Source: Pirellula sp.
GTDB lineage: Bacteria; Planctomycetota; Planctomycetia; Pirellulales; Pirellulaceae
Assembly (NCBI GenBank): GCA_021299695.1
Contig: JAJTEK010000018.1
Location: forward strand, 1-64,000
DNA length: 64,000 nt
Direction of reading: 5' to 3'
Shown piece after piece: positions 1 to 64,000 of the stretch (position 1 is the first letter of the stretch; each line of letters opens with the position of its first letter). The notes under the pieces are model-generated. The model had not been told where the DNA came from. It made no database searches and was given only the letters and a program-made list of their open reading frames with translations. The translations under genes were made by a program, and so were the position numbers.

Positions 1-280
1 CTGCTGGTGCCTGAGTTGCTGGTTTAGGCCCCGTGAGCTCCCCGAGGCTAGCTTGCTGCAGAAGAGCTCTGGTGTCCTCGGGCCACGGAGTGTTCAGAAC
101 CGAGGGATCCTGATCCATCGAGTCGATAAGCGATTGGAGTTTCGATGGATCGCCACATTCGGCAAGGGTGATGGCCTCCATAAGCGAGACCGCAGCGGCC
201 CGGTACCGAGCCGCTTGCTCCTTGCATTCGAGGGCTTGATGGACCAACCTTCCTCGCTCGATCAATCGTTCTGATGGCAT
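1..280 (-). CDS. Hypothetical protein, C-terminus beyond window edge
   Basis: An open frame runs leftward from an ATG at 280 to the window edge without a stop (93 codons; MPSERLIERGRLVHQALECK...). It is absent from the ORF track, presumably because it has no stop inside the window. The visible part is helical and charged (ECKEQAARYRAAAVSLMEAI) and has no motif I recognise. It lies about 100 bp downstream of the ATP-grasp gene on the same strand, so it may be the next cistron. The start is not secure because no clear Shine-Dalgarno sequence is seen. Function unknown. Confidence 0.5.
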   Translation of the reverse strand, partial: MPSERLIERGRLVHQALECKEQAARYRAAAVSLMEAITLAECGDPSKLQSLIDSMDQDPSVLNTPWPEDTRALLQQASLGELTGPKPATQAPA

Positions 281-383
281 TGCAAGAGTCCCTTGGAGGG
301 GCCTTTGAGGGGAACACCGAAAACAGACGTTTTTCGTCTGCTCTCTATTCTCCAAATTCTTGCAAGCAACACCCGGTTTTGGT

Positions 384-1637
384 TCAAATGCTTTTGAACC
401 ACCCGAGCACCGTCGAGCGCGCTTGGCGGATTTTCCTTGGTAAATCCTCGTTTTCTCCACCCGCTACGAGCACCGTAACGATCGGCATCCCCTCTGCAAA
501 ATCGACCCCCTGGGGGTCCGATTGCGGGATATCGGCAAGGCAAAACTCGCCGGTTTGGAGTTCCCTCAAGGTGCCATGCCAGCCAAATCGCCACAACCGA
601 TCGACTTGGGAGAGACTCAAATGCATCGCATGCGGCGCATAGAGGATCCCCTTGGCGACCTGCAGGCCAGCGGGCGATCCCCTTCCCGGAACGTTTTTTG
701 ACGCACCGCTCTTTAGGATCCTCAAGTGCTCTGTGATCCAGGAAAATCCCTGAAGCGTCTCATGCAACTCCATGCTGGCCGACCAGCGTGGATTGATCTC
801 TAAGAGCCAAAGTTGCCCCTGAAGATCGATCTGAAAATCAGCTTGCCATAACCCTCGAATCCCCGTGCTTTTTACCACGGTCTTGGCGAATCGCTCGAGC
901 GAAGCCTGCACTTTGGGACTTACCGAATAAGGAGCTAGACTCCCTCGGTAAATCCATGGCAAAGGGGCATCGAGCTCCTCGGAGAGGATCGATCGCGCGA
1001 TCCCAACGATCCGTGTTCTAGGGAGCTCATCACTCACGTTGCTCTCCGTGCAGTAGCTTACTCCGATCGAAATCCCAGGTATGTACTCCTGGAGATACCA
1101 CAGGTTGGACTTGGGGTTGCCTGGGTCCGGTCCGAGTTTCGCCTCGTGATCCAAACCCTCAAGACTTGCAATGCCCCTTACGTGGACACCCCCTGCGCGA
1201 CCGACGGGTTTGAGCATCCAAGACTCCGAGCGAATCGATTCGAGTCTCGGGTCCGAAAGGTCTTGGATTGTCGTGGGCCACCCGATGCGACTTTCGCTAG
1301 CCCAGCGTTGCCAGGATTCGATCGAGCGGAGTTGACGCAGCATCTTGCCCGTCACGCCGCAGAGCATCCCTTGATCGATCCGCCGCTGGATGAAATCGGG
1401 CTGGTTCTCCATCCCTCCGCAGAGCACCAACGGGATACCTCGCAACTCGGCCAAACTCTGCGGACAGCTCTCTGGAAAATCTGCAAGCGATCTGGCTTGA
1501 GCGATCTCTAGAAGGTCTGCGTCGAGGAAGTCATCCCAAGCTAAAATTCGAGAGCAACCGGCGCGAGCGGCCGATTGCGCCGCGGCGCGGCAGGATGCTC
1601 CCACCAAACAGATGCTTGGAGTAGGATCGGGATTCAT
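384..1637 (-). CDS. ATP-grasp domain protein
   Basis: The 417-aa protein has an N-terminal pre-ATP-grasp part (SICLVGASCRAAAQSAARAG) and an ATP-grasp core with the lysine/glycine-rich segment MLKPVGRAGGVHVRG, the YLQEYIPG hinge and the metal-binding end of the fold, WLLEINPRWSASME. ATP-grasp enzymes ligate a carboxylate to an amine or thiol through an acyl-phosphate; the substrate here is not evident. Related ATP-grasp proteins sit near tetrahydromethanopterin C1-transfer genes in planctomycetes and methylotrophs, which would fit, but no such gene is visible in the window. A tandem repeat occupies the gap to the upstream cytochrome gene. The family call is good; the pathway is a guess. Confidence 0.8.
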   Translation of the reverse strand: MNPDPTPSICLVGASCRAAAQSAARAGCSRILAWDDFLDADLLEIAQARSLADFPESCPQSLAELRGIPLVLCGGMENQPDFIQRRIDQGMLCGVTGKMLRQLRSIESWQRWASESRIGWPTTIQDLSDPRLESIRSESWMLKPVGRAGGVHVRGIASLEGLDHEAKLGPDPGNPKSNLWYLQEYIPGISIGVSYCTESNVSDELPRTRIVGIARSILSEELDAPLPWIYRGSLAPYSVSPKVQASLERFAKTVVKSTGIRGLWQADFQIDLQGQLWLLEINPRWSASMELHETLQGFSWITEHLRILKSGASKNVPGRGSPAGLQVAKGILYAPHAMHLSLSQVDRLWRFGWHGTLRELQTGEFCLADIPQSDPQGVDFAEGMPIVTVLVAGGENEDLPRKIRQARSTVLGWFKSI

Positions 1638-1644
1638 AGCGCGG

Positions 1645-1694
1645 AGTCCCAGACAACGCAGTCCCAGACAACGGAGTCCCAGACAACGCAGTCC
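1645..1694. repeat. 15-bp tandem repeat, 3.3 copies
   Basis: The unit agtcccagacaacgc occurs three times head to tail, with one substitution, plus a partial fourth copy. It lies between the start of the ATP-grasp gene (1637) and the end of the cytochrome gene (1713), so it probably forms part of the intercistronic mRNA. It has the same 15-bp period as repeats found inside several coding regions of this window. Confidence 0.9.
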
Positions 1695-1712
1695 GCAAAG
1701 CCATTCGCAACG

Positions 1713-3335
1713 CTAGTCTTTGCCGACGTGTTTGACCTGCTCCCAGAATTTCTCAAAGGCTCCCTCTTTGTGGAAATCGGGGCTGTTGTCGATGTCATGG
1801 CACTCCAAGCACTTGTCTTGGGCATTGGCCAAAGTCAATCGCATCGCGATGCGCAGTTCCTCAAGTTGTTTTTTGTCGGCGTTGGCGTCCTCTTCGGCCC
1901 TAACGTGCTCCGAACCGGGCCCATGGCAATTCTCGCATCCGCTCCCGTGCAGCTCGGGCGACCCTTCGAGCGTTTCGTAACCCGACTTATATGGCCGATG
2001 CTTTTGGGGGTTCCAACCCGTAACATGGCACGAGATGCACTCGGGATCAAAGTGCCTTGCCATCGATCGTTCAGGAGGATGGACGATCGATTCGGTCGCA
2101 TGAGCATGCGGGGTTTTCTCCCAAATCGCATGGGCGGTCGTATGGCATTCTCCACACTTGGAGGTTCCGACAAATTCGTTTCCAGTCGGATGGGTCGCTG
2201 GCCTTAGACCCAAGGCTGCGAAGTTCTCATCGGACTTGTTTCGCAACTCGTCTTGGTACTTCTCGAAGAGCTCGAGCATGCGAGGAGAGTCCTCGAACTG
2301 CGAACTCAATGCGATGCGTTGGTAGCGGGTCGGTTGCGAAGGATCTTCAAAGAGCCCGATGATCCCTGCATACATCCCCTTAGTCCCGGCTTGGACGATC
2401 TGCGTGGAAGTCCCCGGGAGGATCTCAGGACGGTAGGTCGGTTCCCCGAATCCCCCTGAAGTGACAACCAACTGGAATCCCGGAACGGCCTGGACGATCT
2501 TCTTGGTCTCTTCGAGACTCGCGTTGGCGATAAGGATTTGGTAGTCGCACTGCTCTTCTCGAAGTTTCTGGGCGACCTCTTGGAGAGCTGGAATGGCCGG
2601 CGAGATACTAAAGAAGTCCTGTTTGTTTTGTCCTTGAGCTCTGAAGGTCTCCTCGCCGAGCACTCCGGTAATACCGATCTTGCGAGGTTTCTTGTCTGGG
2701 CCTTCGACGCTTAAAACCCTATAGCGCAGATCCTCGTCTGGTAGCATGCTGACATTGGCCGAGACGAACAGATTGTTTTTGCCGTTCTCGTCGAGGATCG
2801 AGACGAGGATGTTGTCCGAGAGGAGCAGGTCTTTAGCGCCGTAAGTGCTCGCGGCATATCCCATTTGACGAAAGGCTTGGGCCGTCCAGTTGAATTTGAT
2901 CTCCGACTGGATACCATCGCGACGGACTTGGTCGCCCGCATCGAGCGCCATGACTTGCCAGCCTCGGTTCACAAGGCTAGTCAAAAGGGTGTCTTTGCGA
3001 TTGATCCCCCCTTTTTGGTTAGCCAAGCCAGTGCAACCGCAGGGTTCGAGATAGCCGGTTTGGTTTCCGGTGAGGTAGAAAACCAACCATGGGTTGTTCC
3101 AATCCGGGGCTATTTTCTGGTTCTTTTCCTCCTCGGTCGCGACGTTGATCGGCGGATCGGAGGCGGGTTTTGACGTCGGCTGTGCGTCGGCGGGTTTTGG
3201 TGGTTGAGATTTTTGCTGCACCGGGGCGCTGTTGCGTTGTCCGAGCCGCAGACGAGGGGGTTGGGCCCAGAGCAAGCTTCCGAAGAGGCTCAGCGGGATG
3301 CTAACAGCCAGCAGGGTCCAAAGCGTGCGTTTCAC
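1713..3335 (-). CDS. Exported metallophosphatase-like / tetraheme cytochrome c554-type fusion protein
   Basis: The 540-aa protein begins with a signal peptide (MKRTLWTLLAVSIPLSLFGSLLWAQ) and a proline/alanine-rich linker. Residues about 80-370 resemble the UshA-like calcineurin phosphatase fold (FYLTGNQTGYLEPCGCTGL, LDAGDQV), but the usual GNHD-type metal motif is degenerate (YGAKD), so hydrolase activity is doubtful. The C-terminal third has four CxxCH heme motifs (CGECH, CISCH, CENCH, CLECH), as in the cytochrome c554 family. It is expected in the periplasm or at the outer face of the membrane in electron transfer. It lies in a leftward series behind the DUF1573 gene. Known planctomycete architecture; the redox partner is unknown. 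Confidence 0.85.
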   Translation of the reverse strand: MKRTLWTLLAVSIPLSLFGSLLWAQPPRLRLGQRNSAPVQQKSQPPKPADAQPTSKPASDPPINVATEEEKNQKIAPDWNNPWLVFYLTGNQTGYLEPCGCTGLANQKGGINRKDTLLTSLVNRGWQVMALDAGDQVRRDGIQSEIKFNWTAQAFRQMGYAASTYGAKDLLLSDNILVSILDENGKNNLFVSANVSMLPDEDLRYRVLSVEGPDKKPRKIGITGVLGEETFRAQGQNKQDFFSISPAIPALQEVAQKLREEQCDYQILIANASLEETKKIVQAVPGFQLVVTSGGFGEPTYRPEILPGTSTQIVQAGTKGMYAGIIGLFEDPSQPTRYQRIALSSQFEDSPRMLELFEKYQDELRNKSDENFAALGLRPATHPTGNEFVGTSKCGECHTTAHAIWEKTPHAHATESIVHPPERSMARHFDPECISCHVTGWNPQKHRPYKSGYETLEGSPELHGSGCENCHGPGSEHVRAEEDANADKKQLEELRIAMRLTLANAQDKCLECHDIDNSPDFHKEGAFEKFWEQVKHVGKD

Positions 3336-3362
3336 AGACTAACTCTTGCGTTTCGCGGGCGA

Positions 3363-4580
3363 TCAATCCTCGGTTAAACGGAACTTAAGGTACATCGGAA
3401 TCGTCGGTGAGGTTTCCATATCCGTTTCGATCACGATTTTCCCGAAATCCTTGCTGAAGGTTCCATCAAATTCGACAGGATCGCTTCCGGGGGGAATTTC
3501 CAGCAGGATTGGGTAGATCCGCTGAGTCGAAGAAATCTTGGGAGTTCCAATCGATGCCTTGAGCTGATCTGGGATGACTTTAGCGATTCTTATGTTCGGA
3601 TCACCTGGGAAATCGTCGGTACGGATCGAGAGCATGAAGCTCTTTTTGATTCCCTGGGAGGACTTAGCGGTTCCGATCGTCAGGATATTTCTCGTTTCGT
3701 TGTAATCGTCCCCGGCGATGACCCTAACGGGGGTTACGACCCGGCCTCGCACGTTGTAGGAGAGAAACTCTTCGTCGGGTCCACCCTCATTGCGTCGGGA
3801 GATTTGTAGATCGAGGTTCAGCGGACCGGCGGGCAATCCGGGCAGCAAAGTCATTTTGCAATCGGTGTAGCGACGCGCATCGGCTAGATCGGGAAATTGG
3901 CCTGGTTCGATGACGACTTCTTCCTCGGCTTCGAATCGAACTTTTTTCGACAGAATCGAATCTTTGACCTGGCCTCCGCCGATTTTCAACGGGACGGATT
4001 GGAACGAGTAGATTCGGAATTTGATTTCGTTCTGTTGGCTCGAAAGCAAATCCCCGACGCTATGGGCCGGTGGATCAAAAACGTAAGCTTGACCGATGCG
4101 TCCACGGATAACGAGTTTGAGCTCCTCTTGGCTTGGACAATCGCTTCCGATGGTGGCTGTCTGAGAGAAATCGTCCAGCACGCTTTCGGCTTTCCATTCG
4201 AGTTCAACGTCGGTTTCCTCGCCGGGCTTGAGAGTCGCTTCGGTGAATTTTCCGACCGTGCATTTGCAGGTACTGGCCTTGAACCAAATCTTTGCGTCGG
4301 CTTCGCCGACGTTCTTGAAGACAAATTTATGGGAACGTTTGGTTCCCTTCATCATCATTCCGAAATCGAGCTCGGCCCCGTTGACGACGGTGATCCTACC
4401 GAACTTTTGCGCGTTGAGCTTTTGGACTTCCGACTGAACCCCAGCGCTTCCCGACTCGGTCGTAACCCCTTTGGCGCTTCCCATGAGGTTCTTTACCCCG
4501 GAGAACCGCCTGTCGTGATCGAACTTGGCTAATCCGAACCCTAAGCCTATGCAGGAAATAAGGAGTAGAAGACTGCGCAT
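3363..4580 (-). CDS. DUF1573 domain protein
   Basis: The 405-aa protein has an N-terminal signal or anchor (MRSLLLLISCIGLGFGLAKF) and then a DUF1573 module at about residues 60-160 (ITVVNGAELDFGMMMKGTKR, FKNVGEADAKI, STCKCTVGKFTEATLKPGEE). DUF1573 is an immunoglobulin-like (MSP/ASH-like) beta domain with a conserved Cys-containing loop, seen here as TCKCTVG. The remainder looks like further beta-sandwich domains. No enzymatic motif is seen. It sits between the O-antigen ligase gene (28 bp gap) and the cytochrome fusion gene (27 bp gap), consistent with one leftward transcript. An exported structural or adhesion role is inference. Confidence 0.85.
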   Translation of the reverse strand: MRSLLLLISCIGLGFGLAKFDHDRRFSGVKNLMGSAKGVTTESGSAGVQSEVQKLNAQKFGRITVVNGAELDFGMMMKGTKRSHKFVFKNVGEADAKIWFKASTCKCTVGKFTEATLKPGEETDVELEWKAESVLDDFSQTATIGSDCPSQEELKLVIRGRIGQAYVFDPPAHSVGDLLSSQQNEIKFRIYSFQSVPLKIGGGQVKDSILSKKVRFEAEEEVVIEPGQFPDLADARRYTDCKMTLLPGLPAGPLNLDLQISRRNEGGPDEEFLSYNVRGRVVTPVRVIAGDDYNETRNILTIGTAKSSQGIKKSFMLSIRTDDFPGDPNIRIAKVIPDQLKASIGTPKISSTQRIYPILLEIPPGSDPVEFDGTFSKDFGKIVIETDMETSPTIPMYLKFRLTED

Positions 4581-4607
4581 GGTGCCCGATAGAAAAAGGA
4601 AAAGGAG

Positions 4608-7226
4608 CTAGGGTTTATTGAAAAAACTACGCAGCATTTGCCGAACAGGTTCACCCGGAACCGAATCGCTCCGATCGACCAGCCGCTTGAACGTATCCCA
4701 TTGGGGGCTCGAGTCCTCAGGAATTCTCTTGGCCGACTTGGCTCGATCCTCGAGCAAAGGTGCCAATTGGTGCGGCATCCAGATTCGGGCCGCTTCGATT
4801 TTTCGGTCCCGATGCTTGGTTTCCCGATCGATTTGCTCGGCCTGATCGAGCTTCGCTTCGCAGACTTTCCAATTGCCTAACATCGCAGCGACGATGGCCG
4901 TCTGGAGATGCAGTTCGGCATTGGCTGGCGCGTACTTGGTCGCCTCCTGGTAGTACCTCAAGGAATCTTCTTGGAGCTGCGTTCCGATCGTGCGCGTGGC
5001 CGTCGCTCGGCCGGCTCCGCCCCGGGATCGGGCTCCTCCACTGGCCGAAGGTCCCCGCAGAGCAGGTCCGCCCCCCTGTCGGCGAAAGGCCATCTCTTCG
5101 GTCAGGGACGTGTCGAGCGTCTGACCAATTGAGGTTCGCAACGACTCGACGGCCGCGTCGGCATAAGCGGTCGAATCCTTAGGGCTTCTTTCGATCAGGA
5201 ATTTGCATGCTTGCTGGAACTGGTGCAACCAACTGGCTTTTTCCGAAACCGGAATATCCGAATCCATGACCGCCCCGGAGAACTCCATCCCCCACCGAGC
5301 TAAATCGGGATCCAAGGGAGCCGAAGTGACGAGAGCAAAGTACTCGTCGACCGTCGGCAAACTCTTGTCGAGAATGGCTTTATCGAGCACGAGCCGACCG
5401 GTTTTATTGTCCTTGGGGAAGGCGGCATAAGCCCTCTGGGCTTGGAACCAGGGCATGGCCATCGACCATCCCCACAGACCGAAAATCGCCAGAGCAGCCA
5501 AGACCCCTTTCGAGCGACCTAGCAAACTGGGTTGGCCAAGCGTACTGGGTTGGCCAAGCGTACTGGGTTGGCCAAGCGATTGGGGGGACTCGGCCCAATT
5601 GGCACCGGCAATCCACAATCCTAAAGCGATCGCAGGTGAAACCATCGTTCCTGGGAACATCCAACCACCAGAGGCCAAGAAGTGGACCAGGACCCCCAGA
5701 AACGAAACGAGGAACAAGAGCGGATGATTTTTAACAAACACATACACCGAAGCGCTCGCCGCAGGGCTTCGAGTCAGCCAAACCCCAAAGGCCAAGGCTC
5801 CAGCCAGGACAATCGCCGTGCCATAGAGCTCCAGATCTCCAGCGGTGAAAAATGCAAACAAAAATACCAAGACCGACGCGATGATCGCCGCGCCCCAAAA
5901 CCACTTCGGACCGGACATCGAGGCCCCCACCGGCTCGTTGGAAACCGGCTCGTTGGAAACCGGCTCGTTGAAAGCCGGCTCGTTGGAAACCCCTTCGCTG
6001 AGTTTTTCGGTTCGGAACAATCGCGAACGAAGCTGAAAAAACGACAAGCAAACCATCAGCAGGACCGTCAGCCCTAAGAGCACTAGCCCGCCGCTGTGCG
6101 CAAGCTCAAGCAGGAAGTTATGCGGGTCGGCAGGCGATTCCGAAGCGGTAATCGATTTGACTTGCAAATAGGTCGTCTGAAAGTTCAAAGAACCGAAACC
6201 GAACAAGGGTTGTTCGGCGATCAGTTTCCAGGCACCCCGCCAATAATCCATCCGGTAGGCCAGGGACTTGCCTGCCTCTTGGAAAATCAAAGGATCGATC
6301 GCATAGACGGCGCCGAAGAGACCCAGCATCATGACACCAAGACCAGCGAATACCCCAGGCTTTTGCTTGACCCATCTCCCAAGATTGCTCCGCAGAATCG
6401 GATCGAGCAGCATCGCAAGGACCGTGGTAATTCCAGTGGCAAGCCAAGCCGTCCGGCTTTTGGTCAGCAACAGAGCCAGCCCGGTGGCGATGACCAAGAC
6501 CAGGGGAACCAGCCAAACGGCTCGGTCGGAAAATCGATTCGCACCGCTAGCCCCGGATTTGGTAGCCCCGGATTTGGCCTTCAAGTGCAACCCTGGGGAT
6601 CGCCCCAAGCCCTGGAGCATCCAACCGAACCAAACAGGCCAGAGGGCCACGAGAAAACCGGCATAGGAATTGGCCAAGGCAAAGACACTCAGGACCTCGG
6701 TGCTCTCGATGCGATTGACAATCAGCACCGCAGCAGACGAATCCGGATCGATATTGTTGGCTCGCAAGTATCCGATACGGTCCTTGGCCAACTGGGCTTG
6801 TTGGTAAGGTTGGAGCACGGCGTACTCCCAAAATCCCCACAAGATCACAAAAAAGGCGATGACCCACCAGAGCTTAAGCAACCTTGCAGCCCGCTCGGGA
6901 GTGCGTGCCAACCAAGCGACCGAGGGGATCAAACACCACAGGGCCGTCGATTGCCAAAATCCATAAATCGCATTCTTTGAGTTGACCCGTCCGATCGAAT
7001 ACCCCGTGACCAAAGCATGCCAAGCGATGACCATCGCGATCAGCAGCCAGAGCACTGACATACGTTGCCAAGCGACCGTTCGAACGACCGAGCCTGCGAG
7101 GATCGCAGCGAAAAAAAATACACCTAGCGAAAGCCCAATATGCCAAAACGATTCCCCCTTGGCTACCGCGATCGCCGTATCGCAAGGCCACCAGAACGAG
7201 AGGACCATCAGCAGCGCGAGCAACAC
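4608..7226 (-). CDS. O-antigen ligase/polymerase family membrane protein
   Basis: The 872-aa protein has about ten or more hydrophobic segments and the Wzy_C-type core (LLLTKSRTAWLATGITTVLA, EQPLFGFGSLNFQTTYLQ, DPHNFLLELAHSGGLVLLG). It ends in a soluble C-terminus with TPR-like helices (YYQEATKYAPANAELHLQTA). Such proteins polymerise or ligate polysaccharide at the periplasmic face of the inner membrane. It lies downstream of a WecA-like transferase, which supports a glycan role. Low-complexity in-frame repeats (LGQPST, SNEPV) sit in the loops. The tracked start is a GTG at 7226. The same frame continues upstream to an ATG at 7358 but is interrupted by TAG at 7305-7307, so the N-terminus is uncertain. 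Confidence 0.8.
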   Translation of the reverse strand: MLLALLMVLSFWWPCDTAIAVAKGESFWHIGLSLGVFFFAAILAGSVVRTVAWQRMSVLWLLIAMVIAWHALVTGYSIGRVNSKNAIYGFWQSTALWCLIPSVAWLARTPERAARLLKLWWVIAFFVILWGFWEYAVLQPYQQAQLAKDRIGYLRANNIDPDSSAAVLIVNRIESTEVLSVFALANSYAGFLVALWPVWFGWMLQGLGRSPGLHLKAKSGATKSGASGANRFSDRAVWLVPLVLVIATGLALLLTKSRTAWLATGITTVLAMLLDPILRSNLGRWVKQKPGVFAGLGVMMLGLFGAVYAIDPLIFQEAGKSLAYRMDYWRGAWKLIAEQPLFGFGSLNFQTTYLQVKSITASESPADPHNFLLELAHSGGLVLLGLTVLLMVCLSFFQLRSRLFRTEKLSEGVSNEPAFNEPVSNEPVSNEPVGASMSGPKWFWGAAIIASVLVFLFAFFTAGDLELYGTAIVLAGALAFGVWLTRSPAASASVYVFVKNHPLLFLVSFLGVLVHFLASGGWMFPGTMVSPAIALGLWIAGANWAESPQSLGQPSTLGQPSTLGQPSLLGRSKGVLAALAIFGLWGWSMAMPWFQAQRAYAAFPKDNKTGRLVLDKAILDKSLPTVDEYFALVTSAPLDPDLARWGMEFSGAVMDSDIPVSEKASWLHQFQQACKFLIERSPKDSTAYADAAVESLRTSIGQTLDTSLTEEMAFRRQGGGPALRGPSASGGARSRGGAGRATATRTIGTQLQEDSLRYYQEATKYAPANAELHLQTAIVAAMLGNWKVCEAKLDQAEQIDRETKHRDRKIEAARIWMPHQLAPLLEDRAKSAKRIPEDSSPQWDTFKRLVDRSDSVPGEPVRQMLRSFFNKP
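5527..5579. repeat. 18-bp in-frame tandem repeat, 3 copies
   Basis: The unit ctgggttggccaagcgta is repeated three times inside the O-antigen ligase gene. On the coding strand it adds the peptide LGQPST repeatedly in a loop. The copies are nearly identical, so the expansion is recent. Confidence 0.9.
5930..5989. repeat. 15-bp in-frame tandem repeat, 4 copies
   Basis: The unit ccggctcgttggaaa occurs four times, with small differences in the third copy, inside the O-antigen ligase gene. It encodes (S/F)NEPV repeats between two membrane segments. A further 15-bp duplication (tagccccggatttgg, two copies) lies at 6548-6577 in the same gene. Confidence 0.9.
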
Positions 7227-7444
7227 CCAAGATGCAGCCTCTGCGAACCTCCCCAGAGTCGATTGTGGTTCGAATGAAAACCCAGTTCCAGAAACATCAG
7301 GCTCCTAGGACAAAACCGATGGAGAAGAGTCGATCGAATAAGGCAACGAAGAGGACATCGATAAACCGTGGTGTTAAAGTCGCGTTGGAATCATGCAATG
7401 GCCGTCAACGACCATCCGAATTGTCAGCTCTAGAGCCAATTGGG

Positions 7445-8584
7445 TCAGGAAATTTTTCTGCTCGTGAAGTTTTCTAGCAGACCGATCCAAGCCATCATCG
7501 CAAGGACAATCCCGAGCACTAGACCAGCCCCGATCCAATCGGTTCGAGGCAAAAGCAAAGCGCCCAACGAGCACGTGAGCGTCGCGAGATAAATCGCCCC
7601 GACGGCCTGCTTTTTGGTCATCCCCAGCTCGACGAGTCGATGGGAAAAGTGCTTCTTGTCGGCTTGAAACGGGCTGCGACCCTCACGCAATCGAATCGCG
7701 ATGACGCTTAAAGTATCATAGATCGGTACGGCTAACAAACACAGCGGTGCGAACACCGCATGAGGAGCTTGACCCTGAGCTCCCGAGTACGTGGATAACA
7801 ATGTTGTTACCGCGATCCAGTATCCGACGAAATAGCTCCCCGAATCCCCCATGAAAATCGAGGCAGGGGGCCAATTGTAACGGAGAAAACCCAGCAATCC
7901 CCCAAGAAGCGCCAAGACCATGATCGCCACGAACCACTGCGGTTGGCCTTGGGCTGGCTCAGGCGAACTCAGGAGCATCAGGGCAAGCATTCCCGAGACG
8001 ATCGCCGCGACCCCCGCGCTCAGGGCATCCATGTTGTCGAGCATATTGAAGGAATTGATCAGCATGACGATCCAAAAAATGCTCAGGATCGGGGTCAACC
8101 AAGGCAGATCGATGTAGGCGGTCAATTGGAGTTTAAGTCCGTAGACGACCGACGCAGCAACGGCAAATTCCACCGCGATGCGCACTTTCCAATCGAGCCC
8201 AAAACGATCGTCCATGAGCCCCAGCAAAGCGACCACGGAGCCGCCTGCCAGTAGCAGCCAGATCGAACCGAGCTTGGACCACATCCCAGGAATCAGTTCC
8301 AGAAGGCTCGCAGGCAGGGCCTGCTCGGCGAGCTTCGGCCAAGTATTGGCCAGAGCTACAGCGAGGGTTCCTAACGCAAAAACCGACAATACGCCTAACC
8401 AAATCCCCAGCCCACCCCCGCGCGGGATCGGACTCGTGTGGACCTTGCGCTCGTTGGGAAGATCGATCAACCCGAGCCCTAGGGCATTCTTTTTGACCCA
8501 ACCGACGACCAACAAGGACACCCCAGAGGCGATCAGCAACACGGCCAGAACCGATGCACCGAGTAGAATTTGGCTGCGGCTCAT
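7445..8584 (-). CDS. WecA/MraY-type undecaprenyl-phosphate sugar-1-phosphate transferase
   Basis: About 380 aa from the ATG at 8584; the tracked ORF extends further upstream, but that part overlaps the DUF4416 gene. The multi-pass membrane protein has the family signatures PRGGGLGIW, NSFNMLDNMDALSAG (Asp-rich catalytic loop), GDSGSYFVGYW and the cytoplasmic KKHFSHRLVELG histidine motif. The family transfers a HexNAc-1-phosphate to undecaprenyl phosphate, the first membrane step of O-antigen, teichoic-acid or exopolysaccharide synthesis. The start overlaps the DUF4416 stop by 4 bp (ATGA), indicating translational coupling. An O-antigen ligase lies downstream. Family call strong; the specific sugar is unknown. 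Confidence 0.9.
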   Translation of the reverse strand: MSRSQILLGASVLAVLLIASGVSLLVVGWVKKNALGLGLIDLPNERKVHTSPIPRGGGLGIWLGVLSVFALGTLAVALANTWPKLAEQALPASLLELIPGMWSKLGSIWLLLAGGSVVALLGLMDDRFGLDWKVRIAVEFAVAASVVYGLKLQLTAYIDLPWLTPILSIFWIVMLINSFNMLDNMDALSAGVAAIVSGMLALMLLSSPEPAQGQPQWFVAIMVLALLGGLLGFLRYNWPPASIFMGDSGSYFVGYWIAVTTLLSTYSGAQGQAPHAVFAPLCLLAVPIYDTLSVIAIRLREGRSPFQADKKHFSHRLVELGMTKKQAVGAIYLATLTCSLGALLLPRTDWIGAGLVLGIVLAMMAWIGLLENFTSRKIS

Positions 8585-9189
8585 GAATCGCTTTCCGTGG
8601 AGCTTCGAGAGGCCAGATTGCTCGTAAAGCCCTTTCGGGCAAGCTTGAGAAACTCCAGAACATCGGGGCGCTGGTAGTCTGCATAGGTCCAGGGCATCGA
8701 TGTCCAAACTTGATCGCGAAAGGCCAACGTCACCTCGGCGTAAATGCCGTCGCGAAGGTAGATCCGATGCTCACGGTTCTTGGTCGACGCCAAAACCAAT
8801 TTCGTCATGCTCAAGTACCCCGGATCGATGTTGACGAGCCGTTTCGAGTCGTCCTGGCTCGAGGTCAGTTCCTCGGTCCAGTCCCGCTCCCAGCGGTTCG
8901 ATTGGAGTTTGTCGGCGGCGAGTTCCGCCGGGTCGTAGGGGTCGGCAAATAGGGCCATCTGCTTGCGAAGCGCTCGAGGGGTCCGATCGAGGGAAGTTTC
9001 GGATGGCCGCGGCACGAGCATGGTTCGCAAGTAGTAGGGGGATTCGACGAAATCGAACGCTTGACCCAGGGAGGCGATTTTGCCCCAATGCGCCTCGAGC
9101 CGCTCGAGGGCAATCCGCAGAAAACGATCCTCAGCGGAAAAAACCGCCACGAATCGAACGCTCGGAGGTGATTTTTTGATCAGCCCCAT
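8581..9189 (-). CDS. DUF4416 family protein
   Basis: About 202 aa from the ATG at 9189 (MGLIKKSPPSVRFVAVFSAE); the extra N-terminus in the tracked ORF runs into the divergent promoter region and is not needed. Family-like segments include SPYYLRTMLVPRPSETSLDR, RWERDWTEEL, VNIDPGYLSMTKLVLASTKN and HRIYLRDGIYAEVTL. DUF4416 has no established function known to me. Its 4-bp overlap with the WecA-like gene suggests they are made together. It is the first gene of the leftward block; the divergent dus gene starts 80 bp away, so the gap should hold promoters for both directions. Confidence 0.8.
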   Translation of the reverse strand: MGLIKKSPPSVRFVAVFSAEDRFLRIALERLEAHWGKIASLGQAFDFVESPYYLRTMLVPRPSETSLDRTPRALRKQMALFADPYDPAELAADKLQSNRWERDWTEELTSSQDDSKRLVNIDPGYLSMTKLVLASTKNREHRIYLRDGIYAEVTLAFRDQVWTSMPWTYADYQRPDVLEFLKLARKGFTSNLASRSSTESDS

Positions 9190-9268
9190 CGGGGGGTCCT
9201 CTCTGGTTTGGGCTGGGCGAACTGGGTTGGAGTGGGCGAAATGCTCCGAGATCGGTACAGTATTACGT

Positions 9269-10387
9269 ATGGAATCGAATTTAGGCTCACCCCAACCAAG
9301 CACATCCCGGCCTCCGAAACCGGTCCAAATCGGTCCGATGGAGGTTTATCCACCGATTTTCCAGGCTCCGATGGCAGGCTATACCAATTATGCCTACCGT
9401 CAGATCGTCCGCGAGTTTGGTGGAGCGGGCCTCCAAGCCACCGAAATGGTCAATGCCCGCGGGTTTGTCTGGCTCGATGAACACGACTGCGAGCATCCCG
9501 ACCGTCTCTGGGGTATCGCCCAAGAGCCCAGGCCTCTGGCCGTCCAGATCTGGGACAATGATCCCGAAACGATGGCTAAGGTCGGTCGAAGGCTTGTCGA
9601 GGAATACCGTGTGAGCGTCGTGGACATCAACTTCGGCTGCCCGGTCAAGCAAGTCACCGAAAAAGCCCACAGCGGTTCCTACCTGCTTCGAGACCCAGAA
9701 CGCATGTACGCGATCATCTCCCGGTTGGTCGAAGCCTGCTGGCCCACACCCGTGACGGCCAAGATGCGACTCGGTTGCACCCGGGATTCGATGAACTATA
9801 TCGAGGTGGCCAAAACCGTCGAACGCGCCGGTGCGTCGGCCCTGACCGTCCACGGTCGGACCGCCGAAGACTTCTTCAGAGGCTCTGCAGACTGGGATCG
9901 CATCTCGGAGATCAAGCAGCACCTAGACCACATGCCGATTATCGGCAACGGCGATCTGGAAACCGCCGAGGAAGTCCTCTTTGCCTACCAGAACTACAAC
10001 GTCGACGGGATCATGATCGCTCGCGCAAGCCTCGGTAAGCCCTGGCTCTTTGCCCAAGCCGCCGCGGCCCTCGAAGGTCGGGCGATCCCACCGGACCCGA
10101 CGATCGAAGAGCAACGCAAAATCATGCTCCACCACTACGACCTTGTCGTCGAACGCTTCGGTGTCCACCGAGGTACGATGCTCATGCGAAAATTCGCTTG
10201 CTGCTACGCTCAAAACAAACACGGCGCTCGGCATTTCCGAGCCCACATCTCACGCGTCGAAAACCAAGAGCAATTCTACAAAGTGGTCGAAGAGTACTTC
10301 CCAAAACACGCCGGGATCGACGCCCAAATAAACTCAGAACCTGCAGACGATCGAGATAGCATCGATCCGATTTGCAACCTCTCCTGA
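9269..10387 (+). CDS. tRNA-dihydrouridine synthase family protein
   Basis: About 372 aa from the ATG at 9269; the tracked ORF starts earlier, inside the divergent DUF4416 gene. Dus motifs are clear: APMAGYTNYAYR, the substrate loop EMVNARGF, VDINFGCPVKQV with the catalytic Cys, SGSYLLRDP, the FMN-binding VTAKMRLG, TVHGRTAEDFF, IIGNGDLETAEE and DGIMIARASLGKPWLF. The enzyme reduces uridines in the tRNA D-loop with FMN and NADPH. I cannot assign DusA, B or C from the sequence alone. fabI starts 40 bp downstream on the same strand. Confidence 0.93.
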   Translation: MESNLGSPQPSTSRPPKPVQIGPMEVYPPIFQAPMAGYTNYAYRQIVREFGGAGLQATEMVNARGFVWLDEHDCEHPDRLWGIAQEPRPLAVQIWDNDPETMAKVGRRLVEEYRVSVVDINFGCPVKQVTEKAHSGSYLLRDPERMYAIISRLVEACWPTPVTAKMRLGCTRDSMNYIEVAKTVERAGASALTVHGRTAEDFFRGSADWDRISEIKQHLDHMPIIGNGDLETAEEVLFAYQNYNVDGIMIARASLGKPWLFAQAAAALEGRAIPPDPTIEEQRKIMLHHYDLVVERFGVHRGTMLMRKFACCYAQNKHGARHFRAHISRVENQEQFYKVVEEYFPKHAGIDAQINSEPADDRDSIDPICNLS

Positions 10388-10427
10388 TTCACGTTTCCAT
10401 GATTTCTCTATGAAAGGCAATTGTCCC

Positions 10428-11255
10428 ATGAAGTTATTCGAAGGCAAAAAAGGACTGATTCTCGGAGTGGCCAACGATCGCTCGATCGCTTGGGCCATCG
10501 CCAAAGAAATCATGGAGCAAGGGGGCATTTGCGGTTTCTCCCATTTGCCCGACAAGCCCGATGACGATAAGAAAAAGAACCACCTGCGCGTCAGCAAGTG
10601 CGTCGAGCAATACCCGGCCCAAACGGCTTTCCTACGTCCCTTGGATGTCCAAGACGACCACCAAGTCCAGAACTTCATGGACGCGGCCGCCAAGGACTTC
10701 GGACAAATCGACTTTCTGCTCCACTCCATCGCGTTTGCCGATCGAGACGACCTGACGCGAGACACCGTCGAGACAAGCCGAGCAGGTTTCAAATTGGCCA
10801 TGGACGTGAGTGTCTACAGCTTGATCTCAGTGACCAACGCCGCTCGCAGCATGCTCAAACCCGACTCGTCGGTCCTGACGATGACCTACTTCGGCGGCGA
10901 AAAATGCGTCCCCGGATACAACGTCATGGGGATCTGCAAGGCCGCCCTCGATGCGACCGTCAGATACCTCGCCTACGATCTTGGCCCTCAAGGTATTCGC
11001 GTCAACGGCGTGAGCGCAGGTCCCCTCAAGACCCTAGCCGGTGTTGCCGCCGGCGTCGGTGAAATGCAGGAATACTACGACTACGTCGCACCCCTGGGCC
11101 GCTGCGTGACCCACGAAGAGGTAGGTCGATCGGGATCCTACCTGCTGAGCTCCTACAGCAACGGAATCACCGGCGAAATCCTTCACGTCGATTCCGGCTA
11201 CAACATCATGGGTAGCCCAGGGCGATTGCTCGAGCAGTTCCGCAAAGGAACCTGA
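10428..11255 (+). CDS. fabI: Enoyl-[acyl-carrier-protein] reductase, FabI type
   Basis: About 275 aa from the ATG at 10428 (MKLFEGKKGLILGVANDRSI); an in-frame ATG at 10410 is the alternative. It is a short-chain-dehydrogenase fold of the FabI branch: the cofactor loop GVANDRSIAWAIAKE, the active-site Y-x6-K in GYNVMGICKAAL, and RVNGVSAGPLKTLAGVA as in proteobacterial FabI. It catalyses the last reduction of the fatty acid elongation cycle with NAD(P)H. The family's usual length is about 260 aa, so it appears complete. It converges with nadB, only 11 bp away. Confidence 0.95.
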   Translation: MKLFEGKKGLILGVANDRSIAWAIAKEIMEQGGICGFSHLPDKPDDDKKKNHLRVSKCVEQYPAQTAFLRPLDVQDDHQVQNFMDAAAKDFGQIDFLLHSIAFADRDDLTRDTVETSRAGFKLAMDVSVYSLISVTNAARSMLKPDSSVLTMTYFGGEKCVPGYNVMGICKAALDATVRYLAYDLGPQGIRVNGVSAGPLKTLAGVAAGVGEMQEYYDYVAPLGRCVTHEEVGRSGSYLLSSYSNGITGEILHVDSGYNIMGSPGRLLEQFRKGT

Positions 11256-11266
11256 TCGAGCCGCTC

Positions 11267-12943
11267 TTATTTTGCCCAATCCCGAACTTGCATCGACAAA
11301 TGCTTGCGCCAGTTCGGGTTGTCAAGCTTGGGATAGTCGGTCCGCAAGTGCACCCCTCGCGATTCGGTCCTGGCCAAGGCCGCCTGGGCCATCATCAGGC
11401 TGACTGTCAGCATGTTTTGCAACTCCCAGCCTTCCATCCCACCGGGCTGGTGCGAGAGGACATAACTGCTGTAGCGGTTGAGCTGCTGTAGCGCCTCCTC
11501 GAGCTTCTGGTCGGTCCGTTGGACTCCCACATGCCGCCACATCAACGATCGTACCGAATTGCGAATATCCGCAAGATCGATTTCTTGAGGGTCGGCAACC
11601 TGCATTTGATTTTGGATCGGTAGGACACTCAACGATACTGTGGGGTCTTGCAAGGCTGCGTCGGAAGCATGGCGGCCTGCAAGAGCACCATAGACCAAGC
11701 CCTCGAGCAAACTGTTCGAGGCTAGACGGTTGGCCCCGTGAAGGCCGCTACTGGTCACCTCGCCAGCAGCCCATAGACCCGGTAGGCTCGTCCGAGCTTG
11801 GTCGTCGACCAACGCTCCACCGATCATGTAGTGAGCACCAGGACGAACCGGGATCGCGTCTTTGGTGATGTCCAAACCAAAACTCTGGCACACCTTGGCT
11901 ATCCCAGGAAACCGCTGCCGAACGTAATGGGCATCGAGGTGGGCCAAGGTCAGGTAGACACACGCCGACTGCGTCTTTTCCATCTGTGCGACAATCGATT
12001 TGCTGACCACGTCCCGAGGGGCTAGCTCGAGCCGAGGATCGTAGTCCTCCATGAATCGATAGCCATTGGAATCGACCAAATAAGCACCCTCGCCCCGGAC
12101 CGCTTCGGTGATCAAGGTTCGGGAACTCCCAGCAATATAGAGCACGGTTGGGTGGAATTGCATGAATTCCATGTCTCGCATCAAGGCTCCGGCTCGGAAT
12201 GCTATCGCGTGTCCATCCCCCGTCGCTACACGCGGATTGGTCGATTCGCGAAAGACCTGACCACATCCGCCTGTGCAAAGGATCGTTTGCTTGGCCCAGA
12301 TCAGCACCGGAGCTCGCTGCTGGATCGAAACGATCGCACCACAGCATCGATCATCATAAGTCAACAGATCAATCGTGTAAGCTTCCTCGCAAATCTCGAT
12401 ATTCGATAGGCTGCGGGTATGTTGAATCATCGCCCGCATGATCTCTTTGCCAGTCGCATCCCCAAGCGCATGGATGATGCGTTGATGGGAATGCCCCCCC
12501 TCGCGACCAAGAACCAACGCTCCATCGAGTTGGTCGAAACGAGTCCCCCAGCGGATCAACTCGGCGACCCGCTCGGGGGCTTCACGAACCACCATCTCGA
12601 CAGTCCGTAAGTCGCATAAATCGCAACCGGCTACGAGCGTGTCTTGTATGTGATTATCAAACCGATCCTCGGGGTCCCACACACTGGCAATACCCCCCTG
12701 GGCATAGGCGCTATTGGATTCCTCAACCTTGTCCTTGGTCAAAATCATCGTCCGAAGCGACGGGTCGATCTCCTGGGCCGCACGCATCCCGGCAAGTCCC
12801 CCGCCGATGACAAGCACGTCGGTAAAGTAATGCCCCATGCGCTTCGGATCGATCGCCACGAGGTACCGAGGAATCCATTGGGACCACGGGGTCGTGATCC
12901 TCTGGGTCTGAAGCATCTGGTCGTTCAATGCAGGTTCCATCAT
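11267..12943 (-). CDS. nadB: L-aspartate oxidase
   Basis: The 558-aa flavoprotein oxidises L-aspartate to iminoaspartate, the first step of de novo NAD synthesis. Seen: the FAD-binding Rossmann motif TDVLVIGGGLAGMRAA, NSAYAQGGIASVW, GGHSHQRIIHALGDATGKEI, ILCTGGCGQVFRESTNP, the active-site region MEFMQFHPTVLY, RPGAHYMIGGALVDDQART, and GLWAAGEVTSSGLHGANRLA. These distinguish NadB from succinate dehydrogenase reasonably well. The start is ATG 12943 or the adjacent ATG 12940. No other nad genes are nearby. It converges with fabI. Confidence 0.93.
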   Translation of the reverse strand: MMEPALNDQMLQTQRITTPWSQWIPRYLVAIDPKRMGHYFTDVLVIGGGLAGMRAAQEIDPSLRTMILTKDKVEESNSAYAQGGIASVWDPEDRFDNHIQDTLVAGCDLCDLRTVEMVVREAPERVAELIRWGTRFDQLDGALVLGREGGHSHQRIIHALGDATGKEIMRAMIQHTRSLSNIEICEEAYTIDLLTYDDRCCGAIVSIQQRAPVLIWAKQTILCTGGCGQVFRESTNPRVATGDGHAIAFRAGALMRDMEFMQFHPTVLYIAGSSRTLITEAVRGEGAYLVDSNGYRFMEDYDPRLELAPRDVVSKSIVAQMEKTQSACVYLTLAHLDAHYVRQRFPGIAKVCQSFGLDITKDAIPVRPGAHYMIGGALVDDQARTSLPGLWAAGEVTSSGLHGANRLASNSLLEGLVYGALAGRHASDAALQDPTVSLSVLPIQNQMQVADPQEIDLADIRNSVRSLMWRHVGVQRTDQKLEEALQQLNRYSSYVLSHQPGGMEGWELQNMLTVSLMMAQAALARTESRGVHLRTDYPKLDNPNWRKHLSMQVRDWAK

Positions 12944-13004
12944 CGATTCCCCTACGATCCACGCAAGTGGCTAGCCAAACAGGCTAAATGGCTAAAAGTG
13001 ATAT

Positions 13005-14033
13005 CTAAGGCCGTTTGCCGTCGGATGGATCCTCATCCAACGCATCATCGAGATCGTCATCGTCGAGGTCTTCATCGTCGAGATCGTCATCCTCAAGATC
13101 GTCATGACGCGGGCGAAGCGGATCGTCGGGATCGAAAAAGAAGTCATCGAGGCCCATCGGCAGAGTGTTGCCACCAAGGGCTTGGCGTTTGCGTTCGGCC
13201 AAAGCCGCCAAATCCAAGGCTTCATCCCCCAAACAAGCGACGATGGCCTCATGCCACGCCTTGTCTTTCGAAAGCGGGTGGCCAGAATCCTGCGCCGCAA
13301 GACGCTTGATCGCGTACCGAAGAACATTGATCCCATCGCGGGCCGAGAAATCGAGTTTCAGCGAGTGGGCCTGCTGGAGAAAGTCGACGGTAAGCTCCAA
13401 AATGTCCGCCTCAGCAAACGGCAGATGGTACTCGAGGATCGCCAGCTCGTCTTTTCGATTCGGAAATCCCACTTGAAGGGTCGGCTGGAGCCGACTCAGG
13501 ATGTAGTCGGGGATCTCATAGGTCGAGTCGTCTTGGTTCATCGTCACGGCGGCTCGAAAGTCTTGATGGGCCGAAATGGTGATCCCAGCGACGATCGATT
13601 CGACATACCGACGCTGGTCGAACAGCGGAGCCAAGGATGCCCATGATTTTTCATTCATCCGATTCCCTTCGTCCAAAACACAAACGCCCCCTCGGATCAT
13701 GGCCGTGACCATCGCCGAGGCGTGGTAGGCGATCTTGCCATTGCTGGCCAGAACCGGGGTGACCAACAAGTCCTCGGGCCGGGTGTCTGCGGTGCATTGG
13801 AAGATGTAAAGTTCCTGCTGACGGGCTGTTGCCGCGGCCATCGCAAGGGCTGTCTTGCCGACCCCCGGGACTCCGACAAGCCTGGGTGTCAGGGGCAAAT
13901 CACCCGGTGCGACCGTCAGCCAACAGGCAGCCAATTGCCTCAAGGGTTCCGATTGGCCGATCCAACGCATGGGATTCTTCACCGGATTGGCAAGCGAGAG
14001 TGCCACTCCGTCGATCGTAACCGATTGACTCAT
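13005..14033 (-). CDS. MoxR-like AAA ATPase with acidic C-terminal tail
   Basis: 342 aa. Walker A is [16 protein letters not shown] and Walker B with its sensor is [28 protein letters not shown] and the arginine-rich [16 protein letters not shown] follow as in MoxR/CbbQ-type ATPases, which act as chaperone-like remodelling motors. The last 40 or so residues are a low-complexity Asp-rich tail ([16 protein letters not shown]) encoded by 15-bp repeats. No VWA-domain partner is adjacent, although MoxR proteins usually have one; the neighbour is DUF1501. Target unknown. Confidence 0.85.
13050..13106. repeat. 15-bp in-frame tandem repeat encoding acidic tail
   Basis: The unit gagatcgtcatcgtc is repeated almost four times with point changes, encoding DDDLD-type pentapeptides at the C-terminus of the AAA ATPase. 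The period equals that of the repeats at 1645, 5930, 21041 and 30210. Confidence 0.85.
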
Positions 14034-14054
14034 CGATGCTTTCTCTTTTTTGGT

Positions 14055-15446
14055 TCAGTAAAAAATCTTGTCGATCGGATCGCCGGTCGAAATGGCAAGC
14101 GGTCGGCCTTGGGTGTCGATGACTTCGGCATGGGGGTCGATCCCCAAGGCCCAATAAAGGGTCGCGGCGATGTCTTCGGGGCCGACCGGATCAGAGGCAG
14201 GGTAAGCCCCTTTGGCGTCGCTAGCGCCGTAGATCGCACCTCCTTGCACTCCCCCTCCTGCCATCATCACAGTGTAGCAATCGGGCCAGTGCCCTCGCCC
14301 TTTCCCATCCCGATCCCCAACCTGCGGGCTCCGTCCGAACTCACCCATCCACAAGACAAGGGTATCGTCGAGCAAGCCGTGGGATTCAAGGTCCTCGATG
14401 AGCGTAGGGACTGTCTGATCGCTCATCGGCAACAACCGCTCGCGCAGGTCCTTGAAGTTCTCTTGGTGGGTATCCCACCCCTCGCTCCCCTTGCCTCCGA
14501 TGCTCTGAGAGAAATAGACCGTGACGAACCGCACGCCGGATTGGACGAGCCTCCTTGCCAAAAGGCAGGATTGGCCGTACGTCGAACGTCCGTAAGCGTC
14601 CCGCAATGCCGGGTCTTCGCTCCCGAGGTCCAGGGCGTCTTTCAAGCCGGTCGATGAGAGAATCTTCAATGCTTGCTGCTGGAGTTGGTCCAAACCTCTT
14701 GCGTCGGACGATTGCTCGATGAGCCGTTTCTCCAGATCGATCAATTCGACCAATCCACGGCGTCTGTGAAGACGGGCCAAATCGATATTCGCAGGAAGCT
14801 GCAATTCCGGTAGACCGAACTCGGCGGAATTCGGATCGGACTGAAAAAAATAGGGATCGTATTGCTTGCCCAAAAAACTCGCGTGCTGCCCCGGTGCGAT
14901 CGCTCCGTCGCGAAGCACGTGAGGATAAGCCACAAAGGTGGGAACACCTGGAACCGGCTCGGAGAACTTCGCTACACTCGATCCGTACGCGGGGAACAGC
15001 TCCAGGGTATCGCGCAGTCGGATGTCGTCGGTCGCAGGCCGTTTTCCAGTCAAAGAGTAGTAGCAAGCCGGATTGTGGTTTTTCATATCGTGATGGACGC
15101 TGCGGATCTGCGCCCAGCGATCGAGCTGCGCCCCCCATCGGGGCAAATACTCGCAGACGGGCGAACCGGCGACGGCCGACGAGATGGACTTGAATTCCCC
15201 CCGGATTCCATCGGGCGCATCAGGCTTCATGTCGAATGTATCGATATGGCTCGGGCCCCCGTACTGATGCAGAAAAATCACGCTCTTGGCCCGTGCCTTG
15301 CGAGGCTTCGAGTCGCTCGGAGGACTCCCAATCCCCGCAAGATTCAACCCGCCACCTAAAAGACCAGCGAGCCCAAACTGGCTGGCTTGCAATAAGCATT
15401 GCCGTCGGTGGATCGATCGTTGGAATTCAAGACATCCTTTAGCCAT
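14055..15446 (-). CDS. DUF1501 domain protein
   Basis: 463 aa. DUF1501 proteins belong to the alkaline-phosphatase/sulfatase-like superfamily and are very numerous in planctomycetes, usually next to a DUF1549/DUF1553 cytochrome-like partner, as here. Seen: a Tat-like N-terminus (SIHRRQCLLQASQFGLAGLLGGG), IFLHQYGGPSHIDTFDMKPD, YLPRWGAQLDRWAQIRSVHH, FVTVYFSQ..GWDTHQENF, and DTLVLWMGEFGRSPQVGDRD with GRGHWPDCYTVMMAGGGVQGG. The protein is exported. Its gene follows the DUF1549/1553 gene by 26 bp on the same strand. Substrate unknown. Confidence 0.92.
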   Translation of the reverse strand: MAKGCLEFQRSIHRRQCLLQASQFGLAGLLGGGLNLAGIGSPPSDSKPRKARAKSVIFLHQYGGPSHIDTFDMKPDAPDGIRGEFKSISSAVAGSPVCEYLPRWGAQLDRWAQIRSVHHDMKNHNPACYYSLTGKRPATDDIRLRDTLELFPAYGSSVAKFSEPVPGVPTFVAYPHVLRDGAIAPGQHASFLGKQYDPYFFQSDPNSAEFGLPELQLPANIDLARLHRRRGLVELIDLEKRLIEQSSDARGLDQLQQQALKILSSTGLKDALDLGSEDPALRDAYGRSTYGQSCLLARRLVQSGVRFVTVYFSQSIGGKGSEGWDTHQENFKDLRERLLPMSDQTVPTLIEDLESHGLLDDTLVLWMGEFGRSPQVGDRDGKGRGHWPDCYTVMMAGGGVQGGAIYGASDAKGAYPASDPVGPEDIAATLYWALGIDPHAEVIDTQGRPLAISTGDPIDKIFY

Positions 15447-15472
15447 GGTATTGCCCTTTCATCGGCCTTGCA

Positions 15473-18289
15473 TCAGCGAAGCATCATGAATTCTTTGCTG
15501 TTGAGCAGCGCCCAGAGAAGATCCTCCAAGACCACACGCACCGCGGCTCGATCCGAATCGACCGTCGGCTCCAACGCATCAAGGCTGCTGCGAAGCTCGC
15601 GTTGGGAGGGTTTTCTAGACAAAGCTCTCAAGAACATCTCTTCGATGACTTGCTCGGGACTCATCGCGCTCGAATCCCCCTTGGCATGCAACTGAAGTTG
15701 CTGGACATACCCATCGAGGCGATTGCCGGGGGCGGCGATCTTGTCTCGAATTTCAACCCCGTTGGTCATGGCCAAGGATTGCCCCAAGGAGATCTGACTT
15801 GAGCGCTCGCATTCGCACACAAGCAGACGATTCGGTTTTCCGAAGGTGGTCAAGAAGCCCGGTTTCTTTGGGATTCCCGGCATTCGCATGGCACTATAAA
15901 CCGTCGAATGGTCCTCATCCCCGGTTCGTAGTGGACTAGGGACGCCGGTCACCTCGCTGATCGCGTCGATCAACGGTTCTGCGGCGAGTCGCCGAAGAGG
16001 ATACGAAGCAAAGTAAGGCGTTGTCGGTAAGAGATTCTCATCGCTCGACTCGGCGATGCTCGCGCGGGCAAAAGTCGAACTTGCCAAAATATTCCGCGAG
16101 AGCCGCTTGAGCGAATAGCCTTCCGCTCGCATATCCGTTGCGAGTTGTTCGAGAAGCTCGGGATTGCTAGGCGGATTCGATTCCCTAAAGTCATCCGGAG
16201 GCTCGACGATCCCTCGACCAAAGTACTGGTACCAAATCCGGTTGGCCAAATTGGCATCGAATTGACGATTGTCCAGAGTTAGCCAGCTTGCAAAGTCCTG
16301 GAGAACCGTCCGGCCCGGCTGGGGCTCTAGCTCCTGAGTTGCCGAAGCGTCACGGGTTTGCGTGTGAACGGAACCCAACCCGGAAGGACCGACCATCTTC
16401 GATCGACCCGGATGCTTGATCTGAGGCTTTTTATCACTGAGCGAGATCACCTCGTCGCCTGTAATCACATGCTTGTCCAATGCATCCTTGGGCTTGTTGT
16501 CGATCTGCTTGCGCTCGAGAGTCGTAAAGTGGGCGGCCAAACCATAGTAGTCGTCTTGCTTCCATCGGTCGAACGGGTGGTTATGGCATTTGGCACAGGC
16601 GATGCGCACGCCGAGAAATACCTGAGCCGAGGATTCGGCGGCGATCTCCGCGTCGCGATGGGTGCGATAGAACGAAGCCGGTGGATTCTCGTACGTGCTC
16701 CCGAGACTCGAGACGAGCTGGCCGATCCACTCCTGAAGCGGACGATCCGATGCGATCTGCTCTCGGAGCCATTCATGCAATAAACTCGCTCCTCGGGAAC
16801 TCATCACCTTGTCTTCGTTGCGAACCAAATCGCTCCAACGCATCGCCCACGCATAATCGAACCCTGGGTCGGCTAGCAACTGATCGATCCACCGATCGTT
16901 CCGCATCGGACTCCGATCGGCGAGGTACTCCAAGGTCTCTTCGGGCGATGGGAGCCGCCCGACCGTCGCCAAAAAGAGCCTTCGGATAAACATTCCATCG
17001 TCGGCTCGATCCGCCAGAGCGATCTGAAGCTGCTCGGACTGCTCGGCGATCGTCCGGTCGTAAGGATGGTTGTAGGTATGGTCGTAAGTATGGTCGGTCT
17101 CTCCAGGGAGCGAACCTTGAGCAAGACCGGAAACTTGGTTGAGACTCGAGTCCCCAAGAAACACGATGCGCGAGGCCGAACGGCCATCGAGATAGGTCGC
17201 CCCAATCGAAAGGTCCATCGCATGTTCCGCCTCGATCGTCCCGTCTCCCCGGACTTCGACCCCCGAGGGCAAGCTCGGTTCGAGCCTCGACCAATTGGTC
17301 ACATCCCGCACCGCACCGTCTGCGAAGCGAGCTTGGACGATGATCCGTGCGATTCGATTCCCCTGGACAATCCGCTGACTGGCCGGAAAGACTTCCAGGG
17401 AAGTGACCGACGGGGCGCTCGATGGCATGGCTCCCTGATCGATCCAATCGAGGATCGCCTTGTAGTGCGGACTGTCCTCTGAGAATCGCTTGCCTCCCTG
17501 GTGAGCTTGCGCTGCGGTGGCCTTCGTGAGTATCAAACTTTTGGACGGATCGAAAGCATCGATACGACGCTGTCCGAATTCGACCGCCAGCCGGTAGTAA
17601 TCAAAAATCGGATCATCCCCTCGGAGGCTCAGGCGAAAACCCCCTTTGCCGTGAAGGTTCCCATGGCATGTGCCGAGATTGCAGCCGCTGCGCGTCAGCG
17701 TCGAAATCACCTCGCGATCGAAAGCCACCGGCGAGTCCGAAGCGATATGAAGCGTCGCTTGCGCTGCGATCGAACCCGAAGGTTGTTCGTAGCGGGCGGT
17801 GATCTGCGTCGTACCGGTTCTCAAAGCGATCCATCGACCCGCTTCGAACCGTGCAAGCTCAGGCTCTTGCGCCTCCCAAGTCAACTGCACCTGGCCTGTC
17901 ACATCGATCGCTGCTCCGTCGGATCCGACGAGCAAGACCACAACCTGCGCAGGGTATCGCTCCGAAGTGTGCAGGATCTCAGGGAGAATTTTCAAGCTCC
18001 CTGCCTGCTCGCCCCGACCTTCGGAAGTCTCGCTGGGCGTGGTACCGCTAAGCGTTGCACCCCGCACGTCGCAAGAAGCCATCGGCACGAGCCACCACGC
18101 CAGAAGGAGCCCCAAAAGGAGCCCCAAAAAAAGCCGGGGAGCTCTTCGATGGGTGTTCAAACGGGCCGTCCGACCGAGGCGATTGCAGAGGCGGCTGCAG
18201 AAGCAACTGCCCAAGAGATGGTCCAAGTACGACACGAACGACACGGTAGATAGGCCAAGTGCAAACACGGGTCGAGTTGTGCTTTCCAT
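15473..18289 (-). CDS. DUF1549/DUF1553 domain protein with Ig-like domain
   Basis: About 938 aa from the ATG at 18289; the tracked start at 18319 is a TTG. An N-terminal membrane segment (LFLGLLLGLLLAWWLVP) is followed by a bacterial Ig-like (Big_2-type) domain (VQLTWEAQEPELARFEAGRW). DUF1549 follows (FIRRLFLATVGRLPSPEETL, WAMRWSDLVRNEDKV, VRIACAKCHNHPFDRWKQDDYYGLAA), with heme-like CHNHPFD, and then DUF1553 (LANRIWYQYFGRGIVEPPDDFRESNPPSNPELL, LLVCECERSSQISLGQSLAMTNG). An upstream CHG motif (CNLGTCHGNLHGKGG) fits a cytochrome c-like region. Paired with DUF1501. A 12-bp repeat near 17060 encodes a His/Tyr-rich DHTY stretch. Confidence 0.92.
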   Translation of the reverse strand: MESTTRPVFALGLSTVSFVSYLDHLLGSCFCSRLCNRLGRTARLNTHRRAPRLFLGLLLGLLLAWWLVPMASCDVRGATLSGTTPSETSEGRGEQAGSLKILPEILHTSERYPAQVVVLLVGSDGAAIDVTGQVQLTWEAQEPELARFEAGRWIALRTGTTQITARYEQPSGSIAAQATLHIASDSPVAFDREVISTLTRSGCNLGTCHGNLHGKGGFRLSLRGDDPIFDYYRLAVEFGQRRIDAFDPSKSLILTKATAAQAHQGGKRFSEDSPHYKAILDWIDQGAMPSSAPSVTSLEVFPASQRIVQGNRIARIIVQARFADGAVRDVTNWSRLEPSLPSGVEVRGDGTIEAEHAMDLSIGATYLDGRSASRIVFLGDSSLNQVSGLAQGSLPGETDHTYDHTYNHPYDRTIAEQSEQLQIALADRADDGMFIRRLFLATVGRLPSPEETLEYLADRSPMRNDRWIDQLLADPGFDYAWAMRWSDLVRNEDKVMSSRGASLLHEWLREQIASDRPLQEWIGQLVSSLGSTYENPPASFYRTHRDAEIAAESSAQVFLGVRIACAKCHNHPFDRWKQDDYYGLAAHFTTLERKQIDNKPKDALDKHVITGDEVISLSDKKPQIKHPGRSKMVGPSGLGSVHTQTRDASATQELEPQPGRTVLQDFASWLTLDNRQFDANLANRIWYQYFGRGIVEPPDDFRESNPPSNPELLEQLATDMRAEGYSLKRLSRNILASSTFARASIAESSDENLLPTTPYFASYPLRRLAAEPLIDAISEVTGVPSPLRTGDEDHSTVYSAMRMPGIPKKPGFLTTFGKPNRLLVCECERSSQISLGQSLAMTNGVEIRDKIAAPGNRLDGYVQQLQLHAKGDSSAMSPEQVIEEMFLRALSRKPSQRELRSSLDALEPTVDSDRAAVRVVLEDLLWALLNSKEFMMLR

Positions 18290-18430
18290 TTCGGAATCGG
18301 AGCCAAAAGAATCGGACAACTAGGAGTTGGAGGATCTCCAAGTATAGCTAAAGTTACTCCGTCTCGTAGTGAAAACCCGTCCTCGATTTCGAGGATCTGC
18401 CCGCTGAAGCCCTCTGAAGTATCGAAAATA

Positions 18431-18844
18431 ATGACACAAGAGCCCTTCGACCGTTTTTCCAGTGCCCCGATCTCCCAACTGATTGGATTCCAAGTCGCCC
18501 AAGCGACCCAAGAAGATAAGGAGCTGGGAACGGCCGTGGTAGCTTTGGAGGTCGACGAGCGGTTGCACAACCCCATGGGTCGAGTCCACGGCGGGGTCCT
18601 AGCAGCCCTGGCCGACGCGGCGATGGGGATCGCCTTTGGCCGGATGCTAGACAGCGGCCAGGACTTTTCAACCGTCGATCTGCAAATCCAGTACATGCGC
18701 CCGGTCACGAGCCGACTGCTCAGAGCCACCGCCAAAGTCAAACAACGTGGACTGCGTATGGGTTTTGTCGAATGCGAGATTCGCGACAGTCGCGATCGAC
18801 TCATCGCGTGCTCGACGTGCACCTGCACGACAATCGATATTTGA
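18431..18844 (+). CDS. PaaI-type hotdog thioesterase
   Basis: 137 aa, the usual length for the family. The hotdog helix HNPMGRVHGGVLAALADAAMG carries the HGG and Asp signature of PaaI/YbgC-like acyl-CoA thioesterases, followed by FSTVDLQIQYMRPVTS and the final strands. It hydrolyses an acyl- or aryl-CoA thioester in the cytoplasm; the substrate cannot be read from the sequence. It lies alone between the leftward DUF1549 gene and the leftward hydrolase gene. Confidence 0.88.
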   Translation: MTQEPFDRFSSAPISQLIGFQVAQATQEDKELGTAVVALEVDERLHNPMGRVHGGVLAALADAAMGIAFGRMLDSGQDFSTVDLQIQYMRPVTSRLLRATAKVKQRGLRMGFVECEIRDSRDRLIACSTCTCTTIDI

Positions 18845-18877
18845 CCAGCGCCAAAGATCAAGTCACGGTTGATGCTA

Positions 18878-21112
18878 TCAGGGGCCTGTCGATGCCAATG
18901 GCTCTAGGCTCAAGCGATTCTCGAGATGCTCAAAGAGCGGAAGCTTGCGATAGCTTGCCGCATTCCTGAGCTTCGTCGGGATCCGGCTCGAAACGGCCGC
19001 AAGCACATCCTGCAGTTCGCAGAATCGCAATATACCGATCAACACAAACCCCTTGGAGTAGGCCTCGGGGTCCAGAGAATGAAGCTCCAGCGATTCGATT
19101 TTGTCTGGGGACAACAGGGCCGCATGCAGGGCATGGACCGACATCTGCGCACCGGCTTTGAGTCGGCACCGATCGACGCGATGTTCGGCCAAGACCGCTT
19201 CGATCGAACTGGCGATGCCTGCGACCTGACGACCCTCGAGCGACCAACCGGCCAGCAAGTACGATCGTCTCCAGTGCAGTCCGATCTTATCGGTCGGATC
19301 CCAAGCCCAAGGTCCACGTCCCTCCGGAAAAACCAGGTAGGTGGTCTGGTTGGCTGCGGCTTGGGCCAATAGGGTTCGCCAAGCTTCGCCTAGGATCTGG
19401 CCTTTGACCAAACCATCGCCGCCGACCCCCTGGCTCTCAAGCGACCGGGGGTCCGTGGTGATCGTCCAAGCCCTCCAGAGCGATTCATCCGCAAGAACGA
19501 TTTGGACCGACGGGTCGATCGACTCATCATGGCCCCATGCGCGGATCCGCAGGAGCGTCGAGCAGGGGATCGAGTCGGATCGGCATTCGAGTTGGGTCAC
19601 TTCCCAATCGTCCCGAGAGACCCTGACACCTTGAGCGCCCCTGTCTTGCGCCTCGGTCAGCTCGAGTCGCATTTTCGGCGATCGAGCCGTCGGAATCGCT
19701 CGCGATGCCCCAAGCGCCTGAGCTTCCTGCGCAGTCTCAAGTGCCCCAGCAGACTGTTTATCGGATGGGAAGCTTGGCAGTCGGCCGTGAACCGCTTGGG
19801 AGATCTCAAGGCGGATCGCTTCGCAGCGCAAGTCCCAGGACGCTCGGTCCACGGGAAGCTGGGCCTCGGTCCCAAAGGCGCTCGCAGCGATCGGAACGAA
19901 CCAGTCTTGGACATCCGTGACGCGTTGGTCCGCGGGGAGCGACTCGAAAACCTTCAGGTCGGCTTTGGCAAAGAGGGGTTCGGCGATGCGTTGAAGCTTC
20001 CGTTGGGTGCCGAGCAGATGGCGATCGAACCAAACGAAGCAGCCGAGTTGGAGTTCTTGGGTGTCTTCATGGCCACCGGTGGTCCATTGGATACCGAGAT
20101 TGCTTTTCGGTTCGAGCGCATAGAGCGTGCGCAGTTGCTGTTGGACGCGAAAGACGCCTCGGAGCGGAAAGATGGGGTCTTCGTCGGTGTTGCCTATCAG
20201 CAGGGCGCGAGGATGGACCATCGCGCACAGGGTCGTGTAGTCCCAACCGTAGCGGTTGTTGAAGAACATGCAGTCGCAGTGCCCTCGGACGACTTGATCG
20301 ATGATCTGATCGCGAAGATCCGTTACACCGGCGACCGGTACAGCGACTCGAATCCGAGGATCGATTGCGGCTGCATACCAGCTATAAGCTCCCCCGCCGC
20401 TGCGGCCGGTAATACCGATCTTGGACGCATCGACCTCGGGCCGAGTGACCAAGTAATCGACGGCTCGGATCGCGTTCCATGTTTCGACTCCTGCAGGGGT
20501 ATACCCCCGGGAAGGCCAGTCCCAGCGATTGAAACGGTAGAGCCCGTGGTGGATCCCTTCGATCTCACCGAGTTGGATCGTGTCGATGGCCATGGCGACG
20601 TAGCCCTGACGGGCAAACCAAGCCGGATGGTGTTGGTAGTGGGTTTTATTCCCTAAACTCACCCCATTCTCTTTGACTTGGCCATGCCCGCAGACATAGA
20701 GAATCGCCGGCAGGGGTTTATCGATCTGCTTGGGCCGATAAAGGTTCCCGGTGACGTAGAGTCCCGGACTCGATTGGAAGTGGATCTTTTCAACAATGAG
20801 GTCCTCGTGCTCGAGCGTCCCGGTCGTGACCGCATGAAGTTGGCTCGGGCGTGACTCGAGTGGGGGCAGACCGAGCATTTCTGCAAGTTGCCTGCGGAGT
20901 GTCTCTTGTGCAAGGCTCCATGACTCTTGGGTGCCGAAAGCATGCAAGTCGTTGGCCCTTTCGATTTGCTCGACCCGGGAGCTCAATGCTCGGCGCGTCA
21001 GCTCGATCCCTGGGTTGCCCTCGGGATTCGAGGAGGACTGAGCCAGCGCGATCTGAGCCAGCGCGATCTGAGCCAGCGCGACCAACAGGAGCAAGGCGGT
21101 TCGATTCCACAT
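18878..21112 (-). CDS. Exported alpha/beta hydrolase, acetyl-xylan-esterase-like
   Basis: 744 aa with a signal peptide (MWNRTALLLLVALAQIALAQ). The first 400 residues are an alpha/beta hydrolase of the planctomycete acetylxylan-esterase-like type: LPAILYVCGHGQ, YVAMAIDTIQLGE, the nucleophile elbow GITGRSGGGAYSWYAAA, and HPRALLIGNTDEDPIFPLRGV. The C-terminal half (450-744) resembles a second, degenerate hydrolase-like domain. It probably removes ester groups from polysaccharide in the periplasm. The signal peptide contains a 15-bp repeat adding IALAQ units. The gene diverges from the DUF5690 transporter. Confidence 0.82.
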   Translation of the reverse strand: MWNRTALLLLVALAQIALAQIALAQSSSNPEGNPGIELTRRALSSRVEQIERANDLHAFGTQESWSLAQETLRRQLAEMLGLPPLESRPSQLHAVTTGTLEHEDLIVEKIHFQSSPGLYVTGNLYRPKQIDKPLPAILYVCGHGQVKENGVSLGNKTHYQHHPAWFARQGYVAMAIDTIQLGEIEGIHHGLYRFNRWDWPSRGYTPAGVETWNAIRAVDYLVTRPEVDASKIGITGRSGGGAYSWYAAAIDPRIRVAVPVAGVTDLRDQIIDQVVRGHCDCMFFNNRYGWDYTTLCAMVHPRALLIGNTDEDPIFPLRGVFRVQQQLRTLYALEPKSNLGIQWTTGGHEDTQELQLGCFVWFDRHLLGTQRKLQRIAEPLFAKADLKVFESLPADQRVTDVQDWFVPIAASAFGTEAQLPVDRASWDLRCEAIRLEISQAVHGRLPSFPSDKQSAGALETAQEAQALGASRAIPTARSPKMRLELTEAQDRGAQGVRVSRDDWEVTQLECRSDSIPCSTLLRIRAWGHDESIDPSVQIVLADESLWRAWTITTDPRSLESQGVGGDGLVKGQILGEAWRTLLAQAAANQTTYLVFPEGRGPWAWDPTDKIGLHWRRSYLLAGWSLEGRQVAGIASSIEAVLAEHRVDRCRLKAGAQMSVHALHAALLSPDKIESLELHSLDPEAYSKGFVLIGILRFCELQDVLAAVSSRIPTKLRNAASYRKLPLFEHLENRLSLEPLASTGP
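21041..21085. repeat. 15-bp in-frame tandem repeat in signal peptide
   Basis: The unit agccagcgcgatctg is present almost three times and encodes IALAQ pentapeptides that lengthen the hydrophobic core and cleavage region of the esterase signal peptide. Confidence 0.9.
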
Positions 21113-21198
21113 GGTACGGTAGGTTGGTAGTTAGGATGGTTGATCGGTTGCTTGGAACTCGGGTCGCAACGCAGTTGGCAGGTATTGATGAAAACGGG

Positions 21199-22638
21199 AT
21201 GAAATCCCGGCAGGGTAATACCCAATATAGCTCGCTTGGGGGTATGCTGTCATGCGGTCGGCAAGCCGAAGCAAACGAGTGCAGGAACCCAAAAACAATC
21301 GATGAGGCAAACGTCTTGATCCATCGTCTCATGCAATCGGCTTGGTTGGTCAACGCCTGGGCGATCCTGGCTGCCTTTGGGACCTATTTTTGCATGTACA
21401 TGTACCGCAAGCCCTTTACGGTGGCGGCCTTCAAGCAAGAGGCTTTGGCACCAGGGTTCGGCGGGGAAGGGTTCGGCGGGGACTGGGATCAGAAGGCGGT
21501 TTTGGTTTCGGCGCAGGTGATCGGGTATTTGGTCTCGAAGTTGGTGGGGATCCGCGTGGTGTCCGAGGCAGGCCCCGAGCGACGAGCTTGGACGATCCTC
21601 CTGTTGATTCTCGCGGCGTTAGGCTCGCTGTTTCTCTTTGCCATCGTCCCCTCTCCTTGGCATGTGGTTTGTATGTTTCTCAACGGCTTACCGTTGGGAA
21701 TGGTCTTCGGTTTGGTGCTAGGGTCGCTCGAGGGTCGTCGCTTGACCGAGGCTCTAGCGGCCGGTCTGTGTGCCAGTTTCATCTTGGCAGGTGGCGTGGC
21801 CAAGACGGTCGGCCAGCAGGTGATGGACGCAACGCAGCAACGGCTCGGATGGAACTTGGCCGAATCGGAGCGTTGGATGCCGTTTCTCTCCGGGTTGTTG
21901 TTCTTCCTACCGATCTGCTTTTTTCTCTGGATGCTCCATCAGATTCCACCACCGACGCTCCAGGACCAGACCGTCCGCAGTCCCAGGGAGCCGATGCGCA
22001 AGGAGGATCGCTGGCACATGGTACGGACGTATGCCTGGGGGATCGGTGCGATCGCTAGCATGTACTTGATCGTGAGCATCTTGAGAAGTTTTCGGGATGA
22101 TTTTGCCAGAGAGATTTTGACCGGACTTGGGGCCAAGATCCAATCCTCGGATTACGCGAACATCGATTTTTGGGTGATGCTCGTGGCGACCATCGCCAAC
22201 GCTTCGGCGGTATTGGTCAAAGACAATCGCACAGCGCTTCGCTTGGCCTTTGCGACCTGCGCAATGGGCTTTTTCCTGATCTTGCTGAGCGTCTTAGGCC
22301 ATCGGTTTTGGATAGAGATCTCGCCGACAGCATTGATGGTGTGCATTGGGGCAGGTCTGTATTTGCCCTATGTCGCAGTCCATACGACGGTCTTCGAGCG
22401 GATCATCGCATGCACTCGCGACCGAGCTAACGTCGGTTTCATGATGTATGTGGCCGACTCGGTCGGTTACTTCGGATACGCGATATTGATCCTATCGAAG
22501 AATTTCTTCGTCGGCTCGATTCCAGAGACGAGTTTTGCAAGCGTCTTTTTGACCACATGCCTGCTCGGATCGATCGGCAGCATTCTGTTCGTCGCGATCG
22601 CTTCGCGGTCTTTCGACCGGCTTGAGGCCAAGCGGTAA
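21199..22638 (+). CDS. DUF5690 family MFS-like membrane transporter
   Basis: About 479 aa from the ATG at 21199, or 435 aa from the ATG at 21331, which would leave the usual short N-terminus before the first membrane segment; the tracked start at 20851 lies inside the divergent esterase gene and is unlikely. Twelve-segment MFS-like topology with WAILAAFGTYFCMYMYRKPF at the start, YLVSKLVGIRVVSEAGP, FLNGLPLGMVFGLVLGSLEGRR, and YLPYVAVHTTVFERIIACTRDRANVGFMMYVADSVGY. DUF5690 proteins have no proven substrate. A divergent promoter region lies between this gene and the esterase. Confidence 0.85.
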   Translation: MKSRQGNTQYSSLGGMLSCGRQAEANECRNPKTIDEANVLIHRLMQSAWLVNAWAILAAFGTYFCMYMYRKPFTVAAFKQEALAPGFGGEGFGGDWDQKAVLVSAQVIGYLVSKLVGIRVVSEAGPERRAWTILLLILAALGSLFLFAIVPSPWHVVCMFLNGLPLGMVFGLVLGSLEGRRLTEALAAGLCASFILAGGVAKTVGQQVMDATQQRLGWNLAESERWMPFLSGLLFFLPICFFLWMLHQIPPPTLQDQTVRSPREPMRKEDRWHMVRTYAWGIGAIASMYLIVSILRSFRDDFAREILTGLGAKIQSSDYANIDFWVMLVATIANASAVLVKDNRTALRLAFATCAMGFFLILLSVLGHRFWIEISPTALMVCIGAGLYLPYVAVHTTVFERIIACTRDRANVGFMMYVADSVGYFGYAILILSKNFFVGSIPETSFASVFLTTCLLGSIGSILFVAIASRSFDRLEAKR

Positions 22639-22902
22639 AGTTCTGGGGGCAACTGGAGTGGCGGTGCAAACAGGGTGCCCAAATCGGTGCCAGGCACCCG
22701 GTGCGGAGCCGGGTCGGATGATCCGACCGATCCGACCGATCCGACTGATCCGACTGATCCGACCGATCGGGATCTCTACGGGAGATCCACTAGTGCAACA
22801 GCCGGGATCTTCCTTTGCGTCTTTGCGCCCTTGCGTCTTTGCGTTTATTTCTTCTACCGCCGATGCACGCGGCGGAATCTAGATTGCCCCTGAGAATGGT
22901 GC
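22639..22902. other. Intergenic region with 9-bp tandem repeat
   Basis: No gene is seen. The region separates the transporter from a convergent exported protein. It holds five copies of the 9-bp unit atccgaccg/atccgactg at 22721-22765, a palindrome-like gtgccaggcacc at 22688, and an imperfect tcttTGCG-type repeat (tttgcgtctttgcgccc) near 22815. Confidence 0.6.
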
Positions 22903-23949
22903 CTAGTTCGGCGGATCAAATGCCCCTTCGCTCGTGAGCATCCGGATGGTGGGCGACTCGGTCTCTTCGAGCTCGCTCAGTGCGTCCTGGGGATCAGCCG
23001 TTTGGAACAGCGGACTGCGCTTCTGGACCAGCTTGCGGGTCGATGTGGCGATCCCCTGTGTCACAGCCTGCTGCGCGTTGATCGGTTGCGTTGTCCTCAT
23101 CGAGACGATCGCACTGGTTTTCATGAACTCCGTTCGAACCTCTGGTGAGATCTTGCTCAGACGCGAGCCGACCTGCTGCAATCCTTGCGGATTGACTCTA
23201 GCGGTCTGCGAAATCTGAGACAGGAAACTGGCACACTCCACAAAGTTCTGGTCGGCGGTTTTTCCGACCAACGGACCTAGGGTCCTGACGACCAAATCCG
23301 CTCCGGCATTGTCGAGCCGCATGAAGGCGTCCATCCAGGCGACCATTCCCGGCCGACCGTCGGGCAATTTCACAGGACGGTTGTGCAGCGCCACGACGCA
23401 TTGGCCACGTAGTTCCCTCGGCCAGAGCCCACCTTCATAAGCTCCGTCTGAATGATAAATGTGCAGCGTATCGCTTCCGTAGATCAGATCCATTTTGCAC
23501 GTCGTACCGGCTCCGTCGTTTCCGATGAGCTTGTAGTCTCCAACACGATTCAAACTGACTTTGGTGATCCCCATCAAATCCCAAATGTTGACGACCACCT
23601 CGGGATGCCGGACCAAGAACCGGAACATGTCTGGATCGCTCTCGAGGGTCTGCGAGGGCATGCGTCGGAAATAGCTGACATCATCGACCACGGTACGAAT
23701 GCGTTGGGAGGCATCCGGAGTCAGTTGCTGAAAAGGGAGACTTTTGATCGCTGTGGTCCGAGTCTCACGCGTGCTCGAGCCTTCCTCAAACTCCTTGGTA
23801 CCGAATATCTGCTGCTGGCCGAAACCTTGCTGGCCATAGGACTCCACGGGCATCGTCAAACCGCAATAGAAAGCACCCCACGCGATGGCGAAAGCCATAA
23901 GGCGATGCCTAAGCGTCGAACGTATCGCGACGTTGAAAATCGGTTGCAT
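22903..23949 (-). CDS. Hypothetical exported protein
   Basis: About 348 aa from the ATG at 23949, chosen because it gives an immediate signal peptide (RLMAFAIAWGAFYCGLTMPV...YGQQ); the tracked start adds 40 residues of unlikely sequence. The mature part has a conserved-looking core (PEVVVNIWDLMGITKVSLNR, CKMDLIYGSDTLHIYHSDG, RGQCVVALHNRPVKLPDGRP) and a helical C-terminus. I do not recognise a named domain, though such exported proteins recur in Pirellulales. No catalytic motif is evident. It diverges from the lipoprotein gene at 24242. Confidence 0.7.
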   Translation of the reverse strand: MQPIFNVAIRSTLRHRLMAFAIAWGAFYCGLTMPVESYGQQGFGQQQIFGTKEFEEGSSTRETRTTAIKSLPFQQLTPDASQRIRTVVDDVSYFRRMPSQTLESDPDMFRFLVRHPEVVVNIWDLMGITKVSLNRVGDYKLIGNDGAGTTCKMDLIYGSDTLHIYHSDGAYEGGLWPRELRGQCVVALHNRPVKLPDGRPGMVAWMDAFMRLDNAGADLVVRTLGPLVGKTADQNFVECASFLSQISQTARVNPQGLQQVGSRLSKISPEVRTEFMKTSAIVSMRTTQPINAQQAVTQGIATSTRKLVQKRSPLFQTADPQDALSELEETESPTIRMLTSEGAFDPPN

Positions 23950-24241
23950 CGATAGTCCTAGTCCCGAGTCAACCCGGAACGCTTGGAGGATGGTTTGTTG
24001 GGTGATGCCCCTGCCCCATCCTTGAGAATCCCCCCCAAGGACACCAAAAGTCCACGCGCAGGCCATCACCTAGTGGTGTCCATCGGCATCTGTGCCTACA
24101 AACCCAAGCAGATCTAGGGATTTTCCAAGCCAACTGCACCAAGTACGTCGGGTCGAACCCGATCTGTACGCACCGAAATCCCCTTGTTTTCGTATAATCC
24201 GGAAAACCTTGACCAAATACCCCACTTTTCCAGAGCTACTT

Positions 24242-26857
24242 ATGACGGGTTTCTTCCGGCTTGTTCATGACCATCCCCAAGGGCTCCTTGGCGGCCCAAC
24301 GGGCATTTTCCTAGCGACGGGCATACTCCTGGCTTTGGGGCTCCTTGGATGCGAACCGAACAAAAACACCGCAAACCCCGACGCAGCGAAAGCCGCCGCG
24401 TCGGCTAGCCAAACCCCTTCGTCGGCCGCTGAGGATCCAGCGAGCCTGACTCTAGCCCCCACGGCCGCGGCTCGAAGCCTTTTGGCCGAATGCCTCAAGA
24501 CCTACCGCTCGGCGGAACGCTACCAAGACGATGCTCGTTTGGTCATCCAAGGAGCCTCGAACCTCACGCTCCCAATGAAAGTGGCTTGGGAAAAACCCAA
24601 CCGCTTGGGCCTCCAGACCGGATCGCTCCAAGGGCTCTGGACCAGCACGACATGGGAAGCTCAGAGTCGCGGCACGGTCAACCCATTCCCTAACCAACGC
24701 CTCGTTAGACCCTTGCCAGCGCGCATCGATCTAGATTGGATCGGCGACGATACGATGGGCGGCCTGCTGGTCGATCCCATGACCAAACCCATCCAACTCG
24801 AACTGCTTCTATCGAATGATTTGACCGAACGTCTCGCCAGCAACGATTCGATCCTTAAGGTCCTCGAACCCATGGGGTTCGAGGAGGTCCGCTGCGAGCG
24901 TATCGCCGTCGAGAAGCAGATCGACTCGCAGTCCCTGCGATGGGTTTTGTGGATCGATCCGCAATCCAAGCTCCTGCGGAAAATCGAACTTCCCCCACAG
25001 TTCTATTACCCCGGCGCAACGGCCAATCAGCTCTCGGGCATCACCTGTGCGATAGAACTCTCCGAGGCTCGTACAGACGAACCGATCGATTGGAGCCAAT
25101 GGCAGATGGCGAGCTCCCCGCAGGAGGTGCGAGTTGCACGGTGGGTCGCACCACCTCCGATCGCATCGACACCCATTCTCGGTAAAGTGATCGATCCGAT
25201 CGATTTCAAGGACCCCGACGGGGCGATCTTGCTCGATACTGCCGAGCCAAAGAAACCTTTCCAAGTGCTCCTTTGGATCGACGACCAAGCCGAAGCGCGA
25301 GCCCTTCTGGACGATCTTTTGAACGTCCGCCGTGTCCTTTTGGAAAAAGAACTCGCGCCCGCAGGCAACATCCTCCTGGTGACCTCTGCCAAAGACGCAT
25401 CCGGATTGAGGGAAAAACTCGCCGCCTGGAATTGCGATTTACCCCTGGCCGTCGATAGCGACGACACTTTGCACAAAGCCTTTGAGGTCCGTCGCTCTCC
25501 GGCGATGATTATCCTGGATCGCGCTCGACGCGTCCAAGTCGCCGAGTATGTCGTCACCCCGCAAGCCATCGCGTCGATCCCTGAGCTTCTGAGCAAGCTC
25601 CGTAGCCAACAGGACCTTGCAAGCCGACAGCTCCAGCAAGACCTCGACAACCAATCCCGTTTCGTCGCGGCCCTGCATCGTGTAGCTCTGGATAAAGAGC
25701 AGACGGCCAAACTGCCTGAAATCACCGAATTCCCGTTCGCAATGTTCGGCATGCGCAGGGACTGGAAAATCCAACTCGATGCACCCCTGGTCAGCGCCTC
25801 GGGGGTCTGGTATCCCCAATCGAGCCTCAACGCGCAGAGCGTACTATCGCCAAACGCGATTTCGATCGCAACGCTCGACGAAGACGGATTGCTCCAGACT
25901 TTTTCCGTCGATGGGACCAAGCGACTCTGTGCGAAAATCGACCCCGATCTGGCCGATGGAGCCAAAAGACTTATCACCTCTGTCGATCCCTGGACCCATC
26001 AGTGGATCGCCGTTGTCCCCGAGGGCTTACCTCGGTTTTGGATCGCGCCGAGCCAACCGGTAAACAATGCGCCCGTACTGGCGACAGCCTACAACACCCA
26101 AGCGGCCGAGACTCCTGTGTGCCACGCTTGGTTCCCACAGCAACTCTCCACGCCGGAATCCCAAGGGACGTCTTCCGTTGAGTCGAAACTTGCGATCGCA
26201 ACGAGCGAATCGAGGCTGATGATCATCAACCCGATCAATGAGCAACGACTCGATGGAACGTTTCGAGAACCCCCAGTGGCTTTCGTTCCAGGACTGACCG
26301 CCGAAGGCTCAATCGGCGAGTGGGATGTCCTTTATGACGACGGTAGCCTTCACAAAATCTCCAACCTAAACATCGCCAGCCAAGACGCATCCAGAGCAGG
26401 GACTCTTGAAGCCCGCCTCGATCGGCTCGAGGTTCGCATCGCTAGCGGTAGTTGGCTCTGGGGCAACCATGGAAGCGCCCCGAGCCGAACCGTCGAGATG
26501 TTTCTGGGGAAACTACCAAGCGGCGAGACCGGGATCCTCGTGGCCAACCCCTCGCACCAAACCCTCGCCCGGCGCGCCCTGTGCGCCAGACCCGAGCAGA
26601 CCCGCTTGCTCGGAGCCACGCGATTGAAAGACGGGACACTTATGGGCGTTGCCACAGGCCCTAGCCGGGTTTTGCACCTGTTCTCCGGTGATTTGAGACT
26701 CGTCGACCAAGCCTCCTTGAACGCCCGAATCCTGGGTGCTTCCTTGGTCACCTGGCAAGACGACGTCAAGCTCCTGGTGGCCTTGGAACGGGAGATCAGT
26801 TGCTGGAGCATCGACGTGCCGAACGCTCCGGAGCCCAAGACCAACTCGACGCCGTAA
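24242..26857 (+). CDS. Large lipoprotein with thioredoxin-like domain
   Basis: About 871 aa from the ATG at 24242, which places a lipobox correctly (LLALGLLGCEPNKN); the tracked start lies 50 codons upstream. Residues about 70-300 resemble a periplasmic LolA-like/DUF2092-type lipoprotein domain (LVIQGASNLTLPMKVAWEKP, WVLWIDPQSKLLRKIELP). Then comes a TlpA/redoxin-like segment (PFQVLLWIDDQAEARALLDD, AVDSDDTLHKAFEVRRSPAMIIL) without a CxxC pair, so thiol redox activity is unlikely. The C-terminal 350 residues look like a beta-propeller. The combination suggests a membrane-anchored scaffold; the role is unknown. Confidence 0.65.
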   Translation: MTGFFRLVHDHPQGLLGGPTGIFLATGILLALGLLGCEPNKNTANPDAAKAAASASQTPSSAAEDPASLTLAPTAAARSLLAECLKTYRSAERYQDDARLVIQGASNLTLPMKVAWEKPNRLGLQTGSLQGLWTSTTWEAQSRGTVNPFPNQRLVRPLPARIDLDWIGDDTMGGLLVDPMTKPIQLELLLSNDLTERLASNDSILKVLEPMGFEEVRCERIAVEKQIDSQSLRWVLWIDPQSKLLRKIELPPQFYYPGATANQLSGITCAIELSEARTDEPIDWSQWQMASSPQEVRVARWVAPPPIASTPILGKVIDPIDFKDPDGAILLDTAEPKKPFQVLLWIDDQAEARALLDDLLNVRRVLLEKELAPAGNILLVTSAKDASGLREKLAAWNCDLPLAVDSDDTLHKAFEVRRSPAMIILDRARRVQVAEYVVTPQAIASIPELLSKLRSQQDLASRQLQQDLDNQSRFVAALHRVALDKEQTAKLPEITEFPFAMFGMRRDWKIQLDAPLVSASGVWYPQSSLNAQSVLSPNAISIATLDEDGLLQTFSVDGTKRLCAKIDPDLADGAKRLITSVDPWTHQWIAVVPEGLPRFWIAPSQPVNNAPVLATAYNTQAAETPVCHAWFPQQLSTPESQGTSSVESKLAIATSESRLMIINPINEQRLDGTFREPPVAFVPGLTAEGSIGEWDVLYDDGSLHKISNLNIASQDASRAGTLEARLDRLEVRIASGSWLWGNHGSAPSRTVEMFLGKLPSGETGILVANPSHQTLARRALCARPEQTRLLGATRLKDGTLMGVATGPSRVLHLFSGDLRLVDQASLNARILGASLVTWQDDVKLLVALEREISCWSIDVPNAPEPKTNSTP

Positions 26858-27062
26858 AACCGCGCAAAACCCAAGATTCGCAGTCCCAGTGGCCCCAGTG
26901 GCCTCGATTCGCTTCGCACTCCCAAACGATGGGATTCGGAGTGAATCCAGAGCTTGTTCCTTGCGTATCCAAACTCGGATGAATACGATAGACACTTATC
27001 TAACGAGAAAGATCGCCTGAGATTTTGCACCACTGAACTCTGCATCCTGCACCGGAGAACCG

Positions 27063-28097
27063 ATGTCGATTCGATTTCCCATCCTAGCCATGAACTGGAT
27101 CTTGGCGATTGCTTTTTTGGCCAGCTCGCTTCAGGCCGAGATCATCCTCGTCGGAGGTTTTTTCTCAGGCAATGTCGACCGAGTCAACGCGACGACCGGC
27201 GCGGTCACATTGTTCTCGCAAATCGGCGGCAGTGCTGACCCGTTTCCAGGAATTTCAGGGCTCGCCTACAACCCGATCAGCAACACCGTCTATGCCACGG
27301 CTCGGATTTCAAAGCGAGTCTATCTGATCAATCCAGATAGCGGAAATGTCACCGGATTTCGCCAGCTCGGGTCCGACGTCACCCCCGCGAGCATCACGGT
27401 CGACTCAAGCGGATTTGTCTATGTGGCAAACAACGGTGGAAACTCGGTCATCAAGTACGACTCGGGGTTGAACAAACTCGCGGAAATCAACATTCCCGAT
27501 TTCGGGGCCGGGGCCAACCAGCCCAGCGGCTTGGCATTTGACCCTCAAGGAAATTTGATCATCTCGACCTTCGCCGGCGCAGGAGTCATCAAATACAACC
27601 CTTCAACGGGCAACTTCTCGAGCTTCAGCAGCGCCAACCCGGTGGCCAATGGCCAAGTGGCGATCGACAACGCGGGCAACGCGTACGTGGGTGGCGCAGC
27701 TTTCGCGAACAACGTCACCAAATTCAGCTCCTCCGGGACGATCGTCGGCTCGATTGCGATCGACGAGTCGGTCCTGCCCAAACCTCCCCAAGCTTTCGCA
27801 AGCCCTGACTTTACCAGCCCGGCCGGAGTGACCTTGGATTCCTCAGGAAATATCATTGTCGCAGCGCTCGGAAGGACCAATCCGACCTCCGCAGCCGACA
27901 ATTTTCAAAACAACGGTGGTGTATTTATTTTTTCCTCGACGGGTAGTCTAATAGCGGCTAACGCTCAAACCACCCCCTACAGCTCTGCATTGGGATTTAC
28001 CGCCGTACCGGAGCCGACCTCGTTGCTTGCCACAGCAGCAGGCTTGGTGACTCTCGGATGGCTTCGTCGACGGAAAACCCCCAACCCTTCAGCCTAG
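27063..28097 (+). CDS. NHL-like repeat protein with PEP-CTERM anchor
   Basis: 344 aa. A signal peptide (NWILAIAFLASSLQA) is followed by repeated beta-propeller-like blades (ITVDSSGFVYVANNGGNSVI, GLAFDPQGNLIISTFAGAGV, VAIDNAGNAYVGGAAFANNV, GVTLDSSGNIIVAALG). The end is a PEP-CTERM signal, VPEPTSLLATAAGLVTLGWLRRRK, with the Pro-Glu-Pro, a hydrophobic helix and a basic tail. PEP-CTERM proteins are sorted by exosortase in exopolysaccharide-producing bacteria; no exosortase is in the window. The likely location is the cell surface. Confidence 0.9.
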   Translation: MSIRFPILAMNWILAIAFLASSLQAEIILVGGFFSGNVDRVNATTGAVTLFSQIGGSADPFPGISGLAYNPISNTVYATARISKRVYLINPDSGNVTGFRQLGSDVTPASITVDSSGFVYVANNGGNSVIKYDSGLNKLAEINIPDFGAGANQPSGLAFDPQGNLIISTFAGAGVIKYNPSTGNFSSFSSANPVANGQVAIDNAGNAYVGGAAFANNVTKFSSSGTIVGSIAIDESVLPKPPQAFASPDFTSPAGVTLDSSGNIIVAALGRTNPTSAADNFQNNGGVFIFSSTGSLIAANAQTTPYSSALGFTAVPEPTSLLATAAGLVTLGWLRRRKTPNPSA

Positions 28098-28128
28098 ATA
28101 GCGTCGATCCACACGTCTTGAGGAACCT

Positions 28129-29172
28129 TTGATCCAAGCAGCCCGACCCGCCGATCGAAATGACCTGCTCGGAGTCAAGGTTCGGCATCCGAGGGGCTTT
28201 ACGCTTGTCGAATTGCTCGTGGTCATCGCGATCATCGGCGTTCTTGTTGGATTGCTGCTGCCTGCGGTCCAAGCAGCCCGAGAGGCCGCCCGGCGGATGT
28301 CCTGTTCGAACAACATCCGTCAAATTGGATTGGCACTTCAGAACCATGAATCGGCCCTGAAGGCCTTTCCGCCAGGCTCCGTCGCCAAAGCGTACCGCGA
28401 CGTACCGAGCACTCCATGGACCTTCTACCGTTGGTCCGCTTTGGCGATGCTCTCGCCCTACCTAGAAAACACTGCCGCCTACAACATCCTGGACTTGGAC
28501 AAACCTCTGTACACCGTCACGTTTTCGGTAACTCCTGAGAACATCGCCGGTTCCCAAACCATCGTGCCGACCTTCCTTTGTCCAAGCGACGAGTTTCGAC
28601 GATTGCATCCGAGTTTTGGTCCCACCAATTACGCGATGTGCTCCGGGAGCGGAACCAATGGCGGTTCTCCAAGCCTCGCCGATGGGCTCTTCTTCGTCAA
28701 TTCAAGGATCCGAGCAGGCGATGTCAGCGACGGACTGTCCAACACCATCGCCGCCTCGGAGAGCATCCTAGGTGCGACCGGAAACACCCGAACCGATCCT
28801 CAAAACGCTTACCGATTCACCTTTGCCACCCCGCTGACGGCCCAAGCTTGCCGACTCTCGGTGGCTTGGAACTTTGCCGATCCGAGAGGCTTTTCTTGGG
28901 TCAACGGCGAGTATCGTTCAGCGCTTTACAATCATTTTTTGCTCCCGAACGATCCGACCCACGATTGCCTTGGTGTTCGCATGACAGGCGGACCTGATAC
29001 GATCTACACCCCGTTCGGATGGCGGACCGCACGCAGTCGTCATGCCGGTGGGGTGATGATCCTCAAAGCCGACGGTTCGACGACATTTACCAGCGACCGC
29101 CTTGAGGCGGCCCTTTGGCGCGGGCTCTCGACGCGTCAAGGCGCTGAGATCCTGACCGATACCATCGACTGA
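28129..29172 (+). CDS. DUF1559 pseudopilin-like protein
   Basis: 347 aa, starting at a TTG (28129) with an AGGA just upstream; no in-frame ATG precedes the pilin motif. It has the type IV pilin/type II secretion methylation signal [30 protein letters not shown] followed by [20 protein letters not shown], diagnostic of the planctomycete DUF1559 family. The end has [22 protein letters not shown], typical of the family. It is cleaved by prepilin peptidase and placed in the cell envelope. Many paralogues are expected elsewhere in the genome. Confidence 0.93.
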
Positions 29173-29252
29173 GACCATCGACTGAGACCATCGTCTCCCT
29201 CTGCGACCGTTTACCACTGATTTTCAACCTGCACCTTCCCACCTAATCATCG

Positions 29253-30257
29253 ATGAAACCTTGGGCCATCTACCACGAACACCAACATTGGTTTCGTCCA
29301 CTTTTCGCTGAGCTCGATCGACGAGGGATCCAGACCGTAGCGCTCGATCCGCGCGCCCACTGGTACGATCCGAGCCAACGCGAATCTCCCTACTCCCTGG
29401 TCTTCAATCGCATGAGCCCCTCGGCCTATTTGCGAGGGGGGCTCCAAGGCACCTTTTACACCCTGCAGTGGCTACACCATCTTGAGAGCCTCGGCGTGCC
29501 GGTCATTAACGGCCTGGAAGCTTTCACCATCGAAACGAGCAAAGCTCGCCAACTGACCCTTCTCGAAAACCTTGGGCTCGGATACCCAAGGTCCCGAACG
29601 CTCAATCATCCGAGTCAAATTCCCCAGGCCATCGAGGGGCTTCGTTTCCCGATAGTCTTGAAAGCCAACATCGGAGGGTCCGGTGCCGGTATCGTCCGCT
29701 TCGATACCCCGCAAGCGATCCTCGAGGCAGCCAACGACAACAAACTCGATTTCGGGATCGATCATACGGCACTGGTCCAGGAGTTCATCCCTGCGCGCAA
29801 CGGTCACATCGTTCGCGTGGAATTGCTCGGGGGTAAGTTCCTCTATGCAATCGAGGTGTACACCAACGGCGATTCGTTCAACCTTTGTCCAGCGGACATT
29901 TGCCAACGCTCCGACGGGGTCGAACTGGTCCGATCGGCCTGCCCGATCGATGCGCCCAAGTCCGGGTTAAAAGTCCAAGCATGCACCCCATCGGACGAAA
30001 TCATCGCCGCTTGCGAAGCGATCATGTCCGAGTCGCACATCGATGTCGGCGGGATCGAACTGATGATCGATGACCGAGACTCGAGCGTCGTCTATTACGA
30101 CATCAATGCGCTCTCGAATTTCGTCGCCGACCCAGTCAACGTCATCGGCTTTGACCCGTTTTCGCGTCTAGCGGATTATCTTGTCGAGCGGTACGAGCAA
30201 TCCCAAGCTCAAGCATCCCCAATTCAAGCATCACCAGCTCAGGCAAAACTAGCATGA
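29253..30257 (+). CDS. RimK-like ATP-grasp ligase
   Basis: 334 aa. ATP-grasp features: FPIVLKANIGGSGAGIVRFD (ATP-binding loop), ALVQEFIPARNGHIVRVELL, and the metal-binding end GGIELMIDDRDSSVVYYDINALSNF. The layout is that of the RimK/MysC/LysX-like carboxylate-amine ligases of about 300 residues. The stop overlaps the start of the next gene by 4 bp (ATGA), so the ligase is coupled to the monooxygenase-cyclase fusion. The C-terminus holds a short QASP repeat from a 15-bp duplication. With a cyclase next door, it may attach an amino acid to a cyclitol-like product, as in mycosporine synthesis; this is inference. Confidence 0.82.
   Translation: MKPWAIYHEHQHWFRPLFAELDRRGIQTVALDPRAHWYDPSQRESPYSLVFNRMSPSAYLRGGLQGTFYTLQWLHHLESLGVPVINGLEAFTIETSKARQLTLLENLGLGYPRSRTLNHPSQIPQAIEGLRFPIVLKANIGGSGAGIVRFDTPQAILEAANDNKLDFGIDHTALVQEFIPARNGHIVRVELLGGKFLYAIEVYTNGDSFNLCPADICQRSDGVELVRSACPIDAPKSGLKVQACTPSDEIIAACEAIMSESHIDVGGIELMIDDRDSSVVYYDINALSNFVADPVNVIGFDPFSRLADYLVERYEQSQAQASPIQASPAQAKLA
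30210..30239. repeat. 15-bp duplication at ligase C-terminus
   Basis: Two copies of a 15-bp unit starting caagcatc extend the C-terminus of the ATP-grasp ligase by QASP-type pentapeptides. Confidence 0.75.
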
Positions 30258-32422
30258 TGCGATTCGGATACTGGTTACCCGTCTTCGGTGGTTGGCTCAG
30301 GAACGTTCCCGACGAGGCCATGGAGGGGACCTGGGACTACTGCAAGCGGCTTGCGCAACGGAGCGAACAACTCGGTTTCGACTTGAGTTTGATCGCCGAA
30401 TTGAACCTCAACGACATCAAAGGGCCCGATGCCCCCTCGCTCGACGCGTGGTCGACGGCCGCTGCGCTGATGGCCCTGACCGAGCGCATCGAGTGGATGG
30501 TCGCCGTACGCCCCACCTTCCACGCGCCGGCACTGCTGGCCAAACAAGCTGCCAACATCGACCACATCGGAGGAGCGGGGCGACTGAGCCTCAACGTCGT
30601 ATCGAGCTGGTGGCAAGACGAAGCTGAAAAATACGGCGTCGAATTCGAGCAACACGATCGACGCTACCAACGGACTAGCGAATGGCTCGATATCGTCGAT
30701 GCCCTTTGGAGCAAAGACGGAGTGGATTACCAAGGAGAGTTCTATCGGATCAAGCAATCGATACTCCAACCCAAGCCCCTGACGAAGCCAAGACCGACCA
30801 TCTATGCCGGAGGGGAATCCGAATCGGCCAAGGAGTTGATCGCCTCGAAATGCGATGGGTACCTCATGCACGGCGATCCGCCCGAGCGCGTCGCACTGAA
30901 GATCCAGGATATGCGAGCCCGACGCGATCGGCTTGGACTTCCTCCCATGAAATTCGGTGTGGCAGCTTACGCGATCTGCCGAGACACCGAGCAACAAGCC
31001 GCCCAGGAAGTTCGCCGCATCACCGACGTGAAACAATCCGCCTCAGGATACCAAAACTACCAGCAATGGATCGCTGGGACTCAGTTGGAGCGCCAAGTGA
31101 GCCTCGAAGACTACTCGGTGAGCAATCGCGGGCTCAGGGCCGGATTGATCGGTTCGCACCGACAAGTCCAAGACCGAATCGGCGAGTTCCAAACACGCCG
31201 CTGTTGCGTCCTCCATCCTGCCGCTGTAACGAAAATGTCCTCGATCCCCTGGTCGATCTCCGAAGATTCCTTGGACGTCAACTTCTCCGTCCCCCAGCTC
31301 CTGAGGCTCCGTTTTACCCGGGACTGTTTCGGAGCCGACTGGGAAAACCTCTTGCCCCTGTTCCACAGCGACACAGGGCGGGCCCGCATGCAGTGGTGGG
31401 TCGACCAATCGGTCGCCGACGCCCAACCCGAAATCATGCCGAGCATCCATCGCAGGCTCCAAGAGCATCGCTCCGACTTGGAATTGGTTTCGGACATCCA
31501 GCTTATTGCCGGCGGCGAGCAAGTCAAGAACGACACCAAGTGCGTCGATCACATCTTCTCGACCATCGAACGAGACGGGCTCGATCGTCGATCCTACATC
31601 ATGGTTGTCGGCGGTGGGGCGGTGCTCGATGCGGTTGGCTATGCGGCCGGGATCGCCCACCGGGGGATCCGATTGGTCCGATTCCCCACCACGACGTTGG
31701 CCCAAGCCGACTCGGGGGTCGGGGTCAAAAACGCGATCAACGCCTTTGGGAAGAAGAACTGGAAAGGGACGTTCGCCGTTCCCTGGGGAGTGGTCAACGA
31801 TCAAGGGTTGCTTGCCAAACTCCCAGATAGAGACTTCCGAGCTGGCTTTTCCGAGTCGGTCAAAGTTTCGCTCCTGAAGAGTCCTTCGGCGTTCCGCTTT
31901 CTATGCCAACATGCCAAGGATATCGCCGCTAGGGATTGGACGGCTGTGATGCCAGCGATCCGCTCGAGCGTGCTCATGCACTTGCATCACATCACCCACG
32001 GAGGGGATCCCTTCGAAATGCAGGAAGCCCGACCGTTGGACTTTGGCCACTGGTCGGCGCACAAGCTTGAGCAGATCACCCAGTATCGACTTCGACACGG
32101 CGAGGCCGTCTCGATCGGAGTGGCGCTCGATACGCTCTATTCGCATCTACAGTTCGGACTAGACCGACACGATGCCTTGAGTGCCGTGCAAGCGCTGCTC
32201 GATCTGCACCTACCCGTTTACGATTCGGCGTTGGAATCCAATACGGTTTTCGAGGGACTTGAAGAATTTCGACAGCACCTAGGAGGCCGACTGACGCTGA
32301 CGATGCTCAAGAGTCTCGGTCACGTGCAAACCGTCCATGAGGTCAACCAGCAAGTCATGGAGCAAGCGATCGAGTGGCTTGGTGAGATCCACGCCAAGCA
32401 GTACGCCTTGCAACCTTCCTGA
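30254..32422 (+). CDS. Fusion: luciferase-like flavin monooxygenase + EboD-like sugar-phosphate cyclase
   Basis: 722 aa. Residues 1-313 are an LLM-class flavin monooxygenase close to SsuD (MRFGYWLPVFGGWLRNV, GGAGRLSLNVVSSWWQDEAEKYG, YAGGESESAKELIASKCDGY), but the last 30-50 residues of that family are missing. From about M328 the protein is a 3-dehydroquinate-synthase-like cyclase of the EboD branch: NAD loop MVVGGGAVLDAVGYAAGIAH, PTTTLAQADSGVGVKNAINA, and metal ligands in FSESVKVSLL, DFGHWSAHKLE and HGEAVSIGV. EboD-type enzymes sit with the sugar-phosphate cyclases acting on C7 sugar phosphates. Fusion of the two is unusual. The alternative is a small deletion that joined two genes; an internal ATG at 31235 could still start the cyclase alone. 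Confidence 0.85.
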   Translation: MMRFGYWLPVFGGWLRNVPDEAMEGTWDYCKRLAQRSEQLGFDLSLIAELNLNDIKGPDAPSLDAWSTAAALMALTERIEWMVAVRPTFHAPALLAKQAANIDHIGGAGRLSLNVVSSWWQDEAEKYGVEFEQHDRRYQRTSEWLDIVDALWSKDGVDYQGEFYRIKQSILQPKPLTKPRPTIYAGGESESAKELIASKCDGYLMHGDPPERVALKIQDMRARRDRLGLPPMKFGVAAYAICRDTEQQAAQEVRRITDVKQSASGYQNYQQWIAGTQLERQVSLEDYSVSNRGLRAGLIGSHRQVQDRIGEFQTRRCCVLHPAAVTKMSSIPWSISEDSLDVNFSVPQLLRLRFTRDCFGADWENLLPLFHSDTGRARMQWWVDQSVADAQPEIMPSIHRRLQEHRSDLELVSDIQLIAGGEQVKNDTKCVDHIFSTIERDGLDRRSYIMVVGGGAVLDAVGYAAGIAHRGIRLVRFPTTTLAQADSGVGVKNAINAFGKKNWKGTFAVPWGVVNDQGLLAKLPDRDFRAGFSESVKVSLLKSPSAFRFLCQHAKDIAARDWTAVMPAIRSSVLMHLHHITHGGDPFEMQEARPLDFGHWSAHKLEQITQYRLRHGEAVSIGVALDTLYSHLQFGLDRHDALSAVQALLDLHLPVYDSALESNTVFEGLEEFRQHLGGRLTLTMLKSLGHVQTVHEVNQQVMEQAIEWLGEIHAKQYALQPS

Positions 32423-32483
32423 GAACCCGCGCGCTCCGTAGACCGCAAGTCGAAAGACATACCGAGGGCGGCGTCGTTTAAAC

Positions 32484-32690
32484 CCGTGAGCTGACCAGTA
32501 ACGCCTCGTCGGTCCGTAAAATGGGGCTTCGACCCGTTCGTGGATGGATGTAACCCTTATCGAGCGGGGACTGTCCCCGGTTTCTTGTCATTTTCATTGG
32601 AAGAGCAGATCATTCCCCTAGCGCACCTGGAATGAGGTGGCGCAATTTAGCATAGACTGGGTGACGCGGGGACTGCCCCCGGGCGAGGGT
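32484..32690. repeat. R1/R2 repeat fragments
   Basis: Most of the 296-bp gap between the cyclase fusion and the SDR gene. It holds a partial R1 module (aacccgtgagctgacc to cgacccgttcgtgg) and two R2 palindromes (cggggactgtccccgg near 32570 and gcggggactgcccccggg near 32664). This is the left limit of the repeat-rich accessory region. Confidence 0.8.
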
Positions 32691-32718
32691 TTGGGAATGC
32701 TAACAAAGGAGAGGGTAG

Positions 32719-33486
32719 ATGCGAGGGAAAGTTGCTTTGATTACTGGGTCGACTAGCGGGATCGGTCTAACGATCGCTACCGAACTCGCCCGCCAAGGTG
32801 CTGATGTCCTGCTCCACGGTCTTGGACCCCATGAAGAAGCACTCCATGATCTGAGCCTCCTGGGACCTCGCATCGCTTATCACCCCGCCGATCTGCGTTG
32901 CCCCGATCAAATCCAGGAACTCGTTGAATTCTGCTCGTCCCAACTCGGTCCCATCGATATCCTCGTTAACAATGCAGGAATCCAATTCGTTGCTCCGGTC
33001 GAACAATTCCCGACTCATCAATGGGATGATGTACTCGCCGTGAACCTCTCGGCACCCTTTCATATCACTCGACTCGCCCTGCCTTCCATGCGACTTCGTA
33101 ACTGGGGCCGTATCATAAATATCGCGTCCGTTCACGGTCTTGTCGCTTCCCCTCTAAAATCGGCTTACGTTGCCGCAAAACATGGTCTTGTCGGTTTCAC
33201 CAAAGCTGTCGCCCTCGAAACCGCTTCTACCAACGTCACCGTCAATGCAATCTGCCCAGGCTGGGTCCTAACCCCGCTAGTCCAAAAACAAATCGATGAT
33301 AGGGTTTCTAAAAGGAACATTTCCCCGGCCGATGCTGCTATGGAACTTCTTGTCGAAAAACAACCCTCCCACCAATTTGTCACCCCACAACAAATTGCAG
33401 ATCTCGTTGTCTTCCTCTGCTCTCCTCACGCAACCTCCATCCGCGGTGCCGCTTGGAATATCGATGGCGGTTGGCTCGCTCAATAA
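32719..33486 (+). CDS. Short-chain dehydrogenase, 3-hydroxybutyrate-dehydrogenase-like
   Basis: 255 aa with the complete classical SDR set: VALITGSTSGIGLTIATELA, ILVNNAGIQFVAPVEQFP, IINIASVHGLVASPLKSAYVAAKHG (catalytic Ser, Tyr, Lys), and CPGWVLTPLVQKQI. VHGLVASPLKSAYVAAKHGL and VTPQQIADLVVFLCSPHATS match the D-beta-hydroxybutyrate dehydrogenase group, which interconverts acetoacetate and 3-hydroxybutyrate with NAD. The start has a good SD (aaaggagaggg). Third-position usage looks less GC-rich than in the left part, and both flanks carry R2 repeats, so recent transfer is plausible. Confidence 0.88.
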   Translation: MRGKVALITGSTSGIGLTIATELARQGADVLLHGLGPHEEALHDLSLLGPRIAYHPADLRCPDQIQELVEFCSSQLGPIDILVNNAGIQFVAPVEQFPTHQWDDVLAVNLSAPFHITRLALPSMRLRNWGRIINIASVHGLVASPLKSAYVAAKHGLVGFTKAVALETASTNVTVNAICPGWVLTPLVQKQIDDRVSKRNISPADAAMELLVEKQPSHQFVTPQQIADLVVFLCSPHATSIRGAAWNIDGGWLAQ

Positions 33487-33498
33487 CCCTCATCGCTC

Positions 33499-33765
33499 GC
33501 GGACAGTCCCCGGTTTCTTGCTAGCAACCCGTGAGCCAACCAGCGCAAGCGAGCTGGGCGATTTAACCAATCCCGCCAGGAAGCTGCGTCTGGGCTTTGA
33601 TCAGACCAGCAACGCCTCGTCGGCCCGTAAATGGGGCTCCGACCCGTTTGTGGATAAACGCGATAGAAACGTCACGTACACGCACGGCCTCGGAGGGCCA
33701 TGCTACGGTTGGAAAAAAATACGTGGCCCTAATCGCGCGGGGACTGTTCCCGGTTGCTTGCCAAG
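33499..33765. repeat. R2-R1-R2 repeat block
   Basis: R2 at about 33499, a full R1 from about 33526 to 33719 (gtgagccaaccagcgcaagc to ccatgctacggttggaaaaa) and R2 at 33737. The ORF calls 33296..33814 and 33563..33775 come from reading this repeat and are not genes. Confidence 0.85.
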
Positions 33766-33778
33766 CGATTTCCAAAGA

Positions 33779-34555
33779 CTAAGCCAATTTCGAAAAATTG
33801 AAGTGGATCGTTAAAAGCCCTTTTTCTAGATAAGGCTTCGTTACACACAGTTCAAAATCGCCCGATCTTGGATGCGAAACGACGTCGGCAAATATTCGCT
33901 CTCCAATATGGCTACCATTGATTACGATTGATTTCGCAATTGCTCGAAGGCAATGCTCTAGGCTCTCCCCTTCAATCTTAGCGGTGAAATCAACTGCAAG
34001 CGTTGGATGCTCTTTCAAGACAAGGCAGACATCGACTGTTGAACCTTGGGGTAATTTATAGTTTTTAGGGATACGAGCAGAAAGTACAAACCCTTTTTCA
34101 TGGCCCCCCAGCGATGCGTTCTCAGGTGCCGTCCTTTGCAATTCGGCCCCAAAAGTATTCGGAGATGCCTTCGTGAGCTTAAAATTCACGCCGGCACATG
34201 CAATCGGAGCTCCATTGCGAAAAATCGCTGTTTCAGAGAACCGCAGGGCGGTACTGTCGGAAGATATGCGATCGTTGTAATAGTTTGATCCCGCTCCTGG
34301 CCACATCATTACGTCGCCCTCTTTGACCATGGCGACTGGATCGATCCGAACCTTTAATTCGGTTGAAGTCGCTCCTTCCTGCGCGCGTCCGCAGGCTCCG
34401 AGATTGCCAAGTACAACACAGTTATTCCTGACATACTTTGAAAAACCTGTCCCCTTGAGAGTTACGATTGTACCCTCATGACCCTCGACTGGAGAAACTG
34501 ATGTTATCACCGTCGCTTGATCGACGATATACAAACCATGGTCATCCGTTTTCAT
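33779..34555 (-). CDS. IPT/TIG domain protein
   Basis: About 258 aa from the ATG at 34555 (MKTDDHGLYIVDQATVITSVSP); the longer tracked ORF adds 63 residues of unconvincing sequence. The N-terminal part is an IPT/TIG Ig-like domain (VITSVSPVEGHEGTIVTLKGTGFS, CVVLGNLGACGRAQEGATSTELKV), found in surface receptors and transport proteins. The rest looks all-beta without a motif I know. No signal peptide is visible at the chosen start. It lies alone between repeat blocks; its base composition is more AT-rich than that of the core genes. Function unknown. Confidence 0.65.
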   Translation of the reverse strand: MKTDDHGLYIVDQATVITSVSPVEGHEGTIVTLKGTGFSKYVRNNCVVLGNLGACGRAQEGATSTELKVRIDPVAMVKEGDVMMWPGAGSNYYNDRISSDSTALRFSETAIFRNGAPIACAGVNFKLTKASPNTFGAELQRTAPENASLGGHEKGFVLSARIPKNYKLPQGSTVDVCLVLKEHPTLAVDFTAKIEGESLEHCLRAIAKSIVINGSHIGERIFADVVSHPRSGDFELCVTKPYLEKGLLTIHFNFSKLA

Positions 34556-35567
34556 CGCCAAATTCCTTAACTTCGAGTTACATAGCGAGTTGCCAGCCAC
34601 ATCGCAGTGTGGATGGGTTACTGAGCAACCACGTTGAAAAAAGCTTACACCAGCAAGAGAAGCATTTAAAACCCCGAGTATTTCCAGCGAGATCGCCCGC
34701 TGAGTACGACGACCAATACTTGCATAATGACTTGAATGCGACAACTCTCATTTGTAGGGAAATGGGGTCTAAGTCATTGAAATGGCGGAAAGAACCACCC
34801 TTTTCTCGACCATATCTCATGGCCCTCTGTACGATACCATTGGCTAATTGCTATCGGACAAGACTAAATCTTGTATCGTGGTAACTTCAACCAATTGAAA
34901 ATCCCTTTTGGTTCGATGTACGCTCGTAACCGTCCACAGATCGGTTCGTGGGTTTTAGCGAACTGACCTATAGACAACGACAAGCATTTTCCTGCCAAAT
35001 GCATGGATGAACATTACGCTATTGCGCGGGGACTGCCGCCGGTTTCTTGCCATCGCGCGGGGACTGTCCCCGGTTTCTTGCCTTTTGCCCCAACGGGGCG
35101 CAAGGTGAAAGCCCAGGGCAACGCCCTGTGGGCTCGAACGTTGAAATAGAGCCCCGCCCTGAAGGGGCGGGACTCAACGGCGCGGAAATCCATGCGTCGT
35201 CTTACCCAGGGCGGCGCTTCGCTTTGCCCTGGGCTATCTCATTTTGCCCCGTTGGGGCGGGGAAACAAAAAACCCCCACCGCGCGGGGACTTTCCCCGGC
35301 TTCTTGTCCCCGGGTGCTTGTTCAAGATGTGATATATTGTCCTTTCTGGCCAATTCAGGCTTGCCAAATGCGATTTTTAGTTATACTTTAGTTATATCGA
35401 GCCGATGGAAGAATTGCAACACACTGACCTTCCGCCTCGGCAAGATGTGCGGATCTGCTTGCCGGCGTTCCGGGATGCCCACGTGATTTTCCCCAGGTTG
35501 TCTGGCCGAGCAAGACTACGTCGGCAGGTACTGAAACTGCAGTGGTGGACAACCCCTTTGGATTACC
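34556..35567. other. Gene-free region with R2-R3-R2 repeat block
   Basis: From 34556 to about 35015 I see no convincing gene. From 35018 to 35310 there are two R2 palindromes, a full R3 module (ttttgccccaacggggcg to ttttgccccgttggggcg) and a third R2. An AT-rich stretch at 35330-35400 (gcgatttttagttatacttt) could be promoter DNA for the XRE/GNAT genes, though its -35 spacing is poor. Confidence 0.6.
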
Positions 35568-35703
35568 ATGAGCACAACATCAACGACAGACACACTTCGC
35601 GAGAATTCGAATACCGCGATCCTGAGGCTTATTCTTTCTTTGCGCGTGGAATACTCTGCTTGACCAGTTCCACTTACTGCCCGATGACGAAGGTCGTTAC
35701 GGG

Positions 35704-36144
35704 ATGGATCTGGCTCGATCAGAGGCAGGAGCCGCCGAGCGTTTTCCAACGCTTGCAAGAGAAGTCGAACAGATGGATTCCCAAGAAGCGTTGTTTTCGG
35801 ATCGGCTTCGTCAGATCATGAAAGACAAAAACATCACTCAACAACAACTGGCTGAGCGTATCGAATGCTCCCAGCCTGCGATTTCTCAAATGCTCAATCG
35901 AAAGTGTCGCCCTCAAAGAAAAACGCTAGACAAGATCGCGTCAGCACTCAGTGTCGACGTGCTTGAACTTTGGCCTGACTTGGAGATTATTCATTACATG
36001 GATGAGATTGCAGCAGCAGAATCAGACGGCTATGTCATGAGCGAATCCGAGGCACGCGGACTTCGCGGCAATAGCCAGCCACGTTCGAGTATCCGAGGCA
36101 AGCCTCTGAGATCACGAAAGGATCTCAAGACCAACGATGGATGA
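35704..36144 (+). CDS. XRE-family HTH regulator, likely antitoxin partner of GNAT gene
   Basis: 146 aa from the ATG at 35704; an ATG at 35773 is a second possible start. The HTH_3 domain is complete (LRQIMKDKNITQQQLAERIECSQPAISQMLNRKCRPQRKTLDKIASALSVDVLELWPDL), followed by a charged tail. The stop overlaps the GNAT start by 8 bp, as in toxin-antitoxin pairs. Upstream, a short frame starting ATG 35568 (MSTTSTTDTLRENSNTAILR) ends at 35663 and would join this frame (LLDQFHLLPDDEGRYG) after a single-base change, so the original N-terminus may have been longer. Confidence 0.78.
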   Translation: MDLARSEAGAAERFPTLAREVEQMDSQEALFSDRLRQIMKDKNITQQQLAERIECSQPAISQMLNRKCRPQRKTLDKIASALSVDVLELWPDLEIIHYMDEIAAAESDGYVMSESEARGLRGNSQPRSSIRGKPLRSRKDLKTNDG

Positions 36145-36676
36145 GTTTGAGCTTTTCGCCGACGAATTCACCGAAGCCGACCAAGAAGACTTGGTCGGCT
36201 TTTCTTGTGGGGATAGCACTTCGGGGCGTTTATGTACGGAATGGATTTCCGGTTCTGGTGTCCTGGATTCTTTGAAACGAAAAACGAAAGTTTGGATTTA
36301 CCGGAATCAAACGGAAAATGTCGTTGGCTACAGCTCAGTGGGATTCGTGAAATGGCACTGGCCATTACCGGACGGAGCCTACACGACGGTGCTGTATATC
36401 CCAATGATTGGAATTGACCAGAGGTACCATGGGCAGCCACCGGAGAAAGAATGGCGGTACTCGCATCAGATCATGAATCACTTGATATCGAGTTGCCATC
36501 GAATGAATGGTGAACGCAAGCAAGAACTCAAGCAACCTGTTGAGTGGCTGACCTTAAAGGTATTGCCCGACAATGCCGGCGCAATTCGGTTATACAACCA
36601 ATTCGGCTTTGAACTCATTGGGAACATCGAACAAAAACATGGACTTCGAGTGATGAAGCATCGTTTGGCCGAGTAG
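36137..36676 (+). CDS. GNAT-family N-acetyltransferase
   Basis: 179 aa. Late GNAT motifs are visible: a beta-4/5 segment with YIPMIGIDQRYHGQ and the C-terminal LKVLPDNAGAIRLYNQFGFELIG, where the Asn-Ala-x-x-x-Tyr and GF signature marks acetyl-CoA binding. Several GNAT proteins act as toxins that acetylate charged tRNAs, usually next to an RHH or HTH antitoxin. The 8-bp overlap with the XRE gene suggests such a pair, but an ordinary modifying enzyme is equally possible from sequence alone. It lies in the repeat-rich accessory region. Confidence 0.78.
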   Translation: MDEFELFADEFTEADQEDLVGFSCGDSTSGRLCTEWISGSGVLDSLKRKTKVWIYRNQTENVVGYSSVGFVKWHWPLPDGAYTTVLYIPMIGIDQRYHGQPPEKEWRYSHQIMNHLISSCHRMNGERKQELKQPVEWLTLKVLPDNAGAIRLYNQFGFELIGNIEQKHGLRVMKHRLAE

Positions 36677-37460
36677 TCAGTCGCAGTGGTTATCGATACG
36701 TCTCCGGACGATTCGTTCCCTTTTGAAGGCATGTCCTCTACCTTTTTATAGGCCTTGGACCCGGTGAGCGCATTTGCAACTTTTGAATTCTCCGACCCGT
36801 TTGTGGATGGACGCCACGCTATCGCGCGGGGACTGTCTCTGGTTTCTTGCTAATATTCGCTAATTGCGATCCCTGATATTCGCTTGGCACCCCTTCGCCC
36901 CCGGGGTTTTGGCCGGGGGAGAAAGGGGCGGGGGGGATGAGGGGGCCGACCGCGCGTAAGGCTGTTTGGCTCTTCACCTAAAGCCTAACGCCTGCTCGGA
37001 TTGGGTCCGACCGCGCATCAGGGCTGTTTCGCCCGCGCGCGGGGACTGCCCCCGGGTTTTTTCCAGCCGCCTGCGGCGGGCGCGTTGGGTTTTGGACAGT
37101 GTTGACTGGATTGACCGTGTTGACTGGATTGACGGCGGACGTTGTTGACCTCGTTGACAGTGTCCACTCTGTCCGCTCTCAACACAGTCAATCCAGTCAA
37201 CACCGTCAATCCAGTCAAAAAAGCCTCCGCCCTCAGGCGGCGTGGCTGTTTGCCCTGTGGGTTCGAACGTCGCAATAGAGTCCCGCCCTGAAGAGGCGGA
37301 ACTCAACGGCGCGGAAATCCATTCGCGGACGAACCCAGGGCGGCGCTTCGCTTTGCCCTGGGCTATTTCATTTTGCCCCTTTGGGGCGGGGAAATGAAAA
37401 AACCCCGGGGGCGGTCCGTCTCATCATCACGTTATGGAATGTATTTCGGCGATTTCGTTT
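36677..37460. other. Gene-free region with R1/R2/R3 fragments and long inverted repeat
   Basis: No gene is supported. It holds partial R1 and R2 (36791-36852), an R2-like palindrome (37039-37062), a long inverted repeat (37102-37218, listed separately) and a partial R3 (37238-37400). The ORFs called here translate repeats (for example VDWIDRVDWIDG). Confidence 0.65.
37102..37218. repeat. 32-bp inverted repeat built of 14-bp tandem units
   Basis: The left arm 37102-37133 is two copies of ttgactggattgac separated by 4 bp; the right arm 37187-37218 is its reverse complement (gtcaatccagtcaa twice) with a single mismatch in the spacer. The 53-bp centre also contains GTTGAC motifs. The structure could form a long hairpin in RNA or single-stranded DNA. 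Confidence 0.9.
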
Positions 37461-37945
37461 AACCCGTAGCCAACGGCGTAGGACTTAACCAAGTCCCCCA
37501 GGACGCTGCGTTTGGGCTTTGATCTGACCAGCAACGCCTCATCGGCCCGTAAAATGGGGCTTCGACCCGTTTGTGGATAAGCGCGATCGATTCGTCATCT
37601 ACACGCACGGCCTCGGAGGGCCATGCTACGGTTGGTGCCTCGTCGGCCCGTAAAATGGGGCTCCGACCTGTTTGTGGATGAACGCTACGCTATCGCGCGG
37701 GGACTGTCCCCGGTTGCTTGCCTTTTGCCCCAACGGGGCGCAAGGTGATAGCCCAGGGCAACGCCCTGTGGGTTCGAACGTCGAAATAGAGTCCCGCCCT
37801 GAAGGGGCGGAACTCAACGGCGCGGAAATCCATGCGTCGACTAACCCAGGGGGGCGCTTCGCTTTGCCCTGGGCTATCTCATTTTGCCCCTTTGGGGCGG
37901 GGAAGCAAAAAAAACCCCACCGCGCGGGGACTGTCCCCGGTTGCC
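37461..37945. repeat. R1-R1(partial)-R2-R3-R2 repeat block
   Basis: A divergent R1 (37461-37636) is followed by a second partial R1 (37637-37690), an R2, a complete R3 (about 37720-37915) and an R2 (37921). The whole block is tandemly arranged with no space for a gene; the 249-aa ORF on the minus strand is an artefact of it. Confidence 0.85.
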
Positions 37946-38154
37946 CGTCGTCCCGCTCCGGCCGCAACCCGCATCGGGATTCCGGAGGGATCCAATCCAT
38001 TAGCCAGAGGTAGTCGAATCGCCACCCCCGGTGGATGACGTAGAGAGCCGCAAAATGGGCTTTCACGACAGGGCAGAACCGCTCAACACGTTCGATTTCG
38101 CGATCGAATCGGCCGTCAGCGACGGAAACAAAGCAAGCATTCCGCCAGCCTACG

Positions 38155-38525
38155 GGGGGGGACTGTCCCCGGTTTCTTGTCAAAAACGCGGGGACTGTCC
38201 CCGGGTACTCAGTTAAACCCGTGAGCCAACCAGCGCCAGCGGTTGGGCGATTTAACCAAGCCCGCCAGGAAACTGCGTTTGGGCTTTGATCTGACCAGCA
38301 ACGCCTCGTCGGCCCGTACAATGGGGCTCCGACCCGTTTGTGGGTAAGCGCGATCGATTCGTCACGTACACGCACAGCCTCGGACGGCCATGCTACGGTT
38401 GGAAAAAAGCCGCCGACGTACCTAGGGCGGCGCTTCGCTTTGCCCTGGGCTATCTCATTTTGCCCCTTTGGGGCGGAGAAATGAAAAAAACCTCATCGCG
38501 CGGGGACTTTCCCCGGTTTCTTGTC
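38155..38525. repeat. R2-R2-R1-R3(partial)-R2 repeat block
   Basis: Two R2 palindromes (38155-38206), a full R1 (38215-38408), the 3' part of R3 (38411-38490) and a final R2. It lies immediately upstream of the region that precedes the Abi_2 gene. Confidence 0.85.
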
Positions 38526-38685
38526 AACCCACTAAGATTTCCTATTCCCTTGATTGCTAGCTATAGATTCTGCTGCAATCTCTGTAACTTGCCACGATTC
38601 AGGGTATTTCGTTCGGTTCATGGCCCCGCCCCTTGATTTTGCATGGATCGCGACCGATACTCTTTCCAACACACTCGCCGCACCC

Positions 38686-38741
38686 CTCGCCGAAAGAGCC
38701 CTAAGCTCTTTGGATGACGTGCATCAAGGGCGAGTTATTTT
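38686..38741 (+). ncRNA. Candidate structured RNA upstream of Abi_2 gene
   Basis: A nested stem-loop: outer arms CTCGCC (38686) and GGCGAG (38729), inner perfect 7-bp hairpin AAAGAGC-cctaa-GCTCTTT (38693-38711). It is followed directly by TTATTTTTTT, which makes it look like a terminated small RNA or an attenuator. It ends about 45 bp before the abi start codon. A structured RNA motif upstream of abiF genes is known from comparative RNA surveys; whether this is a member was not tested. Confidence 0.4.
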
Positions 38742-38786
38742 TTTGCACTCTTCCTATTTGCGATTGGTGAATGAGGAGAAACTTCT

Positions 38787-39686
38787 ATGCGCCAGCCATA
38801 CTGTAAAGGTTGGCTGTCCTATTCCGACCAAGTCCAGCTCCTACAGCATCGCGGGCTGGTTGTGTCGGACCTTCGCAAAGCAGAGCAGTTTTTATCTCAC
38901 CTCAACTACTATCGATTTAGCGGGTATTGCTTAGCGTTCGAATCGCAACGTCATACTTTTGTAGCGGGGACGACATTCGAGCAGATCGTCGACGCTTATC
39001 AATTTGATCTTGGATTGCGAGACTTAGTTACCGAAGCTTTGGAAATCATCGAAGTTGATTTGCGAGCTGCGATAGCTTACTTTTTCGGTCAGCGGTATGG
39101 CGCATTCGGTCATACTGTTGCGTCAAATTTCCATATAGGATTTGGGCACACGGACTGGTTGCTTCGACTCCAGGAAGAGGCGCATCGATCGAGCGAACTT
39201 TTCGTTACCCACTTTCAGCGGGCATACATCGAATTCCCGGACCTCCCTGTTTGGATGGTGACGGAGGTGATGTCGTTTGGCGGCTTATCGAAGATGTTTA
39301 TGGGAATGAGTCGCCCCGATCAAAAAGTGATTTCAAATCGCTACAGTTTACAGCCGATCATCCTTCAAAGTTGGATGCACCATTTTGTCTACGTACGAAA
39401 TCTCTGTGCACACCATTCACGGCTTTGGGATCGCGTTTGGGCAATCAAGCCGACACTGCCATACGGCAAAGATTGGGCTGTACCAAACTTGCGCAGCAAC
39501 CGACATCTGCTTGCAACATTGATGCTTCTCAGGTATTGGCTAAAGCGAATTCCGGCTGCCAATCGTTTTGCGTCGAACTGGAAGATTCGGGTGGAGGAAC
39601 ATTTGCAATCGCCACCGGCTGTCGCATCCCCCGACACTCGAATGGGACTAACGCAATCTTGGATGTCGAATCCGATTTGGAAGTAA
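38787..39686 (+). CDS. Abi_2 family abortive-infection protein (AbiD/AbiF-like)
   Basis: 299 aa. Family features: a typical N-terminus (KGWLSYSDQVQLLQHRGLVV), HLNYYRFSGYCLAFE, a central DLGLRDLVTEALEIIEVDLRAAI, FGGLSKMF, and the HEPN-like catalytic signature VRNLCAHHSRLWDRVW (Arg-x4-His). HEPN ribonucleases cleave RNA; AbiD/AbiF proteins stop phage growth by disabling the host. The ATG at 38787 has a good SD (gaggagaaac). A structured RNA candidate lies directly upstream. It stands alone between two R1-R3 blocks. Apparently intact. Confidence 0.88.
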   Translation: MRQPYCKGWLSYSDQVQLLQHRGLVVSDLRKAEQFLSHLNYYRFSGYCLAFESQRHTFVAGTTFEQIVDAYQFDLGLRDLVTEALEIIEVDLRAAIAYFFGQRYGAFGHTVASNFHIGFGHTDWLLRLQEEAHRSSELFVTHFQRAYIEFPDLPVWMVTEVMSFGGLSKMFMGMSRPDQKVISNRYSLQPIILQSWMHHFVYVRNLCAHHSRLWDRVWAIKPTLPYGKDWAVPNLRSNRHLLATLMLLRYWLKRIPAANRFASNWKIRVEEHLQSPPAVASPDTRMGLTQSWMSNPIWK

Positions 39687-39751
39687 AGGACCATTGTGTT
39701 GCCATTTCGAAATGAATTGGCAGACTGGATTAGTCAAACTCCAAGTTTCAC

Positions 39752-40266
39752 CGCGCGAGGTCTGTCCCCGGTTTCGTGCCAGCAACCGGTGAGCCAACCA
39801 GCGCCAGCGGTTGGGCGATTTAACCAAGCCCGCCAGGAAGCTGCGTCTGGGCTTTGATCAGACCAGCAACGCCTCGTCGGCCCGTAAATGGGGCTTCGAC
39901 CTGTTTGTGGATAAACGCGATTGATTCGTCATCTACACGCACGGCCTCGGAGGGCCATGCTACGGTTGGAAAAAACCCCGTGACAGTCCATCGTCGTATT
40001 GATGACCTTATCGCGCGGGGACTGTCCCTGGTTTCTTGCCTTTTGCCCCAACGGGGCGCAAGGTGATAGCCCAGGGCAACGCCCTGTGGGTTCGAACGTC
40101 GAAATAGACTCCCGCCCTGAAGGGGCGGAACTCAACGGCGCGGAAATCCATGCGTCGACTAACCCAGGGGGGCGCTTCGCTTTGCCCTGGGCTATCTCAT
40201 TTTGCCCCTTTGGGGCGGGGAAACAAAAAAACCCCACCGCGCGGGTACTGTCCCCCGTTTCTTGCC
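39752..40266. repeat. R2-R1-R2-R3-R2 repeat block
   Basis: The most complete copy of the composite: degenerate R2 (39752), R1 (39783-39976), R2 (40012), R3 (40038-40237) and R2 (40240). It shows the usual order, with R2 palindromes punctuating R1 and R3. It fills the gap between the Abi_2 gene and the antitoxin-like gene. Confidence 0.88.
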
Positions 40267-40341
40267 AACAGGGGGGAGGTAGTGGATGTGATCGTTACGA
40301 GGGATCATGCCTATCTACCCTGCTTACCTAGGGCAAATCAA

Positions 40342-40370
40342 GTGACTTTTTGGCTAGACCGGCTTAGAAT
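40342..40370 (+). promoter_or_regulatory. Possible sigma-70-type promoter of vapBC-like pair
   Basis: GTGACT (40342-40347) and TAGAAT (40365-40370) are separated by 17 bp and lie about 40 bp upstream of the antitoxin-like start. Read by eye only. Confidence 0.35.
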
Positions 40371-40411
40371 GTCATCTGGGAAGTTTCTCGATCGAAACCA
40401 GGAGTTCTGGG

Positions 40412-40654
40412 GTGGTTATCAAAGGCACAGTTCACAACGGAATGATTCGCTTTGAAAACTCTGAACTGCCAGAGGGAACTCAAGTCCTAATCACACCCGT
40501 GCAAATTCCGATCGCGAAGGCTGTGAAAGAGGACAGTTTGGAACAGCTCAAGCGGGAGGTTCACCGCATTGCCTCTTTGGCTTCCGAGAGTGACACTGAT
40601 GATAGTTTTTCAGGTGCCGATCACGACAAGCTCCTCTATGGGGGGGGAGTATGA
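40412..40654 (+). CDS. Small antitoxin-like protein upstream of PIN-domain gene
   Basis: 80 aa. The N-terminus (VIKGTVHNGMIRFENSELPEGTQVLI) matches short beta proteins of the AF2212/DUF104-like antitoxin type that precede VapC toxins. The C-terminal half is a charged helix. The stop overlaps the PIN-domain start by 4 bp (ATGA). Its partner toxin is broken, so the antitoxin may be an orphan. Confidence 0.7.
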   Translation: MVIKGTVHNGMIRFENSELPEGTQVLITPVQIPIAKAVKEDSLEQLKREVHRIASLASESDTDDSFSGADHDKLLYGGGV

Positions 40655-40949
40655 TCTTTGTTGACACCGGAGTATGGTACTCGCTTCTTGTACCTAAAGA
40701 TCCGAGCCACCAAAAGACAGCGAAGTGGTTTGACGCGGTCGCGCAACCGATAGTTACAAGCGACTATGTCGTTGACGAGACCTTGACTCTTCTGTTGATG
40801 CGAGGCGAGCGTTCCAAAAACTCTCATCAGCCGGATTGAGTTTTACCGACTGCACTTCGCATGTGGTCGCAGACGACTTAGGGATAAGAACGATTGCGTC
40901 ATTTGATCACCACTTTCAGACCACCGCACGTTTCCAATTGGTTCCCTAG
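40651..40949 (+). pseudogene. vapC-like PIN toxin, internally deleted and frameshifted
   Basis: The first 55 codons encode a PIN-domain start (MIFVDTGVWYSLLVPKDPSH, VVDETLTLLLMRG). A different frame then encodes the proper PIN end (GLSFTDCTSHVVADDLGIRT, IASFDHHFQTTARF, stop at 40949). About 40-50 middle residues expected in a VapC of 130-140 aa are missing, and the frame changes near 40815-40835. The first acidic residue (D5) and later Asp residues remain, but the fold cannot be complete. A decayed toxin gene is the best reading. Confidence 0.8.
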
Positions 40950-41102
40950 GCGCGATAACCCTTCATTTTTGCCTTCCAACGGCAAACACGCGACGCGATT
41001 TACTTTGGGACCGTACCGGGATCGGTGCCGATCTCGGGGCCTCTGGCTTGGCAGCAGGAGCCTTGGGTGGACGCCTTCGGATGTCGGCATCGCTAGCCAA
41101 AA

Positions 41103-41640
41103 ACGCGGGGACTGTCCCCGGGTACTCAGTTTGGATTGTATCCAGGCGACGAAGTTAAACCCGTGAGCCAACCAGCGCTAGCGGTTGGGCGATTTAACCA
41201 AGCCCGCCAGGACGCTGCGTTTGGGCTTTGATCAAACGAGCGACGCCTCGCCCGCCCGTAAAATGGGGCTCCGACCCGTTTGTGGATAAACGTGATCGAT
41301 TCGTCACGTACACGCACGGCCTCGGAAGGCCATGCTACGGTTGGAAAAAAACCCGTGACAGTCCGTCGTATTGATGACCTTATCGCGCGGGGACTGCCCC
41401 TGTTTTCTTGCCTTTTGCCCCAACGGGGCGCAAGGTGAAAGCCCAGGGCAACGCCCTGTGCGTTCGAACGTCGAAATAGAGTCCCGCCCTGAAGGGGCGG
41501 AACTCAACGGCGCGGAAATCCATTCTCCGACGTACCCAGGGCGGCGCTTTGCTTTGCCCTGGGCTATCTCATTATGCCCCTTTGGAGCGGTGAAATGAAT
41601 AAACCCCTATCGCGCGGGGACAGTCCCCGATTTCTTGCCA
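41103..41640. repeat. R2-R1-R2-R3-R2 repeat block
   Basis: R2 (41103), R1 (41157-41352), R2 (41383), R3 (41409-41600) and R2 (41609). The order matches the 39752-40266 copy, so the two are probably copies of one composite unit. Confidence 0.88.
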
Positions 41641-41838
41641 ATGGCGTCCGATGGCACAATGCAGGTGGGGGCTTTGCCATGGGTGGTCCCTTTTGCCCCA
41701 AATTGTTGTATGTCTTCAGCGACGGATCTTCTATCGCTACTCAGCGTTCAGCGGCGTACCTTCAATCATCACGGAGAACGATCTATCGTGGCATGAGAAT
41801 ACAAAAGCAATCGAGCTGATTTTGGATCGACAACTCTA
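41641..41838 (+). other. Possible gene remnant
   Basis: A short open stretch ends at 41838 (FYRYSAFSGVPSIITENDLS, WHENTKAIELILDRQL). It reads like protein sequence but has no plausible start, since R2 repeat DNA precedes it. It could be the C-terminus of a gene cut by the repeat. No family recognised. Confidence 0.25.
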
Positions 41839-42558
41839 GTCTGAATCCTCTCTGTACTCGATCTCGCTCCGAGGAACCGTTTCTCTATCCTTCCAAAAGA
41901 ACTTCATCATTGTGGGGTGCCGTTCAAACGTGCTGTCCTCGAGGATCTGTTCTATGACAGATTTGTCTTTTAGCCCATACTTCTGGTTGCCGTCACCAAG
42001 TTTGCGTTCAAGAATTCCAGCGTTGAACAAAGCGTCCACAACATCGTTGACCTCCCCCTTCGAAACGTGTTTTGGAAAGCCGCCGTTAGGAATATCAGGA
42101 AGCCGCAGAAAGCTCTTGTTCAGAGCAGTCCCCCCCCAAGCTCCACGTCTCTTTAGCTTTTCGATGATTCGAAAAGCGATCATTTCTCGCTTCGAAACCC
42201 GCGGATGGCCACCGTTAAATCGATCGAGTGCTTCGTTTAGCTTTTCGTAAATCTGAATGCTGTCTGTTGGTGTATTCAGAAACAACACATCAATGTCCGA
42301 TAGCTTTGATCGAAGAATTGAGAGTAGTTTAAGTTGAACGCTATGAATGAATACTACTGGTCCAGTTCTCGTCTTAAGTCGGGATATTTCAGCCGCGACA
42401 ATGAAGCCTAGTTGGGCACTCAATGGTATGGGGAAAAATTCACAGCCATTCCATTGGGGCTCTGATTTCGCTAGTTCGAAAACTTCGGTAAGCCAAGCCT
42501 CAAGATGTGGGTATCGCTCGAATGGCGGATGGTAAACATAAAGGTAGCGAGGAGCCAT
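41836..42558 (-). CDS. Hypothetical protein, second gene of LOTUS-linked pair
   Basis: 240 aa (MAPRYLYVYHPPFERYPHLE). The first 110 residues alternate strands and helices (GFIVAAEISRLKTRTGPVVFIHSVQLKLL, DIDVLFLNTPTDSIQIYEKL), somewhat Rossmann-like. The C-terminal half looks like a winged helix (VSKGEVNDVVDALFNAGILERKLGDGNQKYGL). No catalytic motif is recognised. It begins 21 bp after the upstream gene on the same strand, so the two form an operon. AT-rich relative to core genes. It may be a DNA- or RNA-binding partner in an uncharacterised defence or regulatory module. Confidence 0.65.
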   Translation of the reverse strand: MAPRYLYVYHPPFERYPHLEAWLTEVFELAKSEPQWNGCEFFPIPLSAQLGFIVAAEISRLKTRTGPVVFIHSVQLKLLSILRSKLSDIDVLFLNTPTDSIQIYEKLNEALDRFNGGHPRVSKREMIAFRIIEKLKRRGAWGGTALNKSFLRLPDIPNGGFPKHVSKGEVNDVVDALFNAGILERKLGDGNQKYGLKDKSVIEQILEDSTFERHPTMMKFFWKDRETVPRSEIEYREDSD

Positions 42559-42579
42559 TTTGCAAAGTCTCCAACGCAG

Positions 42580-43425
42580 TTACTTTAGGAGGTCTGGACG
42601 CAGCTCACCTATCAATATGGAAGCCGGAATTCGTATTTCGAGTAGCTCCGCCGTCGTCAACTTCGAAATCGAACTGAGTAGCACCTGCCGTAATTGATCC
42701 TGACTGCGATTCACTGGTTGGAGTATAACTTGATTATCTATTCGCTTTTGAATTGTTGCTGCATTTTCAAAAACCAACGAAACATCAACACCATTAGATT
42801 CGCACCAATTTTGTACTACTTCGATCACAGCTTTTGATCTTTCACGTTTCCATTCATTCGCTAACTGGGGTGAAATCTCACAAAGTGATTCGGCGAATGC
42901 AAGGTACCACTTAGATGCTTGAATAGAATTTCTAGCGGACTCTGATGTTATGTTTTTTTTATCAAGAAATGAAATTGCATTCTGTTTTTCCCACTCGGAT
43001 GAAACTGGTGTTAACTCGATCCACCCAATTCCTGGTGACGCGTCGTTCTCATTTAGAATCTCGCCAGAGGAAGAGTTAAAATAACGTTTCCCTGGAGGAT
43101 CTGCTTTGACAAAAGCATACCAGACATCGGTCTTCAGCCGTTTGTGGTGCATCGAAGGTTGAGGAAGACTCGCTTTGCCTTCGCTTCGCAGCAATCTGAA
43201 AGAAAAGGCATTCTTGGAGTTTGGACCAGTAACCAAGAAATTCTCATTTTCCAATTCGAAAAGTAGATCCTTGAATTTTAGAAATCCGAAGTCTTCAAAA
43301 TTCCCGAGGAGCCTTTTAAGTAGATAGGCAGCAGAGGCCGCCGTCATGCTTCCATCCGGGTCATTGGAGCGGAAATTGTCGACGAGCAGTGCTTTGGCCG
43401 ACTTTAGATACTCACCACGATTCAT
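42580..43425 (-). CDS. Protein with OST-HTH/LOTUS-like domain
   Basis: 281 aa. The first 75 residues fit an OST-HTH/LOTUS winged helix (AASAAYLLKRLLGNFEDFGFLKFKDLLFELENENFLVTG), a fold that binds RNA and in bacteria is often joined to NYN nucleases. The middle (LKTDVWYAFVKADPPGKRYF) and the helical C-terminus are unfamiliar; no NYN nuclease acidic set is evident. It is the first gene of a leftward two-gene operon. Its promoter should lie in the gene-poor 43426-43600 stretch. The LOTUS call is by eye and needs a profile search. Confidence 0.55.
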   Translation of the reverse strand: MNRGEYLKSAKALLVDNFRSNDPDGSMTAASAAYLLKRLLGNFEDFGFLKFKDLLFELENENFLVTGPNSKNAFSFRLLRSEGKASLPQPSMHHKRLKTDVWYAFVKADPPGKRYFNSSSGEILNENDASPGIGWIELTPVSSEWEKQNAISFLDKKNITSESARNSIQASKWYLAFAESLCEISPQLANEWKRERSKAVIEVVQNWCESNGVDVSLVFENAATIQKRIDNQVILQPVNRSQDQLRQVLLSSISKLTTAELLEIRIPASILIGELRPDLLK

Positions 43426-44124
43426 TCAAATGTCCTCCACACGAGTGAAAAACAAAACTCTCGATCTTTGTCCAGACCGAGAGTTCTTTCTGTTTTGTTG
43501 TGCGCAAGAACCAGAATGCAAATCGTTATTGGTCGTTCTTTTGGAATGCTTGCTGTCAAACCAAATCCAGACCATTTGCTCATCTAGGCTTTGCCCCGAG
43601 AGCAAATGCCCCCTGAACGCCGCTGAGAGGAGTATCGACCAAACACAACACAGAGTCAAGCCGAATTTCTGCTTTAGCCCATGTTTTCAAGCGTTTGAGT
43701 CCCAAAAGGACGGCTGGGATCGTTAGACACTGAACCTCGTAAAGACGTTTTCTCCAATAAAATACCGGTGATTTTTTGGAACATCGGTGCTTTGTGTGGG
43801 TAGCCAAAGGCAGAGAAAGCACCCAAGAGGATTCGCGCGAGGGTTGGTAGAGACATCGCACAGTGGAGAGTTTGAGACTGGGCTAACGCGTGCATACCCC
43901 TGAAAATGCTGCGTAAAAGCGTCAACAGGCCTTCGTTTTGAAACGCCGGGCTGCCACTAATGCGGAGGGTCAGAAGGGTTTCTTCCCCCGCCTAGGGGGA
44001 CGAACGCACATCAACCCTATCTATCCTTGCCCAACCGGCTGTGAACGAGAGGGCTCGAACCGCCCACACCCGTAATCTCTGAATACCACCGGAGGCGCTC
44101 CAATGGGCTTAAACTCGCCCAAGA
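43426..44124. other. Gene-poor region between LOTUS operon and recombinase remnant
   Basis: No convincing gene. Short ORFs on the minus strand (43426-43925) switch frame repeatedly and lack start signals; together they could be a decayed gene. Near 44040-44095 the reverse strand reads ggcggttcgagccc, a T-loop-like motif that might be a relic of an integration site, but no tRNA folds around it. Confidence 0.4.
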
Positions 44125-44508
44125 TCAACGTTGAGTTGCTTCGTCACTCACCGAGACGAAAGAAACACCGTATTCATCGAACGCTTCCATGATCCTGGAT
44201 AAATCCCTTGGCGAGCGACTCAGTCGATCAACGTTGTAGACCACCACGCAATCGATCTTTCCGCTTTTGATGTCATCTAGGAGTCGATTAAGAGCAGGTC
44301 GATCTAGGCTACTGCCCGAGAAACCGCTATCGTCGTAATGATCCGGCAAGCATTCCCAGCCTTCGTGTTGCTGGCCAGCGATGAATGACTTAGCTGATTC
44401 GCGCTGGGTGTGGAGCGAGTTGAAATCGAGCTCGAGTCCCTCTTCAACCGACTTTCGTGTGTAGATCGCGGAGCGGTTTTTGGCGTTTGCTTTCCGTGTT
44501 GGTTTCAT
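44125..44508 (-). pseudogene. Truncated serine recombinase (resolvase N-terminal domain only)
   Basis: The ATG at 44508 begins a serine-recombinase catalytic domain: RSAIYTRKSVEEGLELDFNS, DHYDDSGFSGSSLDRPALNR (LSR signature), DCVVVYNVDRLSRSPRDLSR, EYGVSFVSVSDEATQ. It stops after 127 aa, while large serine recombinases have 450-550. A 4-bp duplication (GTGA) at the end may have caused the stop: removing it restores SVTKQLN, the expected next residues. The frame closes again soon after, so the C-terminal DNA-binding part is gone. The tracked 325-aa ORF extends wrongly upstream. Confidence 0.82.
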
Positions 44509-44672
44509 GAATTGTTTCCTAGGAGAAAGAATTGGAGTCCGTGGAGGTGGGAGCCGGTGATCGTGTTCGCGAGCGCCGAGAGGGACTTGAATAACTGGCC
44601 GTCGTATTCGAAGCCGTTGTAGACCAACCGTCGTCGGCGTCGTATGGCTCGCCGAAGTGTAAGAGAATCCAT
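44505..44672 (-). pseudogene. DUF2924 C-terminal fragment
   Basis: A 55-codon frame below the track's size limit encodes LVYNGFEYDGQLFKSLSALANTITGSHLHGLQFFLLGNNS, the end of a DUF2924 protein, which is commonly the gene directly before serine recombinases in phage-like elements. Its stop overlaps the recombinase start by 4 bp (ATGA). The N-terminal part is missing; IS110-like DNA begins just beyond, so the element probably cut it. Confidence 0.7.
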
Positions 44673-44763
44673 GTAAGTCGTGAGTCGGGCAGCCGAACGC
44701 CGAGTTCGGCAGGATATTGAGATAAACCCGTTTCAATTCCTTACTGCCTGGAGACTCACGACC

Positions 44764-45165
44764 ATGAAAACAATTCTCGCTCTGGATCTTGGAAAATTCA
44801 AGACCGTGTCCTGTCTGCTGACCGAGAATCACGCGTCGATTCCGGTATTCAAAACCATCATGACCAATCCTAAAACGTTCGAACAGTTCTTGCTTGACGT
44901 CAAACCGTCGTTGCTGGTTCTCGAAGCCTGTGGGCTCTCCGGTTGGGTCGTGGATCTGGCTCGTAAACTTGGCGTTGAGGTGCTGGTCGCTCATCCGGGC
45001 GGCGAAGCATGGCAATCGGGAAAGGTTAAACGCAAGACCGACAAAGACGACGCGCTCAAGCTCGCGCAAATGGCCAGGAACAACGAAAGCGACTCTGTGC
45101 ATGTACCTTCACCTGAGCATCGACAATTCCAGCAACTGGTCCGTTATCGTAAAAAGCTTTGCTGT
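44764..45165 (+). pseudogene. IS110-family transposase, truncated
   Basis: The ATG at 44764 begins the DEDD domain of IS110 transposases: ILALDLGKFKTVSCLLTE, LLVLEACGLSGWVVDLA, VLVAHPGGEAW, KVKRKTDKDDALKLAQMARN and PEHRQFQQLVRYRK. After about 133 residues the homology stops, in a degenerate R2-like palindrome (gctgggactgtccccgact, near 45168). The C-terminal transposase_20 domain with its catalytic Ser is absent. The rest of the tracked ORF to 45429 is read-through, including the retron RNA region. Confidence 0.85.
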
Positions 45166-45331
45166 GCTGGGACTGTCCCCGACTCCGTGTCCATTCGATT
45201 ACTAAAGACCCAATCTGCGCGGCACCCCTTCCAAACAAAAAGGGACAAAAAACGTATTTTTAGGAAGATTCGGTATTGTCGGCGTATTGACAACCCAAAC
45301 CCATGCCTTAAGCTTGACGCATGGACACGGA

Positions 45332-45554
45332 CAACCTCCAGCACCGTCGCAGAGCTTGCTTTTCGACGGTCAACCCAGCGGCGCGAAAGCGACGCTGTAA
45401 ATTGGGCCGTCGTGTGTTGGCGCGTCTAACACAACGATCGTTCCTCCTAGTACCTCGCCACGTCACGTGTCGGGTCGCGGGTGATTTAAGGGGCAAGTTG
45501 ACGCCGGCACGTGCCGGCGATAACGAGCTCCGTCATTTCCGTTTATGGAGGTTG
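45332..45554 (+). ncRNA. Candidate retron msr-msd RNA
   Basis: A series of hairpins lies just upstream of the retron genes. CAACCTCCA (45332-45340) and TGGAGGTTG (45546-45554) are exact 9-nt complements and would be the a1/a2 repeats that bound a retron RNA. An AGC follows a1, so G45341 is a candidate priming guanosine. Inside are ACCGTCG/CGACGGT (45343/45364), CAGCG/CGCTG (45376/45393), TCGTGTGTT/AACACAACGA (45410/45428) and the perfect 18-bp palindrome CGCCGGCACGTGCCGGCG (45502-45519). A TTGACA at 45287 could be a -35 box. The division into msr and msd is not resolved. Confidence 0.7.
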
Positions 45555-45557
45555 ATT

Positions 45558-45794
45558 ATGTCACGAAACAATCGTGATGATGTGTCCTTTAGGGATCAGG
45601 AGTTGGAATTGCTTGCTAATTTTTGGCGAGTCTTCTCCGACGATGGTGACCTAAAGGAAATGATGGGGGGGTCGCTAGTCGATCTTCGACGCGAGGCTTT
45701 AAGATGCTTGGGGCAAAAACCGCCAGACCTTAAGGGTGCACGAGCGGCGACGGCTCAAGCGATATTTGAAATGCAACGTGGAAGAGAAAATTAG
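45558..45794 (+). CDS. Small retron-associated protein
   Basis: 78 aa from the ATG at 45558 (MSRNNRDDVSFRDQELELLA, FWRVFSDDGDLKEMMGGSLV); the tracked ORF starts inside the RNA region. Its SD (tGGAGGttgatt) is the a2 repeat of the candidate retron RNA. All-helical and charged, with no family recognised. It is the first gene of the retron operon, followed by the XRE gene after 29 bp. It may be the effector or a partner of the HTH protein. Confidence 0.65.
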   Translation: MSRNNRDDVSFRDQELELLANFWRVFSDDGDLKEMMGGSLVDLRREALRCLGQKPPDLKGARAATAQAIFEMQRGREN

Positions 45795-45823
45795 CGACCT
45801 CCCAAAAATCATTTATTTGAAAA

Positions 45824-46141
45824 ATGCGATACCTAGGAAAAGCAGCAAAAAAAGTCCGAATCCAATCCGGCATGACGCAGGTCACGCTTGCTCAAGAGTT
45901 GGGTATTTCCGTGGTGCACTTGAGCAATATCGAGAATGACCACTCAATGCCTTCTCCAGAATTAGTCAATAAATACAGGTCGATTACTGGTATTGATTTG
46001 TATGTCCTGGATTGGTGTGATAATGGCGATTTAGAGTCGTTACCAAAAAACGTCCGTGAGGCCGCTGCACGGTTGAGAGAGGCATGGTCTTTTGGAAAAA
46101 AAAGCAATGTTAAAGACGAGGGTTGCATTGACAAAGAGTAG
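45824..46141 (+). CDS. Retron-associated XRE-family HTH protein
   Basis: 105 aa with a clear HTH_3 domain (AAKKVRIQSGMTQVTLAQELGISVVHLSNIENDHSMPSPELV) and a helical tail. Its 3' end overlaps the RT start by about 35 bp, so the two are translated together. HTH-associated retrons form one of the described retron types; in such systems the HTH protein is thought to be effector or regulator. It does not resemble the XRE protein at 35.7 kb beyond the HTH. Confidence 0.8.
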   Translation: MRYLGKAAKKVRIQSGMTQVTLAQELGISVVHLSNIENDHSMPSPELVNKYRSITGIDLYVLDWCDNGDLESLPKNVREAAARLREAWSFGKKSNVKDEGCIDKE

Positions 46142-47219
46142 GCTTGAAATCTTTCGTCCAAAACAGCTTGCAAACTTGCTTGGTTTCGAGGAATCATTCC
46201 TTCGATGTCTAGCATCCACGGTGCAAAACCCTGCAACGAGATCAAAATATATCAATGAATTTACAATCGTCGATCCAAGGGAGGACCGTAAGCCACGGGA
46301 TGTTATTTCAATTCGGGGTGATTTTAGAACCGTTCAGCGAAGGATCTATCAACGAATTCTATCCCAAGTGATCAAGCCAGGGCCTTCCAGTCATGGAGGG
46401 ATACGGGGCAAAAGTATCAAATCCAACGCGGAAGCTCACTTAGGTAATGTGTATGCTTACCAGACGGACATTGCGAATTTTTTTCCATCTATCCACCGTG
46501 ATCGAGTCCGCTCTGTTCTCCAAAACTACGTGGGTTCCAGGGATGTAGCGGAATTGTTAGCACAACTGGTCACTCTGGATGATCACCTTGCTCTTGGGTT
46601 AGTTACGAGTCCGATACTCGCTGAAGCAGTCATCCAACCTGTTGATACTCGTATATCCGGAGCCTGTCGGAAAATGGGGCTTACGTATAGCCGGTTTGTT
46701 GATGACATCTGTATTTCGGGCAGTTTCCCAATCGATAAATCATGTATTCCACGCATGGTTCGTGGCATCCTTCAAAACAACGGTTTTAAGATTCGGCCGG
46801 AAAAAGACCGTTTCGTATCGTTATCAACTGATTTGTTCTCATTGACCGGTATCGAGATTCGCAAGAACCGATTACGAGTACCTCAGCGTTACATCAACGA
46901 TTTAGTCCATGATCTTGAATCAGCGAATGCGATTGCAATGGGTTGTGAGCATCCGGTAACCCTGTATTATACGAGGGAACAAATTGTTGGGCGAATTCAG
47001 TTCGTTCGATGGGTTAATAAAGGACAATCTAGTATTCTAGTGAAAAAATTCAAAAAAATAAATTGGAGGTTGCATTCAAAGCAGGCCCTTTTGCGTGGTT
47101 TGATTGTTTTGAAACCCCGATCAGTTGATCGCTCCAGCGGTGCAGTTTCCGATGGTACAGTTGTTGGGGAAAGTACGCCTTTGCAATCCAAGAAGCGCTC
47201 GATCAAAAGCGTCGACTGA
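46107..47219 (+). CDS. Retron-type reverse transcriptase
   Basis: 370 aa from the ATG at 46107; the track uses a TTG at 46092. RT motifs: RTVQRRIYQRIL, the retron-specific NAxxH (KSNAEAHLG, residues 107-111), catalytic Asp in YQTDIANFFPSI (D121), LGLVTSPILAEAV, YSRFVDDICISG (FVDD, D199/D200), and LTGIEIRKNRLRV in place of the retron VTG motif. The C-terminal GRIQFVRWVN fits the retron thumb. No maturase or Cas1 domain is present, which argues against a group II intron or CRISPR RT. It would copy the upstream RNA into msDNA primed from a 2'-OH of a guanosine. Confidence 0.9.
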   Translation: MLKTRVALTKSRLEIFRPKQLANLLGFEESFLRCLASTVQNPATRSKYINEFTIVDPREDRKPRDVISIRGDFRTVQRRIYQRILSQVIKPGPSSHGGIRGKSIKSNAEAHLGNVYAYQTDIANFFPSIHRDRVRSVLQNYVGSRDVAELLAQLVTLDDHLALGLVTSPILAEAVIQPVDTRISGACRKMGLTYSRFVDDICISGSFPIDKSCIPRMVRGILQNNGFKIRPEKDRFVSLSTDLFSLTGIEIRKNRLRVPQRYINDLVHDLESANAIAMGCEHPVTLYYTREQIVGRIQFVRWVNKGQSSILVKKFKKINWRLHSKQALLRGLIVLKPRSVDRSSGAVSDGTVVGESTPLQSKKRSIKSVD

Positions 47220-47684
47220 GGGTGAGCGCACACCAGCCGGACCGCCTTTTTCGCAGCGCAGGGCGCGCGCGGGCAGACCCAAGGTGCGCCCTTGTTTCTA
47301 TCCCAGTTGTTAAGGAGATCCTGCTTAAGTCTCGCTTAGCATCCACGAAAGCCGACCAGACTTGGGCCGAACGAATCGCCTTGTGCGAACGATCCACTGC
47401 TCCCGTTGCGCAGTTCTGCCAGTCGATCGGCTGCTCGCCGACGTTCTTCTTCCAGTGGAAACGTAAAACCGGTGCTAACCCCCAAACAAGCGCAATCCTG
47501 TGTGTCCAAACGTTCGAGTCCACCAAAGGACACCATCGAGATCAAACTCCCCTCTGGAATCCCCATCTTCGTTCCAGTCTCGGCCGTGAAATCCATTGCT
47601 GCGATCCTCGAACAGGTAGAAAAACTCGGGGACTGCCCCCGAGTTTTTTCGATCACCCCCCGCCTACCCAATCCATCATGGTAG
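47219..47684 (+). mobile_element. IS66-like left end and decayed orf1
   Basis: The terminal DNA (gtgagcgcacaccagccg) starts directly after the RT stop. The orf1 (TnpA-like) reading frame would begin at 47327, but the ATG is AAG. WAERIALCERSTAPVAQFCQSIGCSPTFFFQWKR is the HTH part in one frame; after a shift near 47465 another frame gives the usual end, DTIEIKLPSGIPIFVPVSAVKSIAAIL. TnpB and TnpC are absent. The first 115 bp are clearly related to 60384-60500, in the same orientation. Confidence 0.75.
47620..47649 (+). terminator. Rho-independent terminator
   Basis: AAACTCGGGG-actg-CCCCCGAGTTT followed by TTT: a GC-rich stem of ten pairs with a 4-nt loop and a T-run. It would end transcription coming from the retron before the SNF2 operon. 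The core resembles the R2 palindrome. Confidence 0.75.
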
Positions 47685-47998
47685 ATCGATTGTCCACAAT
47701 CGATCGGAACCTGAAACCTCCGCAGCCAGTGCGATTAAACAGCGGAACATCGCACGCAGTCCGGTGAGTCTAAAAATTAGTTCTCCAGGAATTTCTGTAT
47801 CGGCGAACTTTTCGGAAACCCTCTCTCCTCGAACGACGATGAATGCACAGAGTCCAGAAAACCCGTGGATCTGAGTGGCATGTGGCTGGCGTCTCGCCAA
47901 CGAAGGACTTCGGAAAACACCGTGGGATGGTTGTCTGACATCAAACGCTGGGTTACCATACCGTGTTCAATGTTCCGTAATCATGTACATGGCGAACG
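47685..47998. other. Upstream region of SNF2 operon
   Basis: No gene supported; ORFs on the minus strand here lack recognisable content. It should hold the promoter of the 48.0-56.4 kb operon. Confidence 0.5.
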
Positions 47999-50863
47999 AT
48001 GACGGTTACCCCTTATCATGCAAAGATTTTTGCGCACGAGCTTACCAAGAGATGCTCAGCTGACAGCATCGAAAAGCTCGCCGGGGCGCTCGTAGATGCA
48101 CAGGTCGACCTCAATCCGCACCAAGTCGAAGCGGCACTCTTCGCCTTTCATTCGCCGCTGTCAAAAGGTGCGCTGTTGGCCGATGAGGTGGGTCTGGGCA
48201 AAACCATCGAGGCGGGCCTCGTACTCTCGCAGAAATGGGCAGAACGCAAACGTCGTGTCCTGGTGATCACACCAGCCAACTTGCGTAAGCAGTGGCACCA
48301 GGAGATTCAAGAGAAGTTCTTTCTCCCCTGCAAAATACTAGAAGCGAAATCGTACAACGACTCGATCAAACGAGGGCATTTCCGCCCCTTGGAAATCGAC
48401 GACACCATTGTCATCTGCTCCTACCAATTCGCTCGCTCAAAAGCTGCTGATGTCAATGCAACGCGATGGGACATGGTGGTCATCGACGAAGCCCACCGAC
48501 TGCGTAATGTGTACAAACCCAGCAATGTTATCGCTAACACATTGAAAATGGCACTAAAGGACGTTCCAAAGCTGTTGCTCACCGCCACACCGCTTCAAAA
48601 CTCATTGCTCGAACTGTTCGGGTTGGTTAGCTTCATCGACGAACACGCTTTTGGCGATCTCAAGAGCTTTCGCGAGCAGTTCTCGCACCTCAAAGATCAG
48701 GCCGTTTTTGACACGCTCAAGGCCCGACTCAAGCCCATCTGCCATCGCACGCTGCGTCGACAGGTCACGGCCTACGTGCCTTACACCCTGCGTCATCCGA
48801 TGATTCAGGAATTCACGCCAGCCGAGGCAGAAGACCGCCTATACACACTCGTGTCCGACTATCTCCGTCGCGACAACCTCCAAGCCTTACCTGCCAGCCA
48901 ACGGTCACTGATGACCTTGGTGTTGCGTAAACTGCTGGCGTCGTCAACCTTTGCAATTGCCGGTGCGCTCGACACGCTCACCAATCGGCTCAAAGCAAAG
49001 GTCGCTAAGCAGACACCACCGCAATCGCTAGAAGATGAACTGGACCAAGACTACGAAGCGCTTGATGAGACGGCGGAGGAATGGGAAAAAGATTCCTCAG
49101 ACGACAAACCGCTCTCGGCCGCAGACCTCGCCGCAATTCAGGGCGAGATTTCCGATTTGGTAGAGTTTCGTGATCTTGCGGTGTCGATCACCCGCAATGC
49201 CAAGGGAGATGCTCTGTTGGCGGCGCTCGATCGAGCGTTTGCCGAGGCTGGACGCTTGGGCGCTGCGCGCAAGGCCATCATCTTCACGGAATCTCGCAAG
49301 ACACAGGAATATCTTCAGCGCGTGTTGGCCGACAGTTCTCACAGCGAGGGTATCGTCTTATTCAATGGATCGAATACCGATCCGTTGTCCCGATCCATTT
49401 ATGCCCGCTGGCTAGAACAACATGTCGGTACCGACCGCGTGACCGGCTCCAAGACATCCGACATGCGTTCGGCGCTCGTCGATTATTTCCGAGATGAAGG
49501 TCGCATTATGATCGCCACCGAAGCGGGCGCGGAAGGGATCAACCTGCAATTCTGCTCGCTGGTTGTGAACTACGATCTTCCGTGGAACCCCCAGCGCATC
49601 GAACAACGGATCGGTCGCTGCCACCGTTACGGACAAAAGCACGACGTGGTCGTGGTCAACTTCTTGAATCGCAACAACGAAGCCGACCAGCGAGTCTTCG
49701 AATTGCTGGCCGAAAAGTTCTCACTCTTCGAGGGAGTGTTTGGGGCCAGCGACGAGGTGCTTGGTGCCATTGAGTCTGGCGTCGATTTTGAGAAGCGTAT
49801 TGCTGCTATCTATCAGCGCTGTCGCACTCTAGAGGAAATCAAGGCGTCGTTCGATCAACTGCAGCTTGAACTGGGTGCCCAGATCAACGACGCCATGACG
49901 CACACTCGCCGGCAATTGCTTGAAAACTTCGACGCCGAAGTTCACGATATGCTTCGCGTAAGACTCGACCAAACCCAAGACTACCTCAATCGCTACGAGC
50001 GGCTGCTCATGCAGTTGACTCAGTTTGAGCTTGGGGATGATGCCGAGTTCCTCAATGGTCAAAGCGGATTTCGGCTGAAGTCCAATCCGTTTCCGACTGT
50101 TAAAGAAATCCCGCTGGGACTTTACGAATTGCCCCGTCGCTCGGGTGAGTCGCATCTTTACCGACTAGGGCATCCACTAGCTCTGCAGATTCTACAGCGC
50201 GCCAAGCAGCGCAATCTTCCAGCAGCGGAAATCACGTTCGATTGCAGTGGTACGTACCCCCGGGTGGCCGCGTTGCAACCGTACGTCGGCCAATCGGGCG
50301 ACTTGCTGGCGGCACTTTTTACCGTGGAATCGCTTGACCAGGTCGAGGACTATCTTATCGTGGCAGCGATTTCCGATGGCGGTGAGATGCTCGCAGAAGA
50401 GACGGCCAGACGTATGTTTTCTCTTCCGTCGGTTAGCGTAATCGAGCTGCCGTCGTATCCAGCGAACGTCCGTCTAGAGGAAGAGATCAAGTGCTGCACA
50501 ATAGTCATTCAGCAAACGATCTCGAATCGTAACGCTGATCTTTTTGAGGCCGAGGCCGACAAGCTCGACTATTGGGCAGATGATCTGAAGGTCGCCCTGG
50601 AGCGCGAGATCAAAGACTTTGACCGCCAAATCAAGGAGGTTAAGCGTTCGGCAACGCTATCGCTCACGCTCGAAGAAAAACTGGCTGGGCAGAAGCAAAT
50701 CAAGGCACTCGAAAGTCAGCGAAATAACAAACGAAAGTCGCTCTTTGAGGCCCAAGATGAAGTAGACCAGCAGCGCGAGCGATTGATCGCCGAGATCGAG
50801 GGCATACTGGCGCAAAAGTTGCAATCTCAAACCTTATTGAATATCCGTTGGTTACTTACTTGA
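47999..50863 (+). CDS. SNF2/RapA-type helicase of a restriction-like operon
   Basis: 954 aa. The SNF2 ATPase core has DLNPHQVEAALFAFHSPLSKG, Walker A ADEVGLGKTIEAGLV, Walker B MVVIDEAHRLRN, LLLTATPLQNSLLELFGL, then the C-terminal helicase part with KAIIFTESRKTQEYL, IATEAGAEGINLQFCSLVVNYDLPWNPQRIEQRIGRCHRYGQ. The last 150 residues are a coiled coil (LKVALEREIKDFDRQIKEVK). Such helicases move on double-stranded DNA; the RapA-like core is also seen in DISARM DrmD. First gene of the operon, with the PLD gene 18 bp downstream. Intact. Confidence 0.9.
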   Translation: MTVTPYHAKIFAHELTKRCSADSIEKLAGALVDAQVDLNPHQVEAALFAFHSPLSKGALLADEVGLGKTIEAGLVLSQKWAERKRRVLVITPANLRKQWHQEIQEKFFLPCKILEAKSYNDSIKRGHFRPLEIDDTIVICSYQFARSKAADVNATRWDMVVIDEAHRLRNVYKPSNVIANTLKMALKDVPKLLLTATPLQNSLLELFGLVSFIDEHAFGDLKSFREQFSHLKDQAVFDTLKARLKPICHRTLRRQVTAYVPYTLRHPMIQEFTPAEAEDRLYTLVSDYLRRDNLQALPASQRSLMTLVLRKLLASSTFAIAGALDTLTNRLKAKVAKQTPPQSLEDELDQDYEALDETAEEWEKDSSDDKPLSAADLAAIQGEISDLVEFRDLAVSITRNAKGDALLAALDRAFAEAGRLGAARKAIIFTESRKTQEYLQRVLADSSHSEGIVLFNGSNTDPLSRSIYARWLEQHVGTDRVTGSKTSDMRSALVDYFRDEGRIMIATEAGAEGINLQFCSLVVNYDLPWNPQRIEQRIGRCHRYGQKHDVVVVNFLNRNNEADQRVFELLAEKFSLFEGVFGASDEVLGAIESGVDFEKRIAAIYQRCRTLEEIKASFDQLQLELGAQINDAMTHTRRQLLENFDAEVHDMLRVRLDQTQDYLNRYERLLMQLTQFELGDDAEFLNGQSGFRLKSNPFPTVKEIPLGLYELPRRSGESHLYRLGHPLALQILQRAKQRNLPAAEITFDCSGTYPRVAALQPYVGQSGDLLAALFTVESLDQVEDYLIVAAISDGGEMLAEETARRMFSLPSVSVIELPSYPANVRLEEEIKCCTIVIQQTISNRNADLFEAEADKLDYWADDLKVALEREIKDFDRQIKEVKRSATLSLTLEEKLAGQKQIKALESQRNNKRKSLFEAQDEVDQQRERLIAEIEGILAQKLQSQTLLNIRWLLT

Positions 50864-50881
50864 TACGGAGAGAATAACACT

Positions 50882-51937
50882 GTGAATCACCAGTTACCTA
50901 CGTTTACCAGCGCTTCGTGGACAGTCACCGGGTTGCTTGACTCGCTAAAGTCAGAACTCACTGCTGACGCCGCGTGTAACCAAATGCGATTTTTCGCATA
51001 TGCAGTTACTCTATCGGGATGGCAGGAGATTCGAGATGTTTTCAATGAGTGGAAAGGTCGAGTGAACGACCGCAGTACCATCGGTTACATAGGTACGGAC
51101 CATGCATTAACTGATCCCGAAGCAATTCGGAAAATGCAGAGAGACGGCATAGAGATTCGAGTGATGACTGCTTACAACGGTGTTTTCCATCCAAAAGTGT
51201 TCTGGCTTTCAGGACCGCGCAGCAATCTTGTCTGGGTGGGCAGCAATAACCTCACACGCGATGGACTAATACAGAACATCGAATTCTCAACGCTAATAAA
51301 GTCTCAGCACGATAACCCGGACCTTCGACGCTGGTTCGACAACGTACACTCAGCAAGTGAGCCTATTTCGGATACACTCCTCAAAAACTACGAAGACGAG
51401 CGTCGCGTGTTCGCATTAAGTCGATCGGCAACAGGTACGTTTACGTGGAGCATGCGACGCGAAGCACCACAGCCCACAACGGCACCTGCACGTAATCCCG
51501 CGACAACTCCTGCGACGGTGCCCGTGACCGCGTTGAATTTGCTGCCTGGCATACGGGGCGATTTGGTGGTAGAGGTAATGCCACTTGAAACAGGCCTCGA
51601 TGGTAAGCAAATGCAGCTTCCCAAGTCAGCTGTAGTTCAATTCTTCGGCTTAGACGATCATGTTGGAGCAACTCGTCAAGTTACGCTAACTCCGATTGGA
51701 ACAGCAGCGAGACGGGACTTAACAATAACGATTTTCGGCAACAATACTGCACGGCTATCCATCAATGAACTTGATTACCGCGATCGTCCGTGCGTCATAG
51801 TCTTTCACAAGACTGGAAACGCGGCATTTCAGTTCGAGATAGTACGGCAGAGCATTTATCCTGTCCGATTCCGCACCCTACTTGCGCGATGTGCTAATCA
51901 GACACGCCAAGGGAGCCGACGTTGGATAATCCTATAA
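50882..51937 (+). CDS. PLD-like nuclease-domain protein
   Basis: 351 aa. The N-terminal half is a phospholipase D-like domain: YNGVFHPKVFWLSGPRSNLVWVGSNNLTRDGLIQNIEF, with the H-x-K and GSNNLT of the HKD family. One HKD copy is visible, so the active form is probably a dimer, as in bacterial PLD nucleases. The C-terminal half is beta-rich with no known motif, after a Pro/Thr linker (APARNPATTPATVPVTA). In the operon it lies between the helicase and the methyltransferase, so nicking or end-processing of DNA is the likely job. Confidence 0.85.
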   Translation: MNHQLPTFTSASWTVTGLLDSLKSELTADAACNQMRFFAYAVTLSGWQEIRDVFNEWKGRVNDRSTIGYIGTDHALTDPEAIRKMQRDGIEIRVMTAYNGVFHPKVFWLSGPRSNLVWVGSNNLTRDGLIQNIEFSTLIKSQHDNPDLRRWFDNVHSASEPISDTLLKNYEDERRVFALSRSATGTFTWSMRREAPQPTTAPARNPATTPATVPVTALNLLPGIRGDLVVEVMPLETGLDGKQMQLPKSAVVQFFGLDDHVGATRQVTLTPIGTAARRDLTITIFGNNTARLSINELDYRDRPCVIVFHKTGNAAFQFEIVRQSIYPVRFRTLLARCANQTRQGSRRWIIL

Positions 51938-51961
51938 ATTTGGAAAGGAACGTGAATTGAG

Positions 51962-53644
51962 GTGCGAAAGAACATGACAAAAGCCAGACTAGAACTTACT
52001 TGGATCGGCAAGGAAGTACGGCCCAGGCTTGAGCCTCGCGTGTTGCTCGAAGATGCGTCACGCTCACACCATGCACATTACAAAGTGACGCACGAAGACC
52101 AATTCGACAATCGTGTGATCTTTGGCGACAATCTTCTCGCTTTAAAGGCACTTGAGCAAGACTTCTGCGGTAGTGTTAAGTGTATTTATATTGACCCGCC
52201 CTACAACACTGGTTCTGCTTTCAGTCATTACGACGATGGTTTGGAGCACTCTATCTGGCTAAGTTTAATGCGTGATCGCCTGGAAATACTACGTACGTTG
52301 CTTCGTCCAGACGGAATAATATTTGTACATATTGATGACAACGAGCATGCCTATCTTAAAGTGTTGATGGATGAAATTTTCGGACGTCGAAATTTTTGTG
52401 GTCAATTCATTTGGGAGAAGAAGAAAAAGCCATCTTTCTTAAACGCAAACATGGGGATCGTTACCGAATATATCCTAGCCTACTCCCCTGATCGCTCTAA
52501 GTCTCCTGCTTTCGTTGGCGGTCTCACCACCGAAGGTAAGAAATACCCGCTTAACAATGCGGGTAATGGTTTGCAGACATTAACGTTCCCAGCTAAGTCA
52601 GTGGAGTTTCGTTGTGGCGATCAGCGATTTGAACCGCAAGACATGTCCGAGGGTAATATTGTTACGCGATTGTTAGATCAAGTGATTGTCGAGCGCGGTC
52701 GGAACAAGGATTCGTTTCGTCTTGAAGGAGAGTGGCGGTACTCGCAGCGCAAGTTAGACGAGATCATCGTGGCCGGAGAGCCGCTTGTGATCAGCAAAGC
52801 TCCTTTTCGGCCAAACCATATCAAAGCGGGAGGCGAGGAAAAGAAGATTAAAAATTTGCTCTCGATTGCCCATTTCCAAATCGCCACCTATGAAGACTCG
52901 AATGCAGAGAGCGCATTGCTTTTTGGCGAAAATGCGTTTGACTACCCGAAGCCGGAACAGCTCTTATTTACACTCATCAACGCTGTTACGAATCCCGGCG
53001 ATCTTGTCCTCGACTCATTCGCTGGGTCGGGAACCACTGGTGCGGTCGCCCACAAGATGGGCCGACGCTGGATCATGGTGGAACTCGGCGAGCACTGTCA
53101 CACGCACATCATCCCCCGCATGAAAAAGGTCATCGATGGCGAGGATCAGGGCGGAATCAGCAAGGCGGTCGATTGGAAAGGTGGCGGCGGGTTTCGCTAT
53201 TATCACCTTGCACCGTCGCTGCTGGAACAAGACAAATGGGGACGCTGGGTCATCAGCAAAGAGTTCAACGCTGCCATGATGGCCGAGGCGATCTGCAAGC
53301 TGGAAGGTTTTCAATACGCACCCAGCGATACGATCTACTGGCAACAAGGCCACTCGACGGAACGCGACTTCCTGTACGTTACCACCCAACACCTGACCGC
53401 CGATCAATTGCATCAGCTCTCCGACGACGTAGGAGCCGACCGAACGCTCTTGGTCCTCTGCACCTCGTTTCGCGGTAAGGCTGAACGCTGGCCGAACCTT
53501 ACGGTAAAGAAAATTCCGAAACAAGTCCTCTCTCGCTGCGAATGGGGGCACGACGATTACAGTCTGAAAATTGAGAACTTGCCTAAGGCACCAAAAAAAC
53601 TGAGGCAACAATCGCTCTTTGATCTAGCAGGGGGTGCCCAATGA
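51962..53644 (+). CDS. Type III Mod-like site-specific DNA adenine methyltransferase
   Basis: 560 aa from GTG 51962, or ATG 51974. Catalytic motif IV KCIYIDPPYNTGSAF precedes the AdoMet motif I LDSFAGSGTTGAVAHKMGRRWIMVELG, the beta-class order of type III Mod and related N6-adenine methyltransferases. GDNLLALKALEQ and LRPDGIIFVHIDDNEHAYLKVLMDEIFG are typical of type III Mod. The variable central region should carry target recognition. The stop overlaps the Res start by 4 bp, so the two are made as a pair. It probably marks host DNA. Confidence 0.92.
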   Translation: MRKNMTKARLELTWIGKEVRPRLEPRVLLEDASRSHHAHYKVTHEDQFDNRVIFGDNLLALKALEQDFCGSVKCIYIDPPYNTGSAFSHYDDGLEHSIWLSLMRDRLEILRTLLRPDGIIFVHIDDNEHAYLKVLMDEIFGRRNFCGQFIWEKKKKPSFLNANMGIVTEYILAYSPDRSKSPAFVGGLTTEGKKYPLNNAGNGLQTLTFPAKSVEFRCGDQRFEPQDMSEGNIVTRLLDQVIVERGRNKDSFRLEGEWRYSQRKLDEIIVAGEPLVISKAPFRPNHIKAGGEEKKIKNLLSIAHFQIATYEDSNAESALLFGENAFDYPKPEQLLFTLINAVTNPGDLVLDSFAGSGTTGAVAHKMGRRWIMVELGEHCHTHIIPRMKKVIDGEDQGGISKAVDWKGGGGFRYYHLAPSLLEQDKWGRWVISKEFNAAMMAEAICKLEGFQYAPSDTIYWQQGHSTERDFLYVTTQHLTADQLHQLSDDVGADRTLLVLCTSFRGKAERWPNLTVKKIPKQVLSRCEWGHDDYSLKIENLPKAPKKLRQQSLFDLAGGAQ

Positions 53645-56364
53645 ACCGTCATGTAAATGCTATTACTGGTCGATTGAGCTTGCGTGCCCCTCAGCGACAA
53701 TCGCTAGAAATCCTGGACCGCATCACCGAAATTTCGCCCCCCAAGAAGGACGCCAATCACGATACTGCCTTGGCCGCGATTCAAAGGGAGTTCCCATCGG
53801 TAACCGATTTTGAGCGCGAGTTTCCATCGGTCTGTTTCGCGCTAGCGACGGGTGTCGGCAAGACGCGGCTGATGGGCGCCTTTGTCAGCTATCTCTATCT
53901 GGCGCATGGATTCAGGAACTTCTTCGTGCTCGCGCCGAACCTAACGATCTATAACAAGCTGATCGCCGACTTTACACCGAACACACCGAAGTATGTATTC
54001 AAAGGGATCGCCGAGTTTGCCATCGATTCGCCTGCTATCATTACGGGTGACAATTACGAGTCGCAGGCCGGCAACTTGTTCGATCAATTCGTTCGCTGCA
54101 AGGTGAACATCTTCAATATCTCGAAGATCACGAGCGAGGTGCGCGGCGGCAAGGCACCTCGCATCAAGCGGCTCTCCGAATACATCGGCCAAAGCTATTT
54201 CGATTACTTGGCTGAGTTGGATGACCTGGTGCTGATCATGGACGAGTCGCATCGCTACCGTGCTTCGGCTGGTATTCGAGCAATCAATGACTTGAAACCA
54301 ATTCTAGGCTTGGAATTGACAGCCACTCCTTTTGTGGAAACCACTAAAGGAGCGATTCCATTCAACAATGTGATCCTCGACTATCCTCTTGGCCGAGCAA
54401 TGGCGGATGGTTTTGTAAAGGAACCGGCCGTTGTCACACGAATGAACTTCAATCCCGCCGGCATGTCGGCGGACGAAATCGAGCGACTGAAGCTGGAAGA
54501 CGGTGTGCGGCTTCACGAAACGGTCAAGGTCGAGTTAGAAACCTATGCTCGCGAAACGGCGAATCGGATTGTTAAACCTTTCGTTCTGGTTATCGCTCGT
54601 GACATCACGCACGCGGGGCAGTTGCTGGAGTTGATTCAGTCGGATAGCTTTTTCGAGGGGCGCTACCGGGAAAAAGTTATCCAGGTTGATTCGAGCAAGA
54701 CCGGCGCGGAAGAGGACGCGATGATCCAACGTTTGCTGGCCGTCGAAAGCACCGAGGAACCAACGGAGATCGTGATTCACGTTAACATGCTCAAGGAAGG
54801 CTGGGACGTGACGAACTTGTACACAATCGTCCCATTGCGCGCGGCAAACGCCCGAATTCTGATCGAGCAATCGATCGGTCGTGGCCTGCGGTTGCCTTAT
54901 GGTAAGCGGACGGGCGTTATGGCCGTGGACCGCCTCAATATTGTGGCCCACGACAAGTTTCAGGAGATCATCGACGAGGCCAACAAGCCGGGATCAATGA
55001 TCCAATTGCAGCAGGTCGTGCTGAGCGGAGAGCAGCTTGGGGAGAAGACGGTTACGGTCGTTTCGCAGCCGCAATTGGCAAGTCAGTTGGGCATTCAGCC
55101 TACCCAGACCACGACCAGCACCCTGGTGGCACCAAGTAGCGCGGTTCCAGCGTTTACGTCACCAGCGGAGCAACAAGTCGCGCAAGTTGCCTATGAAGTG
55201 ATTCGACGGCTCGAAAGCCAACCTCAGACGGTGCCGAGCGTAAACTGCCTTCAAAATGCGGATGTCCACGCTCAGATGGTCAAAGAAGTGACCAGCCAGG
55301 TGCGACCGGCTCAATTGCAGTTACCCGGCATCGAGGCCGAAGTTGATATTTCGGCCGTCGTGGCAAAAACCGCGCAGTTGGTGATGCAGCAGACGATTGA
55401 TATTCCACGCATTCTCGTCGTGCCGACAGGGAAGGTGCTCTCGGGATTTCGGGAGTTCACGCTGGAGCTTGGTTCTATGAGCTATCAGCCGCCATCTGAC
55501 GAACTTTGGGCGCAGCACCTACGAACCGGCCAAGTCGAAGTGCTGGCGATGGGGCGAGGTGGAATCGATGAACTTCGCCTTGAAGACTATGTGGTAAGTG
55601 GCTTGGTGGACTACGACGACGTTTCCTACGACGACCACGCCGACCTGCTTTACGATCTTGCGAGCCAAGTAGTGAGCCATTTGCGGGGCTATCTCTCGGA
55701 AGACGATACTCGCAAAGTGCTGCGTTGTTTCCAGACGCCGATTGCGCAGTTCATCCATGCCCAGATGCAGGAACATTATTGGGAGGAAGCGGGCGGCTAC
55801 GAGATAAAGGTGAGCAAGGGATTCACCGAACTCAAGCCGTGCGCCTTCACGGCGTCAGCGACGGAAGCGGTGCGAGATTTCCGCCAAGCGCCCAACGACA
55901 AGAGCAACATGGCAAAATATGTCTTTGGCGGCTTCCAACGCTGCTTGTATCCAGCGTTAAAGTTTCAAAGCGACTCGGAACGCAAGTTGTCAGTCATCTG
56001 TGACCGCGAATCGCTGAAGTGGTTCAAGCCTGCTAAGGGACAGTTCCAGATCTTCTATTTGTGGGGCGGAGAGCATTTGGAATACCAACCCGACTTCGTC
56101 GCGGAACTCGACGAGATCATCCTCATGCTAGAACCAAAAGCGTCGAGCGCCATGGTCGATACAGAGGTTCTGGCTAAACGCGATGCCGCCGTGAAATGGT
56201 GTAAGCAGGCGAGTAATCATTCCCAGACGTGCGGTGGAAAACGGTGGCAATACGTGCTCATTCCGCACGATGTAATCGCCGACAACATGACGTTGCTTGG
56301 TTTGGCGAAACAGTACGGAGAATGGACAGACGGGCAAGACAACCAAGGAACGGCAGGCGACTAA
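53641..56364 (+). CDS. Type III Res-like helicase/endonuclease
   Basis: 907 aa. SF2 helicase motifs: FALATGVGKTRLMGAFVSYL (Walker A), LVLIMDESHRYRASAG (DEAH-type box), LGLELTATPF, and motif VI QSIGRGLRLPYGKR. The C-terminus has a PD-(D/E)xK-like nuclease pattern (EYQPDFVAEL, ILMLEPKAS), as in the Res subunit of type III restriction enzymes. It is translationally coupled to the Mod-like gene. With the SNF2 and PLD genes it forms an expanded type III-like system. The gene seems complete. Confidence 0.9.
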   Translation: MNRHVNAITGRLSLRAPQRQSLEILDRITEISPPKKDANHDTALAAIQREFPSVTDFEREFPSVCFALATGVGKTRLMGAFVSYLYLAHGFRNFFVLAPNLTIYNKLIADFTPNTPKYVFKGIAEFAIDSPAIITGDNYESQAGNLFDQFVRCKVNIFNISKITSEVRGGKAPRIKRLSEYIGQSYFDYLAELDDLVLIMDESHRYRASAGIRAINDLKPILGLELTATPFVETTKGAIPFNNVILDYPLGRAMADGFVKEPAVVTRMNFNPAGMSADEIERLKLEDGVRLHETVKVELETYARETANRIVKPFVLVIARDITHAGQLLELIQSDSFFEGRYREKVIQVDSSKTGAEEDAMIQRLLAVESTEEPTEIVIHVNMLKEGWDVTNLYTIVPLRAANARILIEQSIGRGLRLPYGKRTGVMAVDRLNIVAHDKFQEIIDEANKPGSMIQLQQVVLSGEQLGEKTVTVVSQPQLASQLGIQPTQTTTSTLVAPSSAVPAFTSPAEQQVAQVAYEVIRRLESQPQTVPSVNCLQNADVHAQMVKEVTSQVRPAQLQLPGIEAEVDISAVVAKTAQLVMQQTIDIPRILVVPTGKVLSGFREFTLELGSMSYQPPSDELWAQHLRTGQVEVLAMGRGGIDELRLEDYVVSGLVDYDDVSYDDHADLLYDLASQVVSHLRGYLSEDDTRKVLRCFQTPIAQFIHAQMQEHYWEEAGGYEIKVSKGFTELKPCAFTASATEAVRDFRQAPNDKSNMAKYVFGGFQRCLYPALKFQSDSERKLSVICDRESLKWFKPAKGQFQIFYLWGGEHLEYQPDFVAELDEIILMLEPKASSAMVDTEVLAKRDAAVKWCKQASNHSQTCGGKRWQYVLIPHDVIADNMTLLGLAKQYGEWTDGQDNQGTAGD

Positions 56365-56504
56365 TCACTGTGGGAGACCGATGCAAATCGATTCGGTAGA
56401 AAGCCTTCTGTGGCTGGTGAAAGTTCAGAAACCTTCATCTCTGAGGATGGCATTTTTTAAGGAAAAAAATTTTCGGTTACCCTCAAAACTGGAGAACTCA
56501 TCGC

Positions 56505-59500
56505 ATGACAACCAATGTCAAGAAGGTACAGATAACTCAGATTATACTATCAAACGCATGTGTAAGGCGAGATAAATACGGACTTATAGGTGTTACAGGA
56601 GAAGCAATCAATAAACAAATTGCTGCGGCCTTAAACTGCGCAGAGAAACATGGTGTTGACCTGCTGATCTTCCCTGAACTAACGATACCAAATGAGCAAA
56701 GATGGAGAAACAAATTAAGAGAACTGTCAAGGAAGAATGAAATCGTTGTGGTAGGCGGTTCTTACTATTCCACCAAGCGGAGTGGCGATGCGATCAAAGT
56801 AACACCAACCTCTCCCGTTTATGTATCTGGTGAAGAAATCCTTGTACCGAAAACTCGCATCTCACCCTTTGAGGATCCTCAACGGAAAAATGTCGAATTC
56901 GATTATTTAAATGAAGGCCTCCGGATCATCCCAAATACGCCTGCTGGAACTCTTGGGGTTGCAATTTGCTCGGACGTTTTTGATAGTAGAATCCAGCGGG
57001 AGATAAAAGAAAATTCCGATCTTGACATTCTTTGCGTTCCAGCGATGCAAAGAGACCCTAGTACCCATCTTCGGTCGCTATCAGAAATGTGCCGTCACGC
57101 GCAAGATGGAATGTTCGTTGCCTATGCAAACGCGCTCTGGGCTAAACATTCCGGAGGAGGATCTTCAATACTCGGACTTTTGCATCGAAACTACCAGCAG
57201 AGAATTCGTGATATGAAAATGTCTGAACCTACTGAACACGATGAGCATTTGATACAAATGCCAGACTGCGGAAGAAATCTAATTTTTTCCATTGATTTAA
57301 CAAAACGTCGTCCGGTACAAGCGAATTTAGTCACGGATACATCTCCTTTAAAAATCGTATATGGAGACTACATGCCAGAACCGGAGAGCGATCGTTTCAC
57401 GCCTGTTCATGGCACAAGAACGTCACCAAAAATAAATATTGTCGCGTTCGATGCAGATGGAACCTTAATCAAAGGACTGAAGTTTTCGTGGCAGCTTCTT
57501 TGGACCTCGTTATACGGAGAGGAAAGCGATCGATTACGTGAGAACCTCCGAGAGGAGTATAAAAGGAAAGTCACAAAAGACCCTGATAATCGCCAACGAT
57601 ACTACGAGGAATGGTGCGGAAAATGCTGCAAGAAATTCAAGGATAAAAAACTTAGTCGCGATCAAATATTGGGTTTGTGTAATAGCCTATACCCTGCAGA
57701 CAATCTCGTCCCTGCGCTTCAGCGCATAAAACGAAATCTCAAATGCCGTTTGGTTCTTGTGTCTGGAGGATTGGATGTAATCGCGAAAGCTGTTTTAGGT
57801 AAAGAAGCATGGGAGCTTTTTGATTCGAGATACATTAATGTAATGTCATTTACTGACGACGGCTACCTTAATCATATTGAACCAACACAATTTGATTTCG
57901 AAGGAAAATACGACGCGCTATTACAAGAGGCGTTATCAATCAATTGCCTTCCTGCGAACGTAGCATTCATTGGAGATGAGCATAATGATAGGACAGCGCT
58001 AAGTCGAATTCACTTGGAAGGCGGACTTGCGATAGCATTCGGACCACATACTGGACTGTCCCGGGAGGAGGTTTCGAGCGTTATCAACACAAACGATTTA
58101 TCCAGCATACCACCTGCCATCGTATCCCACAACTCAAAAATTAGCAGGTCAAACAGGCCGTCGATTGACAAAGGGCTTAGAAAAAGATACACGAGCGATT
58201 TTCCCGAGAAGGATACCGGTTTTAGGGAGGTGTATTCAATCTTGCATAACTGGGTGAGCTTGATTGGAATACAATCTCAAACATCCTGGATGGGTAAAGT
58301 TAAGCATGATAATGACCACCGAAAAAGAGTGCTTCGCACGGTAGGTAGACTTATCCTTCCGAGTGTTTATGCGTCTAGCCACACCCAGCATTTAGCTTTC
58401 CTTGCAGATTGTGCTGTAGCAGTCCATGATATCGGATTACAGCTTCCGATTGAGCTCTATATCCCGGGGGCAGACGTCTATCCACTAGAGTTCCGATCTC
58501 GGCTTTCACAACGTCGTCATCACAATATAGCTTCGAATGTGCTTCGACAGATCGCAGAGGGCCATTATACAAATGCTCTCTCGTCTGCAATTGAAAGAAC
58601 AAGAATTAGCAAACACCTTGAGCCTAAAGTACTTTCGATTCTTAAGGACACTTGCCATATACTTGGTAAAATTAACGTATTTCATGATGCGAACGAAGAG
58701 GATTTATTCGGAGTTCACAATGAATTGAGAGCGGTCCTCTCGGAGAAAAAATGGTTTAAGGCTAGTCCTGAAGATGTGAATTATCTCGGCGCCGTCATTC
58801 GTTTAGCTGATCGTCTTGATCGGCATCAAAAGAGGTTCAAGGATGCACGTGAAGCGGAACAGCTTTGTTCTCATTGGGCAAGCCATGGAGTCGATTCTAG
58901 TATTCCTGGTGTAGTAATTGACTCTGCCGTAGTTGGTGATTGCAAAGTTGAGGGGTCTAGACACGGGCTCCTATCCGTACATTACAGTTTACCTAATTTT
59001 AAGGATTCGCGGGCTGTTGAATATGCTCATTTTGTTTTCAGGGAACGTGTTCTCCCACGTATTCGAGAAAAACGTCCGTGGTACGTTCGCCAGATTGAAA
59101 AGGAGGTTTCGGTAAGTGTAGCGGAGCCTATCCTGTCGAGGAGAAACGCTTTAGATCTTCGACGCACTAAACCACGAGGTCTGGGGGGGCGGGGCGTCAT
59201 TGAAAATCACTATCCATTAACATCAGTGATTGCCGATATTTTAGCTTGTGCTCCAGTTGATTCCTGGCTGAGAAGTGTTATTGGAAAAAATATGTTATTT
59301 GGTGGTAATGAACATACGCTTCCTGGGAAAAATAACGATGTCCAATCAACCGAAGTGGTTTTTGACATCGCACAGTGGGGTATTGTTGATCTTTCAAAGC
59401 CTACTTGTGTGTCTTCTAAGCAAAACTTATGTAGCTACGTTGGGGCAGGTGGTTCTCCGACACGCCTCAAGGGTCTTGCCCCCTCGGAACCGTGTGAATG

Positions 59501-60257
59501 GGATATCTATATCCCTTTCAGCGACAAAAAAGATCCAGATTGTAGGATGCTGTTGAATGCCCATATCCCCTCTAGATTAAGTTATTCACGAGATCGCGCA
59601 AGGGAATATATGAATCTTCTTTCGCAAGAGGTTCGTCCATATACTGATCGACTAGTTGCAGCGATCACGTCTCAGAATGAAGAGGCGATTTCTCTCATTA
59701 ACGAGGAATATGGATCTGATTTGGCCCGTGAAATCGAACGAATTCGCCGTGGTGAAGACGATCTAGAGACGATTAATCTTTCTCATTTTGCTTTGGAGAT
59801 GTCCAAGGGTAATCATAGGCCCAAGGAGTTAACGGTGAGGACCGGTCATCAGGAGAAATCTCTTTTCCCCGACATTCCTATAACGATTTTCGGAACGGTC
59901 TGCTCCACGGCAATACTTAGATCACTTTGTACAGCCGTCTCAAAAAAGTTTAGTATTTTTGGAGAGTTTTTTGTTGTATTAGAAGAGCACCAACAAATAC
60001 CTGTTAATTCGATTAAATACATAACCAATATTTCAAATAGGATGAAATCCGACCTATATTCGCAGCTTGATTTGTTTTCGAAATTCTGCCTCAGTGCAGA
60101 ACTGTTCATTCCAGAGGTCGCAGAATCAGAGGTTTCAAAAGACCTGCGTCGAATACATGCATTAGCTAGGCTTGCCGGGATTGGAATTAGGGCGAATTTT
60201 GTCGGTGAGCAATTTGAGATCATTCTGTCTTTTGTCTCGAGGCCCCCTACGTTGTGA
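56505..60257 (+). CDS. Multidomain nitrilase-HAD-HD protein
   Basis: 1250 aa. Residues 1-290 are a carbon-nitrogen hydrolase with the Glu-Lys-Cys triad (LLIFPELTIP E58, LVPKTRIS K116, GVAICSDVFD C155). Residues 305-530 are a HAD phosphatase (NIVAFDADGTL D316/D318, LVLVSGG S420, FEGKYD K468, AFIGDEHND D491/D495). Residues 590-830 resemble an HD phosphohydrolase (KHDNDHRKRVL, AVAVHDIG H641/D642, QRRHHN, RLADRLDRH D769). The last 400 residues are unassigned. The gene is clearly more AT-rich than the upstream operon, from which a 140-bp gap separates it. Three hydrolase types in one chain suggest stepwise processing or signalling with a small, perhaps nucleotide-like molecule. Function not known to me. 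Confidence 0.8.
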   Translation: MTTNVKKVQITQIILSNACVRRDKYGLIGVTGEAINKQIAAALNCAEKHGVDLLIFPELTIPNEQRWRNKLRELSRKNEIVVVGGSYYSTKRSGDAIKVTPTSPVYVSGEEILVPKTRISPFEDPQRKNVEFDYLNEGLRIIPNTPAGTLGVAICSDVFDSRIQREIKENSDLDILCVPAMQRDPSTHLRSLSEMCRHAQDGMFVAYANALWAKHSGGGSSILGLLHRNYQQRIRDMKMSEPTEHDEHLIQMPDCGRNLIFSIDLTKRRPVQANLVTDTSPLKIVYGDYMPEPESDRFTPVHGTRTSPKINIVAFDADGTLIKGLKFSWQLLWTSLYGEESDRLRENLREEYKRKVTKDPDNRQRYYEEWCGKCCKKFKDKKLSRDQILGLCNSLYPADNLVPALQRIKRNLKCRLVLVSGGLDVIAKAVLGKEAWELFDSRYINVMSFTDDGYLNHIEPTQFDFEGKYDALLQEALSINCLPANVAFIGDEHNDRTALSRIHLEGGLAIAFGPHTGLSREEVSSVINTNDLSSIPPAIVSHNSKISRSNRPSIDKGLRKRYTSDFPEKDTGFREVYSILHNWVSLIGIQSQTSWMGKVKHDNDHRKRVLRTVGRLILPSVYASSHTQHLAFLADCAVAVHDIGLQLPIELYIPGADVYPLEFRSRLSQRRHHNIASNVLRQIAEGHYTNALSSAIERTRISKHLEPKVLSILKDTCHILGKINVFHDANEEDLFGVHNELRAVLSEKKWFKASPEDVNYLGAVIRLADRLDRHQKRFKDAREAEQLCSHWASHGVDSSIPGVVIDSAVVGDCKVEGSRHGLLSVHYSLPNFKDSRAVEYAHFVFRERVLPRIREKRPWYVRQIEKEVSVSVAEPILSRRNALDLRRTKPRGLGGRGVIENHYPLTSVIADILACAPVDSWLRSVIGKNMLFGGNEHTLPGKNNDVQSTEVVFDIAQWGIVDLSKPTCVSSKQNLCSYVGAGGSPTRLKGLAPSEPCEWDIYIPFSDKKDPDCRMLLNAHIPSRLSYSRDRAREYMNLLSQEVRPYTDRLVAAITSQNEEAISLINEEYGSDLAREIERIRRGEDDLETINLSHFALEMSKGNHRPKELTVRTGHQEKSLFPDIPITIFGTVCSTAILRSLCTAVSKKFSIFGEFFVVLEEHQQIPVNSIKYITNISNRMKSDLYSQLDLFSKFCLSAELFIPEVAESEVSKDLRRIHALARLAGIGIRANFVGEQFEIILSFVSRPPTL

Positions 60258-60670
60258 CCTTTACTGGTTCCACGACAGCTAATCTGTTGCCTCTCTTGAA
60301 AGGGGGGAATCCACACTGAATTGGCAACCGCAACCTGTTTTTCGGAGGATTCCGTCGACCAAAACAGTTAAAAAGTTAACCGCTGAGTGAGCGTTCGCCA
60401 GCCTGATAGGGTGTTCCCAGCGCAGTGCCCCCTTGCAGGTAGATTTTAGGTGCGCACTTGCTTCTGCCCCAGTTCTCATTGAGATACTGCTTATGTCTCG
60501 CGCACGGACCGTTAAAATGACCATCGGCCGCTATCTAACGCGGGGCAGCTCGTGGTCCGAATAATGGGGTCCACTTCAGACATAATCATGCAATGTTTTG
60601 GATTGTATCGGGTCGGTAGATCCGTCGTCGGACAGCCCCCGCGCGATGGGAAGAGGCGTTACGCGTCTGA
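60258..60670. other. Region with second IS66-like end
   Basis: Apart from the IS66-like end (60384-60560, listed separately) I see no gene. The region separates the nitrilase-HAD-HD gene from the convergent hsdR fragment. Confidence 0.5.
60384..60560 (+). mobile_element. IS66-like left end remnant
   Basis: gtgagcgttcgccagcct followed by DNA matching the 47219 copy for about 115 bp (shared ggtgcgc, cttg, cccagtt, ctgctta, gtctcgc blocks). Here the orf1 ATG is intact (MSRARTVKMTIGRYLTRG), but the frame ends after 23 codons, so only the end of the element remains. Confidence 0.65.
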
Positions 60671-60746
60671 TCAAGGCCCAGCCGCAGCTTCCTGGCGGGC
60701 TTGGTTAAATGCCCAACCGCTGGCGCTGGTTGGCTCACGGGTTAAT
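60666..60746 (-). repeat. R1 repeat fragment, inverted, fused to hsdR
   Basis: The reverse complement reads ttaacccgtgagccaaccag and continues as the first 80 bp of R1. It replaces the 3' part of the hsdR gene at about 60745. Confidence 0.85.
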
Positions 60747-61864
60747 GGTCGCCAGCCATCGAGGTCTTTATCGAGTCCGATGCGGACGACTTTGTAGGGG
60801 GCCAAGAAGCCGTCGGCGATGCCTTGTCGAAGCGAATAGGTGTAGATCGGATCGCCAAAGTACTCGATGTTGGAAACCTCTTTGGTCTCTTTGGGGGTTG
60901 CCGTCAGTCCAATTTGGGTCGCCGATGTGAAGTACTCGAGGATCTGTCGCCAAGCTGCATCATCCGCAGCACTGCCGCGATGGCACTCATCGACGATCAC
61001 CAGATCAAAAAAGTCGGGCGAGAACTGCTTGTAAATATTCTGATCTTCGGCCGTACCGGTGACGGCTTGATAGAGACACAAGTAGATCTCGTACGATTTG
61101 TCGACGGTTCGGTTGGTGATTTTGGTCATCGCCTTGCCGAAGGGTTTGAAATCGTTCGTCTTGGTCTGATCGGCCAGGATGTTGCGATCGACCAGGAACA
61201 AGATCCGTTTCTTCGTGCCAGCTTTCCAAAGTCGCCAGATGATTTGGAATGCCGTGTAGGTCTTGCCAGTGCCCGTGGCCATGACCAGCAGGATGCGATC
61301 GTTGCCGCTTGCGATCGCATCGACGGTCCGATTGATCGCGATGCGTTGGTAGTATCGGGGCGATTTCTGGGAGCCGTCGTCGTAGTAATCTTGGGTCACG
61401 ACCGTTTTCTGCCTGTCGCTGAGCCCTTTGGCGGTGCAGTAGCGATTCCAAAGTTCGTCTGGGGTTGGGAAATGCTCGAGCGAAATTTCACGTGTGACGC
61501 TCGTGCCCGTGGCGGTCCGATCGTGTTCCAAGAACGCGTCGCCGTTGCTGCTGTAGGCGAACGGAACATCGAGGATTTCGGCGTATTCGAGGGCTTGCTG
61601 CATCCCTGCACCGACCGAGTGCGTGTTGTCTTTGGCTTCGATGACCGCGATCGGAAGGTTCGGTTTGTAGAAGAGCAGGTAGTCGGCCTTTTTCGCTTCC
61701 CCGCGCTGGACGGTTTTGCCTCGGACAATCACTCGGCCTTTGGTGAAGTAGGCTTCTTCGCGAACCTGGGTCATCAGGTCCCATTTTTTCTCGCTTTGGC
61801 CGAGGATGGCTGGCGTGATGAACTTGGTGCGGATGTCGGTCTCGCTGAGCTGTTTTTTGTCCAT
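60671..61864 (-). pseudogene. hsdR: Type I restriction HsdR subunit, 3'-truncated by R1 repeat
   Basis: 397 aa. The N-terminal nuclease domain ([20 protein letters not shown], with the ExK of the PD-(D/E)xK fold) and first helicase domain ([44 protein letters not shown]) are those of EcoEI-type HsdR. The family sequence ends at [16 protein letters not shown]; the next 27 residues ([20 protein letters not shown]) are R1 repeat DNA read as protein. EcoEI HsdR is normally 800 aa or more, so the second helicase domain and C-terminal domain are lost. No hsdM or hsdS is nearby. Confidence 0.9.
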
Positions 61865-62510
61865 CGCGGGATCTCGGTGCGGGCGGAGAGCCCAAGATTG
61901 CTGGCTGCGGTGTGTTCGGGCTGGTCGGTAGTCTAGCAGGGAATGGTTAGGAAAACATCGGTTCGGTCCGCCCCGAAGGGCGGACGGAAGAGAAGGGGGG
62001 GTGGGGGGCGGGGCGGTAGCTCAAGAGTCTTGGCCCCGCCGGCATAAAGCCGATCGGAGGCCAAAGAGGATGCCCCGACGGAGGCGGAACTTGCGGCTAC
62101 TAAGGCGGGAAGGGGTGCGGGCGGGGTTCTAGCTGAAGAGCCTTGGCCCCGACGGCGTAAAGCCGGTCGGAGGCCAAAGAGTGTGAGCGGAAGTGCGCAA
62201 GCACTCCGGTGAGTGATGGAGTGTCCTCGATATCGCAAGGTTTCTCACCGGACGGCTTGCGCCGTTCCGCTTTTATTTCAACGCCTTTCGGCGTAAAGCC
62301 GAACGGAGGCCAAGGAGGAAATCGCTAGCCTGCTCGGGCCCAAACGCGGCTTCCTGGCGGGCTTGGTTAAATCGCTCAACCGCTGGCGCTGGTTGGCTCA
62401 CGGGGGATTCGAACACGCGAATCGACGGAGCTTGTCGCTTCGCGTATACTAACACTGTCGTTCGAACCCTTTGCCAATCTGATTGAACCAACCGATCAAC
62501 CGAGGTCCAC
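61865..62510. other. Gene-free region with GC-rich repeats
   Basis: No gene. A unit of about 51 bp containing ttggccccgccggcataaag is present at 62018-62068 and 62131-62181, and partly at 62281-62322. An inverted R1 fragment lies at 62333-62405. This marks the right limit of the repeat-rich accessory region. Confidence 0.7.
62333..62405 (-). repeat. R1 repeat fragment, inverted
   Basis: The reverse complement gtgagccaaccagcgccagc continues as the 5' part of R1, in the same orientation as the copy at 60666. Confidence 0.85.
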
Positions 62511-63236
62511 ATGCCTACCCAAACTACGTGTTGCCCTTTGACAAAACTGTCCTGGTTCCTCCCCTTGATCCTGCTCGCCATCCTCGGTGGTCTGCTCCTG
62601 CGGCCCACCGGGAACTTATTGGCCCAACCCCCCAAAAATGCCAAAGCTTCGGCTCAACAAGAGGAAGGCAAAGAGACGGCCAAAGTCCCCGTTGGCCGGG
62701 GCGGAATCCCCAACGCTAAGCTGAACGCTAACTCCAAAGGTAAAAAGATGGATGAACCCGAATACAACAAATTGACCCCCGAAGAACGCTGGGTTCTCCT
62801 CAACAAAGGGACCGAATACGCTTTTACCGGTAAGTACACCGACCACTTCGTCGAAGGAACTTACCTGTGCAAACGCTGCAACGCCCCGCTCTACAAATCC
62901 GACGACAAATTCCACAGCGGTTGCGGTTGGCCTGCCTTCGACGATGAAATCAAAGGCTCAATCCACCGAGAAACCGACGCCGATGGATCCCGCATCGAAA
63001 TCACCTGCAAAAACTGCGGCGGTCACCTCGGCCACGTCTTCAACGGCGAAAAGATGACCAAAAAAGATTCCCGACACTGCGTCAACAGCATCTCGATCAA
63101 GTTCGTGCCCAAAGGCAAGGAACTCCCCGCTGTGATCACCGCCAAGAAACTCGACGAGATCAAGAAACTCGACGAATCCAAAAACACCCCCGTCGCAAGC
63201 CCCACCCCCGATTCGGCTCCCACCAAGAAGCCTTAG
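62511..63236 (+). CDS. msrB: Peptide-methionine (R)-S-oxide reductase, exported
   Basis: 241 aa: an N-terminal membrane or signal segment (LSWFLPLILLAILGGLLL), a linker, and a full MsrB domain. Zn sites CKRC and CKNC, SGCGWPAFDDEI, GGHLGHVFNG and the catalytic Cys in DSRHCVNSISIKF are all present. The enzyme reduces methionine-R-sulfoxide in proteins, here probably outside the cytoplasm. A Lys-rich tail follows the domain. It stands alone, with no MsrA fusion. Confidence 0.93.
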   Translation: MPTQTTCCPLTKLSWFLPLILLAILGGLLLRPTGNLLAQPPKNAKASAQQEEGKETAKVPVGRGGIPNAKLNANSKGKKMDEPEYNKLTPEERWVLLNKGTEYAFTGKYTDHFVEGTYLCKRCNAPLYKSDDKFHSGCGWPAFDDEIKGSIHRETDADGSRIEITCKNCGGHLGHVFNGEKMTKKDSRHCVNSISIKFVPKGKELPAVITAKKLDEIKKLDESKNTPVASPTPDSAPTKKP

Positions 63237-63467
63237 CCGCCCAAACCTCCCACGGCTCCATTAGCTTTGATTCTCTTGGGTTCCCAGATATTCCCAAGAA
63301 AATAACAACATCTGCCCCTGACAAATCGTCGCAATTCTCTACAATACTGCGGATTAGTTTGTGAAAAATTTCACAAAGTCACCTGTTTGGTCCGAAGGAT
63401 CTCTGGGTGATCGGTCCGGCGGGGTTAGGGCGAGGGAACTTGCACTTGCCGGACTAGAGTCGGTTGA

Positions 63468-63878
63468 ATGTTCGAAAGCTCCGTCGGAGGTTTTCTAGTG
63501 ATCGCTCACTTGCCCATCCTGATCTACCTCATCGCCGTCCTTGGCTTTGCGGCCGTCTCGCTTTTCTTGCCGCACCTGGTGGCTCCTCGGCGACCGACGC
63601 GGATCAAGGATATGCCTTACGAGTCGGGGATGGATCCGATCGGAGATGCCAAGAAGCCCTTCGACATCAAGTTCTACCTGACGGCGATCTTGTTTTTGGT
63701 TTTCGACATTGAACTGTTGTTTTTGTATCCCTGGGCCGTATCGCTCTTGGCTCCTGACGGAGTGCCCGAATCGTTTCGGCCCGCGGTCCTGGCTGTCTTG
63801 ATGGTCCTTCTTGCAACCCTGGGCCTTGCCTATTGGGTGGCTTACCGCAAAGGAGTCTTCGATTGGCGACGCAAATAA
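63468..63878 (+). CDS. nuoA: NADH-quinone oxidoreductase subunit A
   Basis: 136 aa with three membrane helices and the family signature [45 protein letters not shown] membrane subunit of complex I near the quinone site. The stop overlaps the nuoB start region, the usual start of a nuo operon that continues beyond the window. Confidence 0.95.
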
Positions 63879-64000
63879 ACAAGCAACTTGGCGATAACGT
63901 ATTTCTGACCAGCATCGATGCGGCGGCCTCGTGGGCACGCGCCAACAGTCTCTGGCCGATGCCATTTGCAACCGCTTGCTGTGGCATCGAACTCATGAGC
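63863..64000 (+). CDS. nuoB: NADH-quinone oxidoreductase subunit B, 5' part
   Basis: A frame beginning at TTG 63863, overlapping nuoA by 16 bp, runs off the right edge. [30 protein letters not shown] is the NuoB N-terminus with the double Cys that binds cluster N2. It is not in the ORF track because it is incomplete. Confidence 0.9.

Follow-up and report, generated by a model that had tools for sequence, protein, structure and literature searches.

Few examples of RNA antitoxins acting on AbiF have been tested so far. One of them is AbiF(Cd)-RCd22 of Clostridioides difficile, in which the RCd22 RNA arises by premature termination, binds AbiF and neutralises it both in cis and in trans, and in which mutations of the R and H residues of the HEPN motif abolish the toxicity of AbiF (PMC12373285). 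In a second system, an AbiF dimer has been seen bound to its non-coding RNA in the PbAbiF-ncRNA complex (PDB 8vz6). The RNAs upstream of abiF genes are represented in Rfam by the abiF RNA (RF03085), whose consensus has a CCCGCC/GGCGGG outer stem, a short inner stem, a CUCU sequence, a six-base loop on the 3' side and a closing GGCGGGU. We describe here a planctomycete locus built on the same plan, and a set of related RNAs that occur in phages in the company of no toxin gene.

The AbiF gene and its divergent upstream RNA

Our analysis showed that a stretch of 64,000 nucleotides from Pirellula sp. (the window) contains an intact AbiF/Abi_2 HEPN gene (ATG at 38787, stop codon at 39684-39686, 299 amino acids), which is the one Abi_2 gene of this 5.5-Mb genome (Table 1). 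That the gene is intact had already been claimed in a first-pass annotation and is borne out by the open reading frame, by a match to the full Pfam Abi_2 profile (PF07751; E 5e-53, 180.6 bits against a cut-off of 25.6) and by the presence of the HEPN motif R-N-x-x-x-H (R204-N-L-C-A-H209); the PADLOC AbiD profile also recognises the protein (E 6e-67). The R, N, C, A and H of the motif are invariant in an alignment of six AbiF sequences, and the motif also aligns with that of 8vz6. The latter was the single chain returned when the PDB was searched with the window protein by phmmer (E 9e-40, full length), and the sole significant structural match in the PDB when an AlphaFold model built from the six sequences (pLDDT 78) was compared by Foldseek (E 6.9e-12, TM 0.76). 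At the protein level, window AbiF and PbAbiF, although only about 30% identical, are alike in full-length sequence, fold and HEPN motif. In one abiF relative, 95% identical (L003 4968-5864), codon 34 is replaced by an in-frame stop while the RNA is intact; it was therefore omitted from the protein alignment.

Table 1. Coordinates of the features discussed in the text (window positions unless a locus is named).
Feature	Position	Strand	Evidence or remark
RNA promoter of the sigma70 type (predicted), with TTGATT 38633-38638, 17-nt spacer, GATACT 38656-38661	38633..38661	+	predicted start near 38668
abiF-like structured RNA, ~75 nt, predicted antitoxin	38668..38744	+	fold z, compensatory changes in relatives, R1 genome match
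Outer stem, 5' arm ACUCGCC (partner GGCGAGU 38729-38735)	38673..38679	+	100% of cells paired in 12 distinct relatives; two pairs changed on both sides
Inner stem, 5' arm GCAC (partner GUGC 38719-38722)	38680..38683	+	two pairs changed on both sides
Apical hairpin, variable in sequence and length, closed by invariant UC/GA pairs	38687..38717	+	alignment A1, consensus fold
3' internal loop AUCAAG, counterpart of the six-base CAAAUC loop of RF03085	38723..38728	+	alignment A1, RF03085 consensus
T-run; outer stem doubles as predicted intrinsic terminator upstream of abiF	38738..38744	+	T enrichment in relatives
Ribosome-binding site AGGAG, 8 nt 5' of the abiF ATG	38774-38778	+	read from sequence
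AbiF (Abi_2/AbiD) HEPN protein, predicted RNase toxin	38787..39686	+	Pfam, PADLOC and PDB 8vz6 matches
Catalytic motif RNLCAH of AbiF	39396-39413	+	
Dispersed repeat copies	38140-38530, 39754-39978, 40153-40269, 41098-41353, 33498-33718, 37482-37635		
Head-to-tail planctomycete-type and canonical-type abiF RNAs, no Abi_2 gene	L067 164-275; L092 2064-2175; L086 4476-4591; L117 10957-11072; L080 9748-9861		

The first-pass annotation had also placed a nested hairpin followed by a T-run about 45 bp before the gene. Both elements were confirmed, with the T-run lying 42 nt before the ATG, and the RNA turned out to be slightly larger than proposed, beginning near 38668. It is made up of a single-stranded 5' AACACA, nested stems, a variable apical hairpin and its own terminator, and the region 38665-38750 folds with an energy of -27.4 kcal/mol, compared to -17.2 +/- 2.6 in shuffled sequences (z -3.9; 0/200 as low). 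We gathered abiF relatives from genomes and aligned 13 upstream RNAs without any structure constraint (alignment A1). Relatives of at least about 50% identity carry the RNA upstream, and all of them are planctomycete except for one on a contig titled Verrucomicrobia. The consensus fold has seven pairs in the outer stem, four in the inner stem and an apical hairpin that varies and is closed by two invariant UC/GA pairs, and over 12 distinct sequences 97.9% of the cells of the 16-pair structure are paired. Covariation in homologous upstream regions, on which the first-pass proposal had been made to depend, is present: 21 cells are changed on both sides in the 12 distinct toxin-linked RNAs, against 6.1 in shuffles (0/500 as high), and the GCAC/GUGC inner stem of the window is replaced by GUGC/GCAC in two relatives (L007 and L030). 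As a control, sliding the partners by 1-3 columns brought pairing down to 30-43%. Outside the stems, the toxin-linked RNAs keep the motifs 5' AACA, CNCUC, UGA and CAUC.

A match to the abiF covariance model had been suggested as a check, and here the result was negative: no RF03085 match was obtained with the whole window at the gathering threshold, with the RNA region at E <= 10, or at the site of the window RNA in a search of the genome. A covariance model trained solely on the planctomycete-group RNAs (R1) gave one real match in the 5.5-Mb genome, the window RNA itself, at E 1.5e-21 (runner-up E 2.2), the E-values of this model and of R2 below being rough owing to a short calibration. R1 also found the upstream site in ten distant abiF loci (L013, L034, L017, L020, L016, L039, L015, L033, L014 and L009; E 7e-10 to 0.0011), three of which (L020, L015 and L014; R1 E 5.6e-6 to 4.5e-4) are RF03085-like as well, with RF03085 scores below the cut-off. 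Conversely, a second model made from five canonical abiF RNA sequences (R2) weakly finds three members of the planctomycete group (L025, L026 and L007; E 5e-5 to 0.003); the window RNA itself was not matched in the R2 search. Six further R1 matches of 25-30 bits (L055, L056, L057 and L127-L129) have no abiF gene nearby and were judged to be chance or plain terminators.

The window RNA follows the plan of RF03085 in its nested outer and inner stems, the CUCU-like loop after the inner stem, the six-base 3' loop, the closing GGCGRGU and its site just 5' of an Abi_2 gene. The window group differs from RF03085 by its four-pair inner stem GCAC/GUGC with no unpaired base before it and by its long variable apical hairpin, and the AACACA leader and the AUCA loop are typical of the group. 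Since the RNA is missed by RF03085 but shares its plan and is linked to it by the cross-matches of R1 and R2, we call it a divergent abiF RNA rather than a formal member of RF03085; judged by the bridge between the R1 and RF03085 models, it is a divergent relative within the abiF RNA superfamily. These RNAs make up a planctomycete-group subfamily with a structure fixed by covariation, and since the public model misses it, the Rfam library underestimates how widely abiF RNAs are distributed.

A proposed AbiF-RNA toxin-antitoxin pair

In 13/13 toxin-linked relatives, a -35/-10-like pair (typically TTGATT-17-GATACT) ends 5-6 nt 5' of AACACA. The toxin-linked loci (n=13) match the promoter consensus at a mean of 8.2 positions out of 12, versus 5.1 in the toxin-less phage copies described below, and the 12 nt 3' of the stem contain a mean of 8.6 T residues, versus 4.2 in the phage copies. 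The simplest reading of these conserved promoter- and terminator-like sequences is that a short RNA is made from its own promoter and terminates at the stem that closes it, while transcription now and then continues into abiF, as has been described for RCd22 (PMC12373285). The layout has in common with type III systems an RNA gene directly 5' of the toxin gene and a predicted terminator between the two. Most type III systems carry tandem antitoxin repeats, whereas the RNA is present here as a single copy, with no second one elsewhere in the genome; this, like the lack of an RF03085 match, counts against reading the locus as such a pair. The locus resembles AbiF(Cd)-RCd22 in having an RNA 5' of abiF, a terminator before the gene and an RNQCAH-type HEPN motif; RCd22, however, consists of two motifs and a separate terminator, whereas the window RNA has one motif, the stem of which is apparently also the terminator (PMC12373285).

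Taken together, these features make it very probable that the locus encodes an AbiF toxin and a divergent abiF RNA antitoxin, forming a type III-like pair with its own promoter and with the closing stem as terminator, the mechanism of which we infer from homologues. Transcription from the predicted promoter would yield the ~75-nt RNA and would mostly stop at the closing stem and T-run, which we propose would place the RNA in excess, while occasional read-through would provide the abiF message. The RNA, in its nested abiF architecture, would bind the AbiF homodimer and hold the HEPN RNase quiet. A drop in or loss of the RNA, for example during phage infection, would then allow AbiF to cut RNA and halt the cell. 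The toxicity of AbiF, its binding and neutralisation by the RNA and a role of the window pair in phage defence would all be expected by extension from these homologues.

It could be argued that the hairpin is a mere transcription terminator or attenuator that lowers abiF expression in cis and never binds the protein; the first-pass annotation had itself named a role as terminator alone as the outcome that would speak against its proposal. It has the form of a terminator, with a stable stem and a T-run 42 nt before the ATG, and the C. difficile RNA acts partly through premature termination (PMC12373285). A plain terminator, however, needs neither the invariant motifs outside the stems of the toxin-linked copies nor an inner stem that has a loop of six bases on one side only, an arrangement kept across many genera and common to abiF RNAs of other phyla; moreover, the phage copies retain the fold and these same parts, mostly without a T-run. 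We therefore consider this explanation improbable. Less probable still is a Cas13-like role, in which AbiF would use the RNA as guide or activator to recognise invader RNA. Such a role would be in keeping with the proposal that AbiF is the ancestor of Cas13 (PMC12373285, PMC12948488) and with the high variability of the apical hairpin, but we dropped it because the segment that varies is folded on itself as a hairpin and is not a free guide.

Toxin-less RNAs in phages

Phage RNAs that resemble host defence RNAs have precedents: the pseudo-ToxI RNA of phage PhiTE is a decoy for ToxIN (PMC3475682), phages carry RNA anti-CRISPRs known as Racr (PMC10651486), and an RNA anti-Cas13 has been mentioned (PMC12948488). 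In one planctomycete genome (G365), R1 found two extra copies of the RNA beyond the AbiF-linked copy, both on contigs of prophages that encode terminase, portal or capsid proteins and have no abiF gene. These copies (L060, contig C148, 144-202, and L061, contig C9, 147-211, both on the minus strand) belong to related prophages and lie in the gap before a gene starting MTNDAFRWYNVG; their core motifs are identical and their apical hairpins differ.

Viral contigs (IMG/VR) were scanned with a pattern of the inner part of the RNA, the outer stem and AACACA leader lying outside the pattern. The 65 loci obtained split clearly into 42 that score 42-66 bits with R1 and 23 below 20 bits, which we rejected as chance. 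As inner-motif patterns alone were scanned, the number of phage copies is to be taken as a minimum. No Abi_2 gene was detected at E <= 0.01 in the 42 full viral records carrying the RNA, some of which are fragments. Across 32 distinct sequences of the phage copies, the outer stem reaches 98.2% pairing, and both partners differ in 28 cells (0/500 shuffles as high); these sequences include related phages, and the cells are thus not independent events. Sequence comparison divides the 42 contigs and the two prophages into 8-9 unrelated groups, and the neighbours of the RNA differ from group to group (terminase, ParB-like protein and DNA methyltransferase, helicase, capsid). In L067/L092, L086/L117 and L080, R2 detects a canonical abiF-type RNA directly beside the R1-type RNA (E 7e-14 to 1.6e-6; Table 1). 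Another conserved GC-rich hairpin (e.g. GGCCCTGCGGTCATACGCGGGGCCGATT) is found just 3' of the RNA in L084, L083, L109 and their relatives.

Other searches of phage sequences were negative. RF03085 had no match in the 42 viral records, a result that carries no weight because it gave none in control genomes either; direct cmscan of 13 of the 42 viral loci returned no abiF match; a distant blastn search of INPHARED phages with a phage RNA gave chance matches of 18-29 bases alone; and viral contigs contained no relative of the window AbiF protein and no match to the patterns TGACGTGCATCANNGGCGAGTT and GACGTGCATCACGAACGGGTT or to a canonical abiF pattern.

On balance, we lean towards the view that toxin-less abiF antitoxin RNAs, in some cases two subtypes head to tail, serve phages of eight or more unrelated lineages as an RNA-based counter-defence that would bind and silence host AbiF. 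In this view, the RNAs have kept the fold but not the host promoter or, for the most part, the T-run, and would rely on phage transcription. The retention of the fold without a toxin and the pairing of two subtypes fit the hypothesis of decoy antitoxins. As with pseudo-ToxI (PMC3475682) and Racr (PMC10651486), a non-coding RNA like a host defence RNA is borne by phages without its protein partner, here in 42 viral records, some of which may be fragments. The differences are that the putative target would be AbiF and that natural copies of the RNA are spread over many lineages of phages, some of which have both subtypes in tandem.

It is also conceivable, though we find it the less persuasive explanation, that the phage copies are RNA elements serving the phage itself, or that they are left over from abiF genes since lost. 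The viral records could be incomplete, and a few bacterial loci have retained the RNA where the abiF gene is lost or truncated (L030, L029, L132 and L133), so that the presence of the RNA alone is no proof of function. We dropped the relic explanation because the structure of the phage copies is preserved by compensatory change, unlike that of a bacterial relic copy (L054), in which stem pairing is lost. Regulation of one phage gene was likewise dropped: the copies span 8-9 unrelated lineages with terminase, DNA methyltransferase and helicase, or capsid neighbours, and no shared phage gene could explain them. We found no paper on toxin-less abiF RNAs in phages in the literature searched, the coverage of which was partial. 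If the decoy hypothesis is confirmed, RNA mimicry of AbiF antitoxins would be a common phage strategy, parallel to RNA anti-CRISPRs.

Surroundings of the locus

The abiF cassette of the window is flanked by dispersed repeats (copies 84-92% identical) that recur through the window and are possibly relevant to mobility. One repeat copy is overlapped by an Acido-Lenti-1 RNA (RF01687; 37334-37388), which scores just above the gathering threshold. Parts of what look like other toxin-antitoxin pairs lie on either side of abiF, namely a Cro/C1-type HTH protein (35704-36144) and a short PIN-domain fragment (40412-40839) preceded by a small ORF. Two plasmids (L031 and L033) have the Abi family gene, preceded by an upstream RNA of its own, next to or within type I restriction genes.
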